Part shown: in pieces, positions 1 to 64,000 of the stretch
Numbering within the stretch: the stretch's first letter is position 1
Layout of the letters: the number at the start of each line of letters is the position of its first letter
Assembly: GCF_009649845.1 (NCBI RefSeq)
Contig: NZ_WJIE01000002.1
Span: 248,001 to 312,000 of the forward strand
Origin: Polyangium spumosum
GTDB lineage: Bacteria; Myxococcota_A; Polyangia; Polyangiales; Polyangiaceae
DNA length: 64,000 nt
Reading direction: 5' to 3'
Made by a program: the position numbers and the translations under genes
Notes under the pieces: generated by a model
Seen by the model: only the letters and a program-made list of their open reading frames with translations
Told to the model about the DNA's origin: nothing
The model's database searches: none

Positions 1-624
1 CCCGTCCAGGTCGACCTGCGCCAGGTCGCGGGCATCCCGGCCAATATGCAGCGCCGCTTCTACATGGGCGTCGAGGGCTGGGACGGTTTCCCCGACAAAC
101 GGAGCGAGCTGCTCGCGAAGATCGGCGTCCTCGGCAACGTCGTGGCATTGACGGGTGACCTTCACGCGTTCATGGCCGGCACGCCGTGGGCCGCGCAGGA
201 TCCCACGAAGAAGATCGTCGAATTCATGACCGGCGCCGTCTCCTCGACGCCCTTCCGCGACGAGCTCGCCTCGCAGGTGAAATCCGACCCCGTCCTGAGC
301 CAGATCCCCGCCGCCGCCGTCCTCGCGTTGCAGATCGACGAGCTCTTGCTCGATACGACGACGAAGATAAACCCCCACCTCGCCCACGCCGAGAGCAGCA
401 CGCACGGCTACACGATCGCCGAGGTGAGCGGCGCGGAGATGGTCGTCACGATGTATTCGATCTCCGGCACGGAGGTGACCACGAGTTACGCGGGAAAGAC
501 GGCCGATTTCATGGCCAAGATGCAGGCGACGCGCTTCAAGACGGTCGCGGGTGGGAGCGAGCTGTTCAAGGAGATCGATGGGGCGTGGAAGCGGTGGGAT
601 CCGGAGATGCTCGTGTGGGCGTGA
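1..624 (+). CDS. PhoD-like alkaline phosphatase, C-terminal part (5' end outside window)
   Basis: The frame is open from base 1, so only the last 207 residues are visible. The family hydrolyses phosphate mono- or diesters, usually after export. The visible part holds the late metal-site signature GDLH (G52-D53-L54-H55, inside NVVALTGDLHAF), preceded by WDGFPDKR (from W27). This order, WDG(F/Y)P followed about 25 residues later by a GD-x-H loop, is typical of PhoD proteins. The tail has the usual 'THGYTIAEV' beta strand near the end. The catalytic N-terminal half and any signal peptide are missing, so export cannot be judged. It lies 4 kb upstream of a phosphate-transport locus with a PHO box, which fits phosphate scavenging, but nothing shows co-transcription. 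Confidence 0.85.
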   Translation, partial: PVQVDLRQVAGIPANMQRRFYMGVEGWDGFPDKRSELLAKIGVLGNVVALTGDLHAFMAGTPWAAQDPTKKIVEFMTGAVSSTPFRDELASQVKSDPVLSQIPAAAVLALQIDELLLDTTTKINPHLAHAESSTHGYTIAEVSGAEMVVTMYSISGTEVTTSYAGKTADFMAKMQATRFKTVAGGSELFKEIDGAWKRWDPEMLVWA

Positions 625-1067
625 AGGCCTGAGAGTGGCGTCGAGGGGGCCGAACACGCACCCTCGGACGTCGACGTCGCGTGTTCGGCGGCTCGACACA
701 CGCCGTCGAGGAGCGACGGCGCGTATCGCGGCGCCTGCCCCGTGCCCCTCGCCTGGGCGCGGCCTGGTCACGCGGCGGAGCACGGCGCGTCGAGGGTCGA
801 CGCCGCGTGTTTGGCGGCTCGACGCGCGCCGTCCCCCTCCCCCGCGGCGCGACGAGCCGGCCGAACATTCACCGTCGAGCGCGTGAGCGTCCTGTCTCGC
901 GGCTCGACACGCCTCGCGCAGAGGCGACGGCCCGTGTGCGGCTTCGCGCCGGAGGTCTGCGTTCGGGGAGGGGTCTTCTCCCAATGCGAAACACGAATCG
1001 TCGAGGATCGAGGCCGTGTGTTCAGCGATCACCGGGGGAAATGCGGCGCGACGTGGTCCGCGTGCTC
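625..1067. repeat. GC-rich non-coding tract with degenerate ~40-bp repeats
   Basis: No convincing gene is present. The tract holds at least two clear copies of a roughly 38-bp element, at 670-710 and 796-833. Both read GTCGACG(T/C)CGCGTGTT, then (C/T)GGCGGCTCGAC, then (A/G)C(A/G)CGCCGTC. Weaker fragments are near 900-912 (GGCTCGACACGCC) and 999-1031. All six frames stay largely open, but only because stop codons are rare at this GC content. Confidence 0.5.
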
Positions 1068-1421
1068 TCACTTCGTCGGATTGGACGGGGGCGCAGCGTC
1101 GGAGCCGGCGTCGCTGGGGCCGGCGTCGGCAGGCGAGGCCGGGGCCGGGTCGATCAGCTCACAGGGGGCGAAGTCGTATTTTTCGTTGAAGTCGCAGAGG
1201 GTAAAATTCGTGGCGCAGCATTGGGCGCAGCTATAGCTCGCCTCGCGCCGGAAGCAGTTACGATAGCAATCAATTGACAATCTGTTGCAGATCTCCGGAA
1301 CCTTGTGCGGCTTCTTCTCCGCATTCTCATCTCGGTCGCGCTCCGGCTTGTACGGGCCGCAGCCCGGGCGCGAGCTTCCGAGGGAGGCCAACACGACGAG
1401 CGCGAGCAACAGCTTCTTCAT
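1068..1421 (-). CDS. Small secreted Cys-rich protein, copy A
   Basis: A 117-residue protein with an N-terminal signal peptide (MKKLLLALVVLASLG, then a Cys near residue 21 in a poor lipobox context). The mature part has eight cysteines spaced C-x6-C-x3-C-x8-C-x2-CC-x6-C-x10-C, then an Asp/Ala/Pro-rich tail. The start is supported by GGAGG four bases upstream of ATG. The next gene upstream on the same strand (1465-1701) has exactly the same cysteine spacing but little other identity, so the two are paralogues. The gap between them is 43 bp and they may be co-transcribed. I recognise no named family. The cysteines suggest a disulfide-rich extracytoplasmic fold; function unknown. Confidence 0.8.
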   Translation of the reverse strand: MKKLLLALVVLASLGSSRPGCGPYKPERDRDENAEKKPHKVPEICNRLSIDCYRNCFRREASYSCAQCCATNFTLCDFNEKYDFAPCELIDPAPASPADAGPSDAGSDAAPPSNPTK

Positions 1422-1464
1422 GAAAACCTCCAGACCTCAAACGTAGAGTGGTTGGTTGCCCCTG

Positions 1465-1701
1465 CTATTCCTTCCCGGGACACCAGAAGAAGCTGTGAGT
1501 TTCGCCCCTCGTGCACGCGCCGTGGGCGTCGTTGCAGCAACTCATGCACGCGGAGCCGGCCCCGGCCTTGAAGCAACTGTTCTGGCAAGCGACCGCCTTC
1601 TGTTCGCACGGAGGCATGTCGTCGAAGTCTGAACATCCGCCGAGGGTACCAAGCGCAAAGAACACGGCGACGAGAGAGACACGGCGGACGAGCACTCGCA
1701 T
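1465..1701 (-). CDS. Small Cys-rich lipoprotein, copy B
   Basis: A 78-residue lipoprotein: basic start MRVLVRR, hydrophobic stretch, then lipobox LGGC at about residues 18-21. The mature part repeats the eight-cysteine pattern C-x6-C-x3-C-x8-C-x2-CC-x6-C-x10-C of its downstream neighbour. The frame is open to 1830, but ATG at 1701 is chosen because AAGGAG sits seven bases upstream and the signal peptide starts there. It is transcribed away from the 2055-3597 operon. Function unknown. A redox, metal-binding or toxin-like role cannot be separated from sequence alone. Confidence 0.8.
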   Translation of the reverse strand: MRVLVRRVSLVAVFFALGTLGGCSDFDDMPPCEQKAVACQNSCFKAGAGSACMSCCNDAHGACTRGETHSFFWCPGKE

Positions 1702-1876
1702 GGTGTTGCTCCTTGTCCCCCATGGTACTACGGCCCACCTCCTGAGAAGAAGGAAGATGTGCGCTGAAGACGAGCACAGACGTGTGCAGCGCGATTCGAG
1801 GCCGCCCGGCGGCGAGGGACGCATGTGCAAGGCCGTGCACGACGGCCCTTTGCCCCGGTTGGTCCCGGAACAGAAC

Positions 1877-1912
1877 GTTTGTCTCCGCGCTTGACACCTC
1901 GGTTTGTCTCCG
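1877..1912 (+). promoter_or_regulatory. 11-bp direct repeat flanking a promoter -35 (candidate regulator site)
   Basis: GTTTGTCTCCG occurs perfectly at 1877-1887 and again at 1902-1912, 25 bp apart start to start. One copy lies just upstream of the TTGACA -35 hexamer and the other fills the spacer up to the -10. This arrangement suits a regulator acting on the promoter at 1891-1919. The regulator is unknown. Confidence 0.4.
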
Positions 1913-1919
1913 GTAGGGT
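1891..1919 (+). promoter_or_regulatory. Sigma-70-type promoter for the 2055-3597 operon
   Basis: A perfect TTGACA (1891-1896), a 17-bp spacer and TAGGGT (1914-1919, three of six matches to TATAAT). Transcription would start near 1926 and give a leader of about 130 nt before ATG 2055. The rest of the 353-bp gap 1702-2054 shows no gene. Confidence 0.5.
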
Positions 1920-2030
1920 CGTCCGCAGAGGCGCGATGCTGAGCGTGCGCTCCTTCCCAAGCCGCACGAAGACGCTCGGGTCGGCCTCGACTTTTTGCGT
2001 GTGGTTCGTGGTATCGTCGTAGACGTCTCG

Positions 2031-2045
2031 CTACGCTTTGCGTAG
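2031..2045. promoter_or_regulatory. Inverted repeat just upstream of start codon
   Basis: CTACGC-TTT-GCGTAG is a perfect 6-bp inverted repeat with a 3-nt loop, ending 9 bp before ATG 2055. It could be an operator or an RNA hairpin masking the ribosome site; no strong Shine-Dalgarno sequence is visible there. Confidence 0.4.
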
Positions 2046-2054
2046 TATGGGCCT

Positions 2055-2354
2055 ATGATGTCAGGCAAATCCTTTCCTCTCTCGACCGAGCTCCTCGAAT
2101 GTTACGACCGCCTCGCTGAACGCGAGAACGAGGCGCGGAGGAGCGCCGGGCTGGCCCCGATCACCGGGCTCGATCTCCTTCAAATCGTCGCGTCGTCTTT
2201 TGCTGGGCTGCCTATGGCCCATGACGTCGACCTGGCCGCGCTGCGAACGCGGGAGAAGTTGCCGGCGGATATGTGGACGCCGCCGCACGGAGGCCGAACG
2301 ACGACCGACCTTCGCCACCCGCCCCACGGCGGGAAGACGCAGTCCGGCGAATGA
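2055..2354 (+). CDS. Hypothetical protein, first gene of membrane operon
   Basis: A 99-residue protein with a charged helical first half (ELLECYDRLAERENEARR) and a Gly/Pro-rich tail containing two copies of HGG-type motifs (PPHGGRTTTD, PPHGGKTQS). No signal peptide or membrane segment. I recognise no family. It is the first of three genes; its TGA overlaps the ATG of the next by four bases (ATGA at 2351-2354), implying translational coupling. The tail duplication PPHGG(R/K)T is the only internal repeat. It could be a small cytoplasmic partner of the membrane proteins that follow. Confidence 0.55.
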   Translation: MMSGKSFPLSTELLECYDRLAERENEARRSAGLAPITGLDLLQIVASSFAGLPMAHDVDLAALRTREKLPADMWTPPHGGRTTTDLRHPPHGGKTQSGE

Positions 2355-3019
2355 GTCTCGATCAGGTCGCGCTTGTTCTGCACGGCGCGGCTTGTCTGCT
2401 ATGTCTGGCCTACGCCTACGCCCGTCGACGCTCCGCGGACCGTCAAGCTGCGTTCGTTCTCGCGTGCGTATGGTGCGGTTGGTTGGTGCTGGACTGGCTG
2501 TACGAATGGACTCTTGACGCGCTCCCGCTTCCCGGCCCGGAGCCGCTGTCTGGTCTCAAAGACCGCACATTCCTGGCGCTGAACTCGGCGTTTTTCTTCG
2601 CATGGCCAGCCGGGATCCTCGCATGGGTTCGATGGACCTTCAAAGGCTCCCGGCCGTGGCCCGTGGCACTCGCATGGTTCGCCGCGTGGGCGCTTCCGAC
2701 GGCGATCTACCCTGCGCTCCGCGGTGCCACGTGGTTCCACTACGCCGGAGCGCTCCACCTCGCCGCGCTTGCTGGTGAGCTCGCTGCTTTCGCGTCATGG
2801 GCGCGCCTTCGTGAGCCGCCGCGCCCGTGGCATTCGGTCGCGATCGTCGCGATCCCCATGTGTGCTTTCCCTGCGATCCCTTTCTTCGCTTCCGCCGAAG
2901 CCCGGGCGGGTTACCTCCTGTGGGTGCTGCGCGGGCTCGTCGCCCTTCATCTGGCCTGTATCGCTGTTCTCGGAGGGGATTTATGGAATCGATTCTCACG
3001 TGGATCTTCGCGCTCGTGA
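2351..3019 (+). CDS. Polytopic membrane protein, unknown function
   Basis: A 222-residue integral membrane protein. Hydrophobic segments alternate through its length: about residues 5-22, 30-50, 75-95, 105-130, 135-155, 165-185 and 190-215, so six or seven helices. It is rich in Trp and Ala, has no catalytic motif and resembles no transporter family I know. ATG 2351 is preferred over an in-frame ATG at 2273 because it overlaps the upstream stop by ATGA and places the first helix at the start. The 3' end overlaps the next gene by 37 bp. The tight overlaps indicate one operon, probably one complex. Confidence 0.7.
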   Translation: MSLDQVALVLHGAACLLCLAYAYARRRSADRQAAFVLACVWCGWLVLDWLYEWTLDALPLPGPEPLSGLKDRTFLALNSAFFFAWPAGILAWVRWTFKGSRPWPVALAWFAAWALPTAIYPALRGATWFHYAGALHLAALAGELAAFASWARLREPPRPWHSVAIVAIPMCAFPAIPFFASAEARAGYLLWVLRGLVALHLACIAVLGGDLWNRFSRGSSRS

Positions 3020-3597
3020 TGGCCAGCTTGGCCCTCGCCGTGCCGGTCTTTTTACAGCGGCGCGCGGACGCAAAGATCCGCGCGCTCCTCGACGACAACT
3101 CCCGCATCCTCGACCGCGAGCGCGAGCTCGCCTCGCGTTACCTGGCAGAGCAACGCGCCCATGAGACGGCGCGCGCGCAGCTCGTCGCCATCGAGGAGGA
3201 CCGGGCGCGGCTCTTCGCGGAGCTCGATCACCGACATCGTCGAATCGCGGACGCTCTCACGCGTATCGCCGTGGCCGTGGAGCACCGCGAGAGCGAGCTC
3301 GAACGTTATGCGGAGGCGGGCGCGGAGAGCATCCTCTCCCGCTTCCCGAACCTGCCCGACCATCCGGACCGCGGCCTCGGCGGCACCCTCGGCGCGCTCA
3401 TGACCGTGCAAAGCTACGTCAACGCGGCCCTCCTGCGGCAATTACGCCACGCCGAGCAGACCGTGAACGCCGACGAGCTCGAAGTAAACGTCATCCCCTT
3501 CCCCTCCCCCGGCTCGGAGAGGCGCGCGCCATCGGAGAGCGACGCGCCGAGCTCCCCGACCATCACGCCCCCGACGTCGACCCCCGTCTCCGCGTGA
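2983..3597 (+). CDS. Membrane-anchored coiled-coil protein
   Basis: A 204-residue protein with one N-terminal membrane helix (residues 2-25, ILTWIFALVMASLALAVPVF), then a long charged helix to about residue 115 with heptad-like spacing (DRERELASRYLAEQRAHETARAQ), and a Pro/Ser-rich tail. ATG 2983 is chosen over an upstream in-frame ATG because GGAGG lies just before it and the membrane helix starts there. It overlaps the preceding gene by 37 bp in another frame. The layout (anchor, coiled coil, disordered tail) suits a scaffold or signalling adaptor. No family recognised. Confidence 0.75.
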   Translation: MESILTWIFALVMASLALAVPVFLQRRADAKIRALLDDNSRILDRERELASRYLAEQRAHETARAQLVAIEEDRARLFAELDHRHRRIADALTRIAVAVEHRESELERYAEAGAESILSRFPNLPDHPDRGLGGTLGALMTVQSYVNAALLRQLRHAEQTVNADELEVNVIPFPSPGSERRAPSESDAPSSPTITPPTSTPVSA

Positions 3598-3744
3598 GCC
3601 CCGAGGTCCACGCGCCCGTGACCTTCACCAGAAACGTGCTCGGCCACCGGAAGCCGCTTGCCAGGCGGTGACGGAAACCCGTAAGGTGCGCCAGTGTCGA
3701 CGGCCCAATGATGGGCCGCACATCCACAGGAGCTCTTCAGGTTC

Positions 3745-4626
3745 ATGGCCGTACGCACCCTCCAGCCCCGCACGTCGCTCAGCTCGGTGCTCCCCGAGAT
3801 CACCTACACGCGCAGCCGCGTCAAGGCGCACCCGCTCGGCACGCCCCACATCGCCGCCTTCGACGCCCTGCGCGCCGAATGGACCACGGTGCACGACAAG
3901 GAGCTTTTGCTCCGGGACGCCATCACCGACGGGCAAGCGCTCATCGATCACATCGACGATCTGCTCGATAGCCTCGTGACCGCCATCGTCAACACGATCC
4001 TGACGATCACCGACGGCGACCGCAATCACGCGCTCTACAAGCATTTCCTCGGAAACAAGACGCCGAGCGACTTCAAGCGGCCCGTCCTCGGAGGGCAGCT
4101 CGAAGCGATGAAGAAATGGCTGCCCTCCCTCGCCGCGAGCGAGCACGCGGCGCTCAAGGCATTCGCGCCCGAGCTCGGCGAGCTCCTCGAGCGGGCCGAC
4201 GGCGCCGTGAACGCCAAAGCAGCCGCGGAGAAGGCGCGTGATCAGTTCCGCGATTTCGGCGAACGAAAGAAGTTCATCGACAAGCTGAACGGGACCCGCA
4301 AAGAGACCCACGGCGCGCTCGCCAAGCTCCCGCACGAGCATTCGCACCTCCCCACGAACTTCGCCGACAGGTTCTTCCGCCGCGAGGCGCGCGCAGAACA
4401 AGACGACGAGGAGGTGACGATCACCTCGGTGAAGGCGAGCATCGTCGCGCTCCAGAAGGAGCTCGCGGCGAAGCAAAAGCTGCTCGCAGACCTGGAAGCC
4501 GAGGAGGCGAAGGCCGCCGAAGCCGCGACCAACGCCGACAAGGAGGAGCTCGCGGCGCTCGAAAAGCAGATGGCTGAGGCGCAAGCGAAGGCCGACGCGC
4601 TCCGCGCGAAGATCGAAGGGAAGTAA
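3745..4626 (+). CDS. Cytoplasmic helical protein with C-terminal coiled coil
   Basis: A 293-residue soluble, predicted all-helical protein. Residues about 1-200 form a mixed charged region with no motif I can assign. The last 75 residues are a strong Ala/Glu/Lys coiled coil (LQKELAAKQKLLADLEAEEAK, then EKQMAEAQAKADALRAKIEGK). ATG 3745 follows a region with AGGAGC about 15 bases upstream. It stands alone between two operons. Similar Ala/Glu/Lys-rich proteins are common in myxobacteria; function unknown. Confidence 0.75.
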   Translation: MAVRTLQPRTSLSSVLPEITYTRSRVKAHPLGTPHIAAFDALRAEWTTVHDKELLLRDAITDGQALIDHIDDLLDSLVTAIVNTILTITDGDRNHALYKHFLGNKTPSDFKRPVLGGQLEAMKKWLPSLAASEHAALKAFAPELGELLERADGAVNAKAAAEKARDQFRDFGERKKFIDKLNGTRKETHGALAKLPHEHSHLPTNFADRFFRREARAEQDDEEVTITSVKASIVALQKELAAKQKLLADLEAEEAKAAEAATNADKEELAALEKQMAEAQAKADALRAKIEGK

Positions 4627-4685
4627 CCGACCCGTCCGCGTCGATCCCACACCCGCCCGCTCTTTTTTCTCCCCGCTCCACCCCT

Positions 4686-4703
4686 CTGTCACGCTCCTGT
4701 CAC
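4686..4703 (+). promoter_or_regulatory. PHO box (PhoB-type binding site)
   Basis: CTGTCAC-GCTC-CTGTCAC: two perfect 7-bp direct repeats with a 4-bp spacer, the architecture of the PhoB box CTGTCAT-N4-CTGTCA(C/T). It ends 22 bp before the GTG start of the phosphate permease gene, so it most likely activates the locus under phosphate limitation. Confidence 0.8.
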
Positions 4704-4713
4704 ACAGCACGGG

Positions 4714-4719
4714 TACGAC
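4714..4719 (+). promoter_or_regulatory. Candidate -10 element of the pst promoter
   Basis: TACGAC lies 10 bp downstream of the PHO box, the usual distance when PhoB replaces the -35. It predicts a start at about 4726, i.e. at the GTG itself. No Shine-Dalgarno sequence precedes that GTG, which fits a leaderless message. Confidence 0.35.
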
Positions 4720-4725
4720 GATCTC

Positions 4726-5931
4726 GTGGGTACCCGCGTCACGCGTACGCTCGCGGACGCCGTCGTCCCGAAGCTGCTCTTCCTCTGCGCCGTCGCGCGG
4801 GTCCTCGCCACGCTGGCGATCACCGGCCTGCTCGTCGTGGAGGTAATCGCGTTTCTCCAGACGCCCGGCGCGCACGCCGCCGCGGTTGCGCTCCCGCCGC
4901 TGCTCGCGGGCGCGCTCGTCGCGGCGCTCGTCGCCACGCTCGTCGCGCTCCCGCTCGGCTTGCTCGTCGCCGTCTACCGCAGCGAGTTCGCAGGCCCGCG
5001 CGTGCGCCGTGTCCTCGATCCGGCGCTCGAGGCCCTCGCGAGCCTGCCCACGGTCGTGCTCGGATACCTCGCGATCACCCTGCTCTCACCCGCGCTCGCC
5101 GCGCCGGGCCCGCTGCTCTCGGGTGTCGCCCTCGGCTTGATGATCTTGCCGTTCTTCGCCGCGCGCTCCGCCGCCGCGATCTCCGCCGTCCCCGCCAGCC
5201 TGCGCGAGGGCGCGTACGCGCTCGGCGTCGGCAAGATCGCGACCGTCACCCGCGTCGTCCTGCGCGCGGCGTCCGGCGGCATCGGCGCCGCGCTCTCGCT
5301 CGCCCTCGCCCGCGCGATCGCCGAGCTCGCCATCCTCGCGATCGTCACGGGCGGGCCTCCCCCCGCGCGCTGGGACGTCTGGGCGATCGACGCGTCGAAC
5401 CACCTCACCCGCGCTTCCCTCGCCGCCACCATCGAAGGCGCCGCGACGCTCGTCGCCCTCGCCCTCTTGATGGCCGTGCCCGCCTCCCTCGGCGCCGCGG
5501 CGTGGCTCGAAGAGTACGCGCCTCGTGGCCGGCTCGTCTCGCTCGTCGAGGGCATCACCCGGCGCCTCGCCGCGGCCCCGCCGATCGTCTACGGCCTGCT
5601 CGGCTTCTCGATCTTCGTGCGCGTGCTCGGCTTCGGCGAGAGCACGCTCGCCGGCGCGTCGATGCTCGCGCTCCTGCTCCTGCCGCGGATGACCACCACC
5701 TTCCGCGAGGCCCTGCGCGCCGTGCCCGGATCCCTGCGCGACGCTTGCCTCGCGCTCGGCGCCGATCGCCTGCGCACGCTGCGCGAGGTCGTGTTACCCG
5801 CGGCCATGCCGGCGATCTCGCGGGGCGCGCTCCGCTCGCTCGCCCGCGCGGCCTTCGAGACCGCGCCGCTCGCGCTCATCGGCGCGCTGCCGCTCTCGGC
5901 GCTACCCTGGCAGCTCCTCGGCGCGCCCTGA
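4726..5931 (+). CDS. Phosphate ABC transporter permease, PstC-PstA-like fusion
   Basis: A 401-residue membrane protein made of two consecutive ABC permease domains. Each ends in an EAA loop that docks on the ATPase: the first at about 160-180 (REGAYALGVGKIATVTRVVL), the second at about 338-358 (RDACLALGADRLRTLREVVL). PstC and PstA are normally separate ~300-residue proteins with about six helices each; here both are shortened and joined. The GTG start at 4726 has no Shine-Dalgarno sequence and sits directly behind a PHO box. pstB and phoU follow on the same strand with gaps of 21 and 29 bp. No pstS is in the window, so the binding protein must be encoded elsewhere. The context makes phosphate the likely substrate, though the permease type alone would not prove it. 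Confidence 0.8.
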   Translation: MGTRVTRTLADAVVPKLLFLCAVARVLATLAITGLLVVEVIAFLQTPGAHAAAVALPPLLAGALVAALVATLVALPLGLLVAVYRSEFAGPRVRRVLDPALEALASLPTVVLGYLAITLLSPALAAPGPLLSGVALGLMILPFFAARSAAAISAVPASLREGAYALGVGKIATVTRVVLRAASGGIGAALSLALARAIAELAILAIVTGGPPPARWDVWAIDASNHLTRASLAATIEGAATLVALALLMAVPASLGAAAWLEEYAPRGRLVSLVEGITRRLAAAPPIVYGLLGFSIFVRVLGFGESTLAGASMLALLLLPRMTTTFREALRAVPGSLRDACLALGADRLRTLREVVLPAAMPAISRGALRSLARAAFETAPLALIGALPLSALPWQLLGAP

Positions 5932-5952
5932 GCGCCGGCCCCACGGACGACC

Positions 5953-6738
5953 ATGACCTCGCTCCACGCAGACGACGCCGCGCCTCCCGTGAAGATGAAA
6001 GCGGAGGACCTGCACGCGTGGACCGACCGCGAGGAGGTGATCCGCGGGATCACGCTGCGGATCGCGGACAGGAACGTGACCGCGCTGATGGGCCCCTCCG
6101 GCTGCGGCAAATCCCCGCTGCTGCGCTGCCTCGACCGCATGCACGAGATCACGCCGGGCCACCGCGTCTCGGGCCGCGTCTTGCTCGACGGCGCCAACAT
6201 CTACGCGCCCGGCACGAACGTGGCCGAGGTCCGCCGCCGGGTCGGCATGATCTTCAAGAAGCCGAACCCGTTCCCGCACATGTCGGTGCGGGACAACGTG
6301 CTCGCCGGCCTGCGCCTGAACGGGCTGCCCGTGGAGGGCGCGGACGAGCTCGTCGAGCGCTCGCTGCGGCGCGCGGCGCTCTGGGACGAGGTGAAGGGCG
6401 ACCTCGCCCGGCCCGGGACGAGCCTCTCGCGGGGCCAGCAGCAGCGCCTCTGCATCGCGCGCGCGCTCGCGCTCGGGCCCGAGGTCCTCTTGCTCGACGA
6501 GCCGACGAGCGCGCTCGACCCCATCGCGACGAGCCGCATCGAGGACGTGATCCACGAGCTGCGGGACCACCTTGCCGTCGTCATCGTGACCCACAACATG
6601 AAGCAGGCCGCGCGGGTGAGTGACTACACGGCGTTCATCGACGAGGGAGAGCTGGTCGAGTTCGACCGCACCGATCGCATCTTCACGAACCCACGCGAGC
6701 GGCGGACCGAGGACTACGTGTCCGGGAAATTCGGTTGA
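5953..6738 (+). CDS. pstB: Phosphate ABC transporter ATP-binding protein PstB, atypical motifs
   Basis: A 261-residue ABC ATPase that would energise the fused permease. It matches PstB through 'PNPFPHMSVRDNV' and 'QQQRLCIARALALGPEVLL'. Walker B (LLLDEP, D182-E183) and the switch His (H214) are normal. Three usually fixed positions differ: Walker A reads GPSGCGKSP (G47 to P55, Pro in place of the usual Thr after K53-S54); the Q-loop Gln is Lys (K102, IFKKPNP instead of (V/I)FQ(K/R)PNP); the signature is LSRGQ (R160) rather than LSGGQ. I checked all three in the nucleotide sequence. The rest of the protein is full length and well conserved, so the enzyme may still work at altered rate, or be regulatory. 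Confidence 0.88.
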   Translation: MTSLHADDAAPPVKMKAEDLHAWTDREEVIRGITLRIADRNVTALMGPSGCGKSPLLRCLDRMHEITPGHRVSGRVLLDGANIYAPGTNVAEVRRRVGMIFKKPNPFPHMSVRDNVLAGLRLNGLPVEGADELVERSLRRAALWDEVKGDLARPGTSLSRGQQQRLCIARALALGPEVLLLDEPTSALDPIATSRIEDVIHELRDHLAVVIVTHNMKQAARVSDYTAFIDEGELVEFDRTDRIFTNPRERRTEDYVSGKFG

Positions 6739-6767
6739 GCTCCAAGGATGTGTCGTAGAGTCAGCCC

Positions 6768-7478
6768 ATGAGCCGCGTCTACGAGAACGAGCTGCGCACG
6801 CTCCGCGATCGGCTGCTCCTCATGGGCAGCCTCGTCGAGGAGATGATCGGCAAGGCGATGCAGGCGCTCGCCACGCGGGACACGGCGCTCGCGCGCTCGA
6901 CGATGAAGATGGACCGGCGCATCAACCGGCTGGAGGTCGAGATCGACGACCTCTGCATGCGCATCCTCGCGATGCGCCAGCCCGTGGCCTCGGACCTGCG
7001 CTTCGTCACGAAGGCGCTGAAGATCGTCACGGACCTCGAGCGCATCGGCGACCTCGGCGTGAACATCTGCGACCGCGTCGCCGAGCTGAACGAAGAGCCG
7101 CCGCTGCCCGCGACCTTCGACCTCGTCTCCCTCGCCGACGAGGCGACGCTCGTGGTGCGCGAGGCGCTCGACGCCCTCGTGGAGCGCGACGTCGACGGCG
7201 CGATGGAGCTGCTCGGGCGCGACGAGGCGATCGACGAGCACTACAGCGAGATCTGGAAGCGCCTGCTCGAGCTGATGACGAGCGACCCGACGACCATTTA
7301 CCGGGCGACGCGGGTGCAATCGATCGCGAAGTACCTCGAACGAATCGGCGATCACGCGATGAACATCGCCGAGACGGTGGTTTTCCTGGTCACGGGCAAG
7401 GACATCCGGCACCGGAATCGAAGGTACGAGACGGGCGCGCCGCCCCCGAACGACGGGGCGGAAGTGAAGTCCGGCTGA
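6768..7478 (+). CDS. phoU: Phosphate signalling/transport regulator PhoU
   Basis: A 236-residue PhoU homologue: two similar three-helix bundles. Each carries a metal-binding helix of the type (D/E)xxR(I/M)GD: DLERIGDLGVNICDR in the first and YLERIGDHAMNIAE in the second. PhoU links the Pst transporter to the PhoR/PhoB two-component pair and limits phosphate uptake. ATG 6768 is 29 bp after pstB, consistent with the same PHO-box-driven operon. The C-terminal 25 residues (after GKDIRHRNRRY) are a disordered extension beyond the usual end. Confidence 0.92.
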   Translation: MSRVYENELRTLRDRLLLMGSLVEEMIGKAMQALATRDTALARSTMKMDRRINRLEVEIDDLCMRILAMRQPVASDLRFVTKALKIVTDLERIGDLGVNICDRVAELNEEPPLPATFDLVSLADEATLVVREALDALVERDVDGAMELLGRDEAIDEHYSEIWKRLLELMTSDPTTIYRATRVQSIAKYLERIGDHAMNIAETVVFLVTGKDIRHRNRRYETGAPPPNDGAEVKSG

Positions 7479-7548
7479 CGGCGTTCCGGGCCCCGTGCCT
7501 CCCTCAAAACTTGCTGGGAGCCCGGGGACTTGTGCTAGGGCACGGCCC

Positions 7549-8442
7549 ATGGCGAAGTCAGCGCGACCCGTCACGATCGAGAGGCCCTCGCCGGCCGACG
7601 AGCGGCCCGCGTGGTCCCGGGTCGGGATCGTCGCCGCGGTCGGCTTCGTGCTGGGCGTCGCCTGGCCCAAGCTCGCGGGCGTGAACGTCGGCCCCAACGT
7701 GCCCGGCGACCTGAAGCCCCAGGCCGAAGCCACGGCGTCCGCCGCCCCCACCGCCGCGCCCGCCGCGCCCACGGCCGCCCCCACGGCCGAGCCCGCCGCC
7801 GCGCCCCCGCCGAACAAGCAGACCGTCGTCGTCGGCCCCGGCAAGATTAGCCGCTGCTGGGACAAGAAAAACAAGAAGGTCTCCGATTGTGGCGCCCTTC
7901 TGCTCGACCCCGTCGCGGTCCCCAAGCTCCAGAGCCTCGCCGAGTGCCCCTCCGCCCTCGGCCTCGCCGGCAAGCTCACGCTCACGATCGAGATCGATTT
8001 CAAGGACAAAGAGGTCCACGTCGTCAAGAACAGGAAAGACAAGACGACGATCCCCACCTCGACCGTCACCGGCATCCTCCAGTGCGGAAAACGCGCCTTC
8101 GCGAACCTGCCGCTCGAGGAGGTCCCGAACAAGTACCGCCATTACACGGTGCAATACGGCCTCACGTTTTACCCGCCCGGAAAGGCGCCCGAGGAGGCCG
8201 CCGCAGGCTCCGGCGAGGGCGAGGACGCCGCAGGCAGCACCACGAGCGAGGCTGAGGCCGGCGGCACGGGCGTCGTGACTTGGGACACGGCGCTCGTGCG
8301 CAAGGTGCCCAAGGACGGCACGGTCGTGGCGCGGCTCGTGCGCGGGACGAAGGTCAAGATCGTGGGCCGCCGCAACGAGTGGTACAAGATCGAGACCGGC
8401 TCGAAGACCGGCTGGGTCTACCGCGGCGCGCTCGGGCTCTGA
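7549..8442 (+). CDS. Membrane-anchored protein with C-terminal SH3 domain
   Basis: A 297-residue protein. One membrane helix lies near residues 24-42 (VGIVAAVGFVLGVAWPKLAG). An Ala/Pro/Thr-rich linker follows (about 58-85). A central domain of unknown type (about 90-215) has Cys residues in SRCWDK, SDCG, AECP and LQCGKR. A bacterial SH3 domain closes the protein (about 240-297: ALVRKVPKDGTVVARLVRGT, then GWVYRGALGL). SH3b domains usually bind peptidoglycan or peptides. ATG 7549 (MAKSARP) is preferred over an earlier ATG at 7495. The central domain most resembles a TonB/AgmX-like beta fold in myxobacterial proteins, but I cannot confirm it. Confidence 0.75.
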   Translation: MAKSARPVTIERPSPADERPAWSRVGIVAAVGFVLGVAWPKLAGVNVGPNVPGDLKPQAEATASAAPTAAPAAPTAAPTAEPAAAPPPNKQTVVVGPGKISRCWDKKNKKVSDCGALLLDPVAVPKLQSLAECPSALGLAGKLTLTIEIDFKDKEVHVVKNRKDKTTIPTSTVTGILQCGKRAFANLPLEEVPNKYRHYTVQYGLTFYPPGKAPEEAAAGSGEGEDAAGSTTSEAEAGGTGVVTWDTALVRKVPKDGTVVARLVRGTKVKIVGRRNEWYKIETGSKTGWVYRGALGL

Positions 8443-8511
8443 TTTTCCACGCCGATCTGGAAATCACGCCCCCCGGAACGATAAGCTCGGCCCCGAGGCG
8501 TTCTCGGGCCG

Positions 8512-9942
8512 ATGTCGAACACAAGCGCGCTCCCCTCGTCCCCCACGCGACGCCCCCGCCGCCATTTCCTGCTCCGCGGCGCGCTCGCGTCCGTCGTCGT
8601 CGCCGCCGCCGCGCTCTCGGCCTCCGCCGCCTGCAAGCACCTCCTGCCCGCCGAAGGCACGGTCGCGCGAGGTGTACGTATCGGCGGCGTCGAGGCAGGC
8701 CCGGGGACGCCACGCGAGGTCGCCGCGCGGCACGCGCGCGCCCTGCTCGAGAGGCGCGTCACGCTCACGATCGGCGAGGACGTGGCCCTCGAGACGTCGC
8801 TCGCCGAGCTCGGCGCGGCCGTCGACGAGCAGCGGCTCGCCACGCGCCTCGCGTCCGTGGGCCGCGAGGGAGACCTCGAGGCGCGCCTCGCCGACGCCCT
8901 CTCCGCGCGTGGCGGCGGCGTCACGGTCCCCGTCTTCGTCACCTTGCCGATCGAGCCCCTCGCCGCCGCGCTCGAGCGCCGCAAGGACGAGACCGACACC
9001 CCGCCCCGCGGCGCCCGCCTCGATTTCGCCACCGGAAAACCCACGGCGCACGTCTCCGGGAAATACCTCGACCTTTATGCCGCGGCCTCGGCGATCGAGC
9101 GGGCCGCCCAGAGCGGCGAATCCCGCGTCTCCGTCCCGACCTTCGAGATCCTGCCCGACGCGTCGAGCGAGGTCGTCGCCTCGATCGACGTCTCGCGTGT
9201 CGTCACGAAATACGAGACCCGCTTCGGATACCTCGGCGGGCAGGCGAACCGCGCGCAAAACGTGGCCCGCGCCGCGGCCGGGATCGACGGCGTCGTGCTC
9301 CTCCCCGGCGAGATGAAGAGTTTCAACGTCGAGGTCGGCCCTCGCACGAAGGATAACGGATTCACGACGGCGCCGGAGATCTGGAAGGGCGAGATGCGCG
9401 AGGGCATCGGCGGCGGCACCTGCCAGGTCGCGAGCACGTTACACGCGGCGGCGTACCTCGGCGGATTCGAGATCGCCGAGCGGAGCAACCATTCCCGGCC
9501 GAGCGGCTACATCCCGATGGGCCTCGACGCCACGGTCGTGTATCCACACGTCGACCTCAGGCTCAAGAACCCGTATTCGTTCCCCGTCGTCGTCCGCGCC
9601 GTCACGGACAAAGGCACGCTCACGGTCGAGATCCGCGGCAGCGGCGCGCCCGACGCGGTGGAATGGTCGAGCTCGACGATCGGCGTCTCCCCCTACAAGC
9701 GCAAGATCGAGGAGAACCCGGCCTTGACCGAGGGGCGCGTGGTCCTGAAGCAAAAGGGCATCAAGGGCTACCAGATCCGCAAGACCCGCGTGATGAAGTC
9801 CGAGGACGGCCGCGCGCGGGTCGAGGAGAAGACCGACGTCTATCCGCCGACGTTCGAGATCCTGATCGTCCCGCCCGGCCTCGATCCCGCGACCCTACCG
9901 CCGCTGCCCGGCGAACAGGCCGAGCGGCAATCGAGCGGATAA
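8512..9942 (+). CDS. VanW family protein
   Basis: A 476-residue exported protein. An Arg-rich N terminus precedes a hydrophobic signal segment (about 20-40). The N-terminal half has the helical repeats often found before VanW (peptidoglycan-binding-like; GVRIGGVEAG and similar). The VanW domain spans about 245-375, with its diagnostic GIGGGTCQVASTLHAAAY and the start PGEMKSFNVEVGPRTKDNGF. The C-terminal ~90 residues are a beta-rich tail. VanW proteins are cell-envelope proteins of unresolved activity, first named from vancomycin-resistance clusters; no other resistance gene is nearby. The last 48 bp overlap the 3' end of the convergent phosphoesterase gene. Confidence 0.85.
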   Translation: MSNTSALPSSPTRRPRRHFLLRGALASVVVAAAALSASAACKHLLPAEGTVARGVRIGGVEAGPGTPREVAARHARALLERRVTLTIGEDVALETSLAELGAAVDEQRLATRLASVGREGDLEARLADALSARGGGVTVPVFVTLPIEPLAAALERRKDETDTPPRGARLDFATGKPTAHVSGKYLDLYAAASAIERAAQSGESRVSVPTFEILPDASSEVVASIDVSRVVTKYETRFGYLGGQANRAQNVARAAAGIDGVVLLPGEMKSFNVEVGPRTKDNGFTTAPEIWKGEMREGIGGGTCQVASTLHAAAYLGGFEIAERSNHSRPSGYIPMGLDATVVYPHVDLRLKNPYSFPVVVRAVTDKGTLTVEIRGSGAPDAVEWSSSTIGVSPYKRKIEENPALTEGRVVLKQKGIKGYQIRKTRVMKSEDGRARVEEKTDVYPPTFEILIVPPGLDPATLPPLPGEQAERQSSG

Positions 9943-10677
9943 CCACGCCGAGAGCCCCCGCCGCCCTCTCGCCTCGAGCGCCGCGATCTTCGCCATCGCC
10001 AGCGTCGTGTCGTACGGCACGCGCCGGAACCGCGCGATCCCCTCGTCCATGTCGAGCACGGCGAACGACGCCCGCGGATCCCCGTCGCGTGATTGCCCCA
10101 CGCTGCCCGGGTTGATGAGGTAATGCGCCCCGTCGTCGAGCTTCACGATCTCGCCCGGCGCCGGCCCGAACGCGCCGCCCCGCGCCCGCCACGCCCCCGC
10201 GTGGTGCGTGTGCCCGAAGAGGCCGATCCGCGCGCCATACCCGCCCTCGCGCAGCGCGCGCAGGCTCTTCTCCAGCCGCGACAAACTCGACAGGTGCAGC
10301 TCGTCGTTCGGCGTCGGGTGCAGCGCCGCGTGGAAGAGCAAGACCTCGGAGGAGACCTTCCGGACGAGCGGCAACGACGCGAGCCAATCGTGGCTCGTGT
10401 CGCTCAGCATGCGGCGCGTCCATCGCATCGCCTCGCGCGCCTTCCGCCCGAAATGCGCCGTGTCCCTTAGCCCGAGCGCTGCGCGATCGTGGTTGCCCAC
10501 GACGCATTTCGCCCCCGCCGCCGCGAGCAAACGCGCGCACTCGTTCGGGTTCGCCCCGTACCCCACGACGTCGCCGAGGCACACGATCGCGTCGACCCTC
10601 TCCGCGTCGATCGCCGCGAGCACCGCGGAGAGGGCCTCGACATTCGAATGCACGTCCGACACGACGGCGTATCTCAC
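9895..10677 (-). CDS. Calcineurin-like metallophosphoesterase (YfcE/MJ0936 type)
   Basis: A 260-residue phosphoesterase with the full dimetal motif series: DVHSN (D8, H10), GDVVGYG, GNHD, and GHTHHAG. These residues bind two metals for phosphodiester or phosphomonoester hydrolysis. GTG 10677 is chosen because the upstream ATP-grasp gene ends in a GTGA overlap there (10674-10677) and the metal motif then begins at residue 8. It is the last gene of a three-gene reverse operon (13129 to 9895). The C-terminal ~30 residues extend past the usual fold. Substrate unknown; in this context perhaps a product of the ATP-grasp step. Confidence 0.85.
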   Translation of the reverse strand: MRYAVVSDVHSNVEALSAVLAAIDAERVDAIVCLGDVVGYGANPNECARLLAAAGAKCVVGNHDRAALGLRDTAHFGRKAREAMRWTRRMLSDTSHDWLASLPLVRKVSSEVLLFHAALHPTPNDELHLSSLSRLEKSLRALREGGYGARIGLFGHTHHAGAWRARGGAFGPAPGEIVKLDDGAHYLINPGSVGQSRDGDPRASFAVLDMDEGIARFRRVPYDTTLAMAKIAALEARGRRGLSAWLSARLPLGLFAGQRR

Positions 10678-11918
10678 GGCCGACCTGCCTTGCCCACGGC
10701 GCGCGAGGCCCGCTGCCCCACGCGCCTCGCGAGCGTGAGCACCAGCGGCCACGGGTCGTCCCACGCGAACACGTCGAACACCTTCGGCCTGCGGTACGAG
10801 GCCACGAAATCGCGGAGCGTGATCGCCCCGGAGGGCCCGTAATCGAGGAAAAACGCGCGCAGATCCCCCTCCACCGACGCCCAGCAGAGCCCCGGACGCG
10901 CCGGCCCCGTGCGCGGCGGCAAAAGCCCCGCGAGCTCGGCATACGCGACGAGCGGCAGGTTCGAGCCCGACGCCGCGCCGAGCCGGTTCCAGAGGTTGAA
11001 GCGCGGGTTCGCCTCCAGGAGGAAGAGCTCGCCGCTGCCGGCGTCGCGCTTGAAATCGAGCTTGACCATACCCACGAGCCCGAGCGCCCGCACGACCTCG
11101 AGCCCCACCCGCGTCACCTCGGGATCCGCGACGATCTCGATGAACGTGCTCTCCCCCGAGCCCGACGGGTACGTCCGTATCTTCTTGCCCACGTGAAACG
11201 CGACCGGCTCGCCGCGCCCATTCATCCAGGCGTGGAAGCTCGTGATATGGTCGTCGCCGCCGCGCACGTATCGCTGCACCACGAACGCGCACCCCGATCT
11301 GCGCATCTGCGCGAGGCGTTTGTCGAGCTCCTCCGGCGTCCACGCGAAGAGCGCCTTCCGGGGCAAACCGCCCTCCTCCTTCACCGCCGCGGACGCGCGA
11401 AAGCCGGTATGGTTGACGGGCTTGATCGCGCAAGGCAAGGGCACACGCGCGAGCACCTCCGCCCGCGAGCCGGCCTCCTCGCTCGTCACCGTCGCGGGCA
11501 CGGGCAGGCCGAGGCGGCGCGCGAGCGCGGCGAACCGCGCCTTGTCGACGAGCTCCTCGATGCGCTCGGCCGGGGGCATGAGAAATCGGTAATGCCGCGA
11601 GAGGACGCCCCGGTGGCGCGACACGCAGAGGAGCATGGCGTCCGTCCCGTAAAACAGCGCGGGCCGCCCGCCCGTCCGCTCGGCCAGGACCACGAGATCC
11701 TCGGCCGTCCGGTCCGGGTTCGTCGCCGGATCCGAGATCACGGCCGTCCGCTCCACGTGCCGCGATCCGAACGTCGGATCGCCCGCCCGCGTCGAGGCCA
11801 CGACGAACGGGATCTTCGGGACGGACAAACCCGCCCGCGCCGGCGCGTCCCCGGCGAAACACCGGACCATGTTCAGGTCGCCACAAAGGACGGCCGGCAC
11901 GAGTGATTCCTCGGGCAT
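10674..11918 (-). CDS. ATP-grasp ligase-like protein
   Basis: A 414-residue ATP-grasp protein of the carboxylate-amine ligase group. It has an N-terminal Rossmann-like part (VPAVLCGDLNMVRCF), the ATP-binding stretch LPCAIKPVNHTGF, and the metal-binding end LFLLEANPRFNLWN (E and N bind Mg). The LEANPRFN motif is also seen in CarB-like and amino-acid ligases. ATG 11918 (MPEES) is chosen because GGGAGGGAG lies about eight bases upstream; the frame is open to 11948. It is coupled to the downstream phosphoesterase by a 4-base overlap and lies 26 bp after the GNAT gene. Probably ligates a carboxylate to an amine on a small molecule or cell-surface glycan. Confidence 0.82.
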   Translation of the reverse strand: MPEESLVPAVLCGDLNMVRCFAGDAPARAGLSVPKIPFVVASTRAGDPTFGSRHVERTAVISDPATNPDRTAEDLVVLAERTGGRPALFYGTDAMLLCVSRHRGVLSRHYRFLMPPAERIEELVDKARFAALARRLGLPVPATVTSEEAGSRAEVLARVPLPCAIKPVNHTGFRASAAVKEEGGLPRKALFAWTPEELDKRLAQMRRSGCAFVVQRYVRGGDDHITSFHAWMNGRGEPVAFHVGKKIRTYPSGSGESTFIEIVADPEVTRVGLEVVRALGLVGMVKLDFKRDAGSGELFLLEANPRFNLWNRLGAASGSNLPLVAYAELAGLLPPRTGPARPGLCWASVEGDLRAFFLDYGPSGAITLRDFVASYRRPKVFDVFAWDDPWPLVLTLARRVGQRASRAVGKAGRP

Positions 11919-11944
11919 GGGTCTCCCTCCCCTGGTGCAGTCGA

Positions 11945-13129
11945 TCAAGGCTCTTCTTCGGCGAACGCCTCCGCCGGCCGCCGCTGCGAGGCCGGCTCGC
12001 CGCGCAGGCGCGCGATTTCCCGCGCGGCCCGCTCGGCGTGGTCACGCAAGGTCTCCCGCAGCGTCCGCCGCGCCGCGCGGATCTCCACGATCGGCCGCGA
12101 AGCGAGCGCGAGATCCAGCTTGTAACGCACGTCCCCTCCCAGGAAATCGTATTCGCGCCGGCCGGACTCGATGGCCATTCGAATGGCCATCGCGTGCGCG
12201 ACGATCCCCGGCCGGAGCTTCGCCGGCAAATCGGCCCGCCTGCCGCTCTGATAGAAATAAACCTTGTCGTTCCAGACGAGATTGTAAAGGGCCGCGATGG
12301 GCTCGCCGCCCGCCCGCAGCACCGAGAGCTCGAGCGCGCCACGCTCGAGGAGCGCGGGCATCACGGCGTCGTGGAACGCCCTGAATTTCGAGGACACGAA
12401 CACGCCCGTCCGCTCGTCCTTCTGCCAGCGCGCCTCGTGTAATGAAACGAGCGTGTCGCGCGCCGACGCGAGCTCCTCCGGCGTCCGCGCGACCGAAAAC
12501 ACGAGATCGCCCCGGGCGAAGCCCTCGAGATCCCGGATCGAGCGCCGCACCAGATACCGCCGCGACGAAGGCAACGCCGCGAGGTATGCCTCGAACGACC
12601 GCGGGAGCGTCACGTACGGGCTCCGCCCGCGCTCCGTCAGGGTCACCATCCATCCCCGCCGCCCGAGGGCGTCCGCCAGCGCGAACGGCGCGCGCTTGCT
12701 GCCATCCATCGCCGGCAGCACGACCTCGTCCCAGGCCCCCGCGAGGCCCCCTTCGAGCGCCCGCGCGGCCGCCTCCGCGACCACCTCCTCCGCGCCCCGC
12801 TCGGCCACGAGCCCGATGTATTCGGACACGATCTCGTCCGCCTCGTCCTCGCCCGAGGGCAATACCTCGAGCCGCCGGAACGGAACGCCGCGGTGCCAGA
12901 CGCGCCTCGCCACGAGCGGCAAGAGGCCCACGAGCCGCCCCTCCCCGGTGATCCGTAATGCACGGAGGCACCGGCCGTCCGTCCCCCCGAACACGCGCCA
13001 CCAGGCGAGGATCCAGAGCGGCGAGAGCATGGGCTCGTCGCCGTCGCTGCGCTCGAGCAGCGCCTCCCATTCACCCCGCATGGCCTCGAGGTCGGCGATA
13101 TCGGAGACGACGGTGCAGCAGAGTTCCAT
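11945..13129 (-). CDS. GNAT-fold acetyltransferase (BioF2/CelD-like, Acetyltransf_6)
   Basis: A 394-residue protein of the double-GNAT (FemAB-like) type. Features of the family are the N-terminal LEAMRGEWEALLERS, the central SSRRYLVRRSIRDLE, LHEARWQKDERTGVF, and the C-terminal YNLVWNDKVYFYQSGRR, then YDFLGGDVRYKLD. The family transfers acyl or aminoacyl groups, often in exopolysaccharide or cell-wall assembly. ATG 13129 follows GGGGGATCC and matches the expected N terminus; longer in-frame starts run into non-coding GC-rich sequence. It is the first gene of a reverse operon with the ATP-grasp and phosphoesterase genes, suggesting one surface-modification pathway. Confidence 0.82.
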   Translation of the reverse strand: MELCCTVVSDIADLEAMRGEWEALLERSDGDEPMLSPLWILAWWRVFGGTDGRCLRALRITGEGRLVGLLPLVARRVWHRGVPFRRLEVLPSGEDEADEIVSEYIGLVAERGAEEVVAEAAARALEGGLAGAWDEVVLPAMDGSKRAPFALADALGRRGWMVTLTERGRSPYVTLPRSFEAYLAALPSSRRYLVRRSIRDLEGFARGDLVFSVARTPEELASARDTLVSLHEARWQKDERTGVFVSSKFRAFHDAVMPALLERGALELSVLRAGGEPIAALYNLVWNDKVYFYQSGRRADLPAKLRPGIVAHAMAIRMAIESGRREYDFLGGDVRYKLDLALASRPIVEIRAARRTLRETLRDHAERAAREIARLRGEPASQRRPAEAFAEEEP

Positions 13130-13593
13130 GGATCCCCCAGGCCGCGCGGCCATTTCGAGCATCCCCCGAAAAACCGCGCGCTTCGTCGTATGGAGATCTC
13201 GCGCGCGCCCCACGCGCGCCGCTCGGACCGGGTGTAGGCACGGACTGCGCCCCACCGCGCCTTCCGCCCGGACCGACGCCGCTCGCCCGCTCCGCCTCGC
13301 CCGCGCGTGTCGTGGGCGGCCCGCGGTGCTCGCGGGACGCTCGCCTCCGTCCGCGCCTGGCCAGCGCCGGGCAAGCCCGTCTTTGGGCGCGGCAGCGGCC
13401 CGTCCGTCCTCGCCGACGAGGGCCCGACAAACTGCACGCTGCCGTGCGCCGTGAGCACATCCGCGGCTGCGCGGGCGGCTTCCTCGTGAGCTCTCGGGTT
13501 TTCCCGAAGCGTCGCGGCGCGTGCACTCGCCCCTTGACGCGGGCGGCACTTCCTTGTCCCATCGAGCCCCCCCGTACCTGGTCCGAGAGAGCC
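13130..13593. other. 464-bp divergent intergenic region
   Basis: It separates the GNAT operon (reverse) from the adenylate cyclase (forward). Both promoters should lie here, but none is convincing; the best trace is TTGACG near 13535. No gene-like reading frame. The GC-rich 13250-13340 stretch (GCGTGTCGTGGGCGGC) loosely recalls the degenerate repeats at 670-833. Confidence 0.4.
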
Positions 13594-14985
13594 GTGCTCG
13601 ACAACCTGAAGAAGCGAATATTCTCGCGCGATCGGCTCCCCGACGACATCCGGATCATCCTCCAGAATCAGGAGATGCGTGGCGAGCGGCTCGTCAACTA
13701 CGTGAGGGCCGTCTTCTCCGCATTCTCCCTGGGCATGATGTTCGTGTCGTCGGACGCGCAGGCCCCCGAGGCGCTTCGCACCTTCCGGCTCGTATTGGGC
13801 GCCTGGTTCGTCTACTCGGTCATCGTCTGGCTCCTGCTCAGGCGGCGTGATCGTTATTACCAGTGGCTCACATACCTCAGCATTACCGTCGACATCTCGG
13901 CGGTTTGCCTGGGCATGATCGGCAGCCTGCAGAACCATTCCGGCGTCTACGAGGTCTACCGGGCGCCCACGGGGTGGCTCGTCCTCGCCGCCTTCAACGT
14001 GATGGCGGGCCTGCGCTACAGCGTCTTCGCGGGCCTCTACTCGTCGTTCCTCGGCGTGCTCTACGCCGCCGCGATGCTCGTCTACGTGCGCCTCGAGCTC
14101 GACGTCACCTGGGTGGACAAGGCCGTCTACCTCGGCCCGGGCCTGAACCTGGACGAGTGCGTCATGGCCCTCCTGTTCAGCGCCACGAACGGGATCTTCG
14201 CGGCCGTCATCGCAGGCAACTCGCGCAAGCTCATCCTCCAGGCGGCGACGGATTCGCTCGCGCGCGAGCGGGTCGAGCAGGACAAGGACCGGCTCGCGAA
14301 GTACTTCTCGAAAGACGTCGTCGACCTCGTGCTGAACAACCCCGAGAGCCTCGCCATCGGCGGACAGCGGATGACGGCCACGGTGCTCTTCGCCGACATC
14401 CGCAACTTCACCCAGCTCTCCACGATGATGCAGCCCGAGGAGATCGTGGAGCTCCTGAACCGCTACTTCTCGACGATGGTCGACATCGTCTTCAAGAACG
14501 GCGGCACCCTCGACAAGTTCCTCGGCGACGGCCTCATGGCCCTCTTCGGCGTCCCCTACCCGATCGACCACCCCGAGGAGAGCGCCGTCCGCACCGCGCT
14601 CGAGATGCTCGACGCCCTGCAGGTCATGAACCGCGAGCTCGAGGCGAAAGGCATGCTCCGCCTCGACATCGGCGTCGGCATCAACGCCGGCCCCGTCGTC
14701 GCCGGCAACATCGGCTCCTCGCAGCGCCACGAGTACACCGTCATCGGCGACACCGTGAATCTCGCCGCGCGGCTCGAGGCGCTCAACAAGGAGACGCGCA
14801 CGCAGGTCCTCGTCTCCGCGTCCGTCCACCAGGCCATCCAGAACGTCTTCCGGACGCGCCAGCTCGGCCCGCTCCGCATCCGCGGCAAGCCCGAGCCCGT
14901 CGAGGTCTTCGCCGTCCTGCCCTCCGACGTCGTGCCCGAGCCGACGCGGATCTCCCTCCTGCCGCCCTCGACCACCTACCCGTGA
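13594..14985 (+). CDS. Membrane-bound class III adenylate cyclase
   Basis: A 463-residue cyclase. The N-terminal half (about 30-215) has roughly six membrane helices in a MASE-like sensor arrangement (VRAVFSAFSLGMMFVS, WFVYSVIVWLLL, then WLVLAAFNVMAGL). A short coiled coil (about 220-240) leads to the catalytic domain (about 255-440). Metal ligands are D268 (FADIRNFT) and D312 (LGDGLMALFG). K308 and D386 (in VIGDTVNLAARLE) match the adenine-recognising pair, so the product should be cAMP. GTG 13594 is weakly supported by GAGAG upstream. Its stop overlaps the GTG of the isoprenoid-synthase-like gene by four bases (14982-14985), so the two are translationally coupled, an unusual pairing. Confidence 0.88.
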   Translation: MLDNLKKRIFSRDRLPDDIRIILQNQEMRGERLVNYVRAVFSAFSLGMMFVSSDAQAPEALRTFRLVLGAWFVYSVIVWLLLRRRDRYYQWLTYLSITVDISAVCLGMIGSLQNHSGVYEVYRAPTGWLVLAAFNVMAGLRYSVFAGLYSSFLGVLYAAAMLVYVRLELDVTWVDKAVYLGPGLNLDECVMALLFSATNGIFAAVIAGNSRKLILQAATDSLARERVEQDKDRLAKYFSKDVVDLVLNNPESLAIGGQRMTATVLFADIRNFTQLSTMMQPEEIVELLNRYFSTMVDIVFKNGGTLDKFLGDGLMALFGVPYPIDHPEESAVRTALEMLDALQVMNRELEAKGMLRLDIGVGINAGPVVAGNIGSSQRHEYTVIGDTVNLAARLEALNKETRTQVLVSASVHQAIQNVFRTRQLGPLRIRGKPEPVEVFAVLPSDVVPEPTRISLLPPSTTYP

Positions 14986-16019
14986 CCCTCCTCGACGCCG
15001 CCTTCCCGAGTTACCTCGCGAAACAGGCGATGATCGACGCGGCCTGGGATCTCTGCGAGCGGCGCTTCGAGGCGCTCCCCGCCCCGCTCGACGAGATCGG
15101 CGCGCGTTTCCTCCGCTCCGTCGGGGAGGGCACGCCGTCCCACCGCGCCTACTTCTCCGGCCCGCTCGCGCCGCCGCTGCTCTACATGCCGCTCTGGCTC
15201 GCCGATCGCCTCACCGCCGAGGGCGCGCTCCCTGCACGGGCGCAGGCCTCGATCGCGCCGATCCTCGCGGGCACGATGCAGGGCTACTTCTACGTGCGCA
15301 TCCAGGACGACCTGCTCGACGACCCTGCGCGCGCCGATCACGAGCTCTTGCTCCTCGGCAACGCCTGCGTCGCCGGGATGGTCCTCGCCTACACCGAGGC
15401 GCTCGGCCCCCGCGCGCCCGCCTTCTTCCAGGCCTTCGATCGTGCCTTCTTGGCCTTCTCGCGCCTCACGCTCGCCGAGCAACGGGTGGTCCGCAGCGAC
15501 GATCCCTACCCCGAGGCCCTCTTCGAAGAACACGCCGGCAAGGTCGCCTTCGCGCGGGCGCCCCTGCTCGCCGTGGCCGCCCTCGCGGACGCGCTCCACC
15601 TCGAACCTTCGATCACGACCCTGATCGATCACCTCGGCGTCGCCTACGGCCTCGCGAACGACGTGCTCGGGTGGCCGCGTGATCTCCGCGCGGGTCACCG
15701 CACCTACCTGCTCGCCACCGCGGGGCTCACGCGCGCCGACCTCGATCGCATCGCCGCCCTCTCCGACGAACACGCGCGCGCCGAGGCGCACGAGGCCCTC
15801 GCCGAGCGGCTCCGGGGGACGCTCTACGAAGGCATGCTCCTCCGCCGCACCCTCGAGCGGGCGATCGCGGAGCAAGGCCGCGCCGCCGAGAGCGCCCGGG
15901 CTCTCGGGCTGCCCGGGTTCGAGGCGTACACCGCCGATCGCCTCGCCTGGCTCGGCGCGCTCGATCGCGAGATCCTCGCGATGTCCTTGAAGCGCGCGCT
16001 CGGCGGGCGCTCCCGCTGA
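14982..16019 (+). CDS. Isoprenoid-synthase-like (class I, DDxxD) protein
   Basis: A 345-residue, predicted all-helical protein. The first aspartate motif is DDLLDD (D109-D114, after FYVRIQ). The second region GVAYGLANDVLGWPRD (N226-D227) aligns with the GLAFQxxDDxLDxxxD of polyprenyl synthases, with the first Asp changed to Asn and the following Asp to Gly. RAGHRTYLL after it recalls the RxYLP of phytoene/squalene synthases. So the fold is class I isoprenoid synthase, but the exact reaction is unclear: prenyl chain elongation, head-to-head coupling or cyclisation. GTG 14982 overlaps the stop of the adenylate cyclase. Its stop directly abuts the stop of the convergent DxDD-type cyclase gene with no base between them. 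Confidence 0.7.
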   Translation: MTLLDAAFPSYLAKQAMIDAAWDLCERRFEALPAPLDEIGARFLRSVGEGTPSHRAYFSGPLAPPLLYMPLWLADRLTAEGALPARAQASIAPILAGTMQGYFYVRIQDDLLDDPARADHELLLLGNACVAGMVLAYTEALGPRAPAFFQAFDRAFLAFSRLTLAEQRVVRSDDPYPEALFEEHAGKVAFARAPLLAVAALADALHLEPSITTLIDHLGVAYGLANDVLGWPRDLRAGHRTYLLATAGLTRADLDRIAALSDEHARAEAHEALAERLRGTLYEGMLLRRTLERAIAEQGRAAESARALGLPGFEAYTADRLAWLGALDREILAMSLKRALGGRSR

Positions 16020-17873
16020 TCAACCCCGCGCGAGGCGCGCCCTCGTCCGGACGAACGCCTCGAGGCAAAGCGCGGCCGTGATCGAGCGCGCCCCGTGCGC
16101 CGCGAACGCGAAGTCCTTCCCCGGCGTGCGGTAAAACGGCTCCCGCGGGAAGAGCCCGTCGTAGTCCTGCCGGGACACGAGGAACGTCACGGCAGGCCAG
16201 GGATCAAAAGGCTCGAGGCGCCCACACGCGAGCACGCCGAGGTGACACGCCGTCGCCATCACGCCGCCTCCCAGGCTGCCGTCGGCCCGCTGAGAGCTCA
16301 CGATCCGCTGCTCGATGTCGCTCACGAGCGCGCGCAGACGAACACGCGGCGCCGGATCCCCGGGCAAACGTTCGGCCACGTCCGCGAGGCGCGCCAGCAG
16401 ATACCGCGCGAACGGGGTCGGGTAGAAGTGCACGGCCCTCCCCCCCTCCGCCTCCCAGACCCGCGTGATCCAGCCGAGCGTGCGATCGAAGTAGCCCTCC
16501 GGCAGCACGACGCCCGCCTCTGCGAGCCCGATCAGGGCGTTCGCCGCCACCGCGACGCACCGCGATCCGAGCCATCGCGGCGCGCCGTCCGGCGTGGGCT
16601 CGCGGAGGTGCTGCTCCAGCCACACGGCCATCGCCCCGTCCTCGCCCGTGTTGCGCACGAGCACCTCGATCGGCCAGGCGAGCGCCTCGACGGCCGCGGC
16701 GCGGCCTGCCGAGCGCGCGAGGAGCTGCAGCGCGAGGCCGAGATCGTCCGCGTCCGGCGGGATGCCCGCGAAGCCCTCGAAGTAGCGGAATCCATCCACC
16801 GAGCGCCGCGCGACGAGCGCCTCGACGCGCGGCGAGATGTCCTCGCCGACCCCGGCGAGCGGGAGCAAGCAGATCCCGACCGGGAACAGGCGGGCCACGT
16901 ACGCCTTGTCGAACGGCCCTCCCCAGCGCTGGAACTCCCACGACTCGCGGAGCTCCGGGTCGGCCGCGAGGCCCTGCCGGGCGAGCTCGATCGCCCGATC
17001 GAGCTCCTCCTCGGGCGTGGGGCCTCGGGGCGTGAAGCCGAACAGGCGGGCGGACCGCGTGGCGCGTGAGGTCTGCGTGGTCGTGGCCTCCACGAGCTCG
17101 CGCGTGTCCTCTCCGTCGAGGGCTTCGTGCACCTCGCTGGCCCAGCCTGCGCACGTCGCGTCGAGGCGCGCGGAGAGCTTCGGATCTCCGACGAGCCGGA
17201 GCAGCGGCAGCCGATCGGGCGCGGGTTTGGCGGCGTGGGCGAGCGCGAGATCGAGCTCGCGCCCGAGCCCCGCGCCGCGCGCGATCGTGCCGAGGAGCTG
17301 GGGCCTCGGCGCGCTCGCGCCGACGCCGGAGAACGCGCGGGCTTCGAGCGCGAGGCGAACGAGGCATCCGAGCGCATCTGCGGCCCGAGCGAGCCCGGGA
17401 TCGTCCGGACGACCGACCAGGGCGGGCAGGAGGAGCGACAAACCGTACGTCGCGAGCGGGGACGACGCGGGGATCGTGGCCGCCTCACCGAGCTCGTCGA
17501 GCGCATCCCCGACGGCGACGATCACCGCGTCGATCGCCTCGCGCGCCTCGGGGTCGATCGAGAGGCTGCCGCGCTCGCGCGAGGCGAGCAGGAGCCATGC
17601 TGCGGGGGAAAACGGCGCCTCTTCGTCCTCGGCCGGCATGGGCTCGAGAGGCGCGGGGAGACGCGCGGCGGCGTGGATGGCCGCGGCGAGCAGGAGGAAG
17701 GTACGAACGATGGGCTCGTGCGCGCCGGGGCGACGAGCATCCGCGAGACGCCCGAGGAGGTTCGCCGCGCCGCGGAGCGCGTCCTCTTCGAGCCCGAGCG
17801 TTTGCAGAGACGCTTGGGCTCGCCGCACCTCGGCGCGGGGCAAACCATCCCAGACGGGGCGGAGCGTGTTCAC
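16020..17873 (-). CDS. Class II terpene-cyclase-like (prenyltransferase/squalene-oxidase repeat) protein
   Basis: A 617-residue soluble helical protein. Residues 374-377 read DADD, matching the DxDD acid motif of class II terpene cyclases (squalene-hopene, copalyl-diphosphate synthase). The C-terminal third has repeat-like units of the alpha/alpha-toroid type (RIVSSQRADGSLGGG near 535, VSRQDYDGLFPREPFY near 575). The GTG start has no strong Shine-Dalgarno sequence. It lies 58 bp behind the leader-type peptide gene on the same strand, so the two probably form an operon. Alternatives: an alpha/alpha-toroid peptide-modifying enzyme (the fold is shared with LanC-type cyclases and protein prenyltransferases), since the neighbour is a RiPP-like peptide. 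Confidence 0.65.
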   Translation of the reverse strand: MNTLRPVWDGLPRAEVRRAQASLQTLGLEEDALRGAANLLGRLADARRPGAHEPIVRTFLLLAAAIHAAARLPAPLEPMPAEDEEAPFSPAAWLLLASRERGSLSIDPEAREAIDAVIVAVGDALDELGEAATIPASSPLATYGLSLLLPALVGRPDDPGLARAADALGCLVRLALEARAFSGVGASAPRPQLLGTIARGAGLGRELDLALAHAAKPAPDRLPLLRLVGDPKLSARLDATCAGWASEVHEALDGEDTRELVEATTTQTSRATRSARLFGFTPRGPTPEEELDRAIELARQGLAADPELRESWEFQRWGGPFDKAYVARLFPVGICLLPLAGVGEDISPRVEALVARRSVDGFRYFEGFAGIPPDADDLGLALQLLARSAGRAAAVEALAWPIEVLVRNTGEDGAMAVWLEQHLREPTPDGAPRWLGSRCVAVAANALIGLAEAGVVLPEGYFDRTLGWITRVWEAEGGRAVHFYPTPFARYLLARLADVAERLPGDPAPRVRLRALVSDIEQRIVSSQRADGSLGGGVMATACHLGVLACGRLEPFDPWPAVTFLVSRQDYDGLFPREPFYRTPGKDFAFAAHGARSITAALCLEAFVRTRARLARG

Positions 17874-17931
17874 GACTCAGCGAGCGGGGTTTGCGCGGGC
17901 GTGCTGCCCGCGCAGTCCACGCGGGGCGGGT

Positions 17932-18150
17932 TCAGCTCGCGGCCTTGCGCTGGGCCATCTGGCTCTCGAGGCCTTGCGCCATCGCGTTCACCTCATCGGG
18001 ATTGGCGCTCTTGATAGCCTCGATCACCTCGGGCCCGGCCTCGTATCCCTCGGCCGTCAGCGTGGCTTCGGGTGCCGCGAGCAGCTTCTTTCGGAACTCC
18101 ACGTCCGTCAGCGCGCGACCAATGAGCTCTTCGACGCTCTTCTTCGACAT
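17932..18150 (-). CDS. NHLP/Nif11-like leader-type peptide (candidate RiPP precursor)
   Basis: A 72-residue peptide. Residues about 5-35 (VEELIGRALTDVEFRKKLLA, then PEATLTAEGYE) have the helix-turn pattern of the Os1348/NHLP-clan leader peptides: a two-helix acidic leader with 'tDvEFRkkLLaaPEatL'. The C-terminal 20 residues (ending MAQRKAAS) hold no Cys or Trp and only two Ser, so a classic lanthipeptide, thiopeptide or cyclobactin-like core is not evident; there is no Gly-Gly cleavage site either. GAGGTG lies upstream of ATG. A promoter fits at 18216-18245. Neighbours: DxDD cyclase-like gene downstream and, diverging, a PqqD-like/M50 membrane protease. That context supports a leader-peptide role. 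Confidence 0.7.
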   Translation of the reverse strand: MSKKSVEELIGRALTDVEFRKKLLAAPEATLTAEGYEAGPEVIEAIKSANPDEVNAMAQGLESQMAQRKAAS

Positions 18151-18215
18151 GACAACACCTCACGTATGCTCCGCGGCCCGAGCCAATGCTGGACGCTGGA
18201 GATCGAATGTACCAT

Positions 18216-18245
18216 CGGATACAGCGGGATCAGCCTCGTTGTCAA
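18216..18245 (-). promoter_or_regulatory. Sigma-70-type promoter for the leader-peptide gene
   Basis: On the minus strand TTGACA (18245-18240), an 18-bp spacer and TATCCG (18221-18216). Transcription would start near 18209, leaving a leader of about 60 nt to ATG 18150. The -35 is perfect; the -10 matches three of six. Confidence 0.4.
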
Positions 18246-18322
18246 GGAGCCACAGGTGCGGCTCTTTGCTCGCCAGGGCCACCATGGTAGTCTGGCGCTG
18301 ACGGGCCGTTGTGCAGGAGCTC

Positions 18323-19558
18323 ATGAGCGAAAAGTCGAAGCCCGAGCTCGAGCTCCTGATCCGGTCCCGGCCCGGCGGCCCGAATCTCCCTGGATCGAGC
18401 GGCGGATTCGTCACGCGCCGTTATGTCGCGAACCAGGTCGCGCTCACCGTGAAGCCGCGGCGCATCCCGGAGGAGAGCTACGAGATCCAGGCCCAGTCGC
18501 GCAAGGATCGCAAGCTCTTTTACGTGATCCGGCAGCTCGAGGCCGACAAATACCTCTTCCTGAACGAGGAGGAGTATTTCCTCTGGCAGAAGATGGACGG
18601 CCTGCACACGCTGCGCGACGTCGCGACGGCGTACTTCCTGAAGTTCGGGTCGTTCGACTTCCGGGTGATCCAGCGGTTTCTGGCGCGCGCCCGCGAGAAC
18701 AAGCTCATCGTCATCCCGCAGACCGATCTCGTGCGGCGCTCGCTCGCGGACGAGCCGGTCTCAATGCGCTCGCAGTACCTCGCGAGGCTACGCGGGGTCG
18801 ACCTGCGGCTGCCGAACGTCGATCAAAAGCTCGGCGTCCTTTACGGTCGGATGCGCGTCCTCTTCACGCGTCCCGCGTTCGCGTGTTACGCGATCCTGCT
18901 CGTCATCGGCGGCGTGGCGATCGTGCAGCAGGCGGGGCGCGGCTCGGGCGCCGAGGTCCTGCACGCGGGGCACGCGCTGCTCGTGCCCGTCTTCTTGCTC
19001 TTGCACGTCATGACCGTCGTCGTGCACGAGCTCTCGCACGCGCTCGCCTGCAAGCACTTCGGCCGCGAGGTGAAGGCGTTCGGCTTCACGTTCATGAACC
19101 GGCTCATGCCGAGCGTGTACGCCGACGTGACGGACATGTGGATGTCGACCCGCAAGGCGCGCATGGCCGTGAGCTTCGCGGGTCCGCTCTCCGGGCTGCT
19201 CCTCGGCAGCGCGGGCGCGATCCTCGCGTGGATCCTGCCTCCTGGCATCCCCTCGTCGTTCTTCTGGTTCGTCGCGATCACGATCCTCGCGCTCGCGCTC
19301 GGCAGCCTCTACCCGTGCCTCTTCATCGAGTCCGACGGCTACCACATCCTGAGCGACTGGCTCCGCATGCCCGCGCTGCGCGAGCACAGCCGCCGTGTCC
19401 TGCGCGACACGCTCCGCGATCTCGTGCGTGGCAAAAAAACGCGGCCCTTGACGAGCGACGAGCGCACCTACTTCCTGTATGGAATCGCTTCGTTCGTCAG
19501 TGTCTCCGTCGTCTTGACCACGCTCGCCACGCTCGCCACGCTCCGCCTGATGCGCTGA
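18323..19558 (+). CDS. PqqD-like domain fused to M50 membrane zinc protease
   Basis: A 411-residue protein. Residues about 50-130 (KLFYVIRQLEADKYLFLNEE, then the WQKMDGLHTLRDVATAYF stretch) form a PqqD-type winged fold, the RiPP recognition element used to bind leader peptides. The C-terminal half is an M50 site-2-protease-like membrane domain: zinc motif HELSH (H235-E-L-S-H239) and a third ligand Asp in ESDGYH (D338). Several membrane helices frame both sites. ATG 18323 is chosen over GTG 18311 because AGGAG lies four bases before it. Such proteins are annotated as putative peptide zinc metalloproteases and occur beside RiPP genes. It diverges from the leader-type peptide gene and is followed at 18 bp by the cNMP-fold gene. 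Confidence 0.85.
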   Translation: MSEKSKPELELLIRSRPGGPNLPGSSGGFVTRRYVANQVALTVKPRRIPEESYEIQAQSRKDRKLFYVIRQLEADKYLFLNEEEYFLWQKMDGLHTLRDVATAYFLKFGSFDFRVIQRFLARARENKLIVIPQTDLVRRSLADEPVSMRSQYLARLRGVDLRLPNVDQKLGVLYGRMRVLFTRPAFACYAILLVIGGVAIVQQAGRGSGAEVLHAGHALLVPVFLLLHVMTVVVHELSHALACKHFGREVKAFGFTFMNRLMPSVYADVTDMWMSTRKARMAVSFAGPLSGLLLGSAGAILAWILPPGIPSSFFWFVAITILALALGSLYPCLFIESDGYHILSDWLRMPALREHSRRVLRDTLRDLVRGKKTRPLTSDERTYFLYGIASFVSVSVVLTTLATLATLRLMR

Positions 19559-19576
19559 TCCCGAGGCCAGAACCCG

Positions 19577-20098
19577 ATGAAGTTCAAGCCGCGACCGCTC
19601 CGCAACGACCAGATCAAGGACTGCGCCCGCATGCTCCGGCGCGTCAGTTTGTTCGCCGCCTGGTCGCCCGACGAGATCGAGGAGTTCGCCGCGCACGTGC
19701 AGCTCCTGCCCTTCCCCGCGCAGGAGGTCGTGCTCTGGGAGGGCGACGCGGGCGACGTGCTCTACATCATCGCCGAGGGCAGCGTCGTCGTCTCACGAAG
19801 GCTCAAGGGCGACGTCGAGACCGTCATCTGCCGCCTTCACGCGGGCGACTTCTTCGGCGAGCTCGACGTCATCGACGATCAGTCCGCCTCGGCGAACGTG
19901 CAGACCGAGACGCAGTGCCTCTTCTACACGATCGATCGCGACACGCTCTACCGCGAGCTCGAGGCGAACCCGCGCGTCTATTCGAAGTTCCTGCTCGCCC
20001 TCCTCAAGGAGGTCGCCAAGCGCCTGCGCACCACGAACCAGCGGCTCATCGACGCGATCCTCTGGGGCATCGACGCGACGTCGCTCGACACGGGCTGA
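19577..20098 (+). CDS. Cyclic-nucleotide-binding-fold protein
   Basis: A 173-residue single CNB domain (about 30-150), with the typical start RRVSLFAAWSPDEIEEFA, the hinge EGDAGDVLYIIAEGSVVV, and the phosphate cassette FFGELDVIDDQSASANV. The Arg that normally contacts the cyclic phosphate is replaced by Gln (Q102), while FGE is kept. So the fold is clear but cAMP binding in the canonical way is doubtful. No DNA-binding domain follows; the C-terminal ~35 residues are helical (AKRLRTTNQRLIDAILWGI). It lies 18 bp behind the M50 gene, in the same operon, and shares this region with an adenylate cyclase. In NHLP-type secretion systems CNB domains occur fused to transport proteins; here it stands alone. 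Confidence 0.85.
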   Translation: MKFKPRPLRNDQIKDCARMLRRVSLFAAWSPDEIEEFAAHVQLLPFPAQEVVLWEGDAGDVLYIIAEGSVVVSRRLKGDVETVICRLHAGDFFGELDVIDDQSASANVQTETQCLFYTIDRDTLYRELEANPRVYSKFLLALLKEVAKRLRTTNQRLIDAILWGIDATSLDTG

Positions 20099-20114
20099 TC
20101 TTCCGAGAGCACGC

Positions 20115-21005
20115 TCAGGTTCGTACGGTCCCGAGGGCCGACGAGCGGCTGCTCGGGGCGCTCTCCTGCCCGCGCCGCCAGCGGAGCAGGACGTACGTGA
20201 TGAGCACCGTCGATCCCGCGACCAGCACGCCGCCTTCGCTCGCCCAGAGCGGCGCGTGTTTGCCCGTGGTCGACGCGCCGAAAAACGAGACCGCGATGGC
20301 ATTCCACCCCCCGTGCATCACCACGGGCGGCCAGACGCTCCCCGTGTCGAGCCGGAGCCTCGCGGCGAAATAACTCTGCCCGGTCAAGCACACGACGAAG
20401 AGCAGGAGCGAGAGCATCGGCGACGGGCTCGGGTTGTAGTGCCCGCTCAGGATCATCGGCGCGTGCCAGCCGCCCCACACGACCCCGCTCACGAGCGCCG
20501 GGTGCGGGATGCGCGCGTCGATGAGGCGCGGCAAGAGATAACCACGCCAGCCGATCTCCTCGCCCACCGCGAGCACCGCCATCGCGAGCGGCCCGACCGT
20601 CAGCGCGATGATGCCACCCGCGAGGAAACGCTCGCCGGGCGTGCTTCCGGGGATGGCAAACCCGAGCGGGTGCATGGACGCAGGCTCGAACGCGGCGATG
20701 CCCGTGCCCCACGCGAGCCCGTACGCCGGCAGCGCGACCACCACCGGATAGATCAACGCCGGGACCATGGCCCACGCGGCGCGACGATCGAACCGGAACG
20801 ATACGTCGCCAAACCCCTCGCGCAGGGCGAGCCGCGCCACGACGGAGGCGAAGCACGGGACCCATACCAATGGGAGGAAGTAGCTCGCGTCGAGGCCGTA
20901 GAGCGCGATCTGCGTGTGGAACGGCGCGCTCGCCAGGATCACGACGCCGATGAAGATCGCGAGCCCTCTGCGCGCGCGTCGTACCTTGTCCGTCGCCTCC
21001 TGCAC
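20115..21005 (-). CDS. CPBP (CAAX-type) intramembrane metalloprotease
   Basis: A 296-residue membrane protein of the CPBP/Abi family. Motif 1 is EEIGWRGYLLPRL (the EExxxR site), motif 2 is the His in WGGWHAP, motif 3 is HxxxN in VVMHGGWNA. About seven or eight membrane helices. The family cleaves prenylated or other membrane proteins, or acts in bacteriocin self-immunity and processing. GTG 21005 is chosen (alternative TTG 21008). It converges on the cNMP-fold gene with 16 bp between stops. Its nearness to a leader-type peptide and an M50 protease allows, but does not prove, a processing role. Confidence 0.8.
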   Translation of the reverse strand: MQEATDKVRRARRGLAIFIGVVILASAPFHTQIALYGLDASYFLPLVWVPCFASVVARLALREGFGDVSFRFDRRAAWAMVPALIYPVVVALPAYGLAWGTGIAAFEPASMHPLGFAIPGSTPGERFLAGGIIALTVGPLAMAVLAVGEEIGWRGYLLPRLIDARIPHPALVSGVVWGGWHAPMILSGHYNPSPSPMLSLLLFVVCLTGQSYFAARLRLDTGSVWPPVVMHGGWNAIAVSFFGASTTGKHAPLWASEGGVLVAGSTVLITYVLLRWRRGQESAPSSRSSALGTVRT

Positions 21006-21162
21006 CAACGGCGAGCTTATACGGGGACGAGCCGCACGGGTAGGGACAAGGCGCTCGCCGCGCGGCGTTCCCTCGTGGCCCCGAGCGTCGGCGGCCCGAC
21101 ACCTCCCCGACGTCGCGTGTTTGTCCGGCGCATCCGGACCCCGGAGCGGGGCCCGGGAGGAC

Positions 21163-21933
21163 CTAGCGAATCGGGCCAAACCCGTACGCGGCGAGGATCC
21201 GCTGCCCGGCGGGGCTCGTGATGAAATCGAGCAGCGCCTCGGAGCCTGCCCGCGCGCGGGCCTTCGTCGTGACGGCCGCCCAGACCTCGGGCCGGGGCGC
21301 CCATTCTCCCGTCGCGCCATCGAGCACCTCGATCCCCTTCGCGCCGGGGACCTCGGTACGATAAACGATCGCCGCCGCGACCTCGCCTCGCTCCACGTAG
21401 GCGAGCACGGCCGCGACGTTGCCGCCGAGCACCACGCGCCCCTCGAGCGCCTCCCACGCGCCGAGCCTCGAGAGCGCCTCGCGCGCGTACCGACCTGCCG
21501 GCACCGCGCCCGGCTCCCCGATCGCGAGCTCCTCGCCCGGCGGCAGCGCCGTCGCGAGCGTCGCGAACGTGAGCTTCGGGCCGCCCCTGGGCCCGACGAG
21601 CACGAGCTCGTTCGTCGCCACGACGCGCGCTCGGTTTGGCTCCACGTGCCCGCCGGCCGCGAGCCGGTCGATCGGATCTCTCGCCGCGAAGACCACGAGA
21701 TCCACCCCCGCCCCGCCCTCGACCTGCCGCGCGAGCTCGCCCGAGGCCCCGTACGTCGCGCGCACACGCGCGCCCGGCTGCGCCTCGCCGAAGCCCTCGA
21801 TCAGGGCGGGAAACACCTTGCGTAGGCTCGTCGCCGCGGCGACCGTGACCTCCGGGGCCTCGCCCGCGGGCTCTCGCTTGCAGCCCACGAGGGCGAGCGC
21901 GACGAAAACGAGGACGAGCGCCCTCCGGGTCAA
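21163..21933 (-). CDS. Molybdate-type ABC transporter binding protein (ModA-like lipoprotein)
   Basis: A 256-residue periplasmic binding protein. Lipobox LALVGC ends at about residue 14. The mature part matches ModA: EVTVAAATSLRKVFPALIEG, RATYGASGELARQVEGGA, and the end DFITSPAGQRILAAYGFGP. TTG 21933 is chosen since its TTGA overlaps the stop of the upstream cytochrome gene (TGA 21932-21930) and AGGGG lies about ten bases before it; GTG 21957 is an alternative. It is the last gene of a four-gene reverse run. No permease (ModB) or ATPase (ModC) is nearby, so transport of molybdate or tungstate needs partners elsewhere. Confidence 0.78.
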   Translation of the reverse strand: MTRRALVLVFVALALVGCKREPAGEAPEVTVAAATSLRKVFPALIEGFGEAQPGARVRATYGASGELARQVEGGAGVDLVVFAARDPIDRLAAGGHVEPNRARVVATNELVLVGPRGGPKLTFATLATALPPGEELAIGEPGAVPAGRYAREALSRLGAWEALEGRVVLGGNVAAVLAYVERGEVAAAIVYRTEVPGAKGIEVLDGATGEWAPRPEVWAAVTTKARARAGSEALLDFITSPAGQRILAAYGFGPIR

Positions 21934-22865
21934 GGCTCGCAGAGCCCCTGCTTCCACCGCGCGTACGAGATCAGGAAGAAATTCTCCACCGCCGTCTCCA
22001 TCTCCGGCGACAGCAAAAACGCCGGATGGCACGGCTCCGCGTCGCACATCTGGCTCTCGATCCCCTTGTCGATGTGGCGCCGCGCCGGCACGAGATCCGA
22101 GAACGCGCCGACCTCGTTCACCGTGCCGACGGCAATTTTCAGGACGTAGGGAAAGAGCCGGTTTTTCTCGAACGTCTCGACCGGGTCTCCCGAGAGCCAA
22201 TTGCCGCCCATCCCCGCGAAATGGCACGACTTGCAGGCCCCGGCCGCGGTGAGCTGGTTGGGCAGGTCGACCATTCCGGTCGACTCCCAGTCCTTCCACT
22301 GCATACACGCGCCGAACTCCTCGAGCGCCTGGAGCAACGTCGTGTCGTTCACGGGGCCGCCGCCCTCCCCGCCCGCGCCGCCTTCGCCGCCCTCTCCGCC
22401 CGCGCCGCCCGCGCCGGGGTCCGGCTCGAACGTGGGGTCGCCGAAGAGCCCGCGCTCGTCGACCTCCTTCATCAACCATTCCGCGACGACGAAATCGTCC
22501 TCGATCGCGAGGGCCGGCCCGGTGTGCTCGCCCTTCAGGCGGAGCAGGCTGTTGTCGGGGTGGGCGATGAGGGGCTTCGGGTACCCTTCGATCTTCGCGT
22601 ACGACGAGCTCTCCTCCGCGCCGAGCCAGATCGGCGCGGCGTTCGCGCCCTGCGTGTGGCAGGGCGTGCATTTGCTGACGAAGACGGGGTAGACGTTGAG
22701 GTCGAAGAGCTCCTTCGCCGTGAAATAATCATCCGGCGGCCCTCCGCCCTCCCCGGCCGAGCCCCCCTGGCCGGGGGGCGCCGGCACGAGGCCGCCCTGA
22801 GGCGGCTCGACGCAGCCATAAGCCAGGATCAAAGCGAGGACGAACCACGCGGTCGCTTGTTTCAT
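21930..22865 (-). CDS. Heme-binding lipoprotein (cytochrome c-type)
   Basis: A 311-residue lipoprotein (signal ending LAYGC). Two standard heme-c sites, CTPCH and CKSCH, plus an atypical C-x4-CH (CDAEPCHP) near the C terminus that could hold a third heme. Between them lies a Gly-rich linker (GGAGGEGGEGGAGG). The first half resembles the 'cytochrome c, planctomycete/myxobacterial PSCyt1' style: YPVFVSKCTPCHTQG. ATG 22865 begins the signal peptide. Upstream by 41 bp is the copper monooxygenase-like gene and downstream, overlapping, ModA. It is probably an outer-face electron carrier serving the neighbouring enzymes. Confidence 0.78.
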   Translation of the reverse strand: MKQATAWFVLALILAYGCVEPPQGGLVPAPPGQGGSAGEGGGPPDDYFTAKELFDLNVYPVFVSKCTPCHTQGANAAPIWLGAEESSSYAKIEGYPKPLIAHPDNSLLRLKGEHTGPALAIEDDFVVAEWLMKEVDERGLFGDPTFEPDPGAGGAGGEGGEGGAGGEGGGPVNDTTLLQALEEFGACMQWKDWESTGMVDLPNQLTAAGACKSCHFAGMGGNWLSGDPVETFEKNRLFPYVLKIAVGTVNEVGAFSDLVPARRHIDKGIESQMCDAEPCHPAFLLSPEMETAVENFFLISYARWKQGLCEP

Positions 22866-22906
22866 GTCGGTCCCGCGTGGATGATGGACGCGTTTTCCCT
22901 CCGGGG

Positions 22907-24034
22907 TCAACGGAAGAGGCCGAGCTGCAAGGACGAGCAGGGCTTGCCGTCCTCGGGGACGACGCCGGCGAACTGCTTCACGGGCGGATAAATGTACCCG
23001 AACAGGACACACATTTCGTTGAGCCCGATGCCGTAGTGGACCTCGACGTCGCGGGTGTTGTTGAAGAGGCACGCGTGGCGGATCGCCGAGACGCCCTCGA
23101 GATCGAGGGGCGGATCGTAGGTCTGGATGTCGCTCTCGAGGTCGAAGGCGCCGTCGTCGTAGACGCGCCGCGCCTCTCCGTCCGCCGAGACGAGGTCCAC
23201 CGTGAAGCGCTGCGCGAGGTCGTGCGTGTGGGGCATGAGCGAGACGATGTGGCCGCCGAAGACGGCGCAGCTCGTGGCGACGGTCTCGGTCGTGTGTGGC
23301 GGGACCGAGAAATGCCGGATCTGCGCGACGAACGGCGCGACCTCCTCCGTGAGCTCGGCGGCGGGCATCGTGAAGAAATCGTAGGCGAGCTCGACGCGTT
23401 GCGGCGCGCTCGTCGTGTTCAGGAAATGGATACTCGTGGAGATCTCGCGCGAGGTGTCGAGCACGTAGCCCATTCCTTCGGGGAACTGGATGGTCTCCTC
23501 GCCGACCACCTGCGTCGAATTGGCGAAGAGCACGTCCGGGACGCCGGCGCCGATGTTCGAGAAGGGATCCTCGGCGCCGGGGTGGCAGTCGGGGTACGGG
23601 TTCGGGCCGAGCTCGGCCTCGATGGGCTTGGCGACCATGTTGGAATGGTGCAGGCCCGGCGTCGTGTAGAGGCGGCCTCCGTGCACGACCCGGTGCGTGA
23701 TCTCGGGGATGGGCCACGAGAGGCAAAAGGAGACCTCCTCGCCGGGCGCGAGCGTGCGCGGCGGGGCGACGATGCGGAAGCCGCTCTTCGGCGGAGGCGG
23801 GAGCCTCAGGGCCTCGGGCGGCTCGCCATACGCGACGACATTGTCGAGGTCGAGCTGCGCTTCGGGCTCGTAACGGCGCAAAGGATCGACACACGCGCCG
23901 CGGAAGGGGACCTCGCCCGCGCCGCAGGCGAGCTCTTGCCCGAGCCCTCGTCCGAGGTCTTGCCCGAGGTCTTGCCCGCATCCGGACGTGAGGACGACGA
24001 GGACGGCGAGGGGAATCGTATTTCGAGTACGCAT
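22907..24034 (-). CDS. Type II copper (ascorbate-dependent) monooxygenase-like lipoprotein
   Basis: A 375-residue lipoprotein (signal MRTRNTIPLAVLVVLTSGCG). The mature part resembles peptidylglycine alpha-hydroxylating/dopamine beta-monooxygenase proteins. A His pair lies in the first domain (PGLHHSNM). The second domain has the His-x-His copper site (LMPHTHDLAQ) and a Met ligand region (LNEMCVLFGYIYP). These enzymes hydroxylate C-H bonds using two copper sites and an electron donor. ATG 24034 is chosen because the signal peptide starts there; the frame is open further up. It sits between the pentaheme cytochrome and a heme lipoprotein, which could supply electrons in place of ascorbate. Substrate unknown. 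Confidence 0.72.
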   Translation of the reverse strand: MRTRNTIPLAVLVVLTSGCGQDLGQDLGRGLGQELACGAGEVPFRGACVDPLRRYEPEAQLDLDNVVAYGEPPEALRLPPPPKSGFRIVAPPRTLAPGEEVSFCLSWPIPEITHRVVHGGRLYTTPGLHHSNMVAKPIEAELGPNPYPDCHPGAEDPFSNIGAGVPDVLFANSTQVVGEETIQFPEGMGYVLDTSREISTSIHFLNTTSAPQRVELAYDFFTMPAAELTEEVAPFVAQIRHFSVPPHTTETVATSCAVFGGHIVSLMPHTHDLAQRFTVDLVSADGEARRVYDDGAFDLESDIQTYDPPLDLEGVSAIRHACLFNNTRDVEVHYGIGLNEMCVLFGYIYPPVKQFAGVVPEDGKPCSSLQLGLFR

Positions 24035-24125
24035 GACCGAGCAGGATCCCGCCGCTCCCCTCGACGATCCAATGATTTTTGCACAAATGGACCGTGCGTC
24101 CCGGTTGATTGAAATGGGAGACGTC

Positions 24126-25874
24126 TCAGACGGGCCGCGGGCTTTTCCTTCGGCCACGACCCCGGAGGAGGAGCCAGGAGAGCCCGAGCGCCAGAGGGAG
24201 GCCCGAGGACGCGGGTTGTCCGGGCAGACGGCATCCACATCCGTCCCCGCTCCCGCCGCTGCTCCCGCCGCCGCCGCCGCTGCTGCCGCTGCCGCTCCCG
24301 CCGCCGCCGCCGAAATCGATCACGACCTCCGCCTTCGCCACGACGAACGGCGGCGACGCGCCGACGGATTCGTAGATGGCGAGCAGCTCCTCTCCGCTCG
24401 AATCCGTGACGTTCGCCTCGGCCAGGTGTTCGACGTATTTTCGCGTGATCGGCTGGTACAGCACCCGCGCGGAGACGACCCGCTCGCCCTTCACCCCGGC
24501 CGGCGCCGTCACCGCGAACGTCGCCTCGTCCCAGGAGCGCACACCTCCCGCGCCGTCGGCATAATCGATCTCGCCCGTCGGCGTGGTCGTGGGCGTCGGG
24601 ACAAAAGCCTTCGGCGGGATACGTGTATCCGAGAGGATCATGTCGTGCCGCGCGAGGTCCTCCCCCGGCTCGGCCGCGGATCCATTCCAGCGGCCGTGCT
24701 GCGCGCGATACACGTGCGTCGGCGGGGACGCCTCGATCTCGCCTTTCGCCGCGTCGTAGCCGCCGAGTAAAAAGGTCTCCTCGCCCGCCTCCCCGACGAG
24801 CGCGAGCGCGATCCACGCGCGGCGCCCCTCGGCATACCCCGTCGGGAATTTGTGGCCGCTCAGGTTCTCCACGCGCACCGTGATCTCGAAGGGCTCGCCG
24901 GGCGCGGCGGACGCGGGCGCGCGCTCGATCTCGACCTTCGCCGCGGCGGCGAGCGTCTCCTCCGTGCGCGCGAGGGCGAGCGCGAAGGCGTCCGAGAACG
25001 CCGCGGCGCGCGCCGGGTCCTTGGCCATGACGGCCCGGATGCCGAAGAGGTTGCCGCCAGCGAAGACGTGATCACGCGGGTCCGGGCGCAGCGGCGCGCC
25101 GGGCACGGTCGCAATGGGGGCGGGGCCCGATTTGCGGCGGGTATGGCAATCGACGCAGCTCTCTCCGCCCGCCCGGGCGAACGCGCTCTGCGCCCATTCT
25201 TCATAGGTGGTGTCGAGCGGGAAGGCGAGCGTGGTCTCGACGCCGTTCGCGTCACGCAGGCGCCTGCCGGGGTTCGTCACCTGGTGGCATTGGCCGCAAA
25301 ACGAGGAGCTCGCGAGCGCCCCGTCCTCTGCCGCGCCGTGGACGTGCGCCACGCTGTCGGCGTACGGGCCCCGTTTGTCGAGGTTGTCGTCGTAGACGAG
25401 CTGCGCGTCGCCGAGGTGATACGGCGCCTCGGGCGGGCCCGAGGGGACGGCGCGGTGGCAGGTGTCGCAGCCGACGCCTTGCATGTCGATCGCGTCGAAG
25501 GCGCTGCCGTCGGGCGGCGTCGCGTGCCCGCGGACGAATGCGATGGGAGAATGGCAACGCAAGCAAAACGTGCCCACGCCCGGCGCGTCCTGGTTCGCGA
25601 TCGCCAGCGCGGCGCGAAAGACGGGGTCGCGCGCGGCGTTGCCCATCATGGTGCCGGCCCATCCGTCGTGCGGGAGGTAGGTGCGATCGCCCGCGTGGCC
25701 GCCGCCGTGGCATAACGAGCAGCCGTCGGCCCCCTCGAACTGGCTGCCCTGGCCGAGCTCTCCGGGCTTCGTGCCCGCGAGATCCTCGAAGCCGGCGGCC
25801 GCGGGGGCCGCGATCACGAGGGGCGTGATCGCCACGGCGAACGCGGCGCGGGTGAACCCTCGGAGGTGCGGCAT
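24126..25874 (-). CDS. Multiheme cytochrome c with MYXO-CTERM anchor
   Basis: A 582-residue secreted protein. Five CxxCH sites: CSLCH, CLRCH, CDTCH, CGQCH and CVDCH, all in residues ~50-245. A middle beta domain (about 320-480) contains SGHKFPTGYAEGRRAW, found in multiheme cytochromes of the cytochrome c554-type group. The C terminus has a Gly/Ser linker, then GCGCRLPGQPA, a hydrophobic helix and RGRGRRK: the MYXO-CTERM sorting signal, processed by a myxosortase and anchored at the cell surface. It is the first gene of the reverse heme/copper operon. A surface electron-transfer role fits; acceptor or donor unknown. Confidence 0.85.
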   Translation of the reverse strand: MPHLRGFTRAAFAVAITPLVIAAPAAAGFEDLAGTKPGELGQGSQFEGADGCSLCHGGGHAGDRTYLPHDGWAGTMMGNAARDPVFRAALAIANQDAPGVGTFCLRCHSPIAFVRGHATPPDGSAFDAIDMQGVGCDTCHRAVPSGPPEAPYHLGDAQLVYDDNLDKRGPYADSVAHVHGAAEDGALASSSFCGQCHQVTNPGRRLRDANGVETTLAFPLDTTYEEWAQSAFARAGGESCVDCHTRRKSGPAPIATVPGAPLRPDPRDHVFAGGNLFGIRAVMAKDPARAAAFSDAFALALARTEETLAAAAKVEIERAPASAAPGEPFEITVRVENLSGHKFPTGYAEGRRAWIALALVGEAGEETFLLGGYDAAKGEIEASPPTHVYRAQHGRWNGSAAEPGEDLARHDMILSDTRIPPKAFVPTPTTTPTGEIDYADGAGGVRSWDEATFAVTAPAGVKGERVVSARVLYQPITRKYVEHLAEANVTDSSGEELLAIYESVGASPPFVVAKAEVVIDFGGGGGSGSGSSGGGGGSSGGSGDGCGCRLPGQPASSGLPLALGLSWLLLRGRGRRKSPRPV

Positions 25875-25918
25875 GCCGTGCTTTGTAGCACGGGCGCGGG
25901 GTGATAACGTCGCGCATC

Positions 25919-27337
25919 ATGCCTCGAGCCCGCACCACCTCGTATGCCTTGTTATCCATCCTCACGCTGGCCGGCTCGATCCTGGCCTTCGCGACCACCG
26001 AGTCGGGCTGCGCGAGCGCGACGCCGTGCGAGCTCAACAGCGACTGCATCGAGGGCGCGTGTGTCGACGGCGAGTGCAAGCGCGAGTGCGCCGACACGGA
26101 GCGCGACTGCCAGCCCGGATTCCGGTGTCATGCCGGGCAATGCTTGCCCGACGAGGGCCAGGGCGGCATGGGCGGCGGCGGAGGCATGGGCGGCGCCGGC
26201 GGCGTGGGCGGCGCCGGAGGAATGGGCGGCGCCGGAGGAATGGGCGGCGCCACGAGCGCGAGCAGCTCGTCGAGCGCGAGCGCCTCGTCGAGCAGCAGCA
26301 GCGCCTCGTCGAGCAGCAGCAGCGCCTCGAGTGGCTCCGGGGGCGGCGGCGGCGGGACGAAGGACGAGCTCGATCTTTGTGGGGCCGACGGGGAATGCGG
26401 GGCGGGGCTCACGTGCGAGCCGATGTGGAAAAACGGGCCGCAGCGCTGCACGCGCGCCTGCATCTCGGACGGCGGCTGCCCGAGCGGGATGCGCTGCAGC
26501 GCGGTGGGCGACGAGAAATATTGCACGACGAGCGACGTCGGGAAGGCGTGCGCGAACGCGGCGGCCTGCAATTTCGGCTGCCTCGAAGGGCCGGGGTATT
26601 GCACGGTGGCCTGCGCGACGGGCTCGGATTGCCCGAACGGGTATGGATGCATGCCCGTCGGCAGCCCGCCCACGAAGGTCTGCGTGAAGGCCGAGGCGTA
26701 TTGCGAATCGGGCAACACGTCGGCGTGTATCGTGCCGGCCGCGTGTGACACGAATTCGCTGCTCGTCGGGGCCTGCACGCTCGCGTGCACGACGAGCGCC
26801 GATTGCCCGCAGCGCGCCTCGCTCCTCGCGCCCTGGACCTGCTCGAGCGGCCTGTGCGCGCGGCCGCCCGACATCTACGGCCCAATGCCCGGCGGGAGCA
26901 CGCCCACGGAGTGGCATTGTGATGCGTTCGGCAAGACCATCAACCTGTGCAATGACGGGCAACACATGAACTTCCAGGCGTTCACCATCCCGCCGCCGCC
27001 CGCGGTGAACTGCGGCTCGCCCGTCACGTTCCAGGGCCAGGCGGGTGACGCGTGCGTGAATTCGTGCCGCTACCAGGGCGCCTGTCCCTTCGGCTTCGCG
27101 TGTTCGGCCGTCGGGAACATCCAGGGCGCGCGCGCCGGGCTCTGTTTGCCCACGGGCGCGGGCGAGGTGGGCGCGGCCTGCGCGAACGACACGCAATGCG
27201 TGTTCGGTTATTGCTTCGAGGGGAAATGCAGCCGCGATTGCACGGCCGACGGGGTCTGCCCGAATGGAACGACGTGCACCGCGGCCGGAGGGGTGTCGCC
27301 GAACGTGGACGGGATGCCGTTCCGGCGGTGTCTCTGA
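25919..27337 (+). CDS. Secreted Cys-rich protein with Gly and Ser repeat linkers
   Basis: A 472-residue exported protein. A signal peptide is present (TTSYALLSILTLAGSILAFA). Then come several Cys-rich modules of the 'C..dsDCp.G..C' style (PCELNSDCIEGACVDGECK, GSDCPNGYGCMP, TQCVFGYCFEGKCSRDC), common in myxobacterial surface proteins. They are split by a Gly/Met/Ala linker (repeated GGAGGMGGAGG) and a poly-Ser tract (blocks of SSSSSAS). The linkers are encoded by short tandem DNA repeats (26165-26330) and may vary in length. Start 25919 gives the signal peptide. It diverges from the heme operon (45 bp gap). The 21-bp tandem array begins 11 bp after its stop. Confidence 0.78.
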   Translation: MPRARTTSYALLSILTLAGSILAFATTESGCASATPCELNSDCIEGACVDGECKRECADTERDCQPGFRCHAGQCLPDEGQGGMGGGGGMGGAGGVGGAGGMGGAGGMGGATSASSSSSASASSSSSSASSSSSSASSGSGGGGGGTKDELDLCGADGECGAGLTCEPMWKNGPQRCTRACISDGGCPSGMRCSAVGDEKYCTTSDVGKACANAAACNFGCLEGPGYCTVACATGSDCPNGYGCMPVGSPPTKVCVKAEAYCESGNTSACIVPAACDTNSLLVGACTLACTTSADCPQRASLLAPWTCSSGLCARPPDIYGPMPGGSTPTEWHCDAFGKTINLCNDGQHMNFQAFTIPPPPAVNCGSPVTFQGQAGDACVNSCRYQGACPFGFACSAVGNIQGARAGLCLPTGAGEVGAACANDTQCVFGYCFEGKCSRDCTADGVCPNGTTCTAAGGVSPNVDGMPFRRCL

Positions 27338-27348
27338 CCGCACGGTCG

Positions 27349-27701
27349 CTCTTCACGGGTCCCTCCGCCCTCTTCACGGGTCCCTCCGCGCTCTTCACGG
27401 GTGCCTCCGCGCTCTTCACGGGTCCCTCCCCGCTCTTCACGGGTGCCTCCGCGCTCTTCACGGGTCCCTCCGCGCTCTTCACGGGTGCCTCCCCGCTCTT
27501 CACGGGTCCCTCCGCCCTCTTCACGGGTCCCTCCGCCCTCTTCACGGGTCCCTCCGCCCTCTTCACGGGTCCCTCCGCCCTCTTCACGGGTCCCTCCGCC
27601 CTCTTCACGGGTCCCTCCCCGCTCTTCACCAGCCCCTCCCCGCTCTTCGCAAGGGTCTCCCCGCTCTTCGCCAGCCTCTCCCCGCTCTTCGCCGGGGAGG
27701 G
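27349..27701 (+). repeat. 21-bp tandem repeat array, ~17 copies
   Basis: Thirteen near-identical 21-bp units (27349-27621) read CTCTTCACGGGTCCCTCC plus GCC, GCG or CCG. Three copies (3, 5, 7) have GTGCC for GTCCC. Four decayed copies follow to 27701 (CTCTTC then C/G-rich). Variation is confined to two spots in the unit. Because 21 is a multiple of three, every frame stays open (LFTGPSA in one, ALHGSLR in another), so a long reading frame here is not evidence of a protein. It fills the gap between a secreted protein and the binding-protein gene at 27762. 21 bp is close to two turns of DNA, so each unit faces the same side. Confidence 0.92.
27678..27699 (+). terminator. Hairpin at the end of the repeat array
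   Basis: CTCCCCG (27678-27684), loop CTCTTCGC, CGGGGAG (27693-27699): a 7-bp perfect stem formed by the decayed last units. No T-run follows, so it may be a weak terminator or structured leader before the gene at 27762. Confidence 0.3.
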
Positions 27702-27761
27702 CCGAAAGTTTCCGCGTCGGCTGGGCTGTGGCATGCTCGGCCACAGGAGAAGCCAAGGAAA

Positions 27762-28928
27762 ATGCTCGGACGACGTCGTTGGATGGGGACCGTGGCCGGC
27801 CTTTGTTTGCTGTCGGCGCTCGGCGCGGGGTGCGGGAAGAAGGACGGCGCGAGCCCGGCCGCCGCGAACGAGTGGAAGGTGGGCGCTTACCTCAGCCTCT
27901 CCGGCGCCGAGACGCAGTTCGGCAAGGACACGCAGGAAGGCACCGAGCTCGCCGTCGAGGAGATCAACGCGAAGGGCGGCGTGAAGGGCAAGAAGGTCCG
28001 CGTGATCTTCGAGGACGACAAGTCGAACCCGCAGGAGGCCACGAACAAGGTCCTGCAGCTCATCAACCGGGACAAGGTCGTCGCGCTGCTCGGCGAGGTC
28101 GCGTCGTCACGCTCGAAGGCCGGCGGCATCGTCGCGAACAAGAACAAGGTCCCGATGATCACGCCCTCGTCGACGAACCCGGACGTGACCAAGGTCGGCC
28201 CCTTCGTCTTCCGCGTCTGCTTCACCGACGACGTGCAAGGCCAGATGGGCGCGCGCTTCATCAAGGAGAAGCTCGGAAAAAACAAGGTCGCCGTGCTCTA
28301 CGCCTCGGACGACCTCTACTCGTCCGGCCTCGCGAACGAGTTCAAGAGCGAGGCGAAGAAGCTCGGCCTGAACGTCGTCGCCGAGAAGAGCTTCCTCAAG
28401 AGCGAGACGAACTTCACGACGTACCTGAACGAGATCAAGAGCGCCGAGCCCGAGGCGATCTACGCGCCGGTCTACTACAACGCGATGGTGCCGATCGCGC
28501 GGCAAGCAAAGGCCGCAGGCCTCGCCGGGAGCATGTTCGTCGGCGGCGACGGCTGGCACGCGGACTCGCTCGTGCACGACGCGGGCGAGGAGATGGAGGG
28601 CGCGTACTTCACGAACCACTTCTCCCCGGACATGCCCGCGCCGCTCTCGCAGGCGTTCGTGAAGAAGTACGTGGAGAAGTTCAAGCGCGAGCCGTCCGCG
28701 CTCGCGGCGCAAGGCTACGACGCGGCGATGCTGCTCTTCGACGCGATGGGCCGCGCGAAGGGCGACACGCCGGAGGCGATCCGCGACGCGATCGCGGAGA
28801 CGAAGGACTTCCAGGGCGCGACGGGCGCGATCACGATCAACGCCGACAGGAACGCGGACAAGCCGATCGTGATCGTGCAGATCAAGGGGAAGAAGTTCAC
28901 GTATTTCGATACGGTGAGCACGAAGTAG
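27762..28928 (+). CDS. Branched-chain amino acid-type ABC binding lipoprotein
   Basis: A 388-residue periplasmic binding protein of the LivJ/LivK class. Lipobox LGAGC with Cys24. The body has the class hallmarks WKVGAYLSLSGAETQFGKDT, VEEINAKGGVKGKKV and LGEVASSRSKAGG, with AQGYDAAMLLFDAM near the end. ATG 27762 has AAGGA four to five bases upstream. No permease or ATPase genes adjoin it. Expression may pass through the tandem repeat region upstream. Specific ligand unknown: amino acids, amides or aromatic acids all occur in the class. Confidence 0.88.
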   Translation: MLGRRRWMGTVAGLCLLSALGAGCGKKDGASPAAANEWKVGAYLSLSGAETQFGKDTQEGTELAVEEINAKGGVKGKKVRVIFEDDKSNPQEATNKVLQLINRDKVVALLGEVASSRSKAGGIVANKNKVPMITPSSTNPDVTKVGPFVFRVCFTDDVQGQMGARFIKEKLGKNKVAVLYASDDLYSSGLANEFKSEAKKLGLNVVAEKSFLKSETNFTTYLNEIKSAEPEAIYAPVYYNAMVPIARQAKAAGLAGSMFVGGDGWHADSLVHDAGEEMEGAYFTNHFSPDMPAPLSQAFVKKYVEKFKREPSALAAQGYDAAMLLFDAMGRAKGDTPEAIRDAIAETKDFQGATGAITINADRNADKPIVIVQIKGKKFTYFDTVSTK

Positions 28929-28936
28929 AGGTTTCC

Positions 28937-30853
28937 CTAGCTCGCCAGCACGACTCCACGCGCGCCGGCCCGCACGGCCTCCTCCTCGGCGAGGGCCTCC
29001 TCTTCGGCGCGTGTGTCTTCGTCCTTCACGGCTTCGAGGGGTGTCTCTTCGCTCGTCCGTTCGAGCGCGGTGAGCGCGCCCGGCGCGAAGGTCTCCATCC
29101 AGCGGCGCAGCGGCGCGTAGGTGCGGAGCTCGCGCTTGAGCCGCGGGATCTCCCCGGCGCCGGCGGTCTCGGGGCTCGTCGCGGCGCGCACGGTGTCCAC
29201 GAGCATCTCGTCGCGCGAGGAGAGCGGCAGGTCGAGGCCAGCCCGCGCGACGAGGTCGGCGGCGCCCTGGAGGTCGCCCTGTCGCACGAGCGAGAGCAAG
29301 CGGACGCGGAAGAGGGCGCGGCTCTTGTAAGGGTAGGCCGGCGGGAGCGAGGCGAGCTCGGCAGAGGCCTCGGCGTGGCGATCCATGGCCGCGAGCAAGA
29401 AGGCGCGCTCGCTGACGAGGTCCGGCAGGAGGATGTCGGAGGCCGAGATACGCATGGCGTACCTCGAGAGGCGCGCGAGGCCACGATCGCAGTGCTCGAG
29501 GGCCTTCGTGAGGTCGGTCCTCTGCTCGGCGAGCGTCGCGAGCGCGAGGTGCGCCTGGGCCGCGTTGAGGTCGAGCCGGATCTTCGTGAGGCCCTCGAGG
29601 ACCTCGGCGCCCTCGTCGAACTTGCCCTGGCCGACGAGGTTGAGCCCGCGCAGGAGCGCCTTCGTGTGGCGGCGGTTCTCGAGGAGGTTCCTCGCGAAGA
29701 GGCCAACGAGGACGACGAGGAAGAGCGCCGGGAACGCGGACATGAGCGTGGGCGCCGCTTCGCTGAGGCCCGAAGGAGGAGCGCCGCGGCCCGAGGCGGG
29801 CGCGGACGCGAGCGCCTGCCAGAGGACGAGGGAAAAGATGATGAGCACGGCCCAGAGCAGGACGACCCGGCCGGGCTTGGGCGCTTGTTTCACGGGCGCG
29901 GCCTTCTCGGCCGCCTTGCGCGCGGCGGAGACGGCCTTCTTCGCGTCGTCGGTGGCCTCGGGCTCGGGCAGCTCGGCGGTCCTGTCGGGCCGCGCGCCGC
30001 TCGCCTCGACGAAGGGCGCCGCCTCGGGGACGACGGCCGCGATCCAGTCGGCGAGCGGCGGCTCTTCGCTGCCCTCGTCGCGCTTCGCGCCCTTGCGATA
30101 CACGCTCGTGGCGGTGGCCTCGAGCATCCGCTGGAAGGCGCGGACGATCGCGCGCTCGCGGCGATCGGTGCTGTCGAAGAGCAACTCGTGGTGCGTGACG
30201 AGGTGCTCGCGGAGCGCCTCGCGATCACCCGATCGTTCGAGCAGGATGCTCTCGGCGAGGGCGATACGCCCGAGGGACTGCGGCAGGGCGTCGGGGCTCT
30301 CGCGCACGGCCTCGATGTCGGCGCGCGCGCCCTCCCGCTCGCCGCTCGCCGCGCGCAGGAACGCGCGGATGGCGCGCGCGTTCACGATCTGCATCCTGGT
30401 CTGCGCACGATAGAAGAGGCCGAGCGGGGTCGCGATGGCGCGATCGATGTGGGCGATCGCGGCCGGGAGGTCGCCGCGGCGCATCGCGATGAGGCCCCGC
30501 TGCACGGCGGCGACACTCACGACGAGCGGGTGCGGCCGGCCCTGCTCGGCGATGTCGAGGTAACCCTCGGCCTCGGCGAGGCGGCCGCGGTTGATGAGGT
30601 CGAAGGAGGTGTTGACGATCGGGATACGCGCGCCGATCCGAAGGCCCACGCCCGCGAGGACGCCGAGCAGCGCGCCGAGCCAGGCGAAGACGGGGCCGAT
30701 GCCCAGGAGGAAAGGGCTCTCCACGCCGAGCAGGAAGACCTGGGCGAGGCTGGCGGCGCCGATCAGGAAGAGGAACGCGCCGACGGCGACGAGCACCGTG
30801 TGGTAGCGATGGCTCGCGTGGCGGGGGAGGTTCTTCGGGGCAGGTGCGCTCAT
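28937..30853 (-). CDS. Membrane protein with TPR-like helical repeats
   Basis: A 638-residue protein. The N terminus has two or three membrane helices (LVAVGAFLFLIGAASLAQVF and FLLGIGPVFAWLGALLGVL). A first block of helix-turn-helix repeats follows (about 80-260: NRGRLAEAEGYLDIAEQGRP, RGDLPAAIAHIDRAIATPLG). Then come a Lys/Ala-rich linker, two more membrane helices (VVLLWAVLIIFSLVLW, PALFLVVLVGLFA), and a second repeat block (about 440-590: LVGQGKFDEGAEVLEGL). An acidic tail closes it. TPR-type repeats bind proteins; no enzyme motif. ATG 30853 chosen as the start of the hydrophilic leader MSAPAPKN. It converges on the binding-protein gene with 8 bp between stops. Confidence 0.78.
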   Translation of the reverse strand: MSAPAPKNLPRHASHRYHTVLVAVGAFLFLIGAASLAQVFLLGVESPFLLGIGPVFAWLGALLGVLAGVGLRIGARIPIVNTSFDLINRGRLAEAEGYLDIAEQGRPHPLVVSVAAVQRGLIAMRRGDLPAAIAHIDRAIATPLGLFYRAQTRMQIVNARAIRAFLRAASGEREGARADIEAVRESPDALPQSLGRIALAESILLERSGDREALREHLVTHHELLFDSTDRRERAIVRAFQRMLEATATSVYRKGAKRDEGSEEPPLADWIAAVVPEAAPFVEASGARPDRTAELPEPEATDDAKKAVSAARKAAEKAAPVKQAPKPGRVVLLWAVLIIFSLVLWQALASAPASGRGAPPSGLSEAAPTLMSAFPALFLVVLVGLFARNLLENRRHTKALLRGLNLVGQGKFDEGAEVLEGLTKIRLDLNAAQAHLALATLAEQRTDLTKALEHCDRGLARLSRYAMRISASDILLPDLVSERAFLLAAMDRHAEASAELASLPPAYPYKSRALFRVRLLSLVRQGDLQGAADLVARAGLDLPLSSRDEMLVDTVRAATSPETAGAGEIPRLKRELRTYAPLRRWMETFAPGALTALERTSEETPLEAVKDEDTRAEEEALAEEEAVRAGARGVVLAS

Positions 30854-30880
30854 CGTGACGTGGGCGCATTCTAAGGCGAG

Positions 30881-31714
30881 ATGTCCTCCGCCATGGTGAC
30901 GATCCTCGACGGCCCGCTGGGGACCGAGCTCGACGCGCGTGGGGTGCCGACGCCCGCGCCGCTCTGGAGCGCCTACGCGCTGGATCACGCGCCCGAGGTC
31001 GTCTCGACGATCCACCGGGACTACGCGGCGGCGGGCGCGACGGTGCACACGGCGAACACGTTTCGGACGAAGCGGCGGAGCGCGGGCGATCGCTGGGAGG
31101 TGCTCGCGCGGAGGGCGGTCGCGCTCGCGCGGGAGGCCGCGCCGAGGGGGCATCACGTCGCGGGGAGCGTGGCGCCGCTCGAGGATTGTTACAGGCCGGA
31201 GCGATCACCGACGAACCCTCGCCCGGAGCACCACGAGCTCTGCGAGGTGCTCGCGGACGCGGGGGTGGATCTGATCCTCTGCGAGGCGTTCCCGCACGTC
31301 GGCGAGGCGCTCGTGGCGCTGGAGGAGGGCCTCCGGACGGGTTTGCCCGTATGGGTGGCGTTCACCGCGGGGCCGGAGGCGAATTTGCTGACGCCCGAGG
31401 AGGTCGAGGCCGGCGCGCGGGAGGCCGCGGCGCGGGGCGCGAGCGCCGTGCTCGTCAATTGCACGCCCGCGACGCGGACGCTTTCGTACGTGGAAAAACT
31501 CGCGCGGGTGGGGATCCCGTTCGGCGCGTACGCCAATGCCGGCGCGATGGAGGAGGGTATTGGCTGGGGGGACGCCACGCGCGGGGCCGATGTCTACGCG
31601 GACCTCGCGGAGGCGTGGATCCGAGCGGGAGCCACGATCGTGGGGAGCTGCTGCGGGACGGGGCCCCGTCACGTCCGCGCGATCGCGGCGCGGGCGCGCG
31701 GGGTCCGCCCCTGA
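30881..31714 (+). CDS. Homocysteine S-methyltransferase family protein
   Basis: A 277-residue single-domain protein like MmuM or the Zn domain of MetH. Start VTILDGPLGTELDARG, zinc ligands in VNCTPA and the pair in VGSCCGTGP. It would transfer a methyl group from S-methylmethionine or similar to homocysteine, making methionine. The N-terminal Gly/Thr loop and the three Cys are all present, so it is likely active. ATG 30881 lies 27 bp from the divergent membrane gene start at 30853, so their promoters must overlap. It lacks the cobalamin domains of full MetH. Confidence 0.88.
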   Translation: MSSAMVTILDGPLGTELDARGVPTPAPLWSAYALDHAPEVVSTIHRDYAAAGATVHTANTFRTKRRSAGDRWEVLARRAVALAREAAPRGHHVAGSVAPLEDCYRPERSPTNPRPEHHELCEVLADAGVDLILCEAFPHVGEALVALEEGLRTGLPVWVAFTAGPEANLLTPEEVEAGAREAAARGASAVLVNCTPATRTLSYVEKLARVGIPFGAYANAGAMEEGIGWGDATRGADVYADLAEAWIRAGATIVGSCCGTGPRHVRAIAARARGVRP

Positions 31715-31739
31715 TCCGCCCGGTTCCTGCTCATCCGTT

Positions 31740-31753
31740 TGACATGATTGTCA
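31740..31753. promoter_or_regulatory. Inverted repeat before thioesterase gene
   Basis: TGACA-TGAT-TGTCA, a perfect 5-bp inverted repeat with 4-bp spacer, overlapping a TTGACA (31739-31744) that could be a -35. It ends 37 bp before ATG 31791. Candidate operator; no clear -10 at 17 bp. Confidence 0.35.
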
Positions 31754-31790
31754 TCATGGCCAAGCAAAGAGCCTCGGAGAAAGACGAACC

Positions 31791-32240
31791 ATGACGACCG
31801 AAGAGACCCCCTGGATGAAGAAGATGCGTTCGCTCCTGAAGGGCGGAGAGCCGCCGCCGATCGCCAAGCTGATCGGCTTCGAACTCGTCGACGTCGGCGA
31901 GGGCTCGGCGGTCTTCACGCTGGTGGGCGATCCGAGCCGCCACGCGAACCCGATGGGCACGATGCACGGCGGCGTGCTGGTCGACCTCGGCGACGCCGCC
32001 ATGGGGTTCGCGATGGCGAGCACGCTCGCCGCGGGCGAGAGCTTCACCACGATCGAGCTCAAGGCGAACTATTTCAAGCCGGTATGGACGGCCCGCCTGC
32101 GCGCCGAGGCGAAAATGGTGAAGCGCTCGCGAACGCTCGGTTACCTCGAATGCGACATCGTCGACGAGCAGACGGCCCTGGTATGCCGGCTGGCCAGCAC
32201 GTGCATGGTCCTGCGCGGCGACGCGGCGGCAGGGCGATGA
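31791..32240 (+). CDS. PaaI-type hotdog thioesterase
   Basis: A 149-residue hotdog-fold protein. The PaaI/YbdB core is HANPMGTMHGGVLVDLGDAA, with the usual HGG and the catalytic Asp in LGDAA. The beta strands that follow (FTTIELKANYFKPV) are typical. It hydrolyses acyl- or aryl-CoA thioesters. ATG 31791 follows AAGACGAACC; no strong Shine-Dalgarno sequence. It stands alone after the methyltransferase gene. A diiron PaaA-like protein occurs 18 kb away, but nothing ties the two. Confidence 0.88.
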   Translation: MTTEETPWMKKMRSLLKGGEPPPIAKLIGFELVDVGEGSAVFTLVGDPSRHANPMGTMHGGVLVDLGDAAMGFAMASTLAAGESFTTIELKANYFKPVWTARLRAEAKMVKRSRTLGYLECDIVDEQTALVCRLASTCMVLRGDAAAGR

Positions 32241-32330
32241 CGGAGCCCCGCCGGCGGAGCTCATTTTGGTTTGGCTTCAGGGGCTCGATCGAGGTGGGAG
32301 TGGGACGAACGTGTCACGTGGCGCGGCTCG

Positions 32331-32732
32331 TCAATCGGCGGTCTCCTCGCCCGCGCGCACGGTCTGGCCCTCCGGGGTCACGATGACCTCGAGCATCTGC
32401 CCTGCCTTGTCGATGTGGCCCTGATAGAAGACGCGGCCGTCCTTGAGGGTGTGCTTCTCGATTTTCTCGAGCTTGCCCCCCTTGGACCATTGCTGAAGGG
32501 TCTGCTGCGCCAAGCCGGGCACGCTGGCGAGCGGGACATCGACCTCCTGCCCCTCCTTGAACAGCTCCTCCATGGACCGGCCGCCGAGGTCGAGCGGCTT
32601 GGGCGTCATCTTGTCCTGGTGTTGCTGCTGCTGCTGGCCGGCGTGCTGCTGCTGCTCCTGGGCGAAGACCGAGGGCGCACACAGCCCGAGCGCGAGGCCA
32701 AAAACGACGAGGGCGCCTGATTTCCTGAGCAT
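32331..32732 (-). CDS. Small secreted Gln-rich protein
   Basis: A 133-residue exported protein: signal peptide MLRKSGALVVFGLALGLCAP to about residue 25 (cleavage after VFA). Then a Gln/His-rich stretch (QEQQQHAGQQQQQHQ) and a small domain of about 75 residues, EKHTLKDGRVFYQGHIDKAG, ending LEVIVTPEGQTV, which looks like a single PepSY-like beta-alpha-beta unit. ATG 32732 is fixed by GGAGGTGAG upstream; the frame is open further but without a start signal. Possibly an inhibitor or metal/His-binding protein. Role unknown. Confidence 0.78.
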   Translation of the reverse strand: MLRKSGALVVFGLALGLCAPSVFAQEQQQHAGQQQQQHQDKMTPKPLDLGGRSMEELFKEGQEVDVPLASVPGLAQQTLQQWSKGGKLEKIEKHTLKDGRVFYQGHIDKAGQMLEVIVTPEGQTVRAGEETAD

Positions 32733-32935
32733 GCTCTCACCTCCAAACGCGCCGATCCGCGGCGCGCCGCCCGGGACATGCGAGGAGGATGCCGAGATCA
32801 AGAGCATTTCGCGCACCCTCGCAGGAGAAGCGTGTCGCCGCTCCGGGGAGCGACAGCGCGCCGCGGCCCCCCTGAGGGATCCGTGGACCACTGAACATTT
32901 GCCAAGCTTCATGCGGTGGTTTACCCTGGCCGCGC

Positions 32936-34369
32936 TTGATCGGCGAGACCCTGGGCCAGAAGTACAAGCTCGTTTCCCTGCTCGGGCGCGGGGGGATGGG
33001 CGCCGTCTACGAGGCGACGCACACCGGGACCGGGGCGCGTGTCGCCGTGAAGGTGCTCCATCACCACATGGCCGAGGGCGAGGGGCTGCGCCGCTTCCGC
33101 CGGGAGGCGCAGGGGGTCTCGCGGATCCAGAGCCCCCACATCGTCCGGATGCTCGACGCCGGGACCGACGCGCCGTCGGGATACCCCTACATCACCACCG
33201 AGCTGCTCGAAGGCGAGGACCTGCAGCGCCTCATCGACCGCGTCGGCGCGCTCTCGCTCCGCGGCGCCCTCGCCATCACGGCCCAGGCCCTGCGAGGCCT
33301 CGCCGAGGTCCACGCGGCGGGTATCGTCCACCGCGACATCAAGCCGGCGAACCTCTTCCTCGCCCGCGGCCCGGACGGCGCGTTGACCGTGAAGATCCTC
33401 GATTTCGGCATCGCGAAGATCCGCAACGAGCCCCTCGGCCTCGCGCAGACGACGGCGCTCACGGCCACGGGCAACCTGCTCGGCTCGCCGCTCTACATGT
33501 CGCCCGAGCAGGTGCAAAACAGCCGCGACGTGGATCATCGGACGGATCTCTGGTCGCTCGGCTGCGTGCTTTATGCGGCCCTCGCCGGGCGGGCGCCGCA
33601 TCAGCACCTGTCGTCGATCGGGCAGCTCCTCGTGGCCATCTGCGTCACGCCCGCGAGGCCACTCGTGGAAATCGCGCCGTGGGTGCCCGCGGACGTGGCG
33701 GCGATCGTCGAGCGCGCGCTCGTGATCCCCCTCGAATCCCGCTTCTCGAGCGCCGAGGATATGCTCGCGGAGCTCACGAGGTTCGTCCCCGCGGGCGAGG
33801 CGATCCGCGAGGAGATGCTCGCGACGGGGGAGAGGGCGCGCGCGGCCCTGGGCTCGAGCTTCCCGCCGAGCCCGCCGTCGTCGATGGTCACGCCGCGGTC
33901 GTTCGTGCCCCCGCCGTCCGAGCGGCCCCTCCGCGGAGACGAACCGACGGCGCTCGCGTCTTCGTTCACGGAGAGGGTCGGCGCGGAGGGGCCACGGTCG
34001 GCCCAGCGCTCGGCGGTGCCGAAGCTGCCCGCGCGGGTGGGGAGCCGGCACGTCACGGTGGATCCGCGCCGCTTCCTGGGGGAGCAGAGCGAGCTCTGGA
34101 CGTTCTCCCTCGACGTGCACGTGCACCTCTCGAGCCTGATCGCGCGTATCTGGAAGGCATTACGCCGCGGCGGCGCGAAGCTGCCTCCGATGACGTACGG
34201 CAAGGAATGGGCCCTCTTCGAGCCACGGACGAAGCGGTTCATCGAGGACGATCCCCGCGAGGGCGAAGAACGTTTGTCCCTGGAGGCCGCGGGGCTCCGG
34301 CCCGGCGCGGTGCTCTGGGTGGTGAGGCCCGACGCCGAGGACGTGACGCCGAGGACGCTCGGCACGTAA
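32936..34369 (+). CDS. Ser/Thr protein kinase with extra C-terminal domain
   Basis: A 477-residue kinase. The N-terminal kinase domain (about 8-270) is complete: GRGGMG loop, AVKVL lysine, HRDIKPANL, DFGIAK, and SPLYMSPEQ. A Pro/Ser-rich linker follows (about 285-390). The last ~85 residues (from SELWTFSLDVHVHLSSLIA, through MTYGKEWALFEPRTKRFIED, to LEAAGLRPGAVLWVV) look like a small beta-grasp (ubiquitin-like, EsaB/YukD-type) domain, a guess from the pattern. No membrane helix. TTG 32936 is the only start in frame with the kinase N terminus. Substrate unknown. Confidence 0.86.
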   Translation: MIGETLGQKYKLVSLLGRGGMGAVYEATHTGTGARVAVKVLHHHMAEGEGLRRFRREAQGVSRIQSPHIVRMLDAGTDAPSGYPYITTELLEGEDLQRLIDRVGALSLRGALAITAQALRGLAEVHAAGIVHRDIKPANLFLARGPDGALTVKILDFGIAKIRNEPLGLAQTTALTATGNLLGSPLYMSPEQVQNSRDVDHRTDLWSLGCVLYAALAGRAPHQHLSSIGQLLVAICVTPARPLVEIAPWVPADVAAIVERALVIPLESRFSSAEDMLAELTRFVPAGEAIREEMLATGERARAALGSSFPPSPPSSMVTPRSFVPPPSERPLRGDEPTALASSFTERVGAEGPRSAQRSAVPKLPARVGSRHVTVDPRRFLGEQSELWTFSLDVHVHLSSLIARIWKALRRGGAKLPPMTYGKEWALFEPRTKRFIEDDPREGEERLSLEAAGLRPGAVLWVVRPDAEDVTPRTLGT

Positions 34370-34421
34370 ATCGTCATGAAAACCGCACGTTCGGGGCCGC
34401 GGCGTGCTACCGCTGTCCCGC

Positions 34422-35399
34422 GTGAGCAAGCCCCGCGATATCGTCGTCGCCACCCACGGTCACTGCTTCGACGGGATGGCGAGCGCCGCCGTGTTCACGC
34501 ACCTCGTGCGCACCCTCGCCCCCCACGAGCCGCTCTCGTTCCGGTACCGGTCGTGCGGCTACGGCCCCGGCATGCAGACGATCCCGGAGGGCTGGCTCGA
34601 CGGGGACGAGAACGCGATCCTGGATTTCCGCTACACGAAGAGCACGCGCCTCTCCTGGTATTTCGATCACCACGTGACGGCGTTCGGCTCGGCCGAGGAA
34701 GCACGCGCGGCGCTCGCGTCGAGCGACAAGGCCCACCAGGTGTTTTACGAGCCCACGTACGGCTCGTGCACGAAGCTCATCGCCGACGTGGCGAGCGCGC
34801 GCTTCGGCGTCGAGAGCGAGGCGCTCGCGCCGCTCGTCGCCTGGGCGGACGTGATCGACGCGGCACGTTTCCCCACGGCCGAGGCCGCCGTCGACCGCGA
34901 GGAGCCCGTGCTCAAGCTCGCGTCGGTGGTCGAGCACCACGGCGACGGGCCCTTCCTGAAGGACATGGTCCCTCGGCTGCTCGAGCGTCCACTCGACGAG
35001 GTGGCGCGCGGGGCGGACATCACGGAGCTCTACCGGCCACTCGCCGCCGCGCGCGAGACGTTCATCAAGCGGGTGAAGCAGGCCGGCACGCGGATGGGCA
35101 ACGTGGTGCTCGTGGACCTCAGCGACGCGCCGATCGACGCGGCGGCAAAGTTCGTCACGTACGCCCTCTTCCCCGAGGCGATGTACTCCGTGACGGTCAC
35201 GCGCCAGAAGCAACACATCAAGATCTCGGTGGGTTACAACCCCTGGTGTGGCAAGGAGCGCCGCCACGACATCGCGGCGATCTGCCGGCGATACGACGGC
35301 GGCGGGCACCCGGTCGTGGGGGCGGCGTCGTTCCCGCTCGCAGAGATCACCCGGGCGCGCGCGGTGGCGCTCTCGATCACGCGGGAGCTCGATACGTGA
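34422..35399 (+). CDS. DHH-family phosphoesterase
   Basis: A 325-residue DHH/DHHA1 protein. Motif HGHCFDGMASAAVF near the start, the DHH signature FDHHVTAFG (about residue 82), and the DHHA1 end DGGGHPVVGAASF. The family cleaves phosphodiester bonds: oligoribonucleotides, cyclic dinucleotides or pAp. GTG 34422 (VSKPRD) is chosen; GTG 34404 would add six residues. It overlaps the GDPD gene by four bases (GTGA at 35396-35399), so the two are translationally coupled. Confidence 0.85.
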   Translation: MSKPRDIVVATHGHCFDGMASAAVFTHLVRTLAPHEPLSFRYRSCGYGPGMQTIPEGWLDGDENAILDFRYTKSTRLSWYFDHHVTAFGSAEEARAALASSDKAHQVFYEPTYGSCTKLIADVASARFGVESEALAPLVAWADVIDAARFPTAEAAVDREEPVLKLASVVEHHGDGPFLKDMVPRLLERPLDEVARGADITELYRPLAAARETFIKRVKQAGTRMGNVVLVDLSDAPIDAAAKFVTYALFPEAMYSVTVTRQKQHIKISVGYNPWCGKERRHDIAAICRRYDGGGHPVVGAASFPLAEITRARAVALSITRELDT

Positions 35400-36148
35400 G
35401 GTGGCAGGGCGCCGCGGCGTTCCGGCGCGCAGAGGGGCGTCCGCCCTTCGTGTACGGGCACCGCGGCGTGCGCGGAGCCCGGCCCGAGAACACGCTCGCC
35501 GCATTCGAACTCGCAGCCGAGGAGGGCGCAGAGGGCATCGAGCTCGACGTGCGGGTCGACCGAGACGGCGAGCTCGTGGTGCTGCACGATCCGACGTTCG
35601 ATCGCGTGACGGGCGGCGCGGACACACGAGCCGCAGCGGAGCTACCGTACGAGGAGATCCGGCGGATCGACGTGGGGAGCGGGGAGCGAGCGCCGCGTCT
35701 GACGGAGGTGCTCGCGCTGGCACAGGCGCGCGGGCTGCGGGTCAACGTGGAGATGAAGCACGACGTGCCGGATCGAGCGGCGGTGGTGCGCGCGACGGCG
35801 CGGAAGCTCCAGGCGTTTGATCCACGCGTGCCGGTGATCGTATCGTCGTTCGATCCGCGGATGGTCGCGGCGTTCGGCGCGCTCGCGCCGCGGATCCCGC
35901 GGGCGCTCCTGGTACATCGCACGCGCTGGTCGACGGCCGCGCTCGAGCTCGCCCGCGGCCTCGGGCAAGCGGCGCACGTCGAGCGGATCCTCACGCAGGG
36001 CAGCACGGTGCGACGGCTGGCGAGGAGCGGGCTCGTGGTGAACGTGTGGACGGTGAACGACACGCGGGAGGCGCTGGATCTCGCGGCCCTCGGCGTGGAC
36101 GGCCTCATCACGGACGTGCCGGGGCTCGTACGAGCGGCGCTCGGGTAG
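35396..36148 (+). CDS. Glycerophosphodiester phosphodiesterase
   Basis: A 250-residue TIM-barrel GDPD. Motifs GHRGVRGARPENTLAAF (catalytic His), ELDVRVDRDGELVVLHD (metal-binding Glu/Asp and second His), NVEMKHD, and NVWTVND at the end. It cleaves glycerophosphodiesters from deacylated phospholipids to glycerol-3-phosphate and an alcohol. No signal peptide, so cytoplasmic. GTG start overlaps the stop of the DHH gene. Its TAG stop directly touches the stop of the convergent lipoprotein gene (36149), with no terminator. Confidence 0.9.
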   Translation: MRWQGAAAFRRAEGRPPFVYGHRGVRGARPENTLAAFELAAEEGAEGIELDVRVDRDGELVVLHDPTFDRVTGGADTRAAAELPYEEIRRIDVGSGERAPRLTEVLALAQARGLRVNVEMKHDVPDRAAVVRATARKLQAFDPRVPVIVSSFDPRMVAAFGALAPRIPRALLVHRTRWSTAALELARGLGQAAHVERILTQGSTVRRLARSGLVVNVWTVNDTREALDLAALGVDGLITDVPGLVRAALG

Positions 36149-37042
36149 TCACTTCTCGCAGGTGACGTAGAGCTTGCGGACGCCGCCAGGCTCGGTCTGC
36201 TCGAAGGCGCCGGGCACGAGGGGCGGGTTCCACTTGGCTTCCTTGTACTGGAAGATCACGTCCTCTTCGGTGTGTGGCACGCGCATGCGGATGGAGCGCG
36301 GGAGCTCGGCATCACAAGCGCCCCCGATGGGCAAGATGGGCTCCTCGAGGCCGTCGGGATCTTCCCGCGGAGGCGCAGTGCGAGCAGGCTCGTGGTTGGA
36401 AAGCTCGGCCTGGTAGAGGTCGGCGCCGCGCTGGGAGACGAGCACGGAGAGGACACGCACGCGCTGCTGGGACCAAGGTTTGTCCCAGTCCTCGGGCCGA
36501 ACGCCGAGGTGGATCTCCTGCCTCGCGTCACGCGTGCTCGGCACGAGGACACGGTAAAACCCGCTCTCGCTGTCCCAGGTGATCGTCGTATCGCCAGGCT
36601 TGTGGAGCAGGACGGGCGCCTCGCCGCGGAGAAGCGAGACGAGCGCATGCCCAGGGATGGGGACACGGGTCATGCGCGCGAGGTTGCAAGGGCTCGCAGG
36701 GCCAAAGAGGAACTGCTTCTCCTTGACGTCGAGCATCTGGAAGCGCTCACCGTCGGCCGTGAGGGTGTAAAGCATGGCCCCGAAGGGGCTGACCACGTCG
36801 AAGCGGACACGATCCGGGTTCACGGCGAAGAGGTGCACCTCGCCACGTACGCGCCCCTCGGGGGCGAAGCGGTCGATCTTGGCCTGACCCTGCACGCCAT
36901 TGACGCAGGCGTAGGTGTCTTTCATCCGAGCGAGGGCGTCGTCTCCCGTGGGAAAGACCGACGGCGGCGGCTTCGCGCCACCACACGCCGCGGCAAAGAG
37001 GAGGGTCGAGAGCAGGGAGATTCGTGCGACGGGAGCGCGCAT
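36149..37042 (-). CDS. LolB-like outer-membrane lipoprotein
   Basis: A 297-residue lipoprotein (MRAPVARISLLSTLLFAAACGG, Cys20). The mature part reads as a LolA/LolB-like beta barrel: IDRFAPEGRVRGEVHLFAVN, RFDVVSPFGAMLYTLTADG, PGDTTITWDSESGFYRVLV. Such folds carry lipid tails across the periplasm or accept lipoproteins. ATG 37042 begins the signal peptide. The C-terminal ~60 residues are extra. It lies downstream, same strand, of the HARE/Mrr-like gene, separated by four hairpins. Confidence 0.7.
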   Translation of the reverse strand: MRAPVARISLLSTLLFAAACGGAKPPPSVFPTGDDALARMKDTYACVNGVQGQAKIDRFAPEGRVRGEVHLFAVNPDRVRFDVVSPFGAMLYTLTADGERFQMLDVKEKQFLFGPASPCNLARMTRVPIPGHALVSLLRGEAPVLLHKPGDTTITWDSESGFYRVLVPSTRDARQEIHLGVRPEDWDKPWSQQRVRVLSVLVSQRGADLYQAELSNHEPARTAPPREDPDGLEEPILPIGGACDAELPRSIRMRVPHTEEDVIFQYKEAKWNPPLVPGAFEQTEPGGVRKLYVTCEK

Positions 37043-37094
37043 GCGGGCTGGACCGTCGCAGGAAAGTTCGAGGTCGTCAACGTGGGGAGGGCAG

Positions 37095-37200
37095 CCGGGG
37101 TTTCCACCCCGGACCCCGACCAGGGGCTGTCCGCCCCTGGACCCGGACCAGGCACGGCCTGGACCGAGGGTGGATGAACTGCGCGATGCGCAGTTCATCC
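37095..37200. repeat. Run of four consecutive perfect stem-loops
   Basis: CCGGGG/CCCCGG (37095-37112, 6-nt loop); CCAGGGGC/GCCCCTGG (37120-37140, 5-nt loop); CCAGGC/GCCTGG (37148-37162, 3-nt loop); GGATGAACTGCGC/GCGCAGTTCATCC (37172-37200, 3-nt loop, 13-bp perfect stem). All lie in the 174-bp gap between the 37217 stop and the lipoprotein start at 37042. On the minus strand the 13-bp hairpin comes first, 16 nt after the stop. No T-run follows, so it is not a standard terminator, though it may stabilise or stop the upstream message. Confidence 0.85.
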
Positions 37201-37216
37201 AGTCGGAAGACGGGTT

Positions 37217-39022
37217 TCAGGAGGCGCGCAGCGCGTCGAGCAGGTCGACGTCCGGGATCGCGATCGGAAGCCGCGCTCGGATCACCGCCACGTCGTTGTC
37301 CTCGCACAGCCGCGCCACGGCGAGCCCATCGTACAGCGCGATCGGCGCGGTGCCCGGAACGGACGCTTCTTCCCGCGCGCCGGACAACGTCTGCCCAGCC
37401 GTGAAGATCCACCCGACCGTCGCCGGCCCGTAGTGGTGGAGCGAGCCACGCAGCTCCGTCACGCGCTCGCGACCAACCTCGCGGCCGTCACGGCGAATCA
37501 CGATCGCCACGCGAATCTCGTCGTTGCCCATCTTGAGCACACCCGAGAAGTGCGACTCTCCGCCAGGCGCACCGGCACGACGCACAGCACGGAGCTGGCC
37601 GACGCCCATCCGCTCCAAGGCGAGCACGCAGACCTCGATGAAGGCGTGACCCGGCAGCTCGCCGAGCTTGCGCGCGAAGGCGCGGCGGGCGCCGTCGCGG
37701 TAGCGCTCCACCGCGGCGAGGGCCTCCTGCTCGAGGCGCGCCAGGTCTCCGCCGAGCAGCCAGTCCGTCAGGGCCACGCGGCCACCGGCAAACCGGAAGC
37801 GCGGGCGCTGACCCGCGGCGATGCGGCGAGCATTGTCAGCGCGCACAGCGGCGGCCACCTGCGACTGCACGAGCTGCGCGTCGCCCGAGAGCCGGCCGCG
37901 ACGCTGCGCCGTCTCGGCGATTTGCCGCAGCGACACGGCGCCCGCGTTGCGATCGAACGTCGACAGGATCGCAGCCACGGCGTCGGCGAGCTCGCGGCCG
38001 GCGAGGTCGTCGAGGGCCGGATGACCGTCGCCCGGGGTCAACTCGATGACCTGCGGCCCGCGGTAGACGGCCTCGGTCGGAGCCACGTCGCGCACAATCT
38101 CGCGATCGCGGCCCATGTCGCGGTCACGCCCCACGTCGCGGTCGCGCCCCACGTCGCGGTCGCGGCCGTCGCGGCGCACCTCGAAAGCGGGCGTCGCCGT
38201 GTACGACGGCAAGCCGCCGCCGCTCGTGGGCAGGGCCTGAGCCTCGCCGTTCGTGCTGCGCCCGCGGCGACGGCGACGACGGCGACGACGGCCTTCTCCG
38301 CCGGCCTCGCCCGCGCCACCGGCGCGCTCGTCGCCTCCGCCGAGGATCGGCTGATCGTCGTCCTCTTCCTCGTCGAACATCTCGGCGGCGCCGGCGGCGG
38401 CCTCCGCGCGCATCACGTCGTCGGGGCCAGCGGGCCCCGCGTCGATCTCCTCGTCCTCCACCGCGCGCGTATACGTCGGCGCCGACGGGCGGGGCATGGG
38501 CGGGGGCAACTTCGCGGCAGGAGCCGGAGACACGAGCGTCTCGTCGTCTTCGTCGGCCTCTTCCTCGGCAGCGGCGGCCTCTTCGAGGGCGGGAGCGGGG
38601 GCGGCTGCGAACTCTTCCGGCGCCGCTTCCGCCTCGACCTCCGGCGCCTCGGCCTCCTCGGCGACGGCTTCTTCTTCCTCGACGACCTCCGGGGCGATCA
38701 CCTCTTCGGCCTCGTGCCGGGCGGCCTTGGCGGGGGCCTCTTGCTTGCCGCCGCGCCTGCCCTTCTTGCCATCGAGACCCGCGCGGAGCGTCTTCTCATC
38801 CCACTCCCGCAGCGCAAAAACGCCGGGCTTGACGCGGATGAGCGCCGTGTCGGACGAGTCCTTCTTGAGCATCGCGGCGAGCCGGGCGCCCATCGTGACC
38901 TCGGGGCTCTTCCCGACGTGGCTGAGCAAGTTCTTCTCTATCGCGATATCGGTGATCTCTTTGTAGTGGAGCGGCCTGCCGACGAGGCGAAGCACCTCGG
39001 CCGCTGCATCGGTAAACGTCAT
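37217..39022 (-). CDS. HARE-HTH protein with Mrr-like C-terminal domain
   Basis: A 601-residue protein. Residues 1-75 are a HARE-HTH domain (TDAAAEVLRLVGRPLHYKEI, ending KPGVFALREW), a winged helix found in chromatin and restriction-linked proteins. A long Glu/Ala-rich, disordered linker follows (to about 290), with an Arg run (RRRRRRRRR) and a GRDRDVGRDRD repeat. The C-terminal ~130 residues have the outline of the Mrr/restriction endonuclease fold: GNDEIRVAIVIRRDGREVG, VTELRGSLHHYGPATVGWIF, TAGQTLSGAREEA, and LYDGLAVARLC. The acidic residue and the (E/Q)xK pair of active Mrr are not evident, so it may bind DNA without cutting. A promoter is visible at 39182-39210. Confidence 0.75.
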   Translation of the reverse strand: MTFTDAAAEVLRLVGRPLHYKEITDIAIEKNLLSHVGKSPEVTMGARLAAMLKKDSSDTALIRVKPGVFALREWDEKTLRAGLDGKKGRRGGKQEAPAKAARHEAEEVIAPEVVEEEEAVAEEAEAPEVEAEAAPEEFAAAPAPALEEAAAAEEEADEDDETLVSPAPAAKLPPPMPRPSAPTYTRAVEDEEIDAGPAGPDDVMRAEAAAGAAEMFDEEEDDDQPILGGGDERAGGAGEAGGEGRRRRRRRRRGRSTNGEAQALPTSGGGLPSYTATPAFEVRRDGRDRDVGRDRDVGRDRDMGRDREIVRDVAPTEAVYRGPQVIELTPGDGHPALDDLAGRELADAVAAILSTFDRNAGAVSLRQIAETAQRRGRLSGDAQLVQSQVAAAVRADNARRIAAGQRPRFRFAGGRVALTDWLLGGDLARLEQEALAAVERYRDGARRAFARKLGELPGHAFIEVCVLALERMGVGQLRAVRRAGAPGGESHFSGVLKMGNDEIRVAIVIRRDGREVGRERVTELRGSLHHYGPATVGWIFTAGQTLSGAREEASVPGTAPIALYDGLAVARLCEDNDVAVIRARLPIAIPDVDLLDALRAS

Positions 39023-39181
39023 CTTTTGTCCAGCCCTTCGGGCGCTCCCCTCACTTGGGCGCTCCTCTTGGTGCGCGTCGCCCGTGCCGTCGTTGGTTCG
39101 ACGCCACGCGCTGGGCCTCTGCCCGCCACGACCGGGAAGCGCACATTCGCTCCCACTCGGCCGGACACGCTACTGAACAGC

Positions 39182-39210
39182 CGCATAACACGGGACGATC
39201 GTCGAGTCAA
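39182..39210 (-). promoter_or_regulatory. Sigma-70-type promoter for the HARE-HTH/Mrr-like gene
   Basis: Minus strand TTGACT (39210-39205), 17-bp spacer, TATGCG (39187-39182); start near 39175, leader about 150 nt. The spacer holds the 10-bp palindrome GACGATCGTC (39194-39203), a possible operator. The rest of the gap 39023-39306 shows no gene. Confidence 0.45.
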
Positions 39211-39306
39211 CCGCGGCAGCCCGACGAACCGTCCCGCGACACACGAAAACCACACACACGACACCCAGAACGGATTTCTACCGAACGAGCGTGCGCCGCT
39301 CGGCTG

Positions 39307-40851
39307 CTACGGCCTGTACGTCGTCGGGGTCGCGAGCTTGCCCGGCGACCAGCGGAAATAGTCCAGGATCGAGGCCGAATCGAAGATGCCGTCCGACGAG
39401 TCCCAGACGATGAACTCCACCGTCGCGATCTCGCCGGGCACGATCGGCGCCTCCGTCGTGAGCCAGCCCGTGCTCCCGCCGATCGAGCTCGCCGTGTTGT
39501 TGCACGGCATGTCCACGGCGTCGTACCCCGTGCCCGCGAGCTCGGCCTTGCCGCCCGAGCAGAAGTTGAAGCCCGGCGTGCCGAAGCAACCCGTCGGCCC
39601 CGCCACGCAACGATCGAAGAAATTCAGGTTCACCGAGCCCGGCGTCCCCTGCCCGTCGAACACCACGTTCCGGTTGTTCGCGATCCCCGACGCGCCCGTC
39701 TTCAAGAGGACGACCCAGAGGTCGTTGAACGGAGAACAAGCGTACTCCGGGTACTCGGACGACCAGTACGCGTGATCAAAGGCGAAGCTGCTCGCGTTCG
39801 TCGGCGTTCGCACCTGGATCTTGAGGTTGACCGGGTTGAACGCGGTGGACGCGAAGGGGACGGGGCAGCCCGATTTGTTGGTGGGGAAGCCGGGGGGCGT
39901 CGGCGACTGCGTGCCGGTGTCCGTGCCGCCTTGCGGCGTGCCGAACTGGAAGTACGGCTGGCTCGGCGTGGCGGCGAGGCCGGTCGAGAGGAAAACGAAG
40001 TTCTCGTTCGCGCGCGGGCCAAGCACGTCGCCCATCGAGGTGATGATCGCGTGTGACTGCGAGAACGGCTGGCCCGTGCCGTCCGCGAGGCGAAGCTCGG
40101 CGCTGACGACGCCCCAGCGCTTGTTCGGGCCGGTCGCGTTCAGCGTGGTCGTCTGGCAGAGCTCGATCGACCTCGCGTAGTCGAGCGCATCCTGCGAGGT
40201 GTACTGGAGCCCCGCGCCGCAAGCGGTGTTCGGGTTGTCGATCACGCCGTCGCAGTCGTCGTCCTTGCCGTTCGGGAAGTCGAAGGCGCCCGGGTTGACC
40301 AGCGGATCCGCATCGTCGCAGTCGCCGTCGCAGATCGACCAGCCGTCGCCGTCGGCGTCCGGGCAGGGGCCGACGTCCCCCGGCACGTCGTCGACGACAT
40401 CCATCGAGACATCCACAGGGACGTCCTCGACGACGTCCTCCACCACGTCGACGGCGACGTCCTCGACCACGTCGACGACAACATCCTCGACCACGTCGAC
40501 GGGCGCGTCCTCGACCACGTCGACGGGCGCGTCCTCGACCACGTCCTCGACCACGTCGACGGGGACATCCGCGACCACGTCCTCGACCACGTCCGCGACC
40601 ACGTCGACGGGCGCGTCCTCGACCACGTCGAAGGGCACGTCGACGGGGATATCCGTCATCACGTCGACGACGACGTCGGACGAGACGTCGTGGTCCGCGT
40701 CCTCGCCGGCGTCCTTGCCGGCGTCGTCTTCGTCCTCGTCGAGGACGTCATCGTCCTCGATGTCGGTGCGCGCACCGCAGCCGGGCACGAGCCAGACGGC
40801 CGGCGTGGCGAGCGCAACCAGAACGAGACCCCAGCGGAAAGAAAAGCGCAC
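39307..40851 (-). CDS. Secreted lipoprotein with Asp/Val repeat linker and MopE-like motif
   Basis: A 514-residue lipoprotein (signal ends LVPGCG). After an Asp/Glu-rich start comes a ~115-residue repeat of DVVEDV / PVDVVED units (about 50-165), encoded by a 12/24-bp DNA repeat at roughly 40380-40690. Next is a MopE-type metal-binding region (CPDADGDGWSICDGDCDDAD, then DDDCDGVID), and a C-terminal beta domain of the 'choice-of-anchor' type (YARSIELCQT, VEFIVWDSSDGIFD). It should bind Ca or Cu outside the cell. The acidic repeat is unlike its neighbours and may vary in length. ATG 40851 begins the signal peptide. Confidence 0.78.
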   Translation of the reverse strand: MRFSFRWGLVLVALATPAVWLVPGCGARTDIEDDDVLDEDEDDAGKDAGEDADHDVSSDVVVDVMTDIPVDVPFDVVEDAPVDVVADVVEDVVADVPVDVVEDVVEDAPVDVVEDAPVDVVEDVVVDVVEDVAVDVVEDVVEDVPVDVSMDVVDDVPGDVGPCPDADGDGWSICDGDCDDADPLVNPGAFDFPNGKDDDCDGVIDNPNTACGAGLQYTSQDALDYARSIELCQTTTLNATGPNKRWGVVSAELRLADGTGQPFSQSHAIITSMGDVLGPRANENFVFLSTGLAATPSQPYFQFGTPQGGTDTGTQSPTPPGFPTNKSGCPVPFASTAFNPVNLKIQVRTPTNASSFAFDHAYWSSEYPEYACSPFNDLWVVLLKTGASGIANNRNVVFDGQGTPGSVNLNFFDRCVAGPTGCFGTPGFNFCSGGKAELAGTGYDAVDMPCNNTASSIGGSTGWLTTEAPIVPGEIATVEFIVWDSSDGIFDSASILDYFRWSPGKLATPTTYRP

Positions 40852-40967
40852 GACGAAAGCCTCCCGAGCAGCACCCCCGCGACAGCGCGCACCGTCGCCC
40901 GCCCGGAGACTAACAGGAAACGCAGGAAACGTACGCGCTCCGCCTCGAACGGGAGTACGCTCGCGGG

Positions 40968-41333
40968 ATGGAGCTCGGGCGGCTCCTCCAGGAGCTCATC
41001 CAGGCCGCGCGCAAGGCCGGCATCACCGTGCGCTCCGAGTCCTTCGACCCCTCGCTCTCCGACGGCGGCAAGAAGTGGCGCGGAGGGCTCTGCACCATCC
41101 GCGGCAAGCGCGTGATCCTCGTGGACGAACGCGCGCCGCTCGTCGACCGCATCGCCACCGTCGCCGCCTCGCTCGCCAGCGTCGACCTCGAGCACGTGTT
41201 CTTGCCGCCCATCGTCCGCGCGACGATCGGCGCCTACCAGCGCGAGTCCGCCGAGCGGCCCGTCCCGAACGCGACCGTCCCGCTCCCCCCCGTGCGCGCG
41301 CGTCTCCGCCGGACCGACGACGAAGACCCCTGA
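40968..41333 (+). CDS. Conserved-looking small hypothetical protein
   Basis: A 121-residue cytoplasmic protein: an N-terminal helix (LGRLLQELIQAARKAG), then a beta region GGLCTIRGKRVILVDERAPL, a helix (DRIATVAASLASVD), and a basic Pro-rich tail (VPLPPVRARLRR). No motif I can name. The ordered alternation of strands and helices and normal amino acid make-up suggest a real protein. ATG 40968 lies in the short gap after the divergent lipoprotein gene start. Confidence 0.7.
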   Translation: MELGRLLQELIQAARKAGITVRSESFDPSLSDGGKKWRGGLCTIRGKRVILVDERAPLVDRIATVAASLASVDLEHVFLPPIVRATIGAYQRESAERPVPNATVPLPPVRARLRRTDDEDP

Positions 41334-41523
41334 ACGGGCGCGCGCCGGTTCGTCCACGATCCGCCGCGCGGCGGCTCGCCACGATTGCGCGAAAAGGGAA
41401 CGTTTCCAGGATGGCACATGGGTTGCTCTGTAATGGCGCGCGCCTCGTGCGCGTCGGAGGAGCCACGGGCCCGCACCTTCCGTACCGTCTTCGGGCCCTC
41501 TGGATCTCTCGCGCTTTCTTCCC

Positions 41524-41796
41524 ATGACGCAATCACCCTCCCGCCGTACGCCGAGCGTGCCGCCGAGCGACCTGGCGCGCGTGAAGCGCCCTTCCCAGAG
41601 CGTGCCGCCGCCTCCGGCCGCGCCGGGGCTCGAAGGCGCCGCCGCCGCGCTCCACGACGCCACCACCGTGCTGGAAGGCGCCGCCGCCCGGCTCGCCGCG
41701 CTCCGGCCCCGCCAGCGCACGAGCACGGTCACAAAGGCGACACCCACGCCGACCGGCATGCCCGCCGAACGAGACCGCGAACGAGACCGAACGTAG
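41524..41796 (+). CDS. Short Pro/Ala-rich hypothetical protein
   Basis: A 90-residue, probably disordered protein with an Ala-rich helical middle (LEGAAAALHDATTVLEGAAARLAALRPRQ). No family. Starts at ATG 41524 without a strong Shine-Dalgarno sequence. The codon positions look coding, but the low complexity and lack of homology pattern leave doubt. It precedes the FG-GAP lipoprotein gene by 70 bp. Confidence 0.4.
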   Translation: MTQSPSRRTPSVPPSDLARVKRPSQSVPPPPAAPGLEGAAAALHDATTVLEGAAARLAALRPRQRTSTVTKATPTPTGMPAERDRERDRT

Positions 41797-41866
41797 AGGA
41801 CATAGCTGCCATCGGCTTGACGCGCCCTTTCTTCCTCGTTCTCCTTGCCGCCTCTTGGAGGTTCAG

Positions 41867-44122
41867 ATGCAGAGAACGATGACGGCGATCGGCTCGATTT
41901 TGCTCTTGGCGCTCGGGGCCGGCGCAGGTTGTGGGAGCGGCGGCGAAGGGACGGGCAGCGGCGCGGGCGCGGGCACCGCGGGGGCCGGCGGAATGGCCGG
42001 CGCCGGAGGAATGGCCGGCGCAGGTGGAATGGCCGGCGCAGGTGGTTCGGGCGGCATCTTCGTGCCCGGATGCCCCTCCGGCATCGTCTGCGGCAGCGGC
42101 GATTGTTGCGCCGTGGGGTCCGAGTGCGTCATCGACGCCTGCCTGCCGGCCTGCGCCACGAGCGTCCGGTGCGGCGCGGATCTCTCGGTGTGCTGCGGGG
42201 CCGGCGAGGTCTGCGTCGCGGATCAATGCGCCAAACCCGGCGGGAGTTGCCTCGACTGGGCCGACTGCGCCGAAGGCGAGTTCTGCGAATCGACGCTCGG
42301 CGTGTGCTTGCCGCAGCCGCCCCCGGGCGCCGCGACCTGCGAATACAAGCCGCCCCCCGGCCCGCTCACGCCCGTGCTCGAGTGGTCCTGGACGGAGAGC
42401 ACCATTTTCCCGACGTTCCACCAGGTCATCAACATGCCCGTGGTCGTCGACCTGGAGAACGACGGCACGCCGGACGTGGTGATCGTGACGTCGAACAGCT
42501 TCGACGCGACCCAGGCCGGGTATCTCCGCGCCCTGAACGGCAAGGACGGCGTCGAGAAATGGGGCGCGAACGTGGACGTGTACGCCGACGCGAACCGCGT
42601 GCAGCCGCGCATGACGCCCGCGGCGGCGGACATCGACGGCGACGGGTTCGTCGAGATCGTCACGGGCAAGGCGGGCGGCGGCCTCATCGCGTTCGAGCAC
42701 GACGGCAAGGTCAAGTGGACGAGCCGCCAGACGGACGGCGTCACGCCCTGGAACGTGGCGCTCGCGTCGGCGACGGTGGCCATCGCGGACCTCGAGGGCG
42801 ACGGCACGGCCGAGATCATCGTGGGCGGCGCCGTCTTCGAATCGACGGGCGTGCTCCGCTTCCACGGCGGCGCGTTCTTCGGGGCGAACGTGAACAACTA
42901 CGGCGCCGTGAGTATCGTCGCCGACCTCGACGGCGTGATGCCGCAGGAGATCGTGAGCGGGAAGAAGGCGCTCCGGGCAGACGGCGCCACGTACTGGGAG
43001 CAGGCCGCGCTCGCCGACGGCTATCCGGCCATCGCGGACCTCGACCTCGACGGAAAGCCCGAGCTCGTCGTGGTCGCGAACGACACGGTGCGCGTGCAGA
43101 ACCCGACGAACGGCGCGGTCATCGCCAGCGTCGCGATGCCCGGCAATGGCGCGGGCGGCCCGCCGACCATCGCCGATTTCGACGCGGATGGCCGCCCCGA
43201 GATCGCGGCCGCGAACGGCACGGCCTACTCGGTCTTCGAGTACGAGGCCGGCGAGGTCGCGATGCTCACCGTGAAATGGCAGCAGGCCACCCAGGACGGC
43301 TCCTCGAACCGAACGGGATCAACCGTCTTCGATTTCCAGGGCGACGGCGCGGCCGAGGTCCTCTACAACGACGAGTGTTATTTCCGCGTGTATGCCGGCG
43401 CGGACGGCGAGGTGCTCTACCAGGAGCCGAACTCCTCGGCGACCATCCACGAGTACCCGGTCGTCGCCGACGTCGACGGCGACAACAACACCGAGGTCGT
43501 CGTCCCGGCGAACGACCTCAACCACAAGAGCGGCTCGCCCTCCTGCCCGTACGGCGTCGCCGGCGCGCGGCACGGCATCTACGTCTACGGCGACGCGAAC
43601 GACAACTGGGTGCGGACGCGCAAGATCTGGAACCAGCACGCCTATCACCTCACGAACGTGAACGCGAACGGCACCGTGCCCTCGCCCGAGCCCGCGAGCT
43701 GGCTCGGCCCCTTCGGCCTCAACAATTATCGCCAATCGAACCAGGGCGCGGGCGTCTTCAACGCCCCCGACCTCAAGGTCAGCCTCGAGGCCTCGCTCGC
43801 CCCCTGCCCGGGCGCCGTGGAGCTCCGGGCGTTCGTGCAAAACAAGGGCACGAACGGCGTCGGCCCCGGCGTGAAGGTGCGGTTTTACCGCGGCGACGGG
43901 CCGAGCGGCGCGTTCATCGGCGAGGCGATGACGACGAAGGCGCTCCTGCCCGGCCAGTACGAGCTCGTCACGATGAAATACACGACGCTCGCGAGCGACG
44001 TCGTCATGTCGTTCTACGTCGAGGTCGACAAGGACGAGAATGGGCAGAGCAGCGAGAACGAATGCCTGGAGGACAACAACGGCACGACGCTCGGCGGCGT
44101 CGAGTGCGGCAGCTTGAACTGA
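41867..44122 (+). CDS. FG-GAP/VCBS beta-propeller lipoprotein
   Basis: A 751-residue exported lipoprotein (signal to GAGCG). A Gly/Ala/Met linker (AGAGGMAGAGGMAGAGG) and a Cys-rich module (GCPSGIVCGSGDCCAVGSECV) lead to a long beta-propeller. It contains repeated Ca-binding FG-GAP units, e.g. DLENDGTPDVVIVTSN, DIDGDGFVEIVTGKAGG, DLEGDGTAEIIVGG, DLDLDGKPELVVV, DFDADGRPEIAAAN, DVDGDNNTEVVVPAN. A C-terminal CARDB-like domain (LEASLAPCPGAVELRAFVQN, then YVEVDKDENGQSSENE) closes it. Adhesion or ligand binding at the surface is likely. ATG 41867 is fixed by GGAGG six bases upstream; an in-frame ATG lies at 41855. Confidence 0.85.
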   Translation: MQRTMTAIGSILLLALGAGAGCGSGGEGTGSGAGAGTAGAGGMAGAGGMAGAGGMAGAGGSGGIFVPGCPSGIVCGSGDCCAVGSECVIDACLPACATSVRCGADLSVCCGAGEVCVADQCAKPGGSCLDWADCAEGEFCESTLGVCLPQPPPGAATCEYKPPPGPLTPVLEWSWTESTIFPTFHQVINMPVVVDLENDGTPDVVIVTSNSFDATQAGYLRALNGKDGVEKWGANVDVYADANRVQPRMTPAAADIDGDGFVEIVTGKAGGGLIAFEHDGKVKWTSRQTDGVTPWNVALASATVAIADLEGDGTAEIIVGGAVFESTGVLRFHGGAFFGANVNNYGAVSIVADLDGVMPQEIVSGKKALRADGATYWEQAALADGYPAIADLDLDGKPELVVVANDTVRVQNPTNGAVIASVAMPGNGAGGPPTIADFDADGRPEIAAANGTAYSVFEYEAGEVAMLTVKWQQATQDGSSNRTGSTVFDFQGDGAAEVLYNDECYFRVYAGADGEVLYQEPNSSATIHEYPVVADVDGDNNTEVVVPANDLNHKSGSPSCPYGVAGARHGIYVYGDANDNWVRTRKIWNQHAYHLTNVNANGTVPSPEPASWLGPFGLNNYRQSNQGAGVFNAPDLKVSLEASLAPCPGAVELRAFVQNKGTNGVGPGVKVRFYRGDGPSGAFIGEAMTTKALLPGQYELVTMKYTTLASDVVMSFYVEVDKDENGQSSENECLEDNNGTTLGGVECGSLN

Positions 44123-44124
44123 TC

Positions 44125-44162
44125 CAAAAAAGAAGGGCGGACCCACGCGGGCCCGCCCTTCT
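44125..44162 (-). terminator. Rho-independent terminator between convergent genes
   Basis: AGAAGGGCGG (44131-44140) pairs with CCGCCCTTCT (44153-44162). On the minus strand the stem is followed directly by TTTTTT (44130-44125), the classic intrinsic terminator of the giant surface protein gene ending at 44199; it can also stop the plus-strand gene. Confidence 0.85.
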
Positions 44163-44198
44163 CGTCACAGCGCGGGCCTCTCGCGGGCCCGCGCCTCC

Positions 44199-47100
44199 TC
44201 ACGCGGCCTTGCGCCGCCGCCCGATCACGAGGCCGAGCGCGCCGAGCACGAGCACGAGCCCGCCCGCGGGGCCGTCGCCCGCGCCGGGCGCCGTCCGGCA
44301 GCCGCAGCCTTCGTCGGCCGTCGGCACACCGCCGCCGCCCGCGCCGCCGCGACCACCTTCGCCACCGGCGCCGCCGGTGCCACCTTCGCCGCCCGCGCCG
44401 CCGCCGCCACCTTCGCCGCCAGCGCCACCGGCGCCGCCGCCGCCGCCTGCGCCGCCCTGGCCCTCATCGGCGCACGACGCGCTGCAACCGTCGCCGTCCG
44501 CCTGATTGCCGTCGTCGCACTCCTCGACGCCCGATTGCACGAACCCGTCGCCGCAGCTCGCCGCGAGGCACGTCGTGAGGCACGCGTCCGTGTCGACCAT
44601 GTTGCCGTCATCGCAGGCTTCGCCCGGCCCGACGACCCCGTCGCCGCAGCCCGGCAGCGAGCAGTTGTTCCGACACGCGTCGTCGTCGACCATGTTCCCG
44701 TCGTCGCAGGCCTCGACGCCCGATTGCACGAACCCGTCTCCGCAGCTCGCCGCCGTGCAGCCGACGAGGCACGCGTCCGTGTCGTTCGCATTTCCGTCGT
44801 CGCAAGGCTCGACGCCCACCTGGACGAACCCGTCGCCGCAGCTCGCCGTAACGCATTGGTTCAGGCACGCGTCCGCGTTGCTCGCGTTGCCGTCGTCGCA
44901 TTGCTCGGCGCCGGCCTGCACGTACCCGTCGCCGCAGCTCGCCTGCACGCAGATGTTGAGGCACGCGTCCGTGTTCGACACGTTGCCGTCGTCGCATTGC
45001 TCGACGCCCATCTGCACCTGACCGTCGCCGCACTTCGCGGGGACGCACGTGCTCAAGCACGCGTCGCCGTTGCTCTGGTTGCCGTCGTCGCACTGCTCGA
45101 AGCCCATGCGGACGACGCCGTCGCCGCACTTGGCCTGCGTGCAGCTATTGAGGCAGGCGTCCGTGTCCACCATGTTCGCGTCGTCGCACTCCTCGACGCC
45201 GGCCCGGACGATTCCATCGCCGCAGATCGCCTGCTTGCAGGAATTCGTGCATGCGTCCGTGTCCACCGTGTTGGCGTCGTCGCATTGCTCGCCCACCTGC
45301 ACGACGCCGTCGCCGCACGCCGGCGCCTTGCAGCTATTCGTGCAGGTGTCGTCGTTCGTCGTGTTGCCGTCGTCGCATTGCTCGATGCCCGTCTGCACGT
45401 AGCCGTCGCCGCAGGTCGCGGCCTTGCAGCCCATGACGCAGGCGTCGTTGTTCGTCATGTTCGCGTCGTCGCACTCCTCGACGCCGGTCTCGACGAACCC
45501 GTCGCCGCAGGCGGCCGTCACGCACGTCGCGAGGCAGGCGTCGTTGTTCGACGCGTTCCCGTCGTCGCATTGCTCGGGGCCGTTCTTCGTGCCGTCGCCG
45601 CAGTAGGGCCCGGGGCCCGAGCAGTCGGCCTTGCACTTGCCGTATTGCCCGTTCGCCGCCCCGTCGTCGCACGCCTCGCCCGCGCCGAGGGCGCCGTCGC
45701 CGCAGACCGACGCCGGCGCGAACTCGTAGGCGCCCATGTCGAACTCGGCGCCGTTCAGGCCGTCGCCGTCGAGCGGCCGCGTCGTGCCCTCGATGTCCTT
45801 CGCGGGCGCGCCCGACGCCGTCCCCGTGTCGATGCAGAAGCTCGACGCCTGGAGCTTCAAATTCGACGGCGCCGTGACATAAAGCGGGTTCGCCGAGATC
45901 GTCCCCGCGCCCGCGCTCGCCCCCGAGTAATCCGTCGAGTTTCCCCAGACGTCCGAGTACGTCACCGTCACCGTCGACGAACCGCCGCCCGCCTCCCGGA
46001 AAATCCCGGTCGAGTGGTTCGTCACGATCGAATTCGTGATCGTCACCGTCAAGGTCGGCGAGGCCGTGTACGTGTGCACGCCGTACGAGCCGTTGCTGTA
46101 GAACGTCGAGTTCATGATCGAGAGCGCCACGCTCCCCGCGCCCGACGCGTACACGTACACGCCGCGGCTCCCGTTGTTCCGGAGGATCGCGTTCGTGATC
46201 GAGCCGCCGCCCGTCCCGGTGTAATACACGCCGTACGAGTTCGTGTGCGCCGTGAACCCCTCCAGCGCGTGCGTGCCCTCCGTCACGTGAATGCCGTATT
46301 GCGCGTCCGAGATCGTCACGCCGGAGAACACGTTGTTCACCGACGGCTGCCGGAGCACGACCCCGTACCATCTCCCTGCGCCCGCCGTCGTGCTCGCGAG
46401 CGTGACGGGCTGCGCCGCCGTCCCCTTCGAGATCAGCGTGCCTCGCACGATGAACTCCGCCTCGTAGTTGTCGAGACCGGACCCCATCTGGTCGTTCACC
46501 GCGAAACGCAACGTCACGCCGGGATCGAGCGTCAGCGTCACCCCCGGCGACACCGTCAGGTCGCCGGGCACCGCGTACGGCGAGCCCGCGAGGTTCAGCG
46601 TCGTGTTCGTCCAGAGAACGCCGAGCAGCCCGTTCGTCGCGTCACCCGTGTACGGCAAGGCCCCGATGTCGCCGCCGCCGCTGCCCGCAAAACGCGCGGG
46701 CGAGTTCGACGTCAGCCGCACGTTCGGCGCGCCGACGTAGAGCGGATTCGACGAGAAGCTCCCCGTGCCCGCGGTCGCCCCCGAATAGTTCGTCGAGTTT
46801 CCCCAGACGTCCGAGTACGTCACCGTCACCGTCGACGAACCGCCGCCCGTCTCCCGGAAAATCCCGGTCGAGTGGTTCGTCACGATCGAATTCGTGATCG
46901 TCACCGTCAAGGTCGGCGAGGCCGTGTACGTGTGCACGCCGTACGAGCCGTTGCTGTACAACGTCGAGTTCGTGATCGAGAGCGACACGCTCCCCGCGCC
47001 CGACGCGTACACGTACACGCCGCGGCTCCCGTTGTTCCGGAGGATCGCGTTCGAGATCGAGCCGCCGCCCGTCGCGGTGTAATACACGCCGTACGAGTTC

Positions 47101-47588
47101 GTGTGCGCCGTGAACCCGTCGAGCGTGGGGGTCCCGGCGCTCACGTGGAACCCGTACTGCGCGTTCTGCACGACGAGGTTCGTCGTCGTGAGCACGGCCC
47201 CGGCCGTGTCGACGACGACGCCGTACCACGCCCCCGCCCCTGCGCCGCTCGTCTGGGACCGGAACGTCACCGGGCTCGCCGCGGTGCCCTGCACCTCCAG
47301 CGTGCCGCGGATCGTCGCCTCGACCTCGCTCGTGTCCTTGCCGGTGGCGAGCCCGTCCGACGTGGCGAACTGCACCTCGACGCCGGCCTGGATCGTGAGC
47401 TTCGCGCCCACGGGGACGGTGATGTCCCCTTGCACGTAGTACGGGCTCCCGGCCGGGGTCCAGGTCTGGTTGATGATGTTGCCGCCCGGGATCGTCGTCG
47501 CGGCGTGCGCCGCGCGTGGACACGCGAGCAAGAGCAGGGCCCATAAAAGGCCGATCAAGGGAAAACACAGCGCTATCGGGCGCTTCAT
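44199..47588 (-). CDS. Giant surface protein: beta-helix, 13 DUF4215 repeats, MYXO-CTERM
   Basis: A 1129-residue secreted protein. A signal peptide (ALCFPLIGLLWALLLLACP) comes first. Two large right-handed beta-helix modules with parallel-helix (Pbl-type) turns then span about 25-610; they share a 327-bp near-identical block. Next, about 13 Cys-rich DUF4215 repeats of ~33 residues (CGDGxxxxGxExCDDGN, each ending xDACxxxC). Then a Gly/Glu linker, GCGCRTAPG, a membrane helix and RRRKAA, the MYXO-CTERM anchor. ATG 47588 follows GGAG. The build suits a cell-surface adhesin or carbohydrate-binding protein; no enzymatic motif is visible. A terminator follows at 44125-44162. Confidence 0.88.
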   Translation of the reverse strand: MKRPIALCFPLIGLLWALLLLACPRAAHAATTIPGGNIINQTWTPAGSPYYVQGDITVPVGAKLTIQAGVEVQFATSDGLATGKDTSEVEATIRGTLEVQGTAASPVTFRSQTSGAGAGAWYGVVVDTAGAVLTTTNLVVQNAQYGFHVSAGTPTLDGFTAHTNSYGVYYTATGGGSISNAILRNNGSRGVYVYASGAGSVSLSITNSTLYSNGSYGVHTYTASPTLTVTITNSIVTNHSTGIFRETGGGSSTVTVTYSDVWGNSTNYSGATAGTGSFSSNPLYVGAPNVRLTSNSPARFAGSGGGDIGALPYTGDATNGLLGVLWTNTTLNLAGSPYAVPGDLTVSPGVTLTLDPGVTLRFAVNDQMGSGLDNYEAEFIVRGTLISKGTAAQPVTLASTTAGAGRWYGVVLRQPSVNNVFSGVTISDAQYGIHVTEGTHALEGFTAHTNSYGVYYTGTGGGSITNAILRNNGSRGVYVYASGAGSVALSIMNSTFYSNGSYGVHTYTASPTLTVTITNSIVTNHSTGIFREAGGGSSTVTVTYSDVWGNSTDYSGASAGAGTISANPLYVTAPSNLKLQASSFCIDTGTASGAPAKDIEGTTRPLDGDGLNGAEFDMGAYEFAPASVCGDGALGAGEACDDGAANGQYGKCKADCSGPGPYCGDGTKNGPEQCDDGNASNNDACLATCVTAACGDGFVETGVEECDDANMTNNDACVMGCKAATCGDGYVQTGIEQCDDGNTTNDDTCTNSCKAPACGDGVVQVGEQCDDANTVDTDACTNSCKQAICGDGIVRAGVEECDDANMVDTDACLNSCTQAKCGDGVVRMGFEQCDDGNQSNGDACLSTCVPAKCGDGQVQMGVEQCDDGNVSNTDACLNICVQASCGDGYVQAGAEQCDDGNASNADACLNQCVTASCGDGFVQVGVEPCDDGNANDTDACLVGCTAASCGDGFVQSGVEACDDGNMVDDDACRNNCSLPGCGDGVVGPGEACDDGNMVDTDACLTTCLAASCGDGFVQSGVEECDDGNQADGDGCSASCADEGQGGAGGGGGAGGAGGEGGGGGAGGEGGTGGAGGEGGRGGAGGGGVPTADEGCGCRTAPGAGDGPAGGLVLVLGALGLVIGRRRKAA
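45933..46259 (-). repeat. 327-bp intragenic direct repeat, copy A
   Basis: Copy A of a nearly identical block inside the beta-helix gene; copy B is at 46791-47117, offset 858 bp (286 codons). I count about six mismatches. Both copies keep the frame. Confidence 0.9.
46791..47117 (-). repeat. 327-bp intragenic direct repeat, copy B
   Basis: Copy B of the block at 45933-46259. Mismatches I see include GTCTCCC for GCCTCCC, GTACAAC for GTAGAAC and GCGACAC for GCGCCAC. Such similarity implies recent duplication or gene conversion of a beta-helix module. Confidence 0.9.
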
Positions 47589-47749
47589 GACAGGCTCCTC
47601 GCAGGAACGTTCACGCGGGCGCGGGGCACCTTTTCCCTTCAAGCCCGACGTGGCGGGCGACGCTAACGCAGGCGATTTCCCGACGCAACGCCCTCCATCG
47701 ATCCCCGTCTTGCCTCCGCGCCGCTTTCATGCCCCAATGACTCCCAGCG

Positions 47750-48793
47750 ATGAGCGGCTACGACGACGAGGAGGCCGGGGAAGAGACCGGTACATTTGGT
47801 CCCCTTTTCGACAACCGCGGCACGATGGCCGCCCTCGCCCCGCAGGACGAAAACCTCCCGGCCCCTCCTCCCCGCACGGCCTTTCTCGTCGCCTACGACC
47901 GGCTCGCCGAGCTCGCCTCCGCCGCGCGAAAGCCCGCCTTCGCCGTGGGGATCGTCGACGCGCGCGCGCGCCTCGTCGGGGCCGTCCTCTGCGAGGCGGG
48001 CACGCCGCTCACGATCGGGAGGCACACGAAGTGCCGCCTGCAGGTGCCCTCGGCCGCGATCTCGCTCCGCCACATGGCCGGGCTCGTCCTCGCCGACGGC
48101 GCCGCGCCGAAGCTCCACGTCTGGGACCTCAACACGAAGCTGCCCTTCCGCACGGAAGACGCAAAGGAGTGCGGCGCGCTCGCCTCCGACGGGCCCACCT
48201 ACCTCTCGATCGGCTCCTTCGCGCTCTGGTTTTTGCCTTGCTCCCCGGCCCTCTCGTGGCCTGCGCGCGCGGCGGACGCGTGGGGCTCGATGCCCCCGCG
48301 CGCGTTCGTCGACAGGCGCGCCCCGACCGCCGCCGAGAAGCGCGGCGGCGTCGACGCATTGCCCCCGCCGCGCCTCCGCGGCGGCCCGTATCGTGGCCTC
48401 GAGGAGCCCTCGCGGGTCACCACGCAGGCCTCGCCGCTCCTGCTCGGCGACGACGAGGAGCCCGAGATCGCCTGGGGTACGATCCGCCTGCAGGCCGGCG
48501 TGGCGAAGGCGAAGCGGCGCGTCTCGGCCGAGCGCCTCGAGCAAGGCCTGCTCATCGGCCGCTACGAGCGTTGTGGCCTCTCGCTCGGCGAGATCGACAG
48601 GAACGTCTCCCGCGTGCATTTCCTCCTCGTCCGCATCGGCGCGGACGTCTGGGCGATCGACACGGGCAGCACGAACGGCGTGCGCAGGAACGGCCGCGCG
48701 CTCGAGGCCGAGGTCCTCGCCGACATGGATCGCCTGGAGTTCGGCTCGCGGATGATCCTCGACTGGCAAAGGCTCGCGCACCCCGAGGCGTGA
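47750..48793 (+). CDS. Two-FHA-domain protein
   Basis: A 347-residue soluble protein. The first FHA-like domain spans about 60-150 (TIGRHTKCRLQVPSAAISLRH), the second about 255-340 (LIGRYERCGLSLGEIDRNVS, then DTGSTNGVRRNG). Both have the GR, SRxH and STNG features; the first has SLRH in place of SRxH. FHA domains bind phosphothreonine, so it may read out Ser/Thr kinase signals; a kinase is at 32936-34369. ATG 47750 opens the acidic start MSGYDDEEAG. It diverges from the giant surface gene. Confidence 0.86.
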   Translation: MSGYDDEEAGEETGTFGPLFDNRGTMAALAPQDENLPAPPPRTAFLVAYDRLAELASAARKPAFAVGIVDARARLVGAVLCEAGTPLTIGRHTKCRLQVPSAAISLRHMAGLVLADGAAPKLHVWDLNTKLPFRTEDAKECGALASDGPTYLSIGSFALWFLPCSPALSWPARAADAWGSMPPRAFVDRRAPTAAEKRGGVDALPPPRLRGGPYRGLEEPSRVTTQASPLLLGDDEEPEIAWGTIRLQAGVAKAKRRVSAERLEQGLLIGRYERCGLSLGEIDRNVSRVHFLLVRIGADVWAIDTGSTNGVRRNGRALEAEVLADMDRLEFGSRMILDWQRLAHPEA

Positions 48794-49019
48794 ATGACGA
48801 TTGCTGATTTTCAGGGGCGCGGCCCGGCGCGCCCGAGCGGGCGGGCGGCGCCGCGCCTCGTGACGTTCTCCGCCGCTGCCCCCTATTTCCAGAGCTTCCC
48901 GGCCCTCGACCGCACGAACGTGGAATGCAAGCGGGAGGCCAGGACCGTAAATTTCCCCGTCCTCTCGCGATGTACCAGCGTTCGTGCTATCCGATAGGGC
49001 CTTCGAAAACCACACGCCG

Positions 49020-49811
49020 ATGCGCGAACGACGCCCATACCTAGCGAATCTCACGACCCAGACGCTGCAATCTCTGCTCACGGGCCCCACGCCGCCCGTC
49101 GTGCTCGTCCCGGTCGGCTCCGTCGAGCCGCACGGCCCGCACCTGCCTCTCGGGACGGACACGATCATCGGCGACGCGGTGGCCGAGCGCGCGGCGGCGC
49201 TGCTCTACGCGCGGGGGACGGTCGCGCTGGTCGGGCCGGGCGTGCCTTACGGCGTCACGCGGTTCGCCGAGGGGTTCGCCGGCGCCGTGACGGTCACGGA
49301 GGCGGCGCTCGTCGCGTTCCTGCGCGCCGTGATCGACGGATATCTCGCGGCGGGCTTTGGCCATGTTTGCCTGGTTTCGAATCACCTCGAGCCTGCGCAC
49401 GACGCCGCGGTGCGGGCCTCGATCGAGGGGTTTGCTCAGGGCCGGGCCTCCGTGGCCTCGCCGCTCTCGCGCCGCTGGGCGCGCACGCTCACGGCGGAGT
49501 TCAAGAGCGGCGCCTGCCACGCGGGGCGGTACGAGACGTCCATCGTGCTCGCCGCTGCCCCGGACACCGTCGATCGGGCGCGTATGGACGCGCTGCCCGC
49601 GCTCGGGATCAGCCTCTCGGACGGTATCCGTCAGGGCAAGACGAGCTTCCTCGCCATGGGGATCACGGACGCCTATACGGGCGCGCCGGCCGAGGCCACG
49701 GCCGAGGAGGGGCGCGATTCGATCGAGCGGCTCGCCACGATGGTCGTGGGCGAGGTGGAAGATGGTCTCGCCGCGAAGGCCCGCGAAAGCGACGCCTCGC
49801 GGAGTCCATGA
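49020..49811 (+). CDS. Creatininase-family amidohydrolase
   Basis: A 263-residue metalloenzyme of the creatininase/MftE family. Metal motif VGSVEPHGPHLPLGTDT (E, H and D ligands) and the later HAGRYETSIVLA, the family's HAGExETS box with R-Y in place of E-x. It hydrolyses cyclic or linear amides; MftE-type members trim peptides in mycofactocin, but no mycofactocin radical-SAM genes are here. ATG 49020 chosen; GTG 48984 would add 12 residues. The diiron ferritin-like gene follows 19 bp later on the same strand, a likely two-gene operon. Confidence 0.85.
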   Translation: MRERRPYLANLTTQTLQSLLTGPTPPVVLVPVGSVEPHGPHLPLGTDTIIGDAVAERAAALLYARGTVALVGPGVPYGVTRFAEGFAGAVTVTEAALVAFLRAVIDGYLAAGFGHVCLVSNHLEPAHDAAVRASIEGFAQGRASVASPLSRRWARTLTAEFKSGACHAGRYETSIVLAAAPDTVDRARMDALPALGISLSDGIRQGKTSFLAMGITDAYTGAPAEATAEEGRDSIERLATMVVGEVEDGLAAKARESDASRSP

Positions 49812-49830
49812 AGTACCGATAGGGGGGGAA

Positions 49831-50598
49831 ATGACGAAAGCACAGGAGTCCGGCGGCGACGACCGCTGGCAGCGGACGCTCGTCCAGATGATGCAGGGGC
49901 AGGCGTACCGCGAGCTCGCGGCGGCGCACCTCTTTGGCCACGGCCTGCAGTTCGTCCCGGAGATGCGCTGGCTCAAGCTCTTCACCTGGCACATCCGCGA
50001 GGAGCTCGAGCACTACGAGGCCGTCGCCCGGATGTACCGTGATTTCACGGGCGAGAGCGTCGAGCCGATCGTCAATGCGCGGCTCGAGGAGCGCCCCGTC
50101 CCCCTCGCCGGGAGCTTCTACGAGCTCGCGATGGCGCAATTCCTTTACGACCGCGGCGGCTTCTGGCAGCTCCGCGAGTACGAGGAGTGCAGCTTCGAGC
50201 CATACCGGAAGGTGGTCCGCAAGATCGTCGAGGAGGAGCGTGGACACCAGGCGCTCGGCGAGCGGCTCGTCGTGGAGCTCACGCGCACGGGGCGATACGA
50301 CGCGGACAAACAGAAGATCTTCGAGCGATGGCTGCGTCAGGGGCTGCTGTCGTTTGGCCGGCCGGGCAGCGAGGGGGCGAGGTACGCGATCGCGAAGGGG
50401 CTCAAGAAGCGGGATCCGGCCGAGGTGATGAGGGATTTCCTCGACGACATCCAGGCGGCGATGCGCCTCGCGGGCCTCGTGCTCCCGCCGCTCGCGGCGC
50501 TCGGGATCGAGGGGCCGCAAAGACCCGAGAGCCCCGCGCCGGGGCCCGAGAGCGCGCTGCCGCGGACCGAGCGCAGCGCCGGACAACCCGCGGCCTGA
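49831..50598 (+). CDS. Diiron ferritin-like protein (PaaA/PaaC-like)
   Basis: A 255-residue all-helical protein resembling the phenylacetyl-CoA oxygenase subunits PaaA/PaaC. Ferritin-type iron ligands: REELEHYEAV in the second helix and EEERGHQALG in the fourth, with YRELAAAH in the first. This suits O2 activation by two irons. The C-terminal 40 residues are disordered (Pro/Glu-rich). ATG 49831 has AGGGGGG upstream. No other paa genes are nearby, so it may work alone or act on a different substrate together with the creatininase-type enzyme just upstream. Confidence 0.75.
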   Translation: MTKAQESGGDDRWQRTLVQMMQGQAYRELAAAHLFGHGLQFVPEMRWLKLFTWHIREELEHYEAVARMYRDFTGESVEPIVNARLEERPVPLAGSFYELAMAQFLYDRGGFWQLREYEECSFEPYRKVVRKIVEEERGHQALGERLVVELTRTGRYDADKQKIFERWLRQGLLSFGRPGSEGARYAIAKGLKKRDPAEVMRDFLDDIQAAMRLAGLVLPPLAALGIEGPQRPESPAPGPESALPRTERSAGQPAA

Positions 50599-51037
50599 CG
50601 CCCCTCCGGCGGTGACGGCCGCGCGGCCCTTCCCGACTTGCTCGATTCCACACGCCATTGCATCCACACATCGGAATCATTCGCCCGCGGCATGCGAGTC
50701 CCTCCACCGGGGACGGCGCGTGAAGCGCGCATCCCTCGCGAAGAGCGCGCGTCTCTCGCGCGGCGTCGCTCGCATTCGCGGTACGTCCACGCGCGTGGCG
50801 GCGAATGCCTCGTCGAATGGAGAGGTGGTAACAAATATCTCCAGCGCGGCTTGCTTGTCCGAGGTCGATTGGTAATGCTTGATGCATAGGAGCTGCTGAC
50901 GAAGAGGCGCTCCTGAATAGGCAGTTCACTTCGGATCGGAGCGCCCCGTGGAGGTGCATTACGCAGCTCCTCGAAGGCGAGCCAAGTAGTACAAGCTAGT
51001 GACACACCTGCTTCGATACGGGGGAAAGAAACACACC
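50599..51037. other. 439-bp intergenic region without a clear gene
   Basis: Several short frames occur, but none shows a ribosome site with plausible composition. The repeat-like segment GCGCG-TGAAG-CGCGC is near 50719-50733. A possible promoter for the small secreted protein at 51038 is at 50851-50878. Confidence 0.4.
50851..50878 (+). promoter_or_regulatory. Weak promoter candidate upstream of 51038
   Basis: TTGCTT (50851-50856), 16-bp spacer, TAATGC (50873-50878). Leader of about 150 nt. Only partial matches, so low weight. Confidence 0.25.
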
Positions 51038-51475
51038 ATGAAGAAGCTGCTTTCGATTGCGTTCGCCGCCGCGATGATCGTGCCCTCCAGCGCCGCCATG
51101 GCCCTGCAGGAGGCTGGGAAGTTCGAGATCTACGTCAACGACGACTTCGCCGGCGTCATGCATCCCTACCTCTACAAGGACGCTGGCAAGGCCTGCCTCT
51201 ACGTCTCCGAGTGGTACAACCAGGGCTACCTCATCAGCGAGGAGTGCGACCTGCTCGAGCGCAAGACGAAGGGCTACCTGAGCTGCCTCGGCAACAGCTA
51301 CATCAACTTCCCGACCACGATCGCGAGCGACGTGTATTGCCGCGGCTTCAATGACTGGGGCCTCTCGCTCCAGGTCGAGTACATGCACGTCGGCGAGCAC
51401 TACGACGGGTTCGCGGGTATCGTGAAGTTCAAGGGTTACCCGTACGTCAGCAACATCGAGGCGTGGGCGTACTGA
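51038..51475 (+). CDS. Small secreted protein, unknown fold
   Basis: A 145-residue exported protein: signal peptide MKKLLSIAFAAAMIVPSSAA to about residue 23 (AMA-LQ). The mature part is aromatic and acidic, with four Cys (KACLYV, EECDLL, SCLGN, YCRGF) likely in two disulfides, and Tyr/Trp-rich strands (YVSEWYNQGYLISEE). No family recognised. ATG 51038 begins the signal peptide. A strong hairpin follows the stop at 51515-51550. Its single-gene, terminator-bounded layout suggests independent regulation. Confidence 0.8.
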   Translation: MKKLLSIAFAAAMIVPSSAAMALQEAGKFEIYVNDDFAGVMHPYLYKDAGKACLYVSEWYNQGYLISEECDLLERKTKGYLSCLGNSYINFPTTIASDVYCRGFNDWGLSLQVEYMHVGEHYDGFAGIVKFKGYPYVSNIEAWAY

Positions 51476-51514
51476 TCGCCCGGCGCGCCAAGGCTTCGGC
51501 CTGAATCGATGATC

Positions 51515-51550
51515 GACGGGCGCCGTCGCTCGCGGGCGGCGGCGCCCGTC
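51515..51550 (+). terminator. Hairpin terminator after 51475
   Basis: GACGGGCGCCG (51515-51525) and CGGCGCCCGTC (51540-51550) form an 11-bp perfect stem with a 14-nt loop, followed by TCTCTT. The weak T-tract suggests moderate intrinsic termination. Confidence 0.7.
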
Positions 51551-51609
51551 TCTCTTGCGCCGCTGATGAGAATCATCCTTTTTTCCCGACAGACGCTGTC
51601 GAGGTGAAG

Positions 51610-53187
51610 ATGCAACTGCCCACGAAACGCAACAAGCCTTTCTTCCGCTCTCCGGCCGGATGGGCCACCCTCGGCACCGTGCCGGTCATCGCCCTCGGCG
51701 CCTTCCTTCTCTGGCCTTCCGGAGGCACGACGCTCGCCGCCGACGCGACCGACGCCTCGGCCCCGGAGTCGCGCAGCGGATACGTCAATCGCGGCCTCTT
51801 CAGCACCGGCGGACCGGCGCCCGACGAGGAGGCGGCCGTGACCATGATCAAGGGTCGTGTCTATTCGATCGACGGAAAGCCCATCGCGGGGGCGCTCGTC
51901 AGCGCCACGAGCTTCGCCATCGCCGGCAACCTCCCGACCACGGTCGCGTCGCTCGAGACCGACGACGAGGGCCGCTTCGAGATGAAGCTCGCCGACGGCA
52001 GCTACCAGCTCGTCGCGAACAAGCCCGGGTTCGGGCCCTCCTTCTTGCCCGCGCAGACCGGCGAGACCGTCAGCATGGTGCTCACGCAGAGCGGCCGCGT
52101 CCGGGGCCGCGTGCTCGACGCGAACAACGCGCCCATGCAGCGCTTCGTGATCGACGTGCTCACCGCCGCGCCCGATAGCTTCGCCGCGCCCACGCCGCTC
52201 TTCTCGAAGCGTTACGAGGGGACCGACGGCAGCTTCGAGCTCGACCAGCTCCCCGGCTGGCCCGTCGTCGTCCGCGCGACCGCGGTCGATCACGCCCCGG
52301 CATTCTCGAGCCCGATCGCCCTCGAATCGCCGAGCGATACGAAGGACATCGAGCTCGTCCTCGGCGACGGCTGCGTCGTCGAAGGGACGGTGCGCGACAC
52401 GGCGGGTAACCCGCTCCCGTACGTCTTCGTCAACGCCGAGACGCGCATGGCGGGCGGCGTCAGCGAGGTCTCGATGGAGGCCGCGGCCCGCGCCGAGAGC
52501 GACGAGCAGGGGCATTTCCGCATCGAGCACGCCCCCTCGGGCAAGGTCGTCGTGCGCGGCTACGACGGCGATCACGCGTCGAGCTCGGTGACCGTGGACA
52601 TCAAGGATTGCAAGGTCGACAAACCCGTCGAGCTCGTCATGTCCGACGGCGGCACGATCACCGGCGTGGCGCGCAAGAGCGACGGCAGCCCGCTGCCCGG
52701 CGCGCGGCTCACGCTGATGGCGCGCTCGATCGGCTTCGTCAACGTCGTCGCCGACGAGGAGGGGCAATTCCAGTTCGATTCGATCCCGCCGGGCAACAAC
52801 CGCCTCGAGCTCCTTCATGGCAATCAGCGCACGTCGACCACGGTGCGCGTGGAGGAGGGGACCGTCGCGCAGCGCGACATCACCCTGCACCCGACGGGCA
52901 CGGGCGAGATTCGCGGCCGGGTCACGGCGGGCAGCGTTCCCCTCGCCGGCGTCCAGATCCTCGTCGCGGCGAACCGCGGCAGGGGCAAGGGGCTCGACAT
53001 CCGGTATCCCGTGACGGACAAGGACGGCGTTTATCACCTCGAGGGCGTCCCGGGAGGGCATTACGCCGTGAACGTGGTGACCTCCGCGAAGACCGCGGGT
53101 GTCGAGGTCGAAGACGGCTCCGTGGCCGTCCTGGACCTCGATGTCACCGAGGAGCCCCCGAAGAGCCTGCGCGAAGAGCTCGAATGA
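51610..53187 (+). CDS. Carboxypeptidase-regulatory-like repeat protein
   Basis: A 525-residue protein with one N-terminal membrane helix (about 17-35, TLGTVPVIALGAFLLWP) and about five CarboxypepD_reg-like (beta-sandwich) repeats: IKGRVYSIDGKPIAGALVSA, VRGRVLDANNAPMQRFVIDV, VEGTVRDTAGNPLPYVFVNA, ITGVARKSDGSPLPGARLTL, IRGRVTAGSVPLAGVQILVA. Each has the 'GxVxDxxGxPlxgAxV' core and a D(E)xGxF turn. ATG 51610 is chosen over GTG 51604 because of GAGGTGA just before. Probably periplasmic, exposed by its anchor, binding partners or carbohydrates. No catalytic site. Confidence 0.85.
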   Translation: MQLPTKRNKPFFRSPAGWATLGTVPVIALGAFLLWPSGGTTLAADATDASAPESRSGYVNRGLFSTGGPAPDEEAAVTMIKGRVYSIDGKPIAGALVSATSFAIAGNLPTTVASLETDDEGRFEMKLADGSYQLVANKPGFGPSFLPAQTGETVSMVLTQSGRVRGRVLDANNAPMQRFVIDVLTAAPDSFAAPTPLFSKRYEGTDGSFELDQLPGWPVVVRATAVDHAPAFSSPIALESPSDTKDIELVLGDGCVVEGTVRDTAGNPLPYVFVNAETRMAGGVSEVSMEAAARAESDEQGHFRIEHAPSGKVVVRGYDGDHASSSVTVDIKDCKVDKPVELVMSDGGTITGVARKSDGSPLPGARLTLMARSIGFVNVVADEEGQFQFDSIPPGNNRLELLHGNQRTSTTVRVEEGTVAQRDITLHPTGTGEIRGRVTAGSVPLAGVQILVAANRGRGKGLDIRYPVTDKDGVYHLEGVPGGHYAVNVVTSAKTAGVEVEDGSVAVLDLDVTEEPPKSLREELE

Positions 53188-53269
53188 CCCAAATCGGCGA
53201 GGGCGTCCGTCCCGAGGGGGGACGCCCCGCCCTTTGGCGCGCTGGTTGTGATAGGCTCCGTGCCTCGCC

Positions 53270-54034
53270 ATGCCCGAACCCGCCAAACACCGATTCACCT
53301 TCGAGCTCGGCACGCCCGAGGGCACGCTGCGCGCGAACCTCGCCATCCCCGCCGAGCCGATCCGGCTCTCGGACCTCTCGCGCCTCGTGATGCCGCTCGA
53401 CGAGCAGATCGTCGCCCTCGGCGTCAAGAAGCACCTGCCGACCCTCGGCGCGGTCTCGTGCAAGAAGGGCTGTGATTCCTGCTGCTACCAGCTCGTGCCC
53501 ATCTCGCCGCCCGAGGCGTTCATGATCCACGACCTCGTCGCGGCGATGCCCGAGGCGCGGCAGGAGGAGGTGCTCACGCGGGTCGTCGACGCCGAGGCGG
53601 CGCTCGAGGCGTTCGGGCTCGACGAATCCACCTTCTCGGGGATGGCGAACGACAACGAGCTCCGGAAGCTGCTCATCGCGTGGCACCGACAGGACGTCGC
53701 GTGTCCGTTCCTGGAAAACGGCCAATGCACGGCCTACACCTCGCGCCCCTCGGGCTGCCGCGAGTACCTCGTGACGTCGCCGGCGGAGAACTGCTCGAAG
53801 CTCGGCGAGACCGTGATCCGGCGGCTGCCGGTGTCGATTCGAATGTCGCTCGCGCTCTCGCGCGTGACCGCCCGCCTGCTCGGCGGCGAGCCCACGATTT
53901 TCCCGCTCACGCTGGCCATTGCCTGGGCCGAGGCGCACGAGGAGGAGGGCCTCCGCCGATTCGACGGCTACATGCTCGTGAACATGCTGCTGGAGGAGCT
54001 GTCCGGGGGGATACCGGCGGAGAAACCGTCCTGA
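53270..54034 (+). CDS. YkgJ-family Cys-cluster protein
   Basis: A 254-residue cytoplasmic protein with the conserved Cys cluster CKKGCDSCC (about residue 65), then CPFLENGQC (about 145), and RPSGCREY (about 161). The family binds a metal (Zn or Fe-S) and is widespread with unknown activity. The C-terminal half is helical (MSLALSRVTARLLGGEP). ATG 53270 opens the frame after an 82-bp gap. It converges on the 54096 lipoprotein gene across a perfect hairpin. Confidence 0.82.
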   Translation: MPEPAKHRFTFELGTPEGTLRANLAIPAEPIRLSDLSRLVMPLDEQIVALGVKKHLPTLGAVSCKKGCDSCCYQLVPISPPEAFMIHDLVAAMPEARQEEVLTRVVDAEAALEAFGLDESTFSGMANDNELRKLLIAWHRQDVACPFLENGQCTAYTSRPSGCREYLVTSPAENCSKLGETVIRRLPVSIRMSLALSRVTARLLGGEPTIFPLTLAIAWAEAHEEEGLRRFDGYMLVNMLLEELSGGIPAEKPS

Positions 54035-54054
54035 ATCCCAGCCTCACCCCCCAA

Positions 54055-54081
54055 CCCCCTCTCCGCGCGGCGGAGAGGGGG
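54055..54081. terminator. Perfect 12-bp hairpin between convergent genes
   Basis: CCCCCTCTCCGC (54055-54066), loop GCG, GCGGAGAGGGGG (54070-54081). It lies between stops at 54034 (plus) and 54096 (minus) and can act in both directions. No T-run on either side, so termination may rely on the stem alone. Confidence 0.65.
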
Positions 54082-54095
54082 CGAAGAGCGCTGGA

Positions 54096-55871
54096 TCAGG
54101 GCGTGATCACGCCCGTGAACATCGTCGAGACCGTATTTCGCTGGGGGGACATGAACGGGGCCGCGAAATCGTCGTTGTCCCGCGCGACGGCCGCGACCTG
54201 GACGTAATAATACGACCCGGGCTTCAGCACGCCCTCGGGGATCGCCACGTTCGGGTTCTTGACCGCGATGTTCGCGACGTTGCGGCGCCTCGACATCACG
54301 CCGTTCGCGTCCGCGAGATCCGTCAGATCGACGACCGTCACGCGATACCGCGTGGGGCTGCCCAGGGACGGCGCGTCCCAGGTGATCATCGGCGTCGTCC
54401 CCACGCCCGTGGTCACCTGATCGTAGGGCGTGTCTTTGCCGGCGACCTTGATGTTCTCGGGCAGGCCGAGCGTCGGGACGACCGGTTTGCCCGTGACCTC
54501 GGAGGCGGGCGCGCTGAGGAGGAAGCCGCCGCGGAGCGACTCCGTGGTCATCTCGGGCAGGAGCGTCCGGACGTTCTTGTAGACCTGGACGGAGACACTG
54601 GCGAACTCCTGCCCGTGCGTGAACGGATTGCCGTACGAATACGACCGCGCGTGATCGCCGGCGGGCACCAGGGTCCCCGCGTCGCACCCGCTCGGACACG
54701 CGGCCGGATCGCAGCCATTGCCGTGGCAGGCGGGATCCGGATTCGTGAACGTGATCCCGTTGGTCACCGAGATGCCGAGCAACGTGGCGAACGCGCCGAT
54801 CGCGGGAGCAGGGGCGCCGGCATCGTGATCGACGCTGATGCCGGTGAAATGGAGGTCGAACGGGACGTTCGCGAGGAGCGCGTTGAACGCCGAGCCCTTG
54901 AAATCGAGGTTGAAGGCCTTCTGCGGGGCCGGCGTGAAGGTGCCCGCCACCACGGACGTGCCGCCGTCCGTCATCGTGAAGGGCGCCGCCTGCAAGAACT
55001 CCTTCGTGGACGCGTAGACGTAATGGCTCCAGGGATCGGCGTCGTCGGACGGCGCGCCGACCTGCTCCGCCACGTCGTGCAGGACGGTGAAATCGTCGCC
55101 CTTGCTCCCGTCCACGAGGGTCGGGTCGCCGAAGAACCGGACGAACGCCTCGTGCGCGTTGATCTTCCAGGCGGAGAGCTGCGTGGCGCCGTTCGCCGGG
55201 GGGTTGTCGTCCGGCGCGCCCCACGAGGGGCCGTAATAGCCGGAGACCATGCCATTGCGTGAATAAAACTGGAGCTGGTCGTCGTTCCCCGAGACGTTGC
55301 CCATGTCGTCGACCGTGGCCACCTGCAAGGGGATCGTGAGGGCCGCGTCGATCGTGAGGTACGTCGGCTGCGTCATGGGCGTGAGCTCGGGCCGCCCGCT
55401 GAATTCCTGGTCGAGATCAACCGTCCGCGCGTCGGTCGCGATGAACGACCGGAGCGGCGGCGCGTTCGGGAGCAGGGGCGACGGCGCGCCCTCGAGGGCG
55501 AGGAGGTACGGCCCCTCGGGCACGCCGGGGATACTGAAATGGCCGTCGGCGTCGATCGTGCCCGGATAGGACTGGACCGTCCCGCCCATGTCGACGAGCG
55601 CCTCGATCTTCGACCACAACCTGCTCCGCACGGCGACCTCGCCGGTGCTCGGCTGGTGGACGTCCTTCACGGTCCCCGTCACGCCATCCATGGCGCCGCC
55701 CGCCCCGCCGCTGCCGCCGTTGCCGCCGGCGCCGCCATTGCCGCCATTGCCGCCGCTTGCGCCCGCGCCGCCGCTGCCGCCGCTGCCGCCGCTGCCGCCG
55801 CCGCTGCCGCCACCACAAGCAGCGGTCGCGGCCATGAGGATCACGAGAGAGATGAAGTTATAGGTGCGCAT
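54096..55871 (-). CDS. Gly-rich-linker lipoprotein
   Basis: A 591-residue lipoprotein. Signal MRTYNFISLVILMAATAACGG, then a Gly/Ser/Asn tract (GGSGGSGGSGGAGASGGNGG). Next come a short CarboxypepD_reg-like region (GTVKDVHQPSTGEVAVR, DADGHFSIPGVPEGPYLLAL) and a long domain of unknown fold. A Cys-containing stretch (CHGNGCDPAACPSGCDAG) and a C-terminal fibronectin-like module (MITWDAPSLGSPTRYRVTVV) end it. ATG 55871 has AAGGAG six bases upstream. Probably outer-membrane, role unknown. Confidence 0.78.
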   Translation of the reverse strand: MRTYNFISLVILMAATAACGGGSGGGSGGSGGSGGAGASGGNGGNGGAGGNGGSGGAGGAMDGVTGTVKDVHQPSTGEVAVRSRLWSKIEALVDMGGTVQSYPGTIDADGHFSIPGVPEGPYLLALEGAPSPLLPNAPPLRSFIATDARTVDLDQEFSGRPELTPMTQPTYLTIDAALTIPLQVATVDDMGNVSGNDDQLQFYSRNGMVSGYYGPSWGAPDDNPPANGATQLSAWKINAHEAFVRFFGDPTLVDGSKGDDFTVLHDVAEQVGAPSDDADPWSHYVYASTKEFLQAAPFTMTDGGTSVVAGTFTPAPQKAFNLDFKGSAFNALLANVPFDLHFTGISVDHDAGAPAPAIGAFATLLGISVTNGITFTNPDPACHGNGCDPAACPSGCDAGTLVPAGDHARSYSYGNPFTHGQEFASVSVQVYKNVRTLLPEMTTESLRGGFLLSAPASEVTGKPVVPTLGLPENIKVAGKDTPYDQVTTGVGTTPMITWDAPSLGSPTRYRVTVVDLTDLADANGVMSRRRNVANIAVKNPNVAIPEGVLKPGSYYYVQVAAVARDNDDFAAPFMSPQRNTVSTMFTGVITP

Positions 55872-55969
55872 AAGTGCTCCTTCGACCGTTGATGGTAGCG
55901 ATCTCCGGGCCCCGGCGGGAAGCATTTTGGCGTCCGGGCATGAATCGGACGATTCTGTCTACCGCAGAA

Positions 55970-57634
55970 TCACGGCCCGAGCACGAGCGCCTCGTACGGC
56001 CGCAGCACGGCGTGCCCGTCACGAATCGGGAGCGGCGCGGGGTACGTCGAGGCCAGCGCGGCGCTGCAATTCCCCGGGATCCGCACGCGCCTCGTCGCGT
56101 CGTCGAAATGCAAGAGCACGTCCACGACGTCGTCGCCGAACGTCCGGCGATACGCGAGGACCTCGGGCGGGAGGGCGCGCTCGGGGTAGAGCTCGAGCGC
56201 GCCGGCCTGGAGCGCGGGTCGCGTCTTGCGGAGCCGGAGCAGGCGGCGATAACAATGCAAGATCGAGGCGGGGTCCCGCTCCTCGGCCTCGACATTGACG
56301 AGCTCCGCCGCGGGGTGGACCGGCAGCCAGGGCACGGCGCCGGGCGGCGAGAAGCCCGCGTTTGGCGCGGAGGACCATTGCATCGGCGTGCGGCAGGCGT
56401 CGCGGTTCAAGAGGACGCCGGCCGCGTGGAGCCTGCGCGCCACGAAATCGGGGAGGAACCGGTACATCCGCGCGAGCGGATCCCTGGCGGTGGCGAGCGG
56501 CAGCTCGAGGTCCCGCATGCCGATCTCCTCGCCATAATAGACGAACGGGATGCCACGCGCCGTGAGCTGCACGGCGGCGCATAACTTCTCGCGCTCGGGG
56601 TGGTGGCCGAGCCGCTCGCCGCGCCGGGATCGATCGTGGTTGCCGAAGACCCACGTGGGCACGAGCGGCGCGCGCATCTCGCGTTCGAACTCGCTCACGA
56701 GCTCACGAAACCCGGCCGCCGTGAACGGCGCGCGCATGGCCTTGAACAGAAAGACGCTATGCAGCCCGTCCCCGCCTTCCGAATAACGACGGAGCGCGCC
56801 CGGTTGCCCGAAGACCTCACCGACCAAAAAGCGCGGCGGATCCTGGAACTCGTCGGCGACGCGCCGGAGCGTGCGGGCGAAGGTGATCGTCTCCGGGTGG
56901 TGGAGCGTGCGCCGGTACGACTGGAAGAACCCGTCCGGGTCGTCCTCGCTCGGCAGGATACGCGTCGAGAAGGGGTTGTCCTCGAAGCGCTCGTCCTTGA
57001 AGAGCGCGTGGAAGATGTCGAGCCGCAGGCCGTCGAAGCCAAACGCGAGCCACCGCCGGACGACGCCGAGCATGGCCTCCTGGACCTCGGGGTTGCGGTA
57101 ATCGAGGTCGGGCTGGAAGGGCAAGAAGCTCGCCCAGTACCACTCCTCGGTCCGCGGGTCCCAATGCCAGCCGCGTGGCCCGACGAGGGAGCGCCAGTTG
57201 TTCGGGGGCGCCTTGCCGCCGGGCTTCTTGCCGGGCCGCCAGAGGTACCAATTTCGCTTGGGGTTCGTCCGGCTGGAGCGGGACTCCTGAAACCACGGGT
57301 GCTCGATCGAGGTATGGTTCAGGACCATGTCCGCGACGACACGAAGGCCCCGCGCGTGCGCCTCGTCGACGAGGCGCCGGACGTCGTCCATCGTGCCGTA
57401 CTCGGGCGCGACGTCGTCGTAATCGGAGATGTCGTAGCCGAGGTCCTGCTGGGGGCTCCGATAAAACGGGCAGATCCAGAGCGTCTCGACCCCGAGGTCC
57501 CGCAGCCAGTCGAGCTTCCGGACGATGCCCGGCAGATCCCCGATCCCGTCGCCGTTCGTATCGAGGAACGAGCGGGGATAGATCTGATAAACGGTCGTCC
57601 GCGCCCACCAGGGCGGAAGCTCGGCGCCTCGCAT
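55970..57634 (-). CDS. GH13 alpha-glucosidase/amylase-family hydrolase
   Basis: A 554-residue glycoside hydrolase of family 13. Conserved regions: VVADMVLNHTS, GLRLDIFHA (catalytic Asp), FLVGEVFG (acid/base Glu), and GNHDRSRRG (third Asp). The start YQIYPRSFLDTNGDGIGDLPG is typical of oligo-1,6-glucosidase and alpha-glucosidase subfamilies (QPDLDYRNPEV also). It cleaves alpha-glucosidic bonds in short oligosaccharides, or trehalose-type substrates. No signal peptide, so cytoplasmic. It starts only six bases behind the expansin gene (57641), so the two are probably one operon. Confidence 0.92.
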   Translation of the reverse strand: MRGAELPPWWARTTVYQIYPRSFLDTNGDGIGDLPGIVRKLDWLRDLGVETLWICPFYRSPQQDLGYDISDYDDVAPEYGTMDDVRRLVDEAHARGLRVVADMVLNHTSIEHPWFQESRSSRTNPKRNWYLWRPGKKPGGKAPPNNWRSLVGPRGWHWDPRTEEWYWASFLPFQPDLDYRNPEVQEAMLGVVRRWLAFGFDGLRLDIFHALFKDERFEDNPFSTRILPSEDDPDGFFQSYRRTLHHPETITFARTLRRVADEFQDPPRFLVGEVFGQPGALRRYSEGGDGLHSVFLFKAMRAPFTAAGFRELVSEFEREMRAPLVPTWVFGNHDRSRRGERLGHHPEREKLCAAVQLTARGIPFVYYGEEIGMRDLELPLATARDPLARMYRFLPDFVARRLHAAGVLLNRDACRTPMQWSSAPNAGFSPPGAVPWLPVHPAAELVNVEAEERDPASILHCYRRLLRLRKTRPALQAGALELYPERALPPEVLAYRRTFGDDVVDVLLHFDDATRRVRIPGNCSAALASTYPAPLPIRDGHAVLRPYEALVLGP

Positions 57635-57640
57635 GTCGCT

Positions 57641-58414
57641 TCACATCCCGCAGGCGGGGAACTGCCCCTTCCCGGGCGAATCGCCGGCCTCGACGAAGGG
57701 GACGCCGCTGTCCTCGAGCACGCTGCCGTACACGTCGGTCACGCGGACCGTGTACGGCCCCGGGCCCATGCCCTGCTCCTCGACGAAATAGTTGTAATCG
57801 ACCCTCGGGACCTCGTGCCAGGCGCCGTCGTCCGACCTCCACTCGAACTTGGCGATCGCATTGCGGTGGTTGCGGATCTGCACCGCCGTCCACCACTGGT
57901 TCGAGCCCTCCTTGAAATGGTAGACGATCGAGCCGTCGACGTCGCAAGGGACGAACTGCCAGGAGATCGGGATGCGGCCCTTCTCGAGCGGCGCGAGCCG
58001 GGCGAAGGCGTCGGGCGAGAGATCGATGTCGCCGTGCACGCATTCGGGGCAGAGATCGACGATACGCACCGTCACCTCGCCGTCCGGCCCTTTCACCTGG
58101 GCGCAGGCGCCGCAGACGCCGGACGTCGCCCAATCCTGGGCGTTCATGGCCCCGACGAGCAGCGGCGAACTCGACGAGACGTCGAAGCTACACGCGCCGG
58201 ACCCGTTCGCGGCGTAATACGTCCCCTCACCCTCGAAGGTCGGCGCATCGTCACAAGCCCCGAACCCGGACCCGGTGCTGCCCGCGCCCGCGCCGCCGTT
58301 GCCGCCGCCGTTTCCGCTCCCGCCGTCACCGCCCCCGCCGCCGCCGTTTCCGCTCCCGCACCCGAGGAGGACGAGCGCCAGCGCCGCCGCATACCCGACG
58401 TCTCGATAAGACAT
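57641..58414 (-). CDS. Bacterial expansin (EXLX1-type) lipoprotein
   Basis: A 257-residue lipoprotein: signal MSYRDVGYAAALALVLLGCG, then a Gly/Asn linker. The first domain (about 55-150) carries the expansin Asp in DLCPECVHGDIDLSPDAF, close to DLYPEGARGALDLSP of Bacillus EXLX1. The second (about 165-257) has KEGSNQWWTAVQIRNHR, the aromatic cellulose-binding face, and VDYNYFV. It loosens cellulose-rich walls without hydrolysis. Sorangium-like myxobacteria can degrade cellulose, so this fits. ATG 58414 chosen. The promoter must lie in the 85-bp gap to the divergent L,D-transpeptidase. GH13 follows after six bases. Confidence 0.9.
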   Translation of the reverse strand: MSYRDVGYAAALALVLLGCGSGNGGGGGGDGGSGNGGGNGGAGAGSTGSGFGACDDAPTFEGEGTYYAANGSGACSFDVSSSSPLLVGAMNAQDWATSGVCGACAQVKGPDGEVTVRIVDLCPECVHGDIDLSPDAFARLAPLEKGRIPISWQFVPCDVDGSIVYHFKEGSNQWWTAVQIRNHRNAIAKFEWRSDDGAWHEVPRVDYNYFVEEQGMGPGPYTVRVTDVYGSVLEDSGVPFVEAGDSPGKGQFPACGM

Positions 58415-58499
58415 GCCGCGACCGTACCACCGCGCCGGCGCCCCTGTCCATCCGGCAGGAACTTGGCCCCCGCGTCCGGGCCCTGCTAGCGGCCCGTTC

Positions 58500-60164
58500 A
58501 TGCGGGCCTCCTCGTTCCTCGCCACCGTGGCGATCACGAGCCTCGCGACGGGTTGCCCGTTGCTGGATCGTGGCGCCGGTATCGAATTGGCTTCTCCAGC
58601 CCCCGACACCCTCGAGCCCGCACCTTTACCCGCCCTCGCCGCGCCGCCGCCGGCCCCGTCGCCGCCCCCGGCCGCGCCGAACCCGCCCGCGCCGCCCGTC
58701 GAGGCCGTCGTGGATGCGCCGGATCTGCCGCCCGACCCGGCCGCGCCCGCGGATCTCGTCCTGGCCGAGCCCGAAGCCCCCGCGATGCCCGAGGAGCCAG
58801 AGGAGCCCGTCGAGCCGGCGAAGGAGCCCCCGAAGAAACCCGAGGCCGAGGTCTTCGAACTCGCGAGTATCGCCAAGGAGACCTGGATCTACGCCGAGCC
58901 CCGCTGGAAGAGCCGCCGCATCGGTTACCTGCGCGCCGGCGCCATCGTCACGCGGAACGAAAAACCCAGGAGCCGCGCCCAATGCGAGGGCGGCTGGTAC
59001 CACATCGAGCCGCGCGGCTACGTGTGCGTCGGCAAAAACGCGACCCTCGACATCCACCACCCCGTGGTCGAGGCCTCGACCACGCGGCCCTCGCGCGACG
59101 GTTTGCCCTACACGTACGTCATGTCGCGCAACCCGCCGCCGCACCTCTACGCGCGCCTGCCGACCGAGGCCGAGCTCCACGAGACGGAGCCGAACCTCAC
59201 GAGCCACCTGCGCAAGGTCGCGCAGACGGCGCTCGATCCGCGGTTCGTCCCGCCCCCGCCGCCGGATCCCCTGCCGGGAGCCTTGCTCTACGGCCTCACT
59301 TTGCCGCCGCTCGCGGGCGTGACACGCGCGCCGGACGCGCTCGTCCTCGGGCGGGCGAAGGGGCGCAGCGGGTTCGCCTTGCTCTCGACGTTCGATCACG
59401 ACGACCGTCGTTATGGCCTGACCACCGAGCTCGCGGTGCTCCCGATCGATCACACGCGCGTGGTGCGGACGTCGCCCTTCTCGGGTTTGCCCCTGGCGGA
59501 GGCGACGTTGCCGGTGGCCTTCGTGAAGAGCCGGCACGCGACGCGATACCTGTGGAACAATGGCGCGCTCGGCGGGACGGTGAAGCTCGGCCATCGCGAG
59601 CCCGTGCCGCTCACGGGCAAATCGAGGCGCTCGGGCGGCGCCGTGTACCTCGAAGCCAGAGACGGCTCGTGGGTGCGCGAGGATCAAGTCGTGCGTATCG
59701 ACCCCATGACGAAGCCGCCGGGCTGGGCGCTCGCGGGGCAAAAATGGCTCGACGTCTCGATCCTGAAGCAGAGCCTCGTGGCCTACGAGGGGACGAAGCC
59801 GGTCTACGTCACGCTCGTGAGCACCGGCGCGGACGGGCTCGGCGACCCGAAGAAGACACATTCGACGATCCAGGGCGTCTTCCGTATCCACACGAAACAC
59901 GTGAGCGTGACGATGGACGGCGACGAGGTGGGCGACGAGTTCGACCTCCGGGACGTGCCGTTCGTGCAATACTTCTACGAGGGATACGCGCTGCACGCGG
60001 CGTACTGGCATGACGATTTCGGCACGCCGCGGAGCCACGGCTGCGTGAACCTCGCGCCGCGCGACGCGGCGTGGCTGTTCAACTGGACGACCCCGGAGGT
60101 GCCCGAGACCTGGCACGCGGGGCTCTCGCTGCGGGGCGGGACAATCGTCTATACGCATCCCTGA
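58500..60164 (+). CDS. L,D-transpeptidase (YkuD) lipoprotein with SH3-like domain
   Basis: A 554-residue exported protein. A lipobox-like ATGC at about residue 20 precedes a Pro/Ala-rich linker (to ~105). A bacterial SH3-like domain (about 115-185, TWIYAEPRWKSRRIGYLRAG) comes next. The C-terminal YkuD domain (about 410-530) has the active site AAYWHDDFGTPRSHGCVNLA, with the H and C of HxnSHGCVN. It cross-links peptidoglycan 3-3 or attaches proteins to it. ATG 58500 chosen. It diverges from the expansin gene by 85 bp, so one regulatory region could serve both. Confidence 0.9.
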   Translation: MRASSFLATVAITSLATGCPLLDRGAGIELASPAPDTLEPAPLPALAAPPPAPSPPPAAPNPPAPPVEAVVDAPDLPPDPAAPADLVLAEPEAPAMPEEPEEPVEPAKEPPKKPEAEVFELASIAKETWIYAEPRWKSRRIGYLRAGAIVTRNEKPRSRAQCEGGWYHIEPRGYVCVGKNATLDIHHPVVEASTTRPSRDGLPYTYVMSRNPPPHLYARLPTEAELHETEPNLTSHLRKVAQTALDPRFVPPPPPDPLPGALLYGLTLPPLAGVTRAPDALVLGRAKGRSGFALLSTFDHDDRRYGLTTELAVLPIDHTRVVRTSPFSGLPLAEATLPVAFVKSRHATRYLWNNGALGGTVKLGHREPVPLTGKSRRSGGAVYLEARDGSWVREDQVVRIDPMTKPPGWALAGQKWLDVSILKQSLVAYEGTKPVYVTLVSTGADGLGDPKKTHSTIQGVFRIHTKHVSVTMDGDEVGDEFDLRDVPFVQYFYEGYALHAAYWHDDFGTPRSHGCVNLAPRDAAWLFNWTTPEVPETWHAGLSLRGGTIVYTHP

Positions 60165-60250
60165 TCCCACCGTCCACGGGGCTGGCCGTCACGGGACCGC
60201 GGCGCGTATCGGGGCACGTCGATTGCAGCCCGCGCGTGTTGGGGGCATCG

Positions 60251-62737
60251 ATGACCGCTCCGCCGACCGCAGCAAGGCCGCCCCGCGCCCCGCGCGTGGT
60301 GGGCGTCGCGACCGCTTGCGCGGCGGCCCTCGGCTACCTCGCGCTCCTCGGGTGGCTGCTCGACATCGAGCACCTCATGTCCGTCGCGCCCCGTTATCCC
60401 AGGATCGTCCCCGTCTCCGCCGTCGGGCTCATCCTCGCGAGCCTCGCCTTGTGGGCGCTCGGCGCGCCCCGGCGCCGCTCGCGTGTCCCTCACGTGCTCG
60501 GCGTCGCGAGCGCCGTCGCCGTCGTCCTGCTCGGTTTCCTCACGCTCACCGATTACCTCCTCGGCCAGGGCCTCGGCGTGGTGCTCCCCTTCATCGAGGC
60601 CGCCGCGTTCCCGAGGCCCTTCCCCGGCAGGCCCTCGCCCAATACTGCCGTCTGCTTCGTCCTGCTCGGCGCCGCGCTCCTCCTGCTCCCCGGTCAATCG
60701 CGGCGCGCCCTCCGCTTCTCCCAGACGTTCGGCATGGCCTGCGCGCTCCTCGCGCTGATCCCGCTCGCCGGGTACGTGTTCGACGCCGGATTTTTTTATG
60801 GAATGCCCCCCTTTCTCTCCTTCACCGGCATGGCCCTGCCCACCGTGCTGGCCTTCCTCGCGCTCTCGGCGGGCGTGCTCGCGTGCCGACCCGACCGCGG
60901 CGTGATGTCCACGCTCACCGTGGACGCGCCCGGCGGCGTCCTCCTGCGGCGGCTCCTGCCGCCTCTGCTCCTCCTGCCGCTCGTGCTCGGGCGCCTCTTC
61001 CTCGAGGGCGAGCAGCGCGGCCTCTACGAGCCCCGCGCCGCATTCTCGCTGGTCGCGGTCTGCTCGATGGTGGTCGTGACGAGCCTGCTCTGGGTGGCCG
61101 CCACGCGGATGAACCGCGCCGACGAGGCGCGCCGAAAGGCCGAGGAGTCGCGGATGCTGCTCGCCACGGTCGTGGAGGGCTCGAACGACGCCATCTTCAG
61201 CAAGGACATCGACGGCACCATCCAGAGCTGGAACCCCGCCGCGACGCGCCTCTACGGCTACCGCGCGGAGGAGGTGATCGGGCAGCCGGCGGAGATGCTC
61301 TACCCGCCGGAGCGAAAGGCCGAGGCCGCGGAGATCCGCGCGCGCGTGCGCCGCGGCGAGCGCATCGAGCATCACGAGACCGTGCGGCTGACCAGGGACG
61401 GGCGGCGCATCGAGGTCGAGGTCACCATCTCCCCCGTATGGGACGCCTCGTCCGAGCTCACCGGGTTCTCTTCGATCGCGCGTGACATCTCGGGGCGCAA
61501 GGCGCTCGAGGCCGAGGTCTCGCGCGCGCACGAGGCGGAGCGCCGGCTCCGGGCGCAGCTCGAAGCGGTCATCCTCGAGACGGCGCGGCTCTACCGCGAC
61601 GAGCTGAACGAACGTCAATGGCTCCAGGGCGTGCTCGACCAGATGCCCGAGGCCGTGCTCATCGTGGACGCCGAGGGCCGGATCATACGGTCGAACAAGG
61701 CCGCGCTCGCCTGGATGTGTAGCCCCCCGGGGGCGTGTGATCCCTTCGGGAACACCCTGCGCTTCGACCTGCGCAGGCCGACGGGCGAGCCCTTCGAATG
61801 GGAAGAAGACCCGCTCTGCCGGGCCGTCACGCGTGGAGAGAGGGTGCAGGGCCTGGAGCTCTCGCTCCGGACCGCGGCGGGCGCCGAGATCCCCGTGCTC
61901 GCGAGCGCCGCGCCCGTGCGGCTCGAAGAACACGAAGACGGCGGGCGGGTCGGCGCGGTGATGGTGCTCCAGGACATCACGGCGCTGAAGGAGCTCGAGC
62001 GCCTGCGCGAGCAATGGACGGGCGTGGTCGCGCACGACCTGCGCCAGCCGGTGCAGACCATTTTGCTCTCGACCCGGGCGCTCTCGCGCAGGCTCGGGCC
62101 CGAGCCGCCCGAGGACGTGAGCGTCGCGCTCTCGCGGATCCGCGCGGGGGCGGCGCGGCTCGGCCGGATGATCGAGGACCTGCTCGACGCCGCGCGCGTG
62201 GAGGCGAACCAGCTCGTGCTCGATCGGAGGCCCCTCGATCTGCGGACCGAGCTCCAGGAGATCGTGGAGCGGGCCGCCGGGCACACGGAGGGCCACCCCG
62301 TGCGTGTGGTGATCGAGGGCGAGGTCCCGGCCGTCTCCGCCGATCGGGATCGGCTGGAGCAGATCGTGACGAACCTGCTCTCGAACGCGGCGAAGTACGG
62401 GGCTCCGGGGAGCGAGATCGTGATCGCGGCGCGGGCCGAGCGAGGCGAGGCCGAGGTCGCGGTGACGAACCGGGGCTCAGGGATCCCGGCGGCGCACCTC
62501 GGGCGCCTCTTTCAGCGCTTCGCGCGCCTGCCCGGCTGCGCGCCGGGTGGCGCCGCGGGGACGGGCCTCGGCCTGTACATCACGAAAGGATTGGTGGAGG
62601 CGCACGGCGGGCGCGTCTCGGTCGAGAGCACGCCCGGCGAGGTGACGACATTTCGATTCACGTTGCCCTTCGTGTACACGCGCCACGAGGGCGAGCGCGG
62701 CGCGGAGGAGGCGCCGCCGCTGCATCGGTCGGCTTGA
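60251..62737 (+). CDS. PAS-domain histidine kinase with membrane sensor
   Basis: An 828-residue sensor kinase. N-terminal membrane domain of about eight helices (residues 20-300, e.g. VVGVATACAAALGYLALLGW, LPTVLAFLALSAGVLAC). Two PAS domains follow (about 315-425, VVEGSNDAIFSKDIDGTIQS; and about 470-590, VLDQMPEAVLIVDAEGRIIR). HisKA with VVAHDLRQPVQTI (phospho-His), then HATPase N box TNLLSNAAKYGAPGSE and G boxes GTGLGLYITKGLVE. ATG 60251 chosen. No response regulator gene adjoins it, so its partner lies elsewhere. It converges on the next gene with 6 bp between stops. Confidence 0.9.
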   Translation: MTAPPTAARPPRAPRVVGVATACAAALGYLALLGWLLDIEHLMSVAPRYPRIVPVSAVGLILASLALWALGAPRRRSRVPHVLGVASAVAVVLLGFLTLTDYLLGQGLGVVLPFIEAAAFPRPFPGRPSPNTAVCFVLLGAALLLLPGQSRRALRFSQTFGMACALLALIPLAGYVFDAGFFYGMPPFLSFTGMALPTVLAFLALSAGVLACRPDRGVMSTLTVDAPGGVLLRRLLPPLLLLPLVLGRLFLEGEQRGLYEPRAAFSLVAVCSMVVVTSLLWVAATRMNRADEARRKAEESRMLLATVVEGSNDAIFSKDIDGTIQSWNPAATRLYGYRAEEVIGQPAEMLYPPERKAEAAEIRARVRRGERIEHHETVRLTRDGRRIEVEVTISPVWDASSELTGFSSIARDISGRKALEAEVSRAHEAERRLRAQLEAVILETARLYRDELNERQWLQGVLDQMPEAVLIVDAEGRIIRSNKAALAWMCSPPGACDPFGNTLRFDLRRPTGEPFEWEEDPLCRAVTRGERVQGLELSLRTAAGAEIPVLASAAPVRLEEHEDGGRVGAVMVLQDITALKELERLREQWTGVVAHDLRQPVQTILLSTRALSRRLGPEPPEDVSVALSRIRAGAARLGRMIEDLLDAARVEANQLVLDRRPLDLRTELQEIVERAAGHTEGHPVRVVIEGEVPAVSADRDRLEQIVTNLLSNAAKYGAPGSEIVIAARAERGEAEVAVTNRGSGIPAAHLGRLFQRFARLPGCAPGGAAGTGLGLYITKGLVEAHGGRVSVESTPGEVTTFRFTLPFVYTRHEGERGAEEAPPLHRSA

Positions 62738-62743
62738 ACCGGC

Positions 62744-63421
62744 TCAGTCCTCGTACGAGAGCGTGAGCTCGGCGATGACGAACGGCCGCTCGGACTTGTC
62801 GTAGACGACGGACAGGCTGGTGTTCGCCACGCTCCACGAATAGTACAGGATCTCGCCCGTGTCGGCGTCCGAGAAGAGGCGCATGTAGGCCGTGCCGGGC
62901 AGGCCCCCCGTGAAGACGCCGCCGACCCTGCGGCTATCGGGGTACGACGCGTTTTGACCGTGCTCGCTGCCGGTGGAGTCGGCGATCGGCAAGGCCCATT
63001 GCTTCGTCCCCGGGATGGCCGGCGTGTACTCCGCGGTGATGTCGATGGGAGCGCCGGTGATGACGACGGTATGGCCCGCGTAGGCCGGCGACGCGACGGC
63101 GTCGATCACGAGGAGCTGGTCCACCGCGACGTCGGCGATGTGGGTGATCTCGACGAAATACGTCCCCTCGACGACCTCGTCGTACCACTTCGCGGAGCTC
63201 AGGCTCGCGGAGTTCCAGAGGTACTTGCACTCCGCGTCCGTGAGATCGTACGCGTCCTTGATCGCCTTCGTGACGAAGGCGCCGCCATTGCCTGTATTCG
63301 TGCCCGCGACGACGAGGTCGAGCGCGGCGCCCGAGACATCACCGGCCGCCAGCGCGGGCGCCGAGGAGAAGCAGAGGACGGACGCGACCGCGGCAGCACC
63401 AAAAAAACCCAGACGATTCAT
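62744..63421 (-). CDS. Secreted protein of unknown function
   Basis: A 225-residue exported protein. Signal peptide MNRLGFFGAAAVASVLCFSS, cleavage probably after ALA. The mature part is beta-rich and acidic, with two Cys only if CF and CKYL count. No family recognised; the sequence TVVITGAPIDITAEYTPA and the Tyr/Trp-rich end (YYSWSVANTSLSVVYDKSE) suggest a beta-sandwich. ATG 63421 chosen with GAGGTG about eight bases before it. A good promoter lies at 63526-63553. Confidence 0.75.
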   Translation of the reverse strand: MNRLGFFGAAAVASVLCFSSAPALAAGDVSGAALDLVVAGTNTGNGGAFVTKAIKDAYDLTDAECKYLWNSASLSSAKWYDEVVEGTYFVEITHIADVAVDQLLVIDAVASPAYAGHTVVITGAPIDITAEYTPAIPGTKQWALPIADSTGSEHGQNASYPDSRRVGGVFTGGLPGTAYMRLFSDADTGEILYYSWSVANTSLSVVYDKSERPFVIAELTLSYED

Positions 63422-63525
63422 CACACACACCTCAGGGCAGGACGACCTCGACGGTCGTCAATGGATCAATGGACAATCAGAGTGGGCATCCCCAACACCG
63501 GGACGCGCACCCGATACGCGGCTCG

Positions 63526-63553
63526 TGTATACCCGCGGAGAGGCGTGAGTCAA
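63526..63553 (-). promoter_or_regulatory. Sigma-70-type promoter for the 62744 gene
   Basis: Minus strand TTGACT (63553-63548), 16-bp spacer, TATACA (63531-63526). Start near 63520, leader about 100 nt. The remaining part of the gap 63422-63714 shows nothing else. Confidence 0.5.
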
Positions 63554-63714
63554 GCCACAGTCTGGAAAGGGGCGCGAGGCCGGATGGGCCTCATTTGCTG
63601 CAATGGGAGCACGAAAGCGACAGGGCGCGACGCGACTTCATCGTGGGCGCAAAACGCGGACGCGACCGAGACGTAGCCGCGGGGGGGCGGGAGGTTATGC
63701 GGGGGAGCGCGAGA

Positions 63715-64000
63715 TCAGGCCGTCGTCGTCGAGGATTCGAGGCTCTCGTCGCTCTCGGCCTCGTCGCCGTCGCTCGCGTCCGCGGTCGCGAGGGCGGACC
63801 GCGTGCGGACCTCGTCGAAGAAGAGGTCCTGGGTGGGCTTGTCCCGCGGGAACTCGGCCGCGACGCGGCTCATGACCTCGACGTACATCGTGAGGAACGC
63901 CTCCTTCGCGGCGTCCCGCGCCACCCGCAGGTTTCGCGCCTTCTGCGCCGCGAGCTGTCGGCTCTCGAGGGCGGCCTCGTATTGCTTGCGGCGCTCTTCG
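63715..64000 (-). CDS. Acidic-tailed helical protein, C-terminal part (5' end outside window)
   Basis: The frame runs off the right edge. The visible 94 residues start with a charged helix (EERRKQYEAALESRQLAAQK), continue through FLTMYVEVMSRVAAEF, and end in a disordered Ser/Asp/Glu tail (DGDEAESDESLESSTTTA). No family can be assigned from this part. A GTG at 63924 is in frame, but the open sequence upstream suggests a longer gene. Confidence 0.55.
   Translation of the reverse strand, partial: EERRKQYEAALESRQLAAQKARNLRVARDAAKEAFLTMYVEVMSRVAAEFPRDKPTQDLFFDEVRTRSALATADASDGDEAESDESLESSTTTA

Follow-up and report, generated by a model that had tools for sequence, protein, structure and literature searches.

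Positions 13,594 to 20,098 of the window, the 64,000-nucleotide stretch of Polyangium spumosum DNA analyzed here, raise two questions: whether the six genes found there belong to one system and, if so, what such a system might make.

Organization of the Locus

All six genes were confirmed at 13594-20098 in the grouping given by the preliminary description, together with the 4-base overlap proposed to couple the cyclase and class I genes (13594-14985 versus 14982-16019). The cyclic-nucleotide-binding (CNB) gene begins 18 bp past the M50 gene on the same strand, as had also been described. The features are as follows:

13594..14985, + strand: P0001, membrane class III adenylate cyclase (PF00211, 1.6e-29)
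14982..16019, + strand: P0002, class I isoprenoid-synthase-fold enzyme (AlphaFold2 and VIA; DDLLD and NDVLGWPRDL motifs)
16020..17873, - strand: P0003, two-domain class II-type protein (AlphaFold2 and VIA; DADD motif)
17932..18150, - strand: P0004, 72-aa Os1348/NHLP-clan leader-like peptide (PF14407, NF038399)
18151..18310, no strand: 160-bp gap between the divergent P0004 and P0005 genes (gene positions)
18311..19558, + strand: P0005, M50 intramembrane metalloprotease with an N-terminal PqqD-like/wHTH-like region (Peptidase_M50, NF041824)
19577..20098, + strand: P0006, stand-alone CNB-fold protein (PF00027, cNMP_binding, 4.8e-19)

The class I and class II genes lie tail to tail with no base between them (16019/16020), and the class II gene starts 58 bp downstream of the peptide gene, both on the minus strand. 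From its position alone, the 160-bp gap presumably carries promoters for both divergent genes, those of the peptide and the protease.

The Six Genes Recur Together in Distant Bacteria

The block is kept in six of six Polyangium genomes. The wider Polyangium neighborhood, with its VanW, ATP-grasp, GNAT, and CPBP genes, is syntenic too, and conservation of the block within the genus therefore proves little. These four flanking genes were rejected as parts of the system, being syntenic inside Polyangium only and not found beside the system in other genomes. The search in other genomes upheld the proposed linkage of the six genes: the parts recurred together in distant bacteria of other families and phyla, in a different order, on different strands, and in a different flanking context, with 25-49% identity. 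The six genes thus belong together as one conserved system that recurs, rearranged, across families and phyla. The genome of the window has 17 cyclase domains in 10.76 Mb, a density at which a cyclase would lie within 4 kb of any one gene about 1% of the time, so chance does not explain why the parts meet again and again at rearranged loci.

In Sorangium (L030-L034), the class I, peptide, class II, and cyclase genes form one tight operon of overlapping or abutting genes, whose order differs from that in Polyangium and whose products are 27-40% identical. Three loci of f35, a family from another myxobacterial class, hold all six parts, rearranged and 25-49% identical (L082, L083, and L089); L089 has broken reading frames for both terpene-fold enzymes, perhaps through an assembly error. 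Of the same family, L081 has five parts, its contig ending inside the M50 gene, and the 5.6-kb contig of L080 carries the peptide, class II, and cyclase genes. In family f41, the cyclase, class I, peptide, and M50 genes occur in 11 of 11 loci and the CNB gene in two, and none of the 11 has a class II gene, which marks this enzyme as an optional module. Family f26 has class I, peptide, and cyclase genes in three loci and the peptide and cyclase in a fourth, and L036 combines a cyclase, a class I enzyme, and a peptide ending in QWC.

Beyond the myxobacteria, two Chloroflexota loci (L045 and L050) show the order class I, HExxH/CNB fusion protein, peptide, class II; a cyclase/ATPase protein adjoins class I in L045, and the ATPase part alone was seen in the stretch of DNA examined in L050. 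At seven Chloroflexota loci, the peptide immediately follows a cyclase/ATPase protein of about 1450 aa and neither class I nor class II is present, and the cyclase is absent from 5 of the 12 Chloroflexota peptide loci examined. The pairing of the peptide with a cyclase alone in several Chloroflexota implies a role of the peptide independent of the terpene-fold enzymes, and the peptide-cyclase pair may be the older unit. The Methylococcaceae locus L044 encodes two Os1348 peptides, a class II protein, and three proteins of one B12/radical-SAM type, of which the one tested matched TIGR03975 at 1e-199. L163 encodes a fusion of an NHLP leader with the toroid of class II. No exporter was identified adjoining the genes of the system.

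Matches to the class II profile in f39 and L090 proved to be class I-class II fusions with no neighboring peptide. The f39 fusions adjoin a histidine kinase (HK domains were confirmed in L084), with a response regulator in L084 and L086. These fusions were set apart from the system as a related but separate group.

Two Terpene-Fold Enzymes

Neither P0002 nor P0003 had a match in Pfam or NCBIfam, and the isoprenoid-synthase-like and class II cyclase-like natures attributed to them were examined via AlphaFold2 models built from alignments and Foldseek/VIA comparisons, which recovered both folds. The P0002 model (pLDDT 88.3) aligned with the polyprenyl synthase 4jyx_H at Z 23.9 over 284 residues (rmsd 2.8, VIA). 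Its DDLLD lies at residues 109-113; D[DN]xxD is kept in all aligned homologues that extend over it, and the second motif (NDVLGWPRDL in P0002) in those that extend over that one. P0002 hence combines the all-helical polyprenyl-synthase fold with the DDxxD of class I isoprenoid synthases.

The P0003 model (pLDDT 79.9) has a C-terminal single toroid at about residues 283-617, with DADD at 374-377. In the VIA comparisons, this toroid was closest to class II cyclases, both single-toroid ones (8paj, Z 30.3; MstE 6sbd, Z 28.0) and squalene-hopene cyclase (2sqc, Z 26.9), other alpha6/alpha6 toroids reaching Z of about 22, below the 26-30 for class II cyclases. The first and third Asp of DxDD, D374 and D376, are conserved among the homologues, and the fourth varies, even among Polyangium species. 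P0003 accordingly has the alpha-toroid and the catalytic DxDD of a class II terpene cyclase. The N-terminal half of the family is kin to class I: the class I profile matches it in L035, L045, and L050, the class II family profile reaches polyprenyl synthases through this region, and 4 of the 17 family members have a PF00348 match. In P0003, this domain has no DDxxD, so that it is probably either a catalytically inactive relic or a domain used for binding. In Chloroflexota and Methylococcales, most of the weak matches that the class II profile gave were discarded as ordinary polyprenyl synthases or hopene cyclases, according to the profile region matched.

The Peptide and Its Tail

P0004, described earlier as an NHLP/Nif11-like leader peptide, scored above the cut-offs of two models of the Os1348/NHLP clan, NF038399 (2.4e-17, 62.8 bits against 40) and PF14407 (2.3e-16, 60.3 bits against 48). 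The homologues in L082, L045, L044, and L156 were likewise above the family cut-off, and that of L036 was below it (35.7). The Os1348 peptide is present in a single copy in the genome of the window, and one per genome, adjoining the enzymes, was found in the myxobacterial and Chloroflexota genomes checked that have class I or II neighbors. A ribosomal precursor is thus encoded beside putative modifying enzymes, as in RiPP systems, in Myxococcota, Chloroflexota, and Methylococcaceae (the last with class II only).

P0004 ends in AQRKAAS, and an RKAA-type tail is common to family f35. Across the class II-bearing lineages, the aligned tails (RKAAS/T/A/F, NRAAI, NQAAV, QAAT, DKIAA, and GGVGM) have no Trp, Tyr, or Cys as an acceptor; consequently, the chemistry of ComQ or PalQ is not simply transferable. 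P0004 has no Trp of the kind prenylated in the partner peptides of these enzymes. The f41 tails contain Tyr (GEYLA, GDYVC), and among the tails compared only that of L036 ends in WC (QWC). No variable core was seen in the alignment, the tail and indeed the whole peptide being conserved. The attachment point may be Lys, an added group, or the carboxylate at the C-terminus, or the peptide may act as a carrier.

The Cyclase, the Protease, and the CNB Protein

P0001 matched Guanylate_cyc PF00211 in Pfam, and six residues are invariant across the eight homologues aligned: D268 and D312, which we take to bind metal, K308 and T382, presumably for specificity, and N389 and R393, presumably for the transition state. 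The protein accordingly has the class III adenylate cyclase catalytic domain with all three sets of residues. A profile of its N-terminal membrane domain matched the cyclases of the Polyangium, Sorangium, f35, and f41 loci, and the seven other top-scoring cyclases of the genome of the window gave no match; as judged from these matches, the domain is dedicated to the cyclases of the system.

The fusion of a PqqD-like domain to an M50 protease proposed for P0005 was confirmed for the protease part: Peptidase_M50 matched at 1.6e-7, HELSH lies at 239-243, and HExxH is invariant in the homologues. The PqqD part fared worse, as PF05402 matched one of six homologues, at E 0.013, and a PDB sequence search with the region (about residues 40-150) gave nothing. 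P0005 has a single match in the genome of the window. Residues 72-409 matched the daptide HExxH model NF041824 (2.7e-34) at 118.9 bits, far under the cut-off of 300, and no other daptide model matched the neighboring proteins tested; membership in the daptides was rejected.

The suggested link of the protease with the CNB protein is supported by the Chloroflexota HExxH proteases with a C-terminal CNB domain, a Rosetta-stone fusion (L045 and L050). The sensing of cAMP by the stand-alone protein is doubtful because the Arg of the phosphate cassette is replaced by Ala (A104) in five of five aligned stand-alone homologues, the position being our assignment from the PKA/CAP consensus. P0006 hence departs from the cAMP-binding CNB domains, defined by a phosphate-binding cassette with a conserved Arg; the fused Chloroflexota domains retain this residue (EARKATV, DPRYATV). 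The myxobacterial protein may have another site or another mode of cyclic-nucleotide binding, or may bind none.

What the System May Do

The system probably makes a modified peptide or a peptide-borne lipid signal. The explanation that we tentatively favor, while giving it somewhat less than an even chance, is a RiPP-like system in which the class I enzyme, with or without class II, would act on the Os1348 peptide, and the protease, coupled to the cyclase and the CNB protein, would process it. For it speak the Sorangium operon, the 11 f41 loci, the six-part f35 loci, the Chloroflexota fusion loci, the single Os1348 peptide beside the enzymes in the core genomes checked, the two folds with their active-site motifs, and the PalX/PalQ precedent, and also the RiPP context given by the B12/radical-SAM proteins beside Os1348 peptides and class II in L044 and by the leader-toroid fusion in L163. 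Against it stand the conserved tail devoid of an acceptor, the CNB protein devoid of the Arg, the missing adjoining exporter, the weak PqqD match, and the peptide loci with a cyclase only.

The steps could be pictured as follows. P0002 would ionize an allylic diphosphate at DDxxD and attach the prenyl chain to the peptide or to something borne on its C-terminus. The class II toroid would then protonate and cyclize the chain, as MstE does on a prenylated acceptor, and the M50 protease, with its PqqD-like N-terminus as a guide, would free the product. The membrane cyclase would respond to a signal in the membrane or outside the cell, perhaps the product, and the CNB protein would link cAMP, or some other ligand, to proteolysis or release. 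Overall, this would amount to a signaling circuit like ComQXP/PalQXP with the cyclase in place of the histidine kinase. We infer peptide-borne prenylation, cyclization, and release under cyclase/CNB control from the precedent of PalX/PalQ and the chemistry of MstE. In its full form, as peptide-terpenoid signaling with the prenyl chain on an Os1348-type scaffold, class II cyclization there, and release gated by the cyclase, the CNB protein, and the protease, the scheme seems rather unlikely.

Also on the unlikely side is a free terpenoid made by the class I and II enzymes; the Os1348 protein would stay unmodified and serve as a helper, carrier, or regulator, and the lipid would be regulated or sensed by the cyclase and CNB protein. 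It would account for a peptide that lacks an acceptor residue in its tail and is conserved along its entire length, and fusions of class I to class II do occur with no neighboring peptide in f39 and L090, beside a histidine kinase in f39. However, class I remains with the peptide in f41 despite the absence of class II, which counts against this explanation, as do the RiPP maturation radical-SAM enzymes beside class II and peptides in L044 and, in L163, the fusion of an NHLP leader with the toroid.

Alternatively, the core could be a cyclase-peptide signaling pair in which class III cyclases have the Os1348 protein for a partner or are regulated by it; terpene-fold enzymes and proteases would then be lineage-specific means of modifying that partner or turning it over. 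The seven Chloroflexota loci with the peptide behind the large cyclase/ATPase protein agree with this, as do the system-specific membrane domain of the myxobacterial cyclases and the presence of the cyclase with the peptide in Polyangium, Sorangium, f35, f41, f26, and f39. We nevertheless consider it improbable, as G165 and L044 have the peptide and class II with no cyclase in the stretch of DNA examined and five of the 12 Chloroflexota peptide loci have none. That the genes are chance neighbors with no common function, held together by recent ancestry alone, was rejected as very improbable: they do share synteny with VanW, ATP-grasp, GNAT, and CPBP inside Polyangium, but the parts recur rearranged, 25-49% identical, and free of those flanking genes in other families and phyla.

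Relation to Known Systems and Implications

MstE is a single-toroid class II cyclase whose substrate can be a prenyl chain borne by another group. It resembles residues 283-617 of P0003 in toroid fold (Z 28.0) and DxDD, but the identity is about 16%, and P0003 has an additional N-terminal class I-like domain and is genetically tied to a peptide. The daptide metalloprotease (NF041824) shares with P0005 the M50 HExxH protease with an N-terminal region in a RiPP context, but the score of P0005 (118.9 bits versus 300) and the lack of other daptide genes at the Polyangium locus separate the two.

The nearest precedent, and a direct one for an NHLP peptide as the substrate of an isoprenoid-synthase-fold enzyme, is PalX/PalQ of Paenibacillus alvei, in which the NHLP precursor PalX is prenylated by PalQ, an enzyme of the isoprenoid synthase superfamily, encoded beside the histidine kinase PalP (PMC10853753). 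The Polyangium locus resembles it in the NHLP-type precursor, the isoprene-synthase-superfamily enzyme, and the adjacent sensor protein. PalX, however, ends in a Trp acceptor (PMC10853753) and P0004 has no Trp, PalP is a histidine kinase whereas the Polyangium locus has a cyclase, and a class II cyclase, an M50 protease, and a CNB protein, all found in Polyangium, have not been reported for PalX/PalQ/PalP. By its gene content and QWC tail, L036 looks closest to PalX/PalQ. In the Bacillus ComQXPA pheromone system, ComQ prenylates the ComX peptide (PMC10853753). An isoprenoid-synthase-fold enzyme, a small peptide, and a membrane sensor are common to that system and the Polyangium locus, but ComQXPA has no NHLP leader, no class II cyclase, a histidine kinase rather than a cyclase, and a Trp acceptor. 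In the ComP/ComA part of ComQXPA, a membrane protein senses the prenylated peptide. Os1348 of Pseudomonas sp. Os17, from the same peptide family as P0004 (NF038399 above cut-off), is encoded beside an acetyltransferase, an HExxH protein, a SagB-type dehydrogenase, and efflux genes, and unlike the Polyangium locus, its cluster has no terpene-fold enzymes and no cyclase (PMC7726476).

Each part is of a known fold or family, and no paper in the literature searched combines them. In that search, which covered few subscription journals, papers linking adenylate cyclase, RiPP, prenyltransferase, and precursor peptide, or NHLP and adenylate cyclase, were not found. There is a real chance that this RiPP-like system, nearest to PalXQ, represents a new class.

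Should the favored explanation prove true, a ribosomal peptide would be the substrate of terpene-cyclase chemistry, for which the literature searched offered no example, and RiPP maturation would be linked to cyclic-nucleotide signaling. It would also suggest that myxobacteria and Chloroflexota have a circuit of the ComQXP kind in which the output comes from a cyclase. The f41 loci with no class II, the f35 and Polyangium loci with it, and the cyclase-peptide-only forms of Chloroflexota make up a natural deletion series for the roles of the parts, and the poorly understood Os1348/NHLP peptides gain a recurrent, testable set of partners.

Related loci with partial or alternative gene content

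In the Chloroflexota locus L163, a class II toroid and an NHLP-type leader domain (TIGR03793, 6.6e-11) were joined in one protein, close to an NHLP-type precursor with an LCCCW end:

7412-8869, leader-toroid fusion protein
2104-2496, NHLP-type precursor

Fusions of the class I (DDxxD) and class II proteins were encoded at L084, L086, L087, and L090, and no Os1348 peptide adjoined the fusion gene at any of these four loci. A membrane sensor was the neighbor in L084 (a confirmed histidine kinase), L086, and L087; L084 and L086 also had a response regulator. Seven Chloroflexota loci (L208-L214) encoded a class III cyclase/ATPase protein of ~1450 aa directly followed by an Os1348-type peptide, with GRGFI/GRGFV tails in L208 and L213; neither class I nor class II genes were found there.

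The Methylococcaceae cluster L044:82-11907 combined a class II protein, two Os1348 peptides, and three B12-binding/radical-SAM-type proteins, one of which matched TIGR03975 (RiPP C-methyltransferase). The Polyangiaceae locus L036:7028-14901, the one most similar to PalX/PalQ of Paenibacillus alvei, comprised class I, a 1377-aa cyclase fusion, two radical-SAM-like proteins, and a peptide with a QWC end.

At L203:7870-10424, two genes lay after that for an Os1348-type peptide: one for a membrane protein with a SpoIIE domain, the other for a 303-aa protein that carries an RDxxLD motif and may be a distant class I relative. The Sorangium variant of the system (L030) lacked M50; its protease may be a papain-type peptidase (6629-8632; PF00112, 5.9e-8) encoded divergently from the class I gene.
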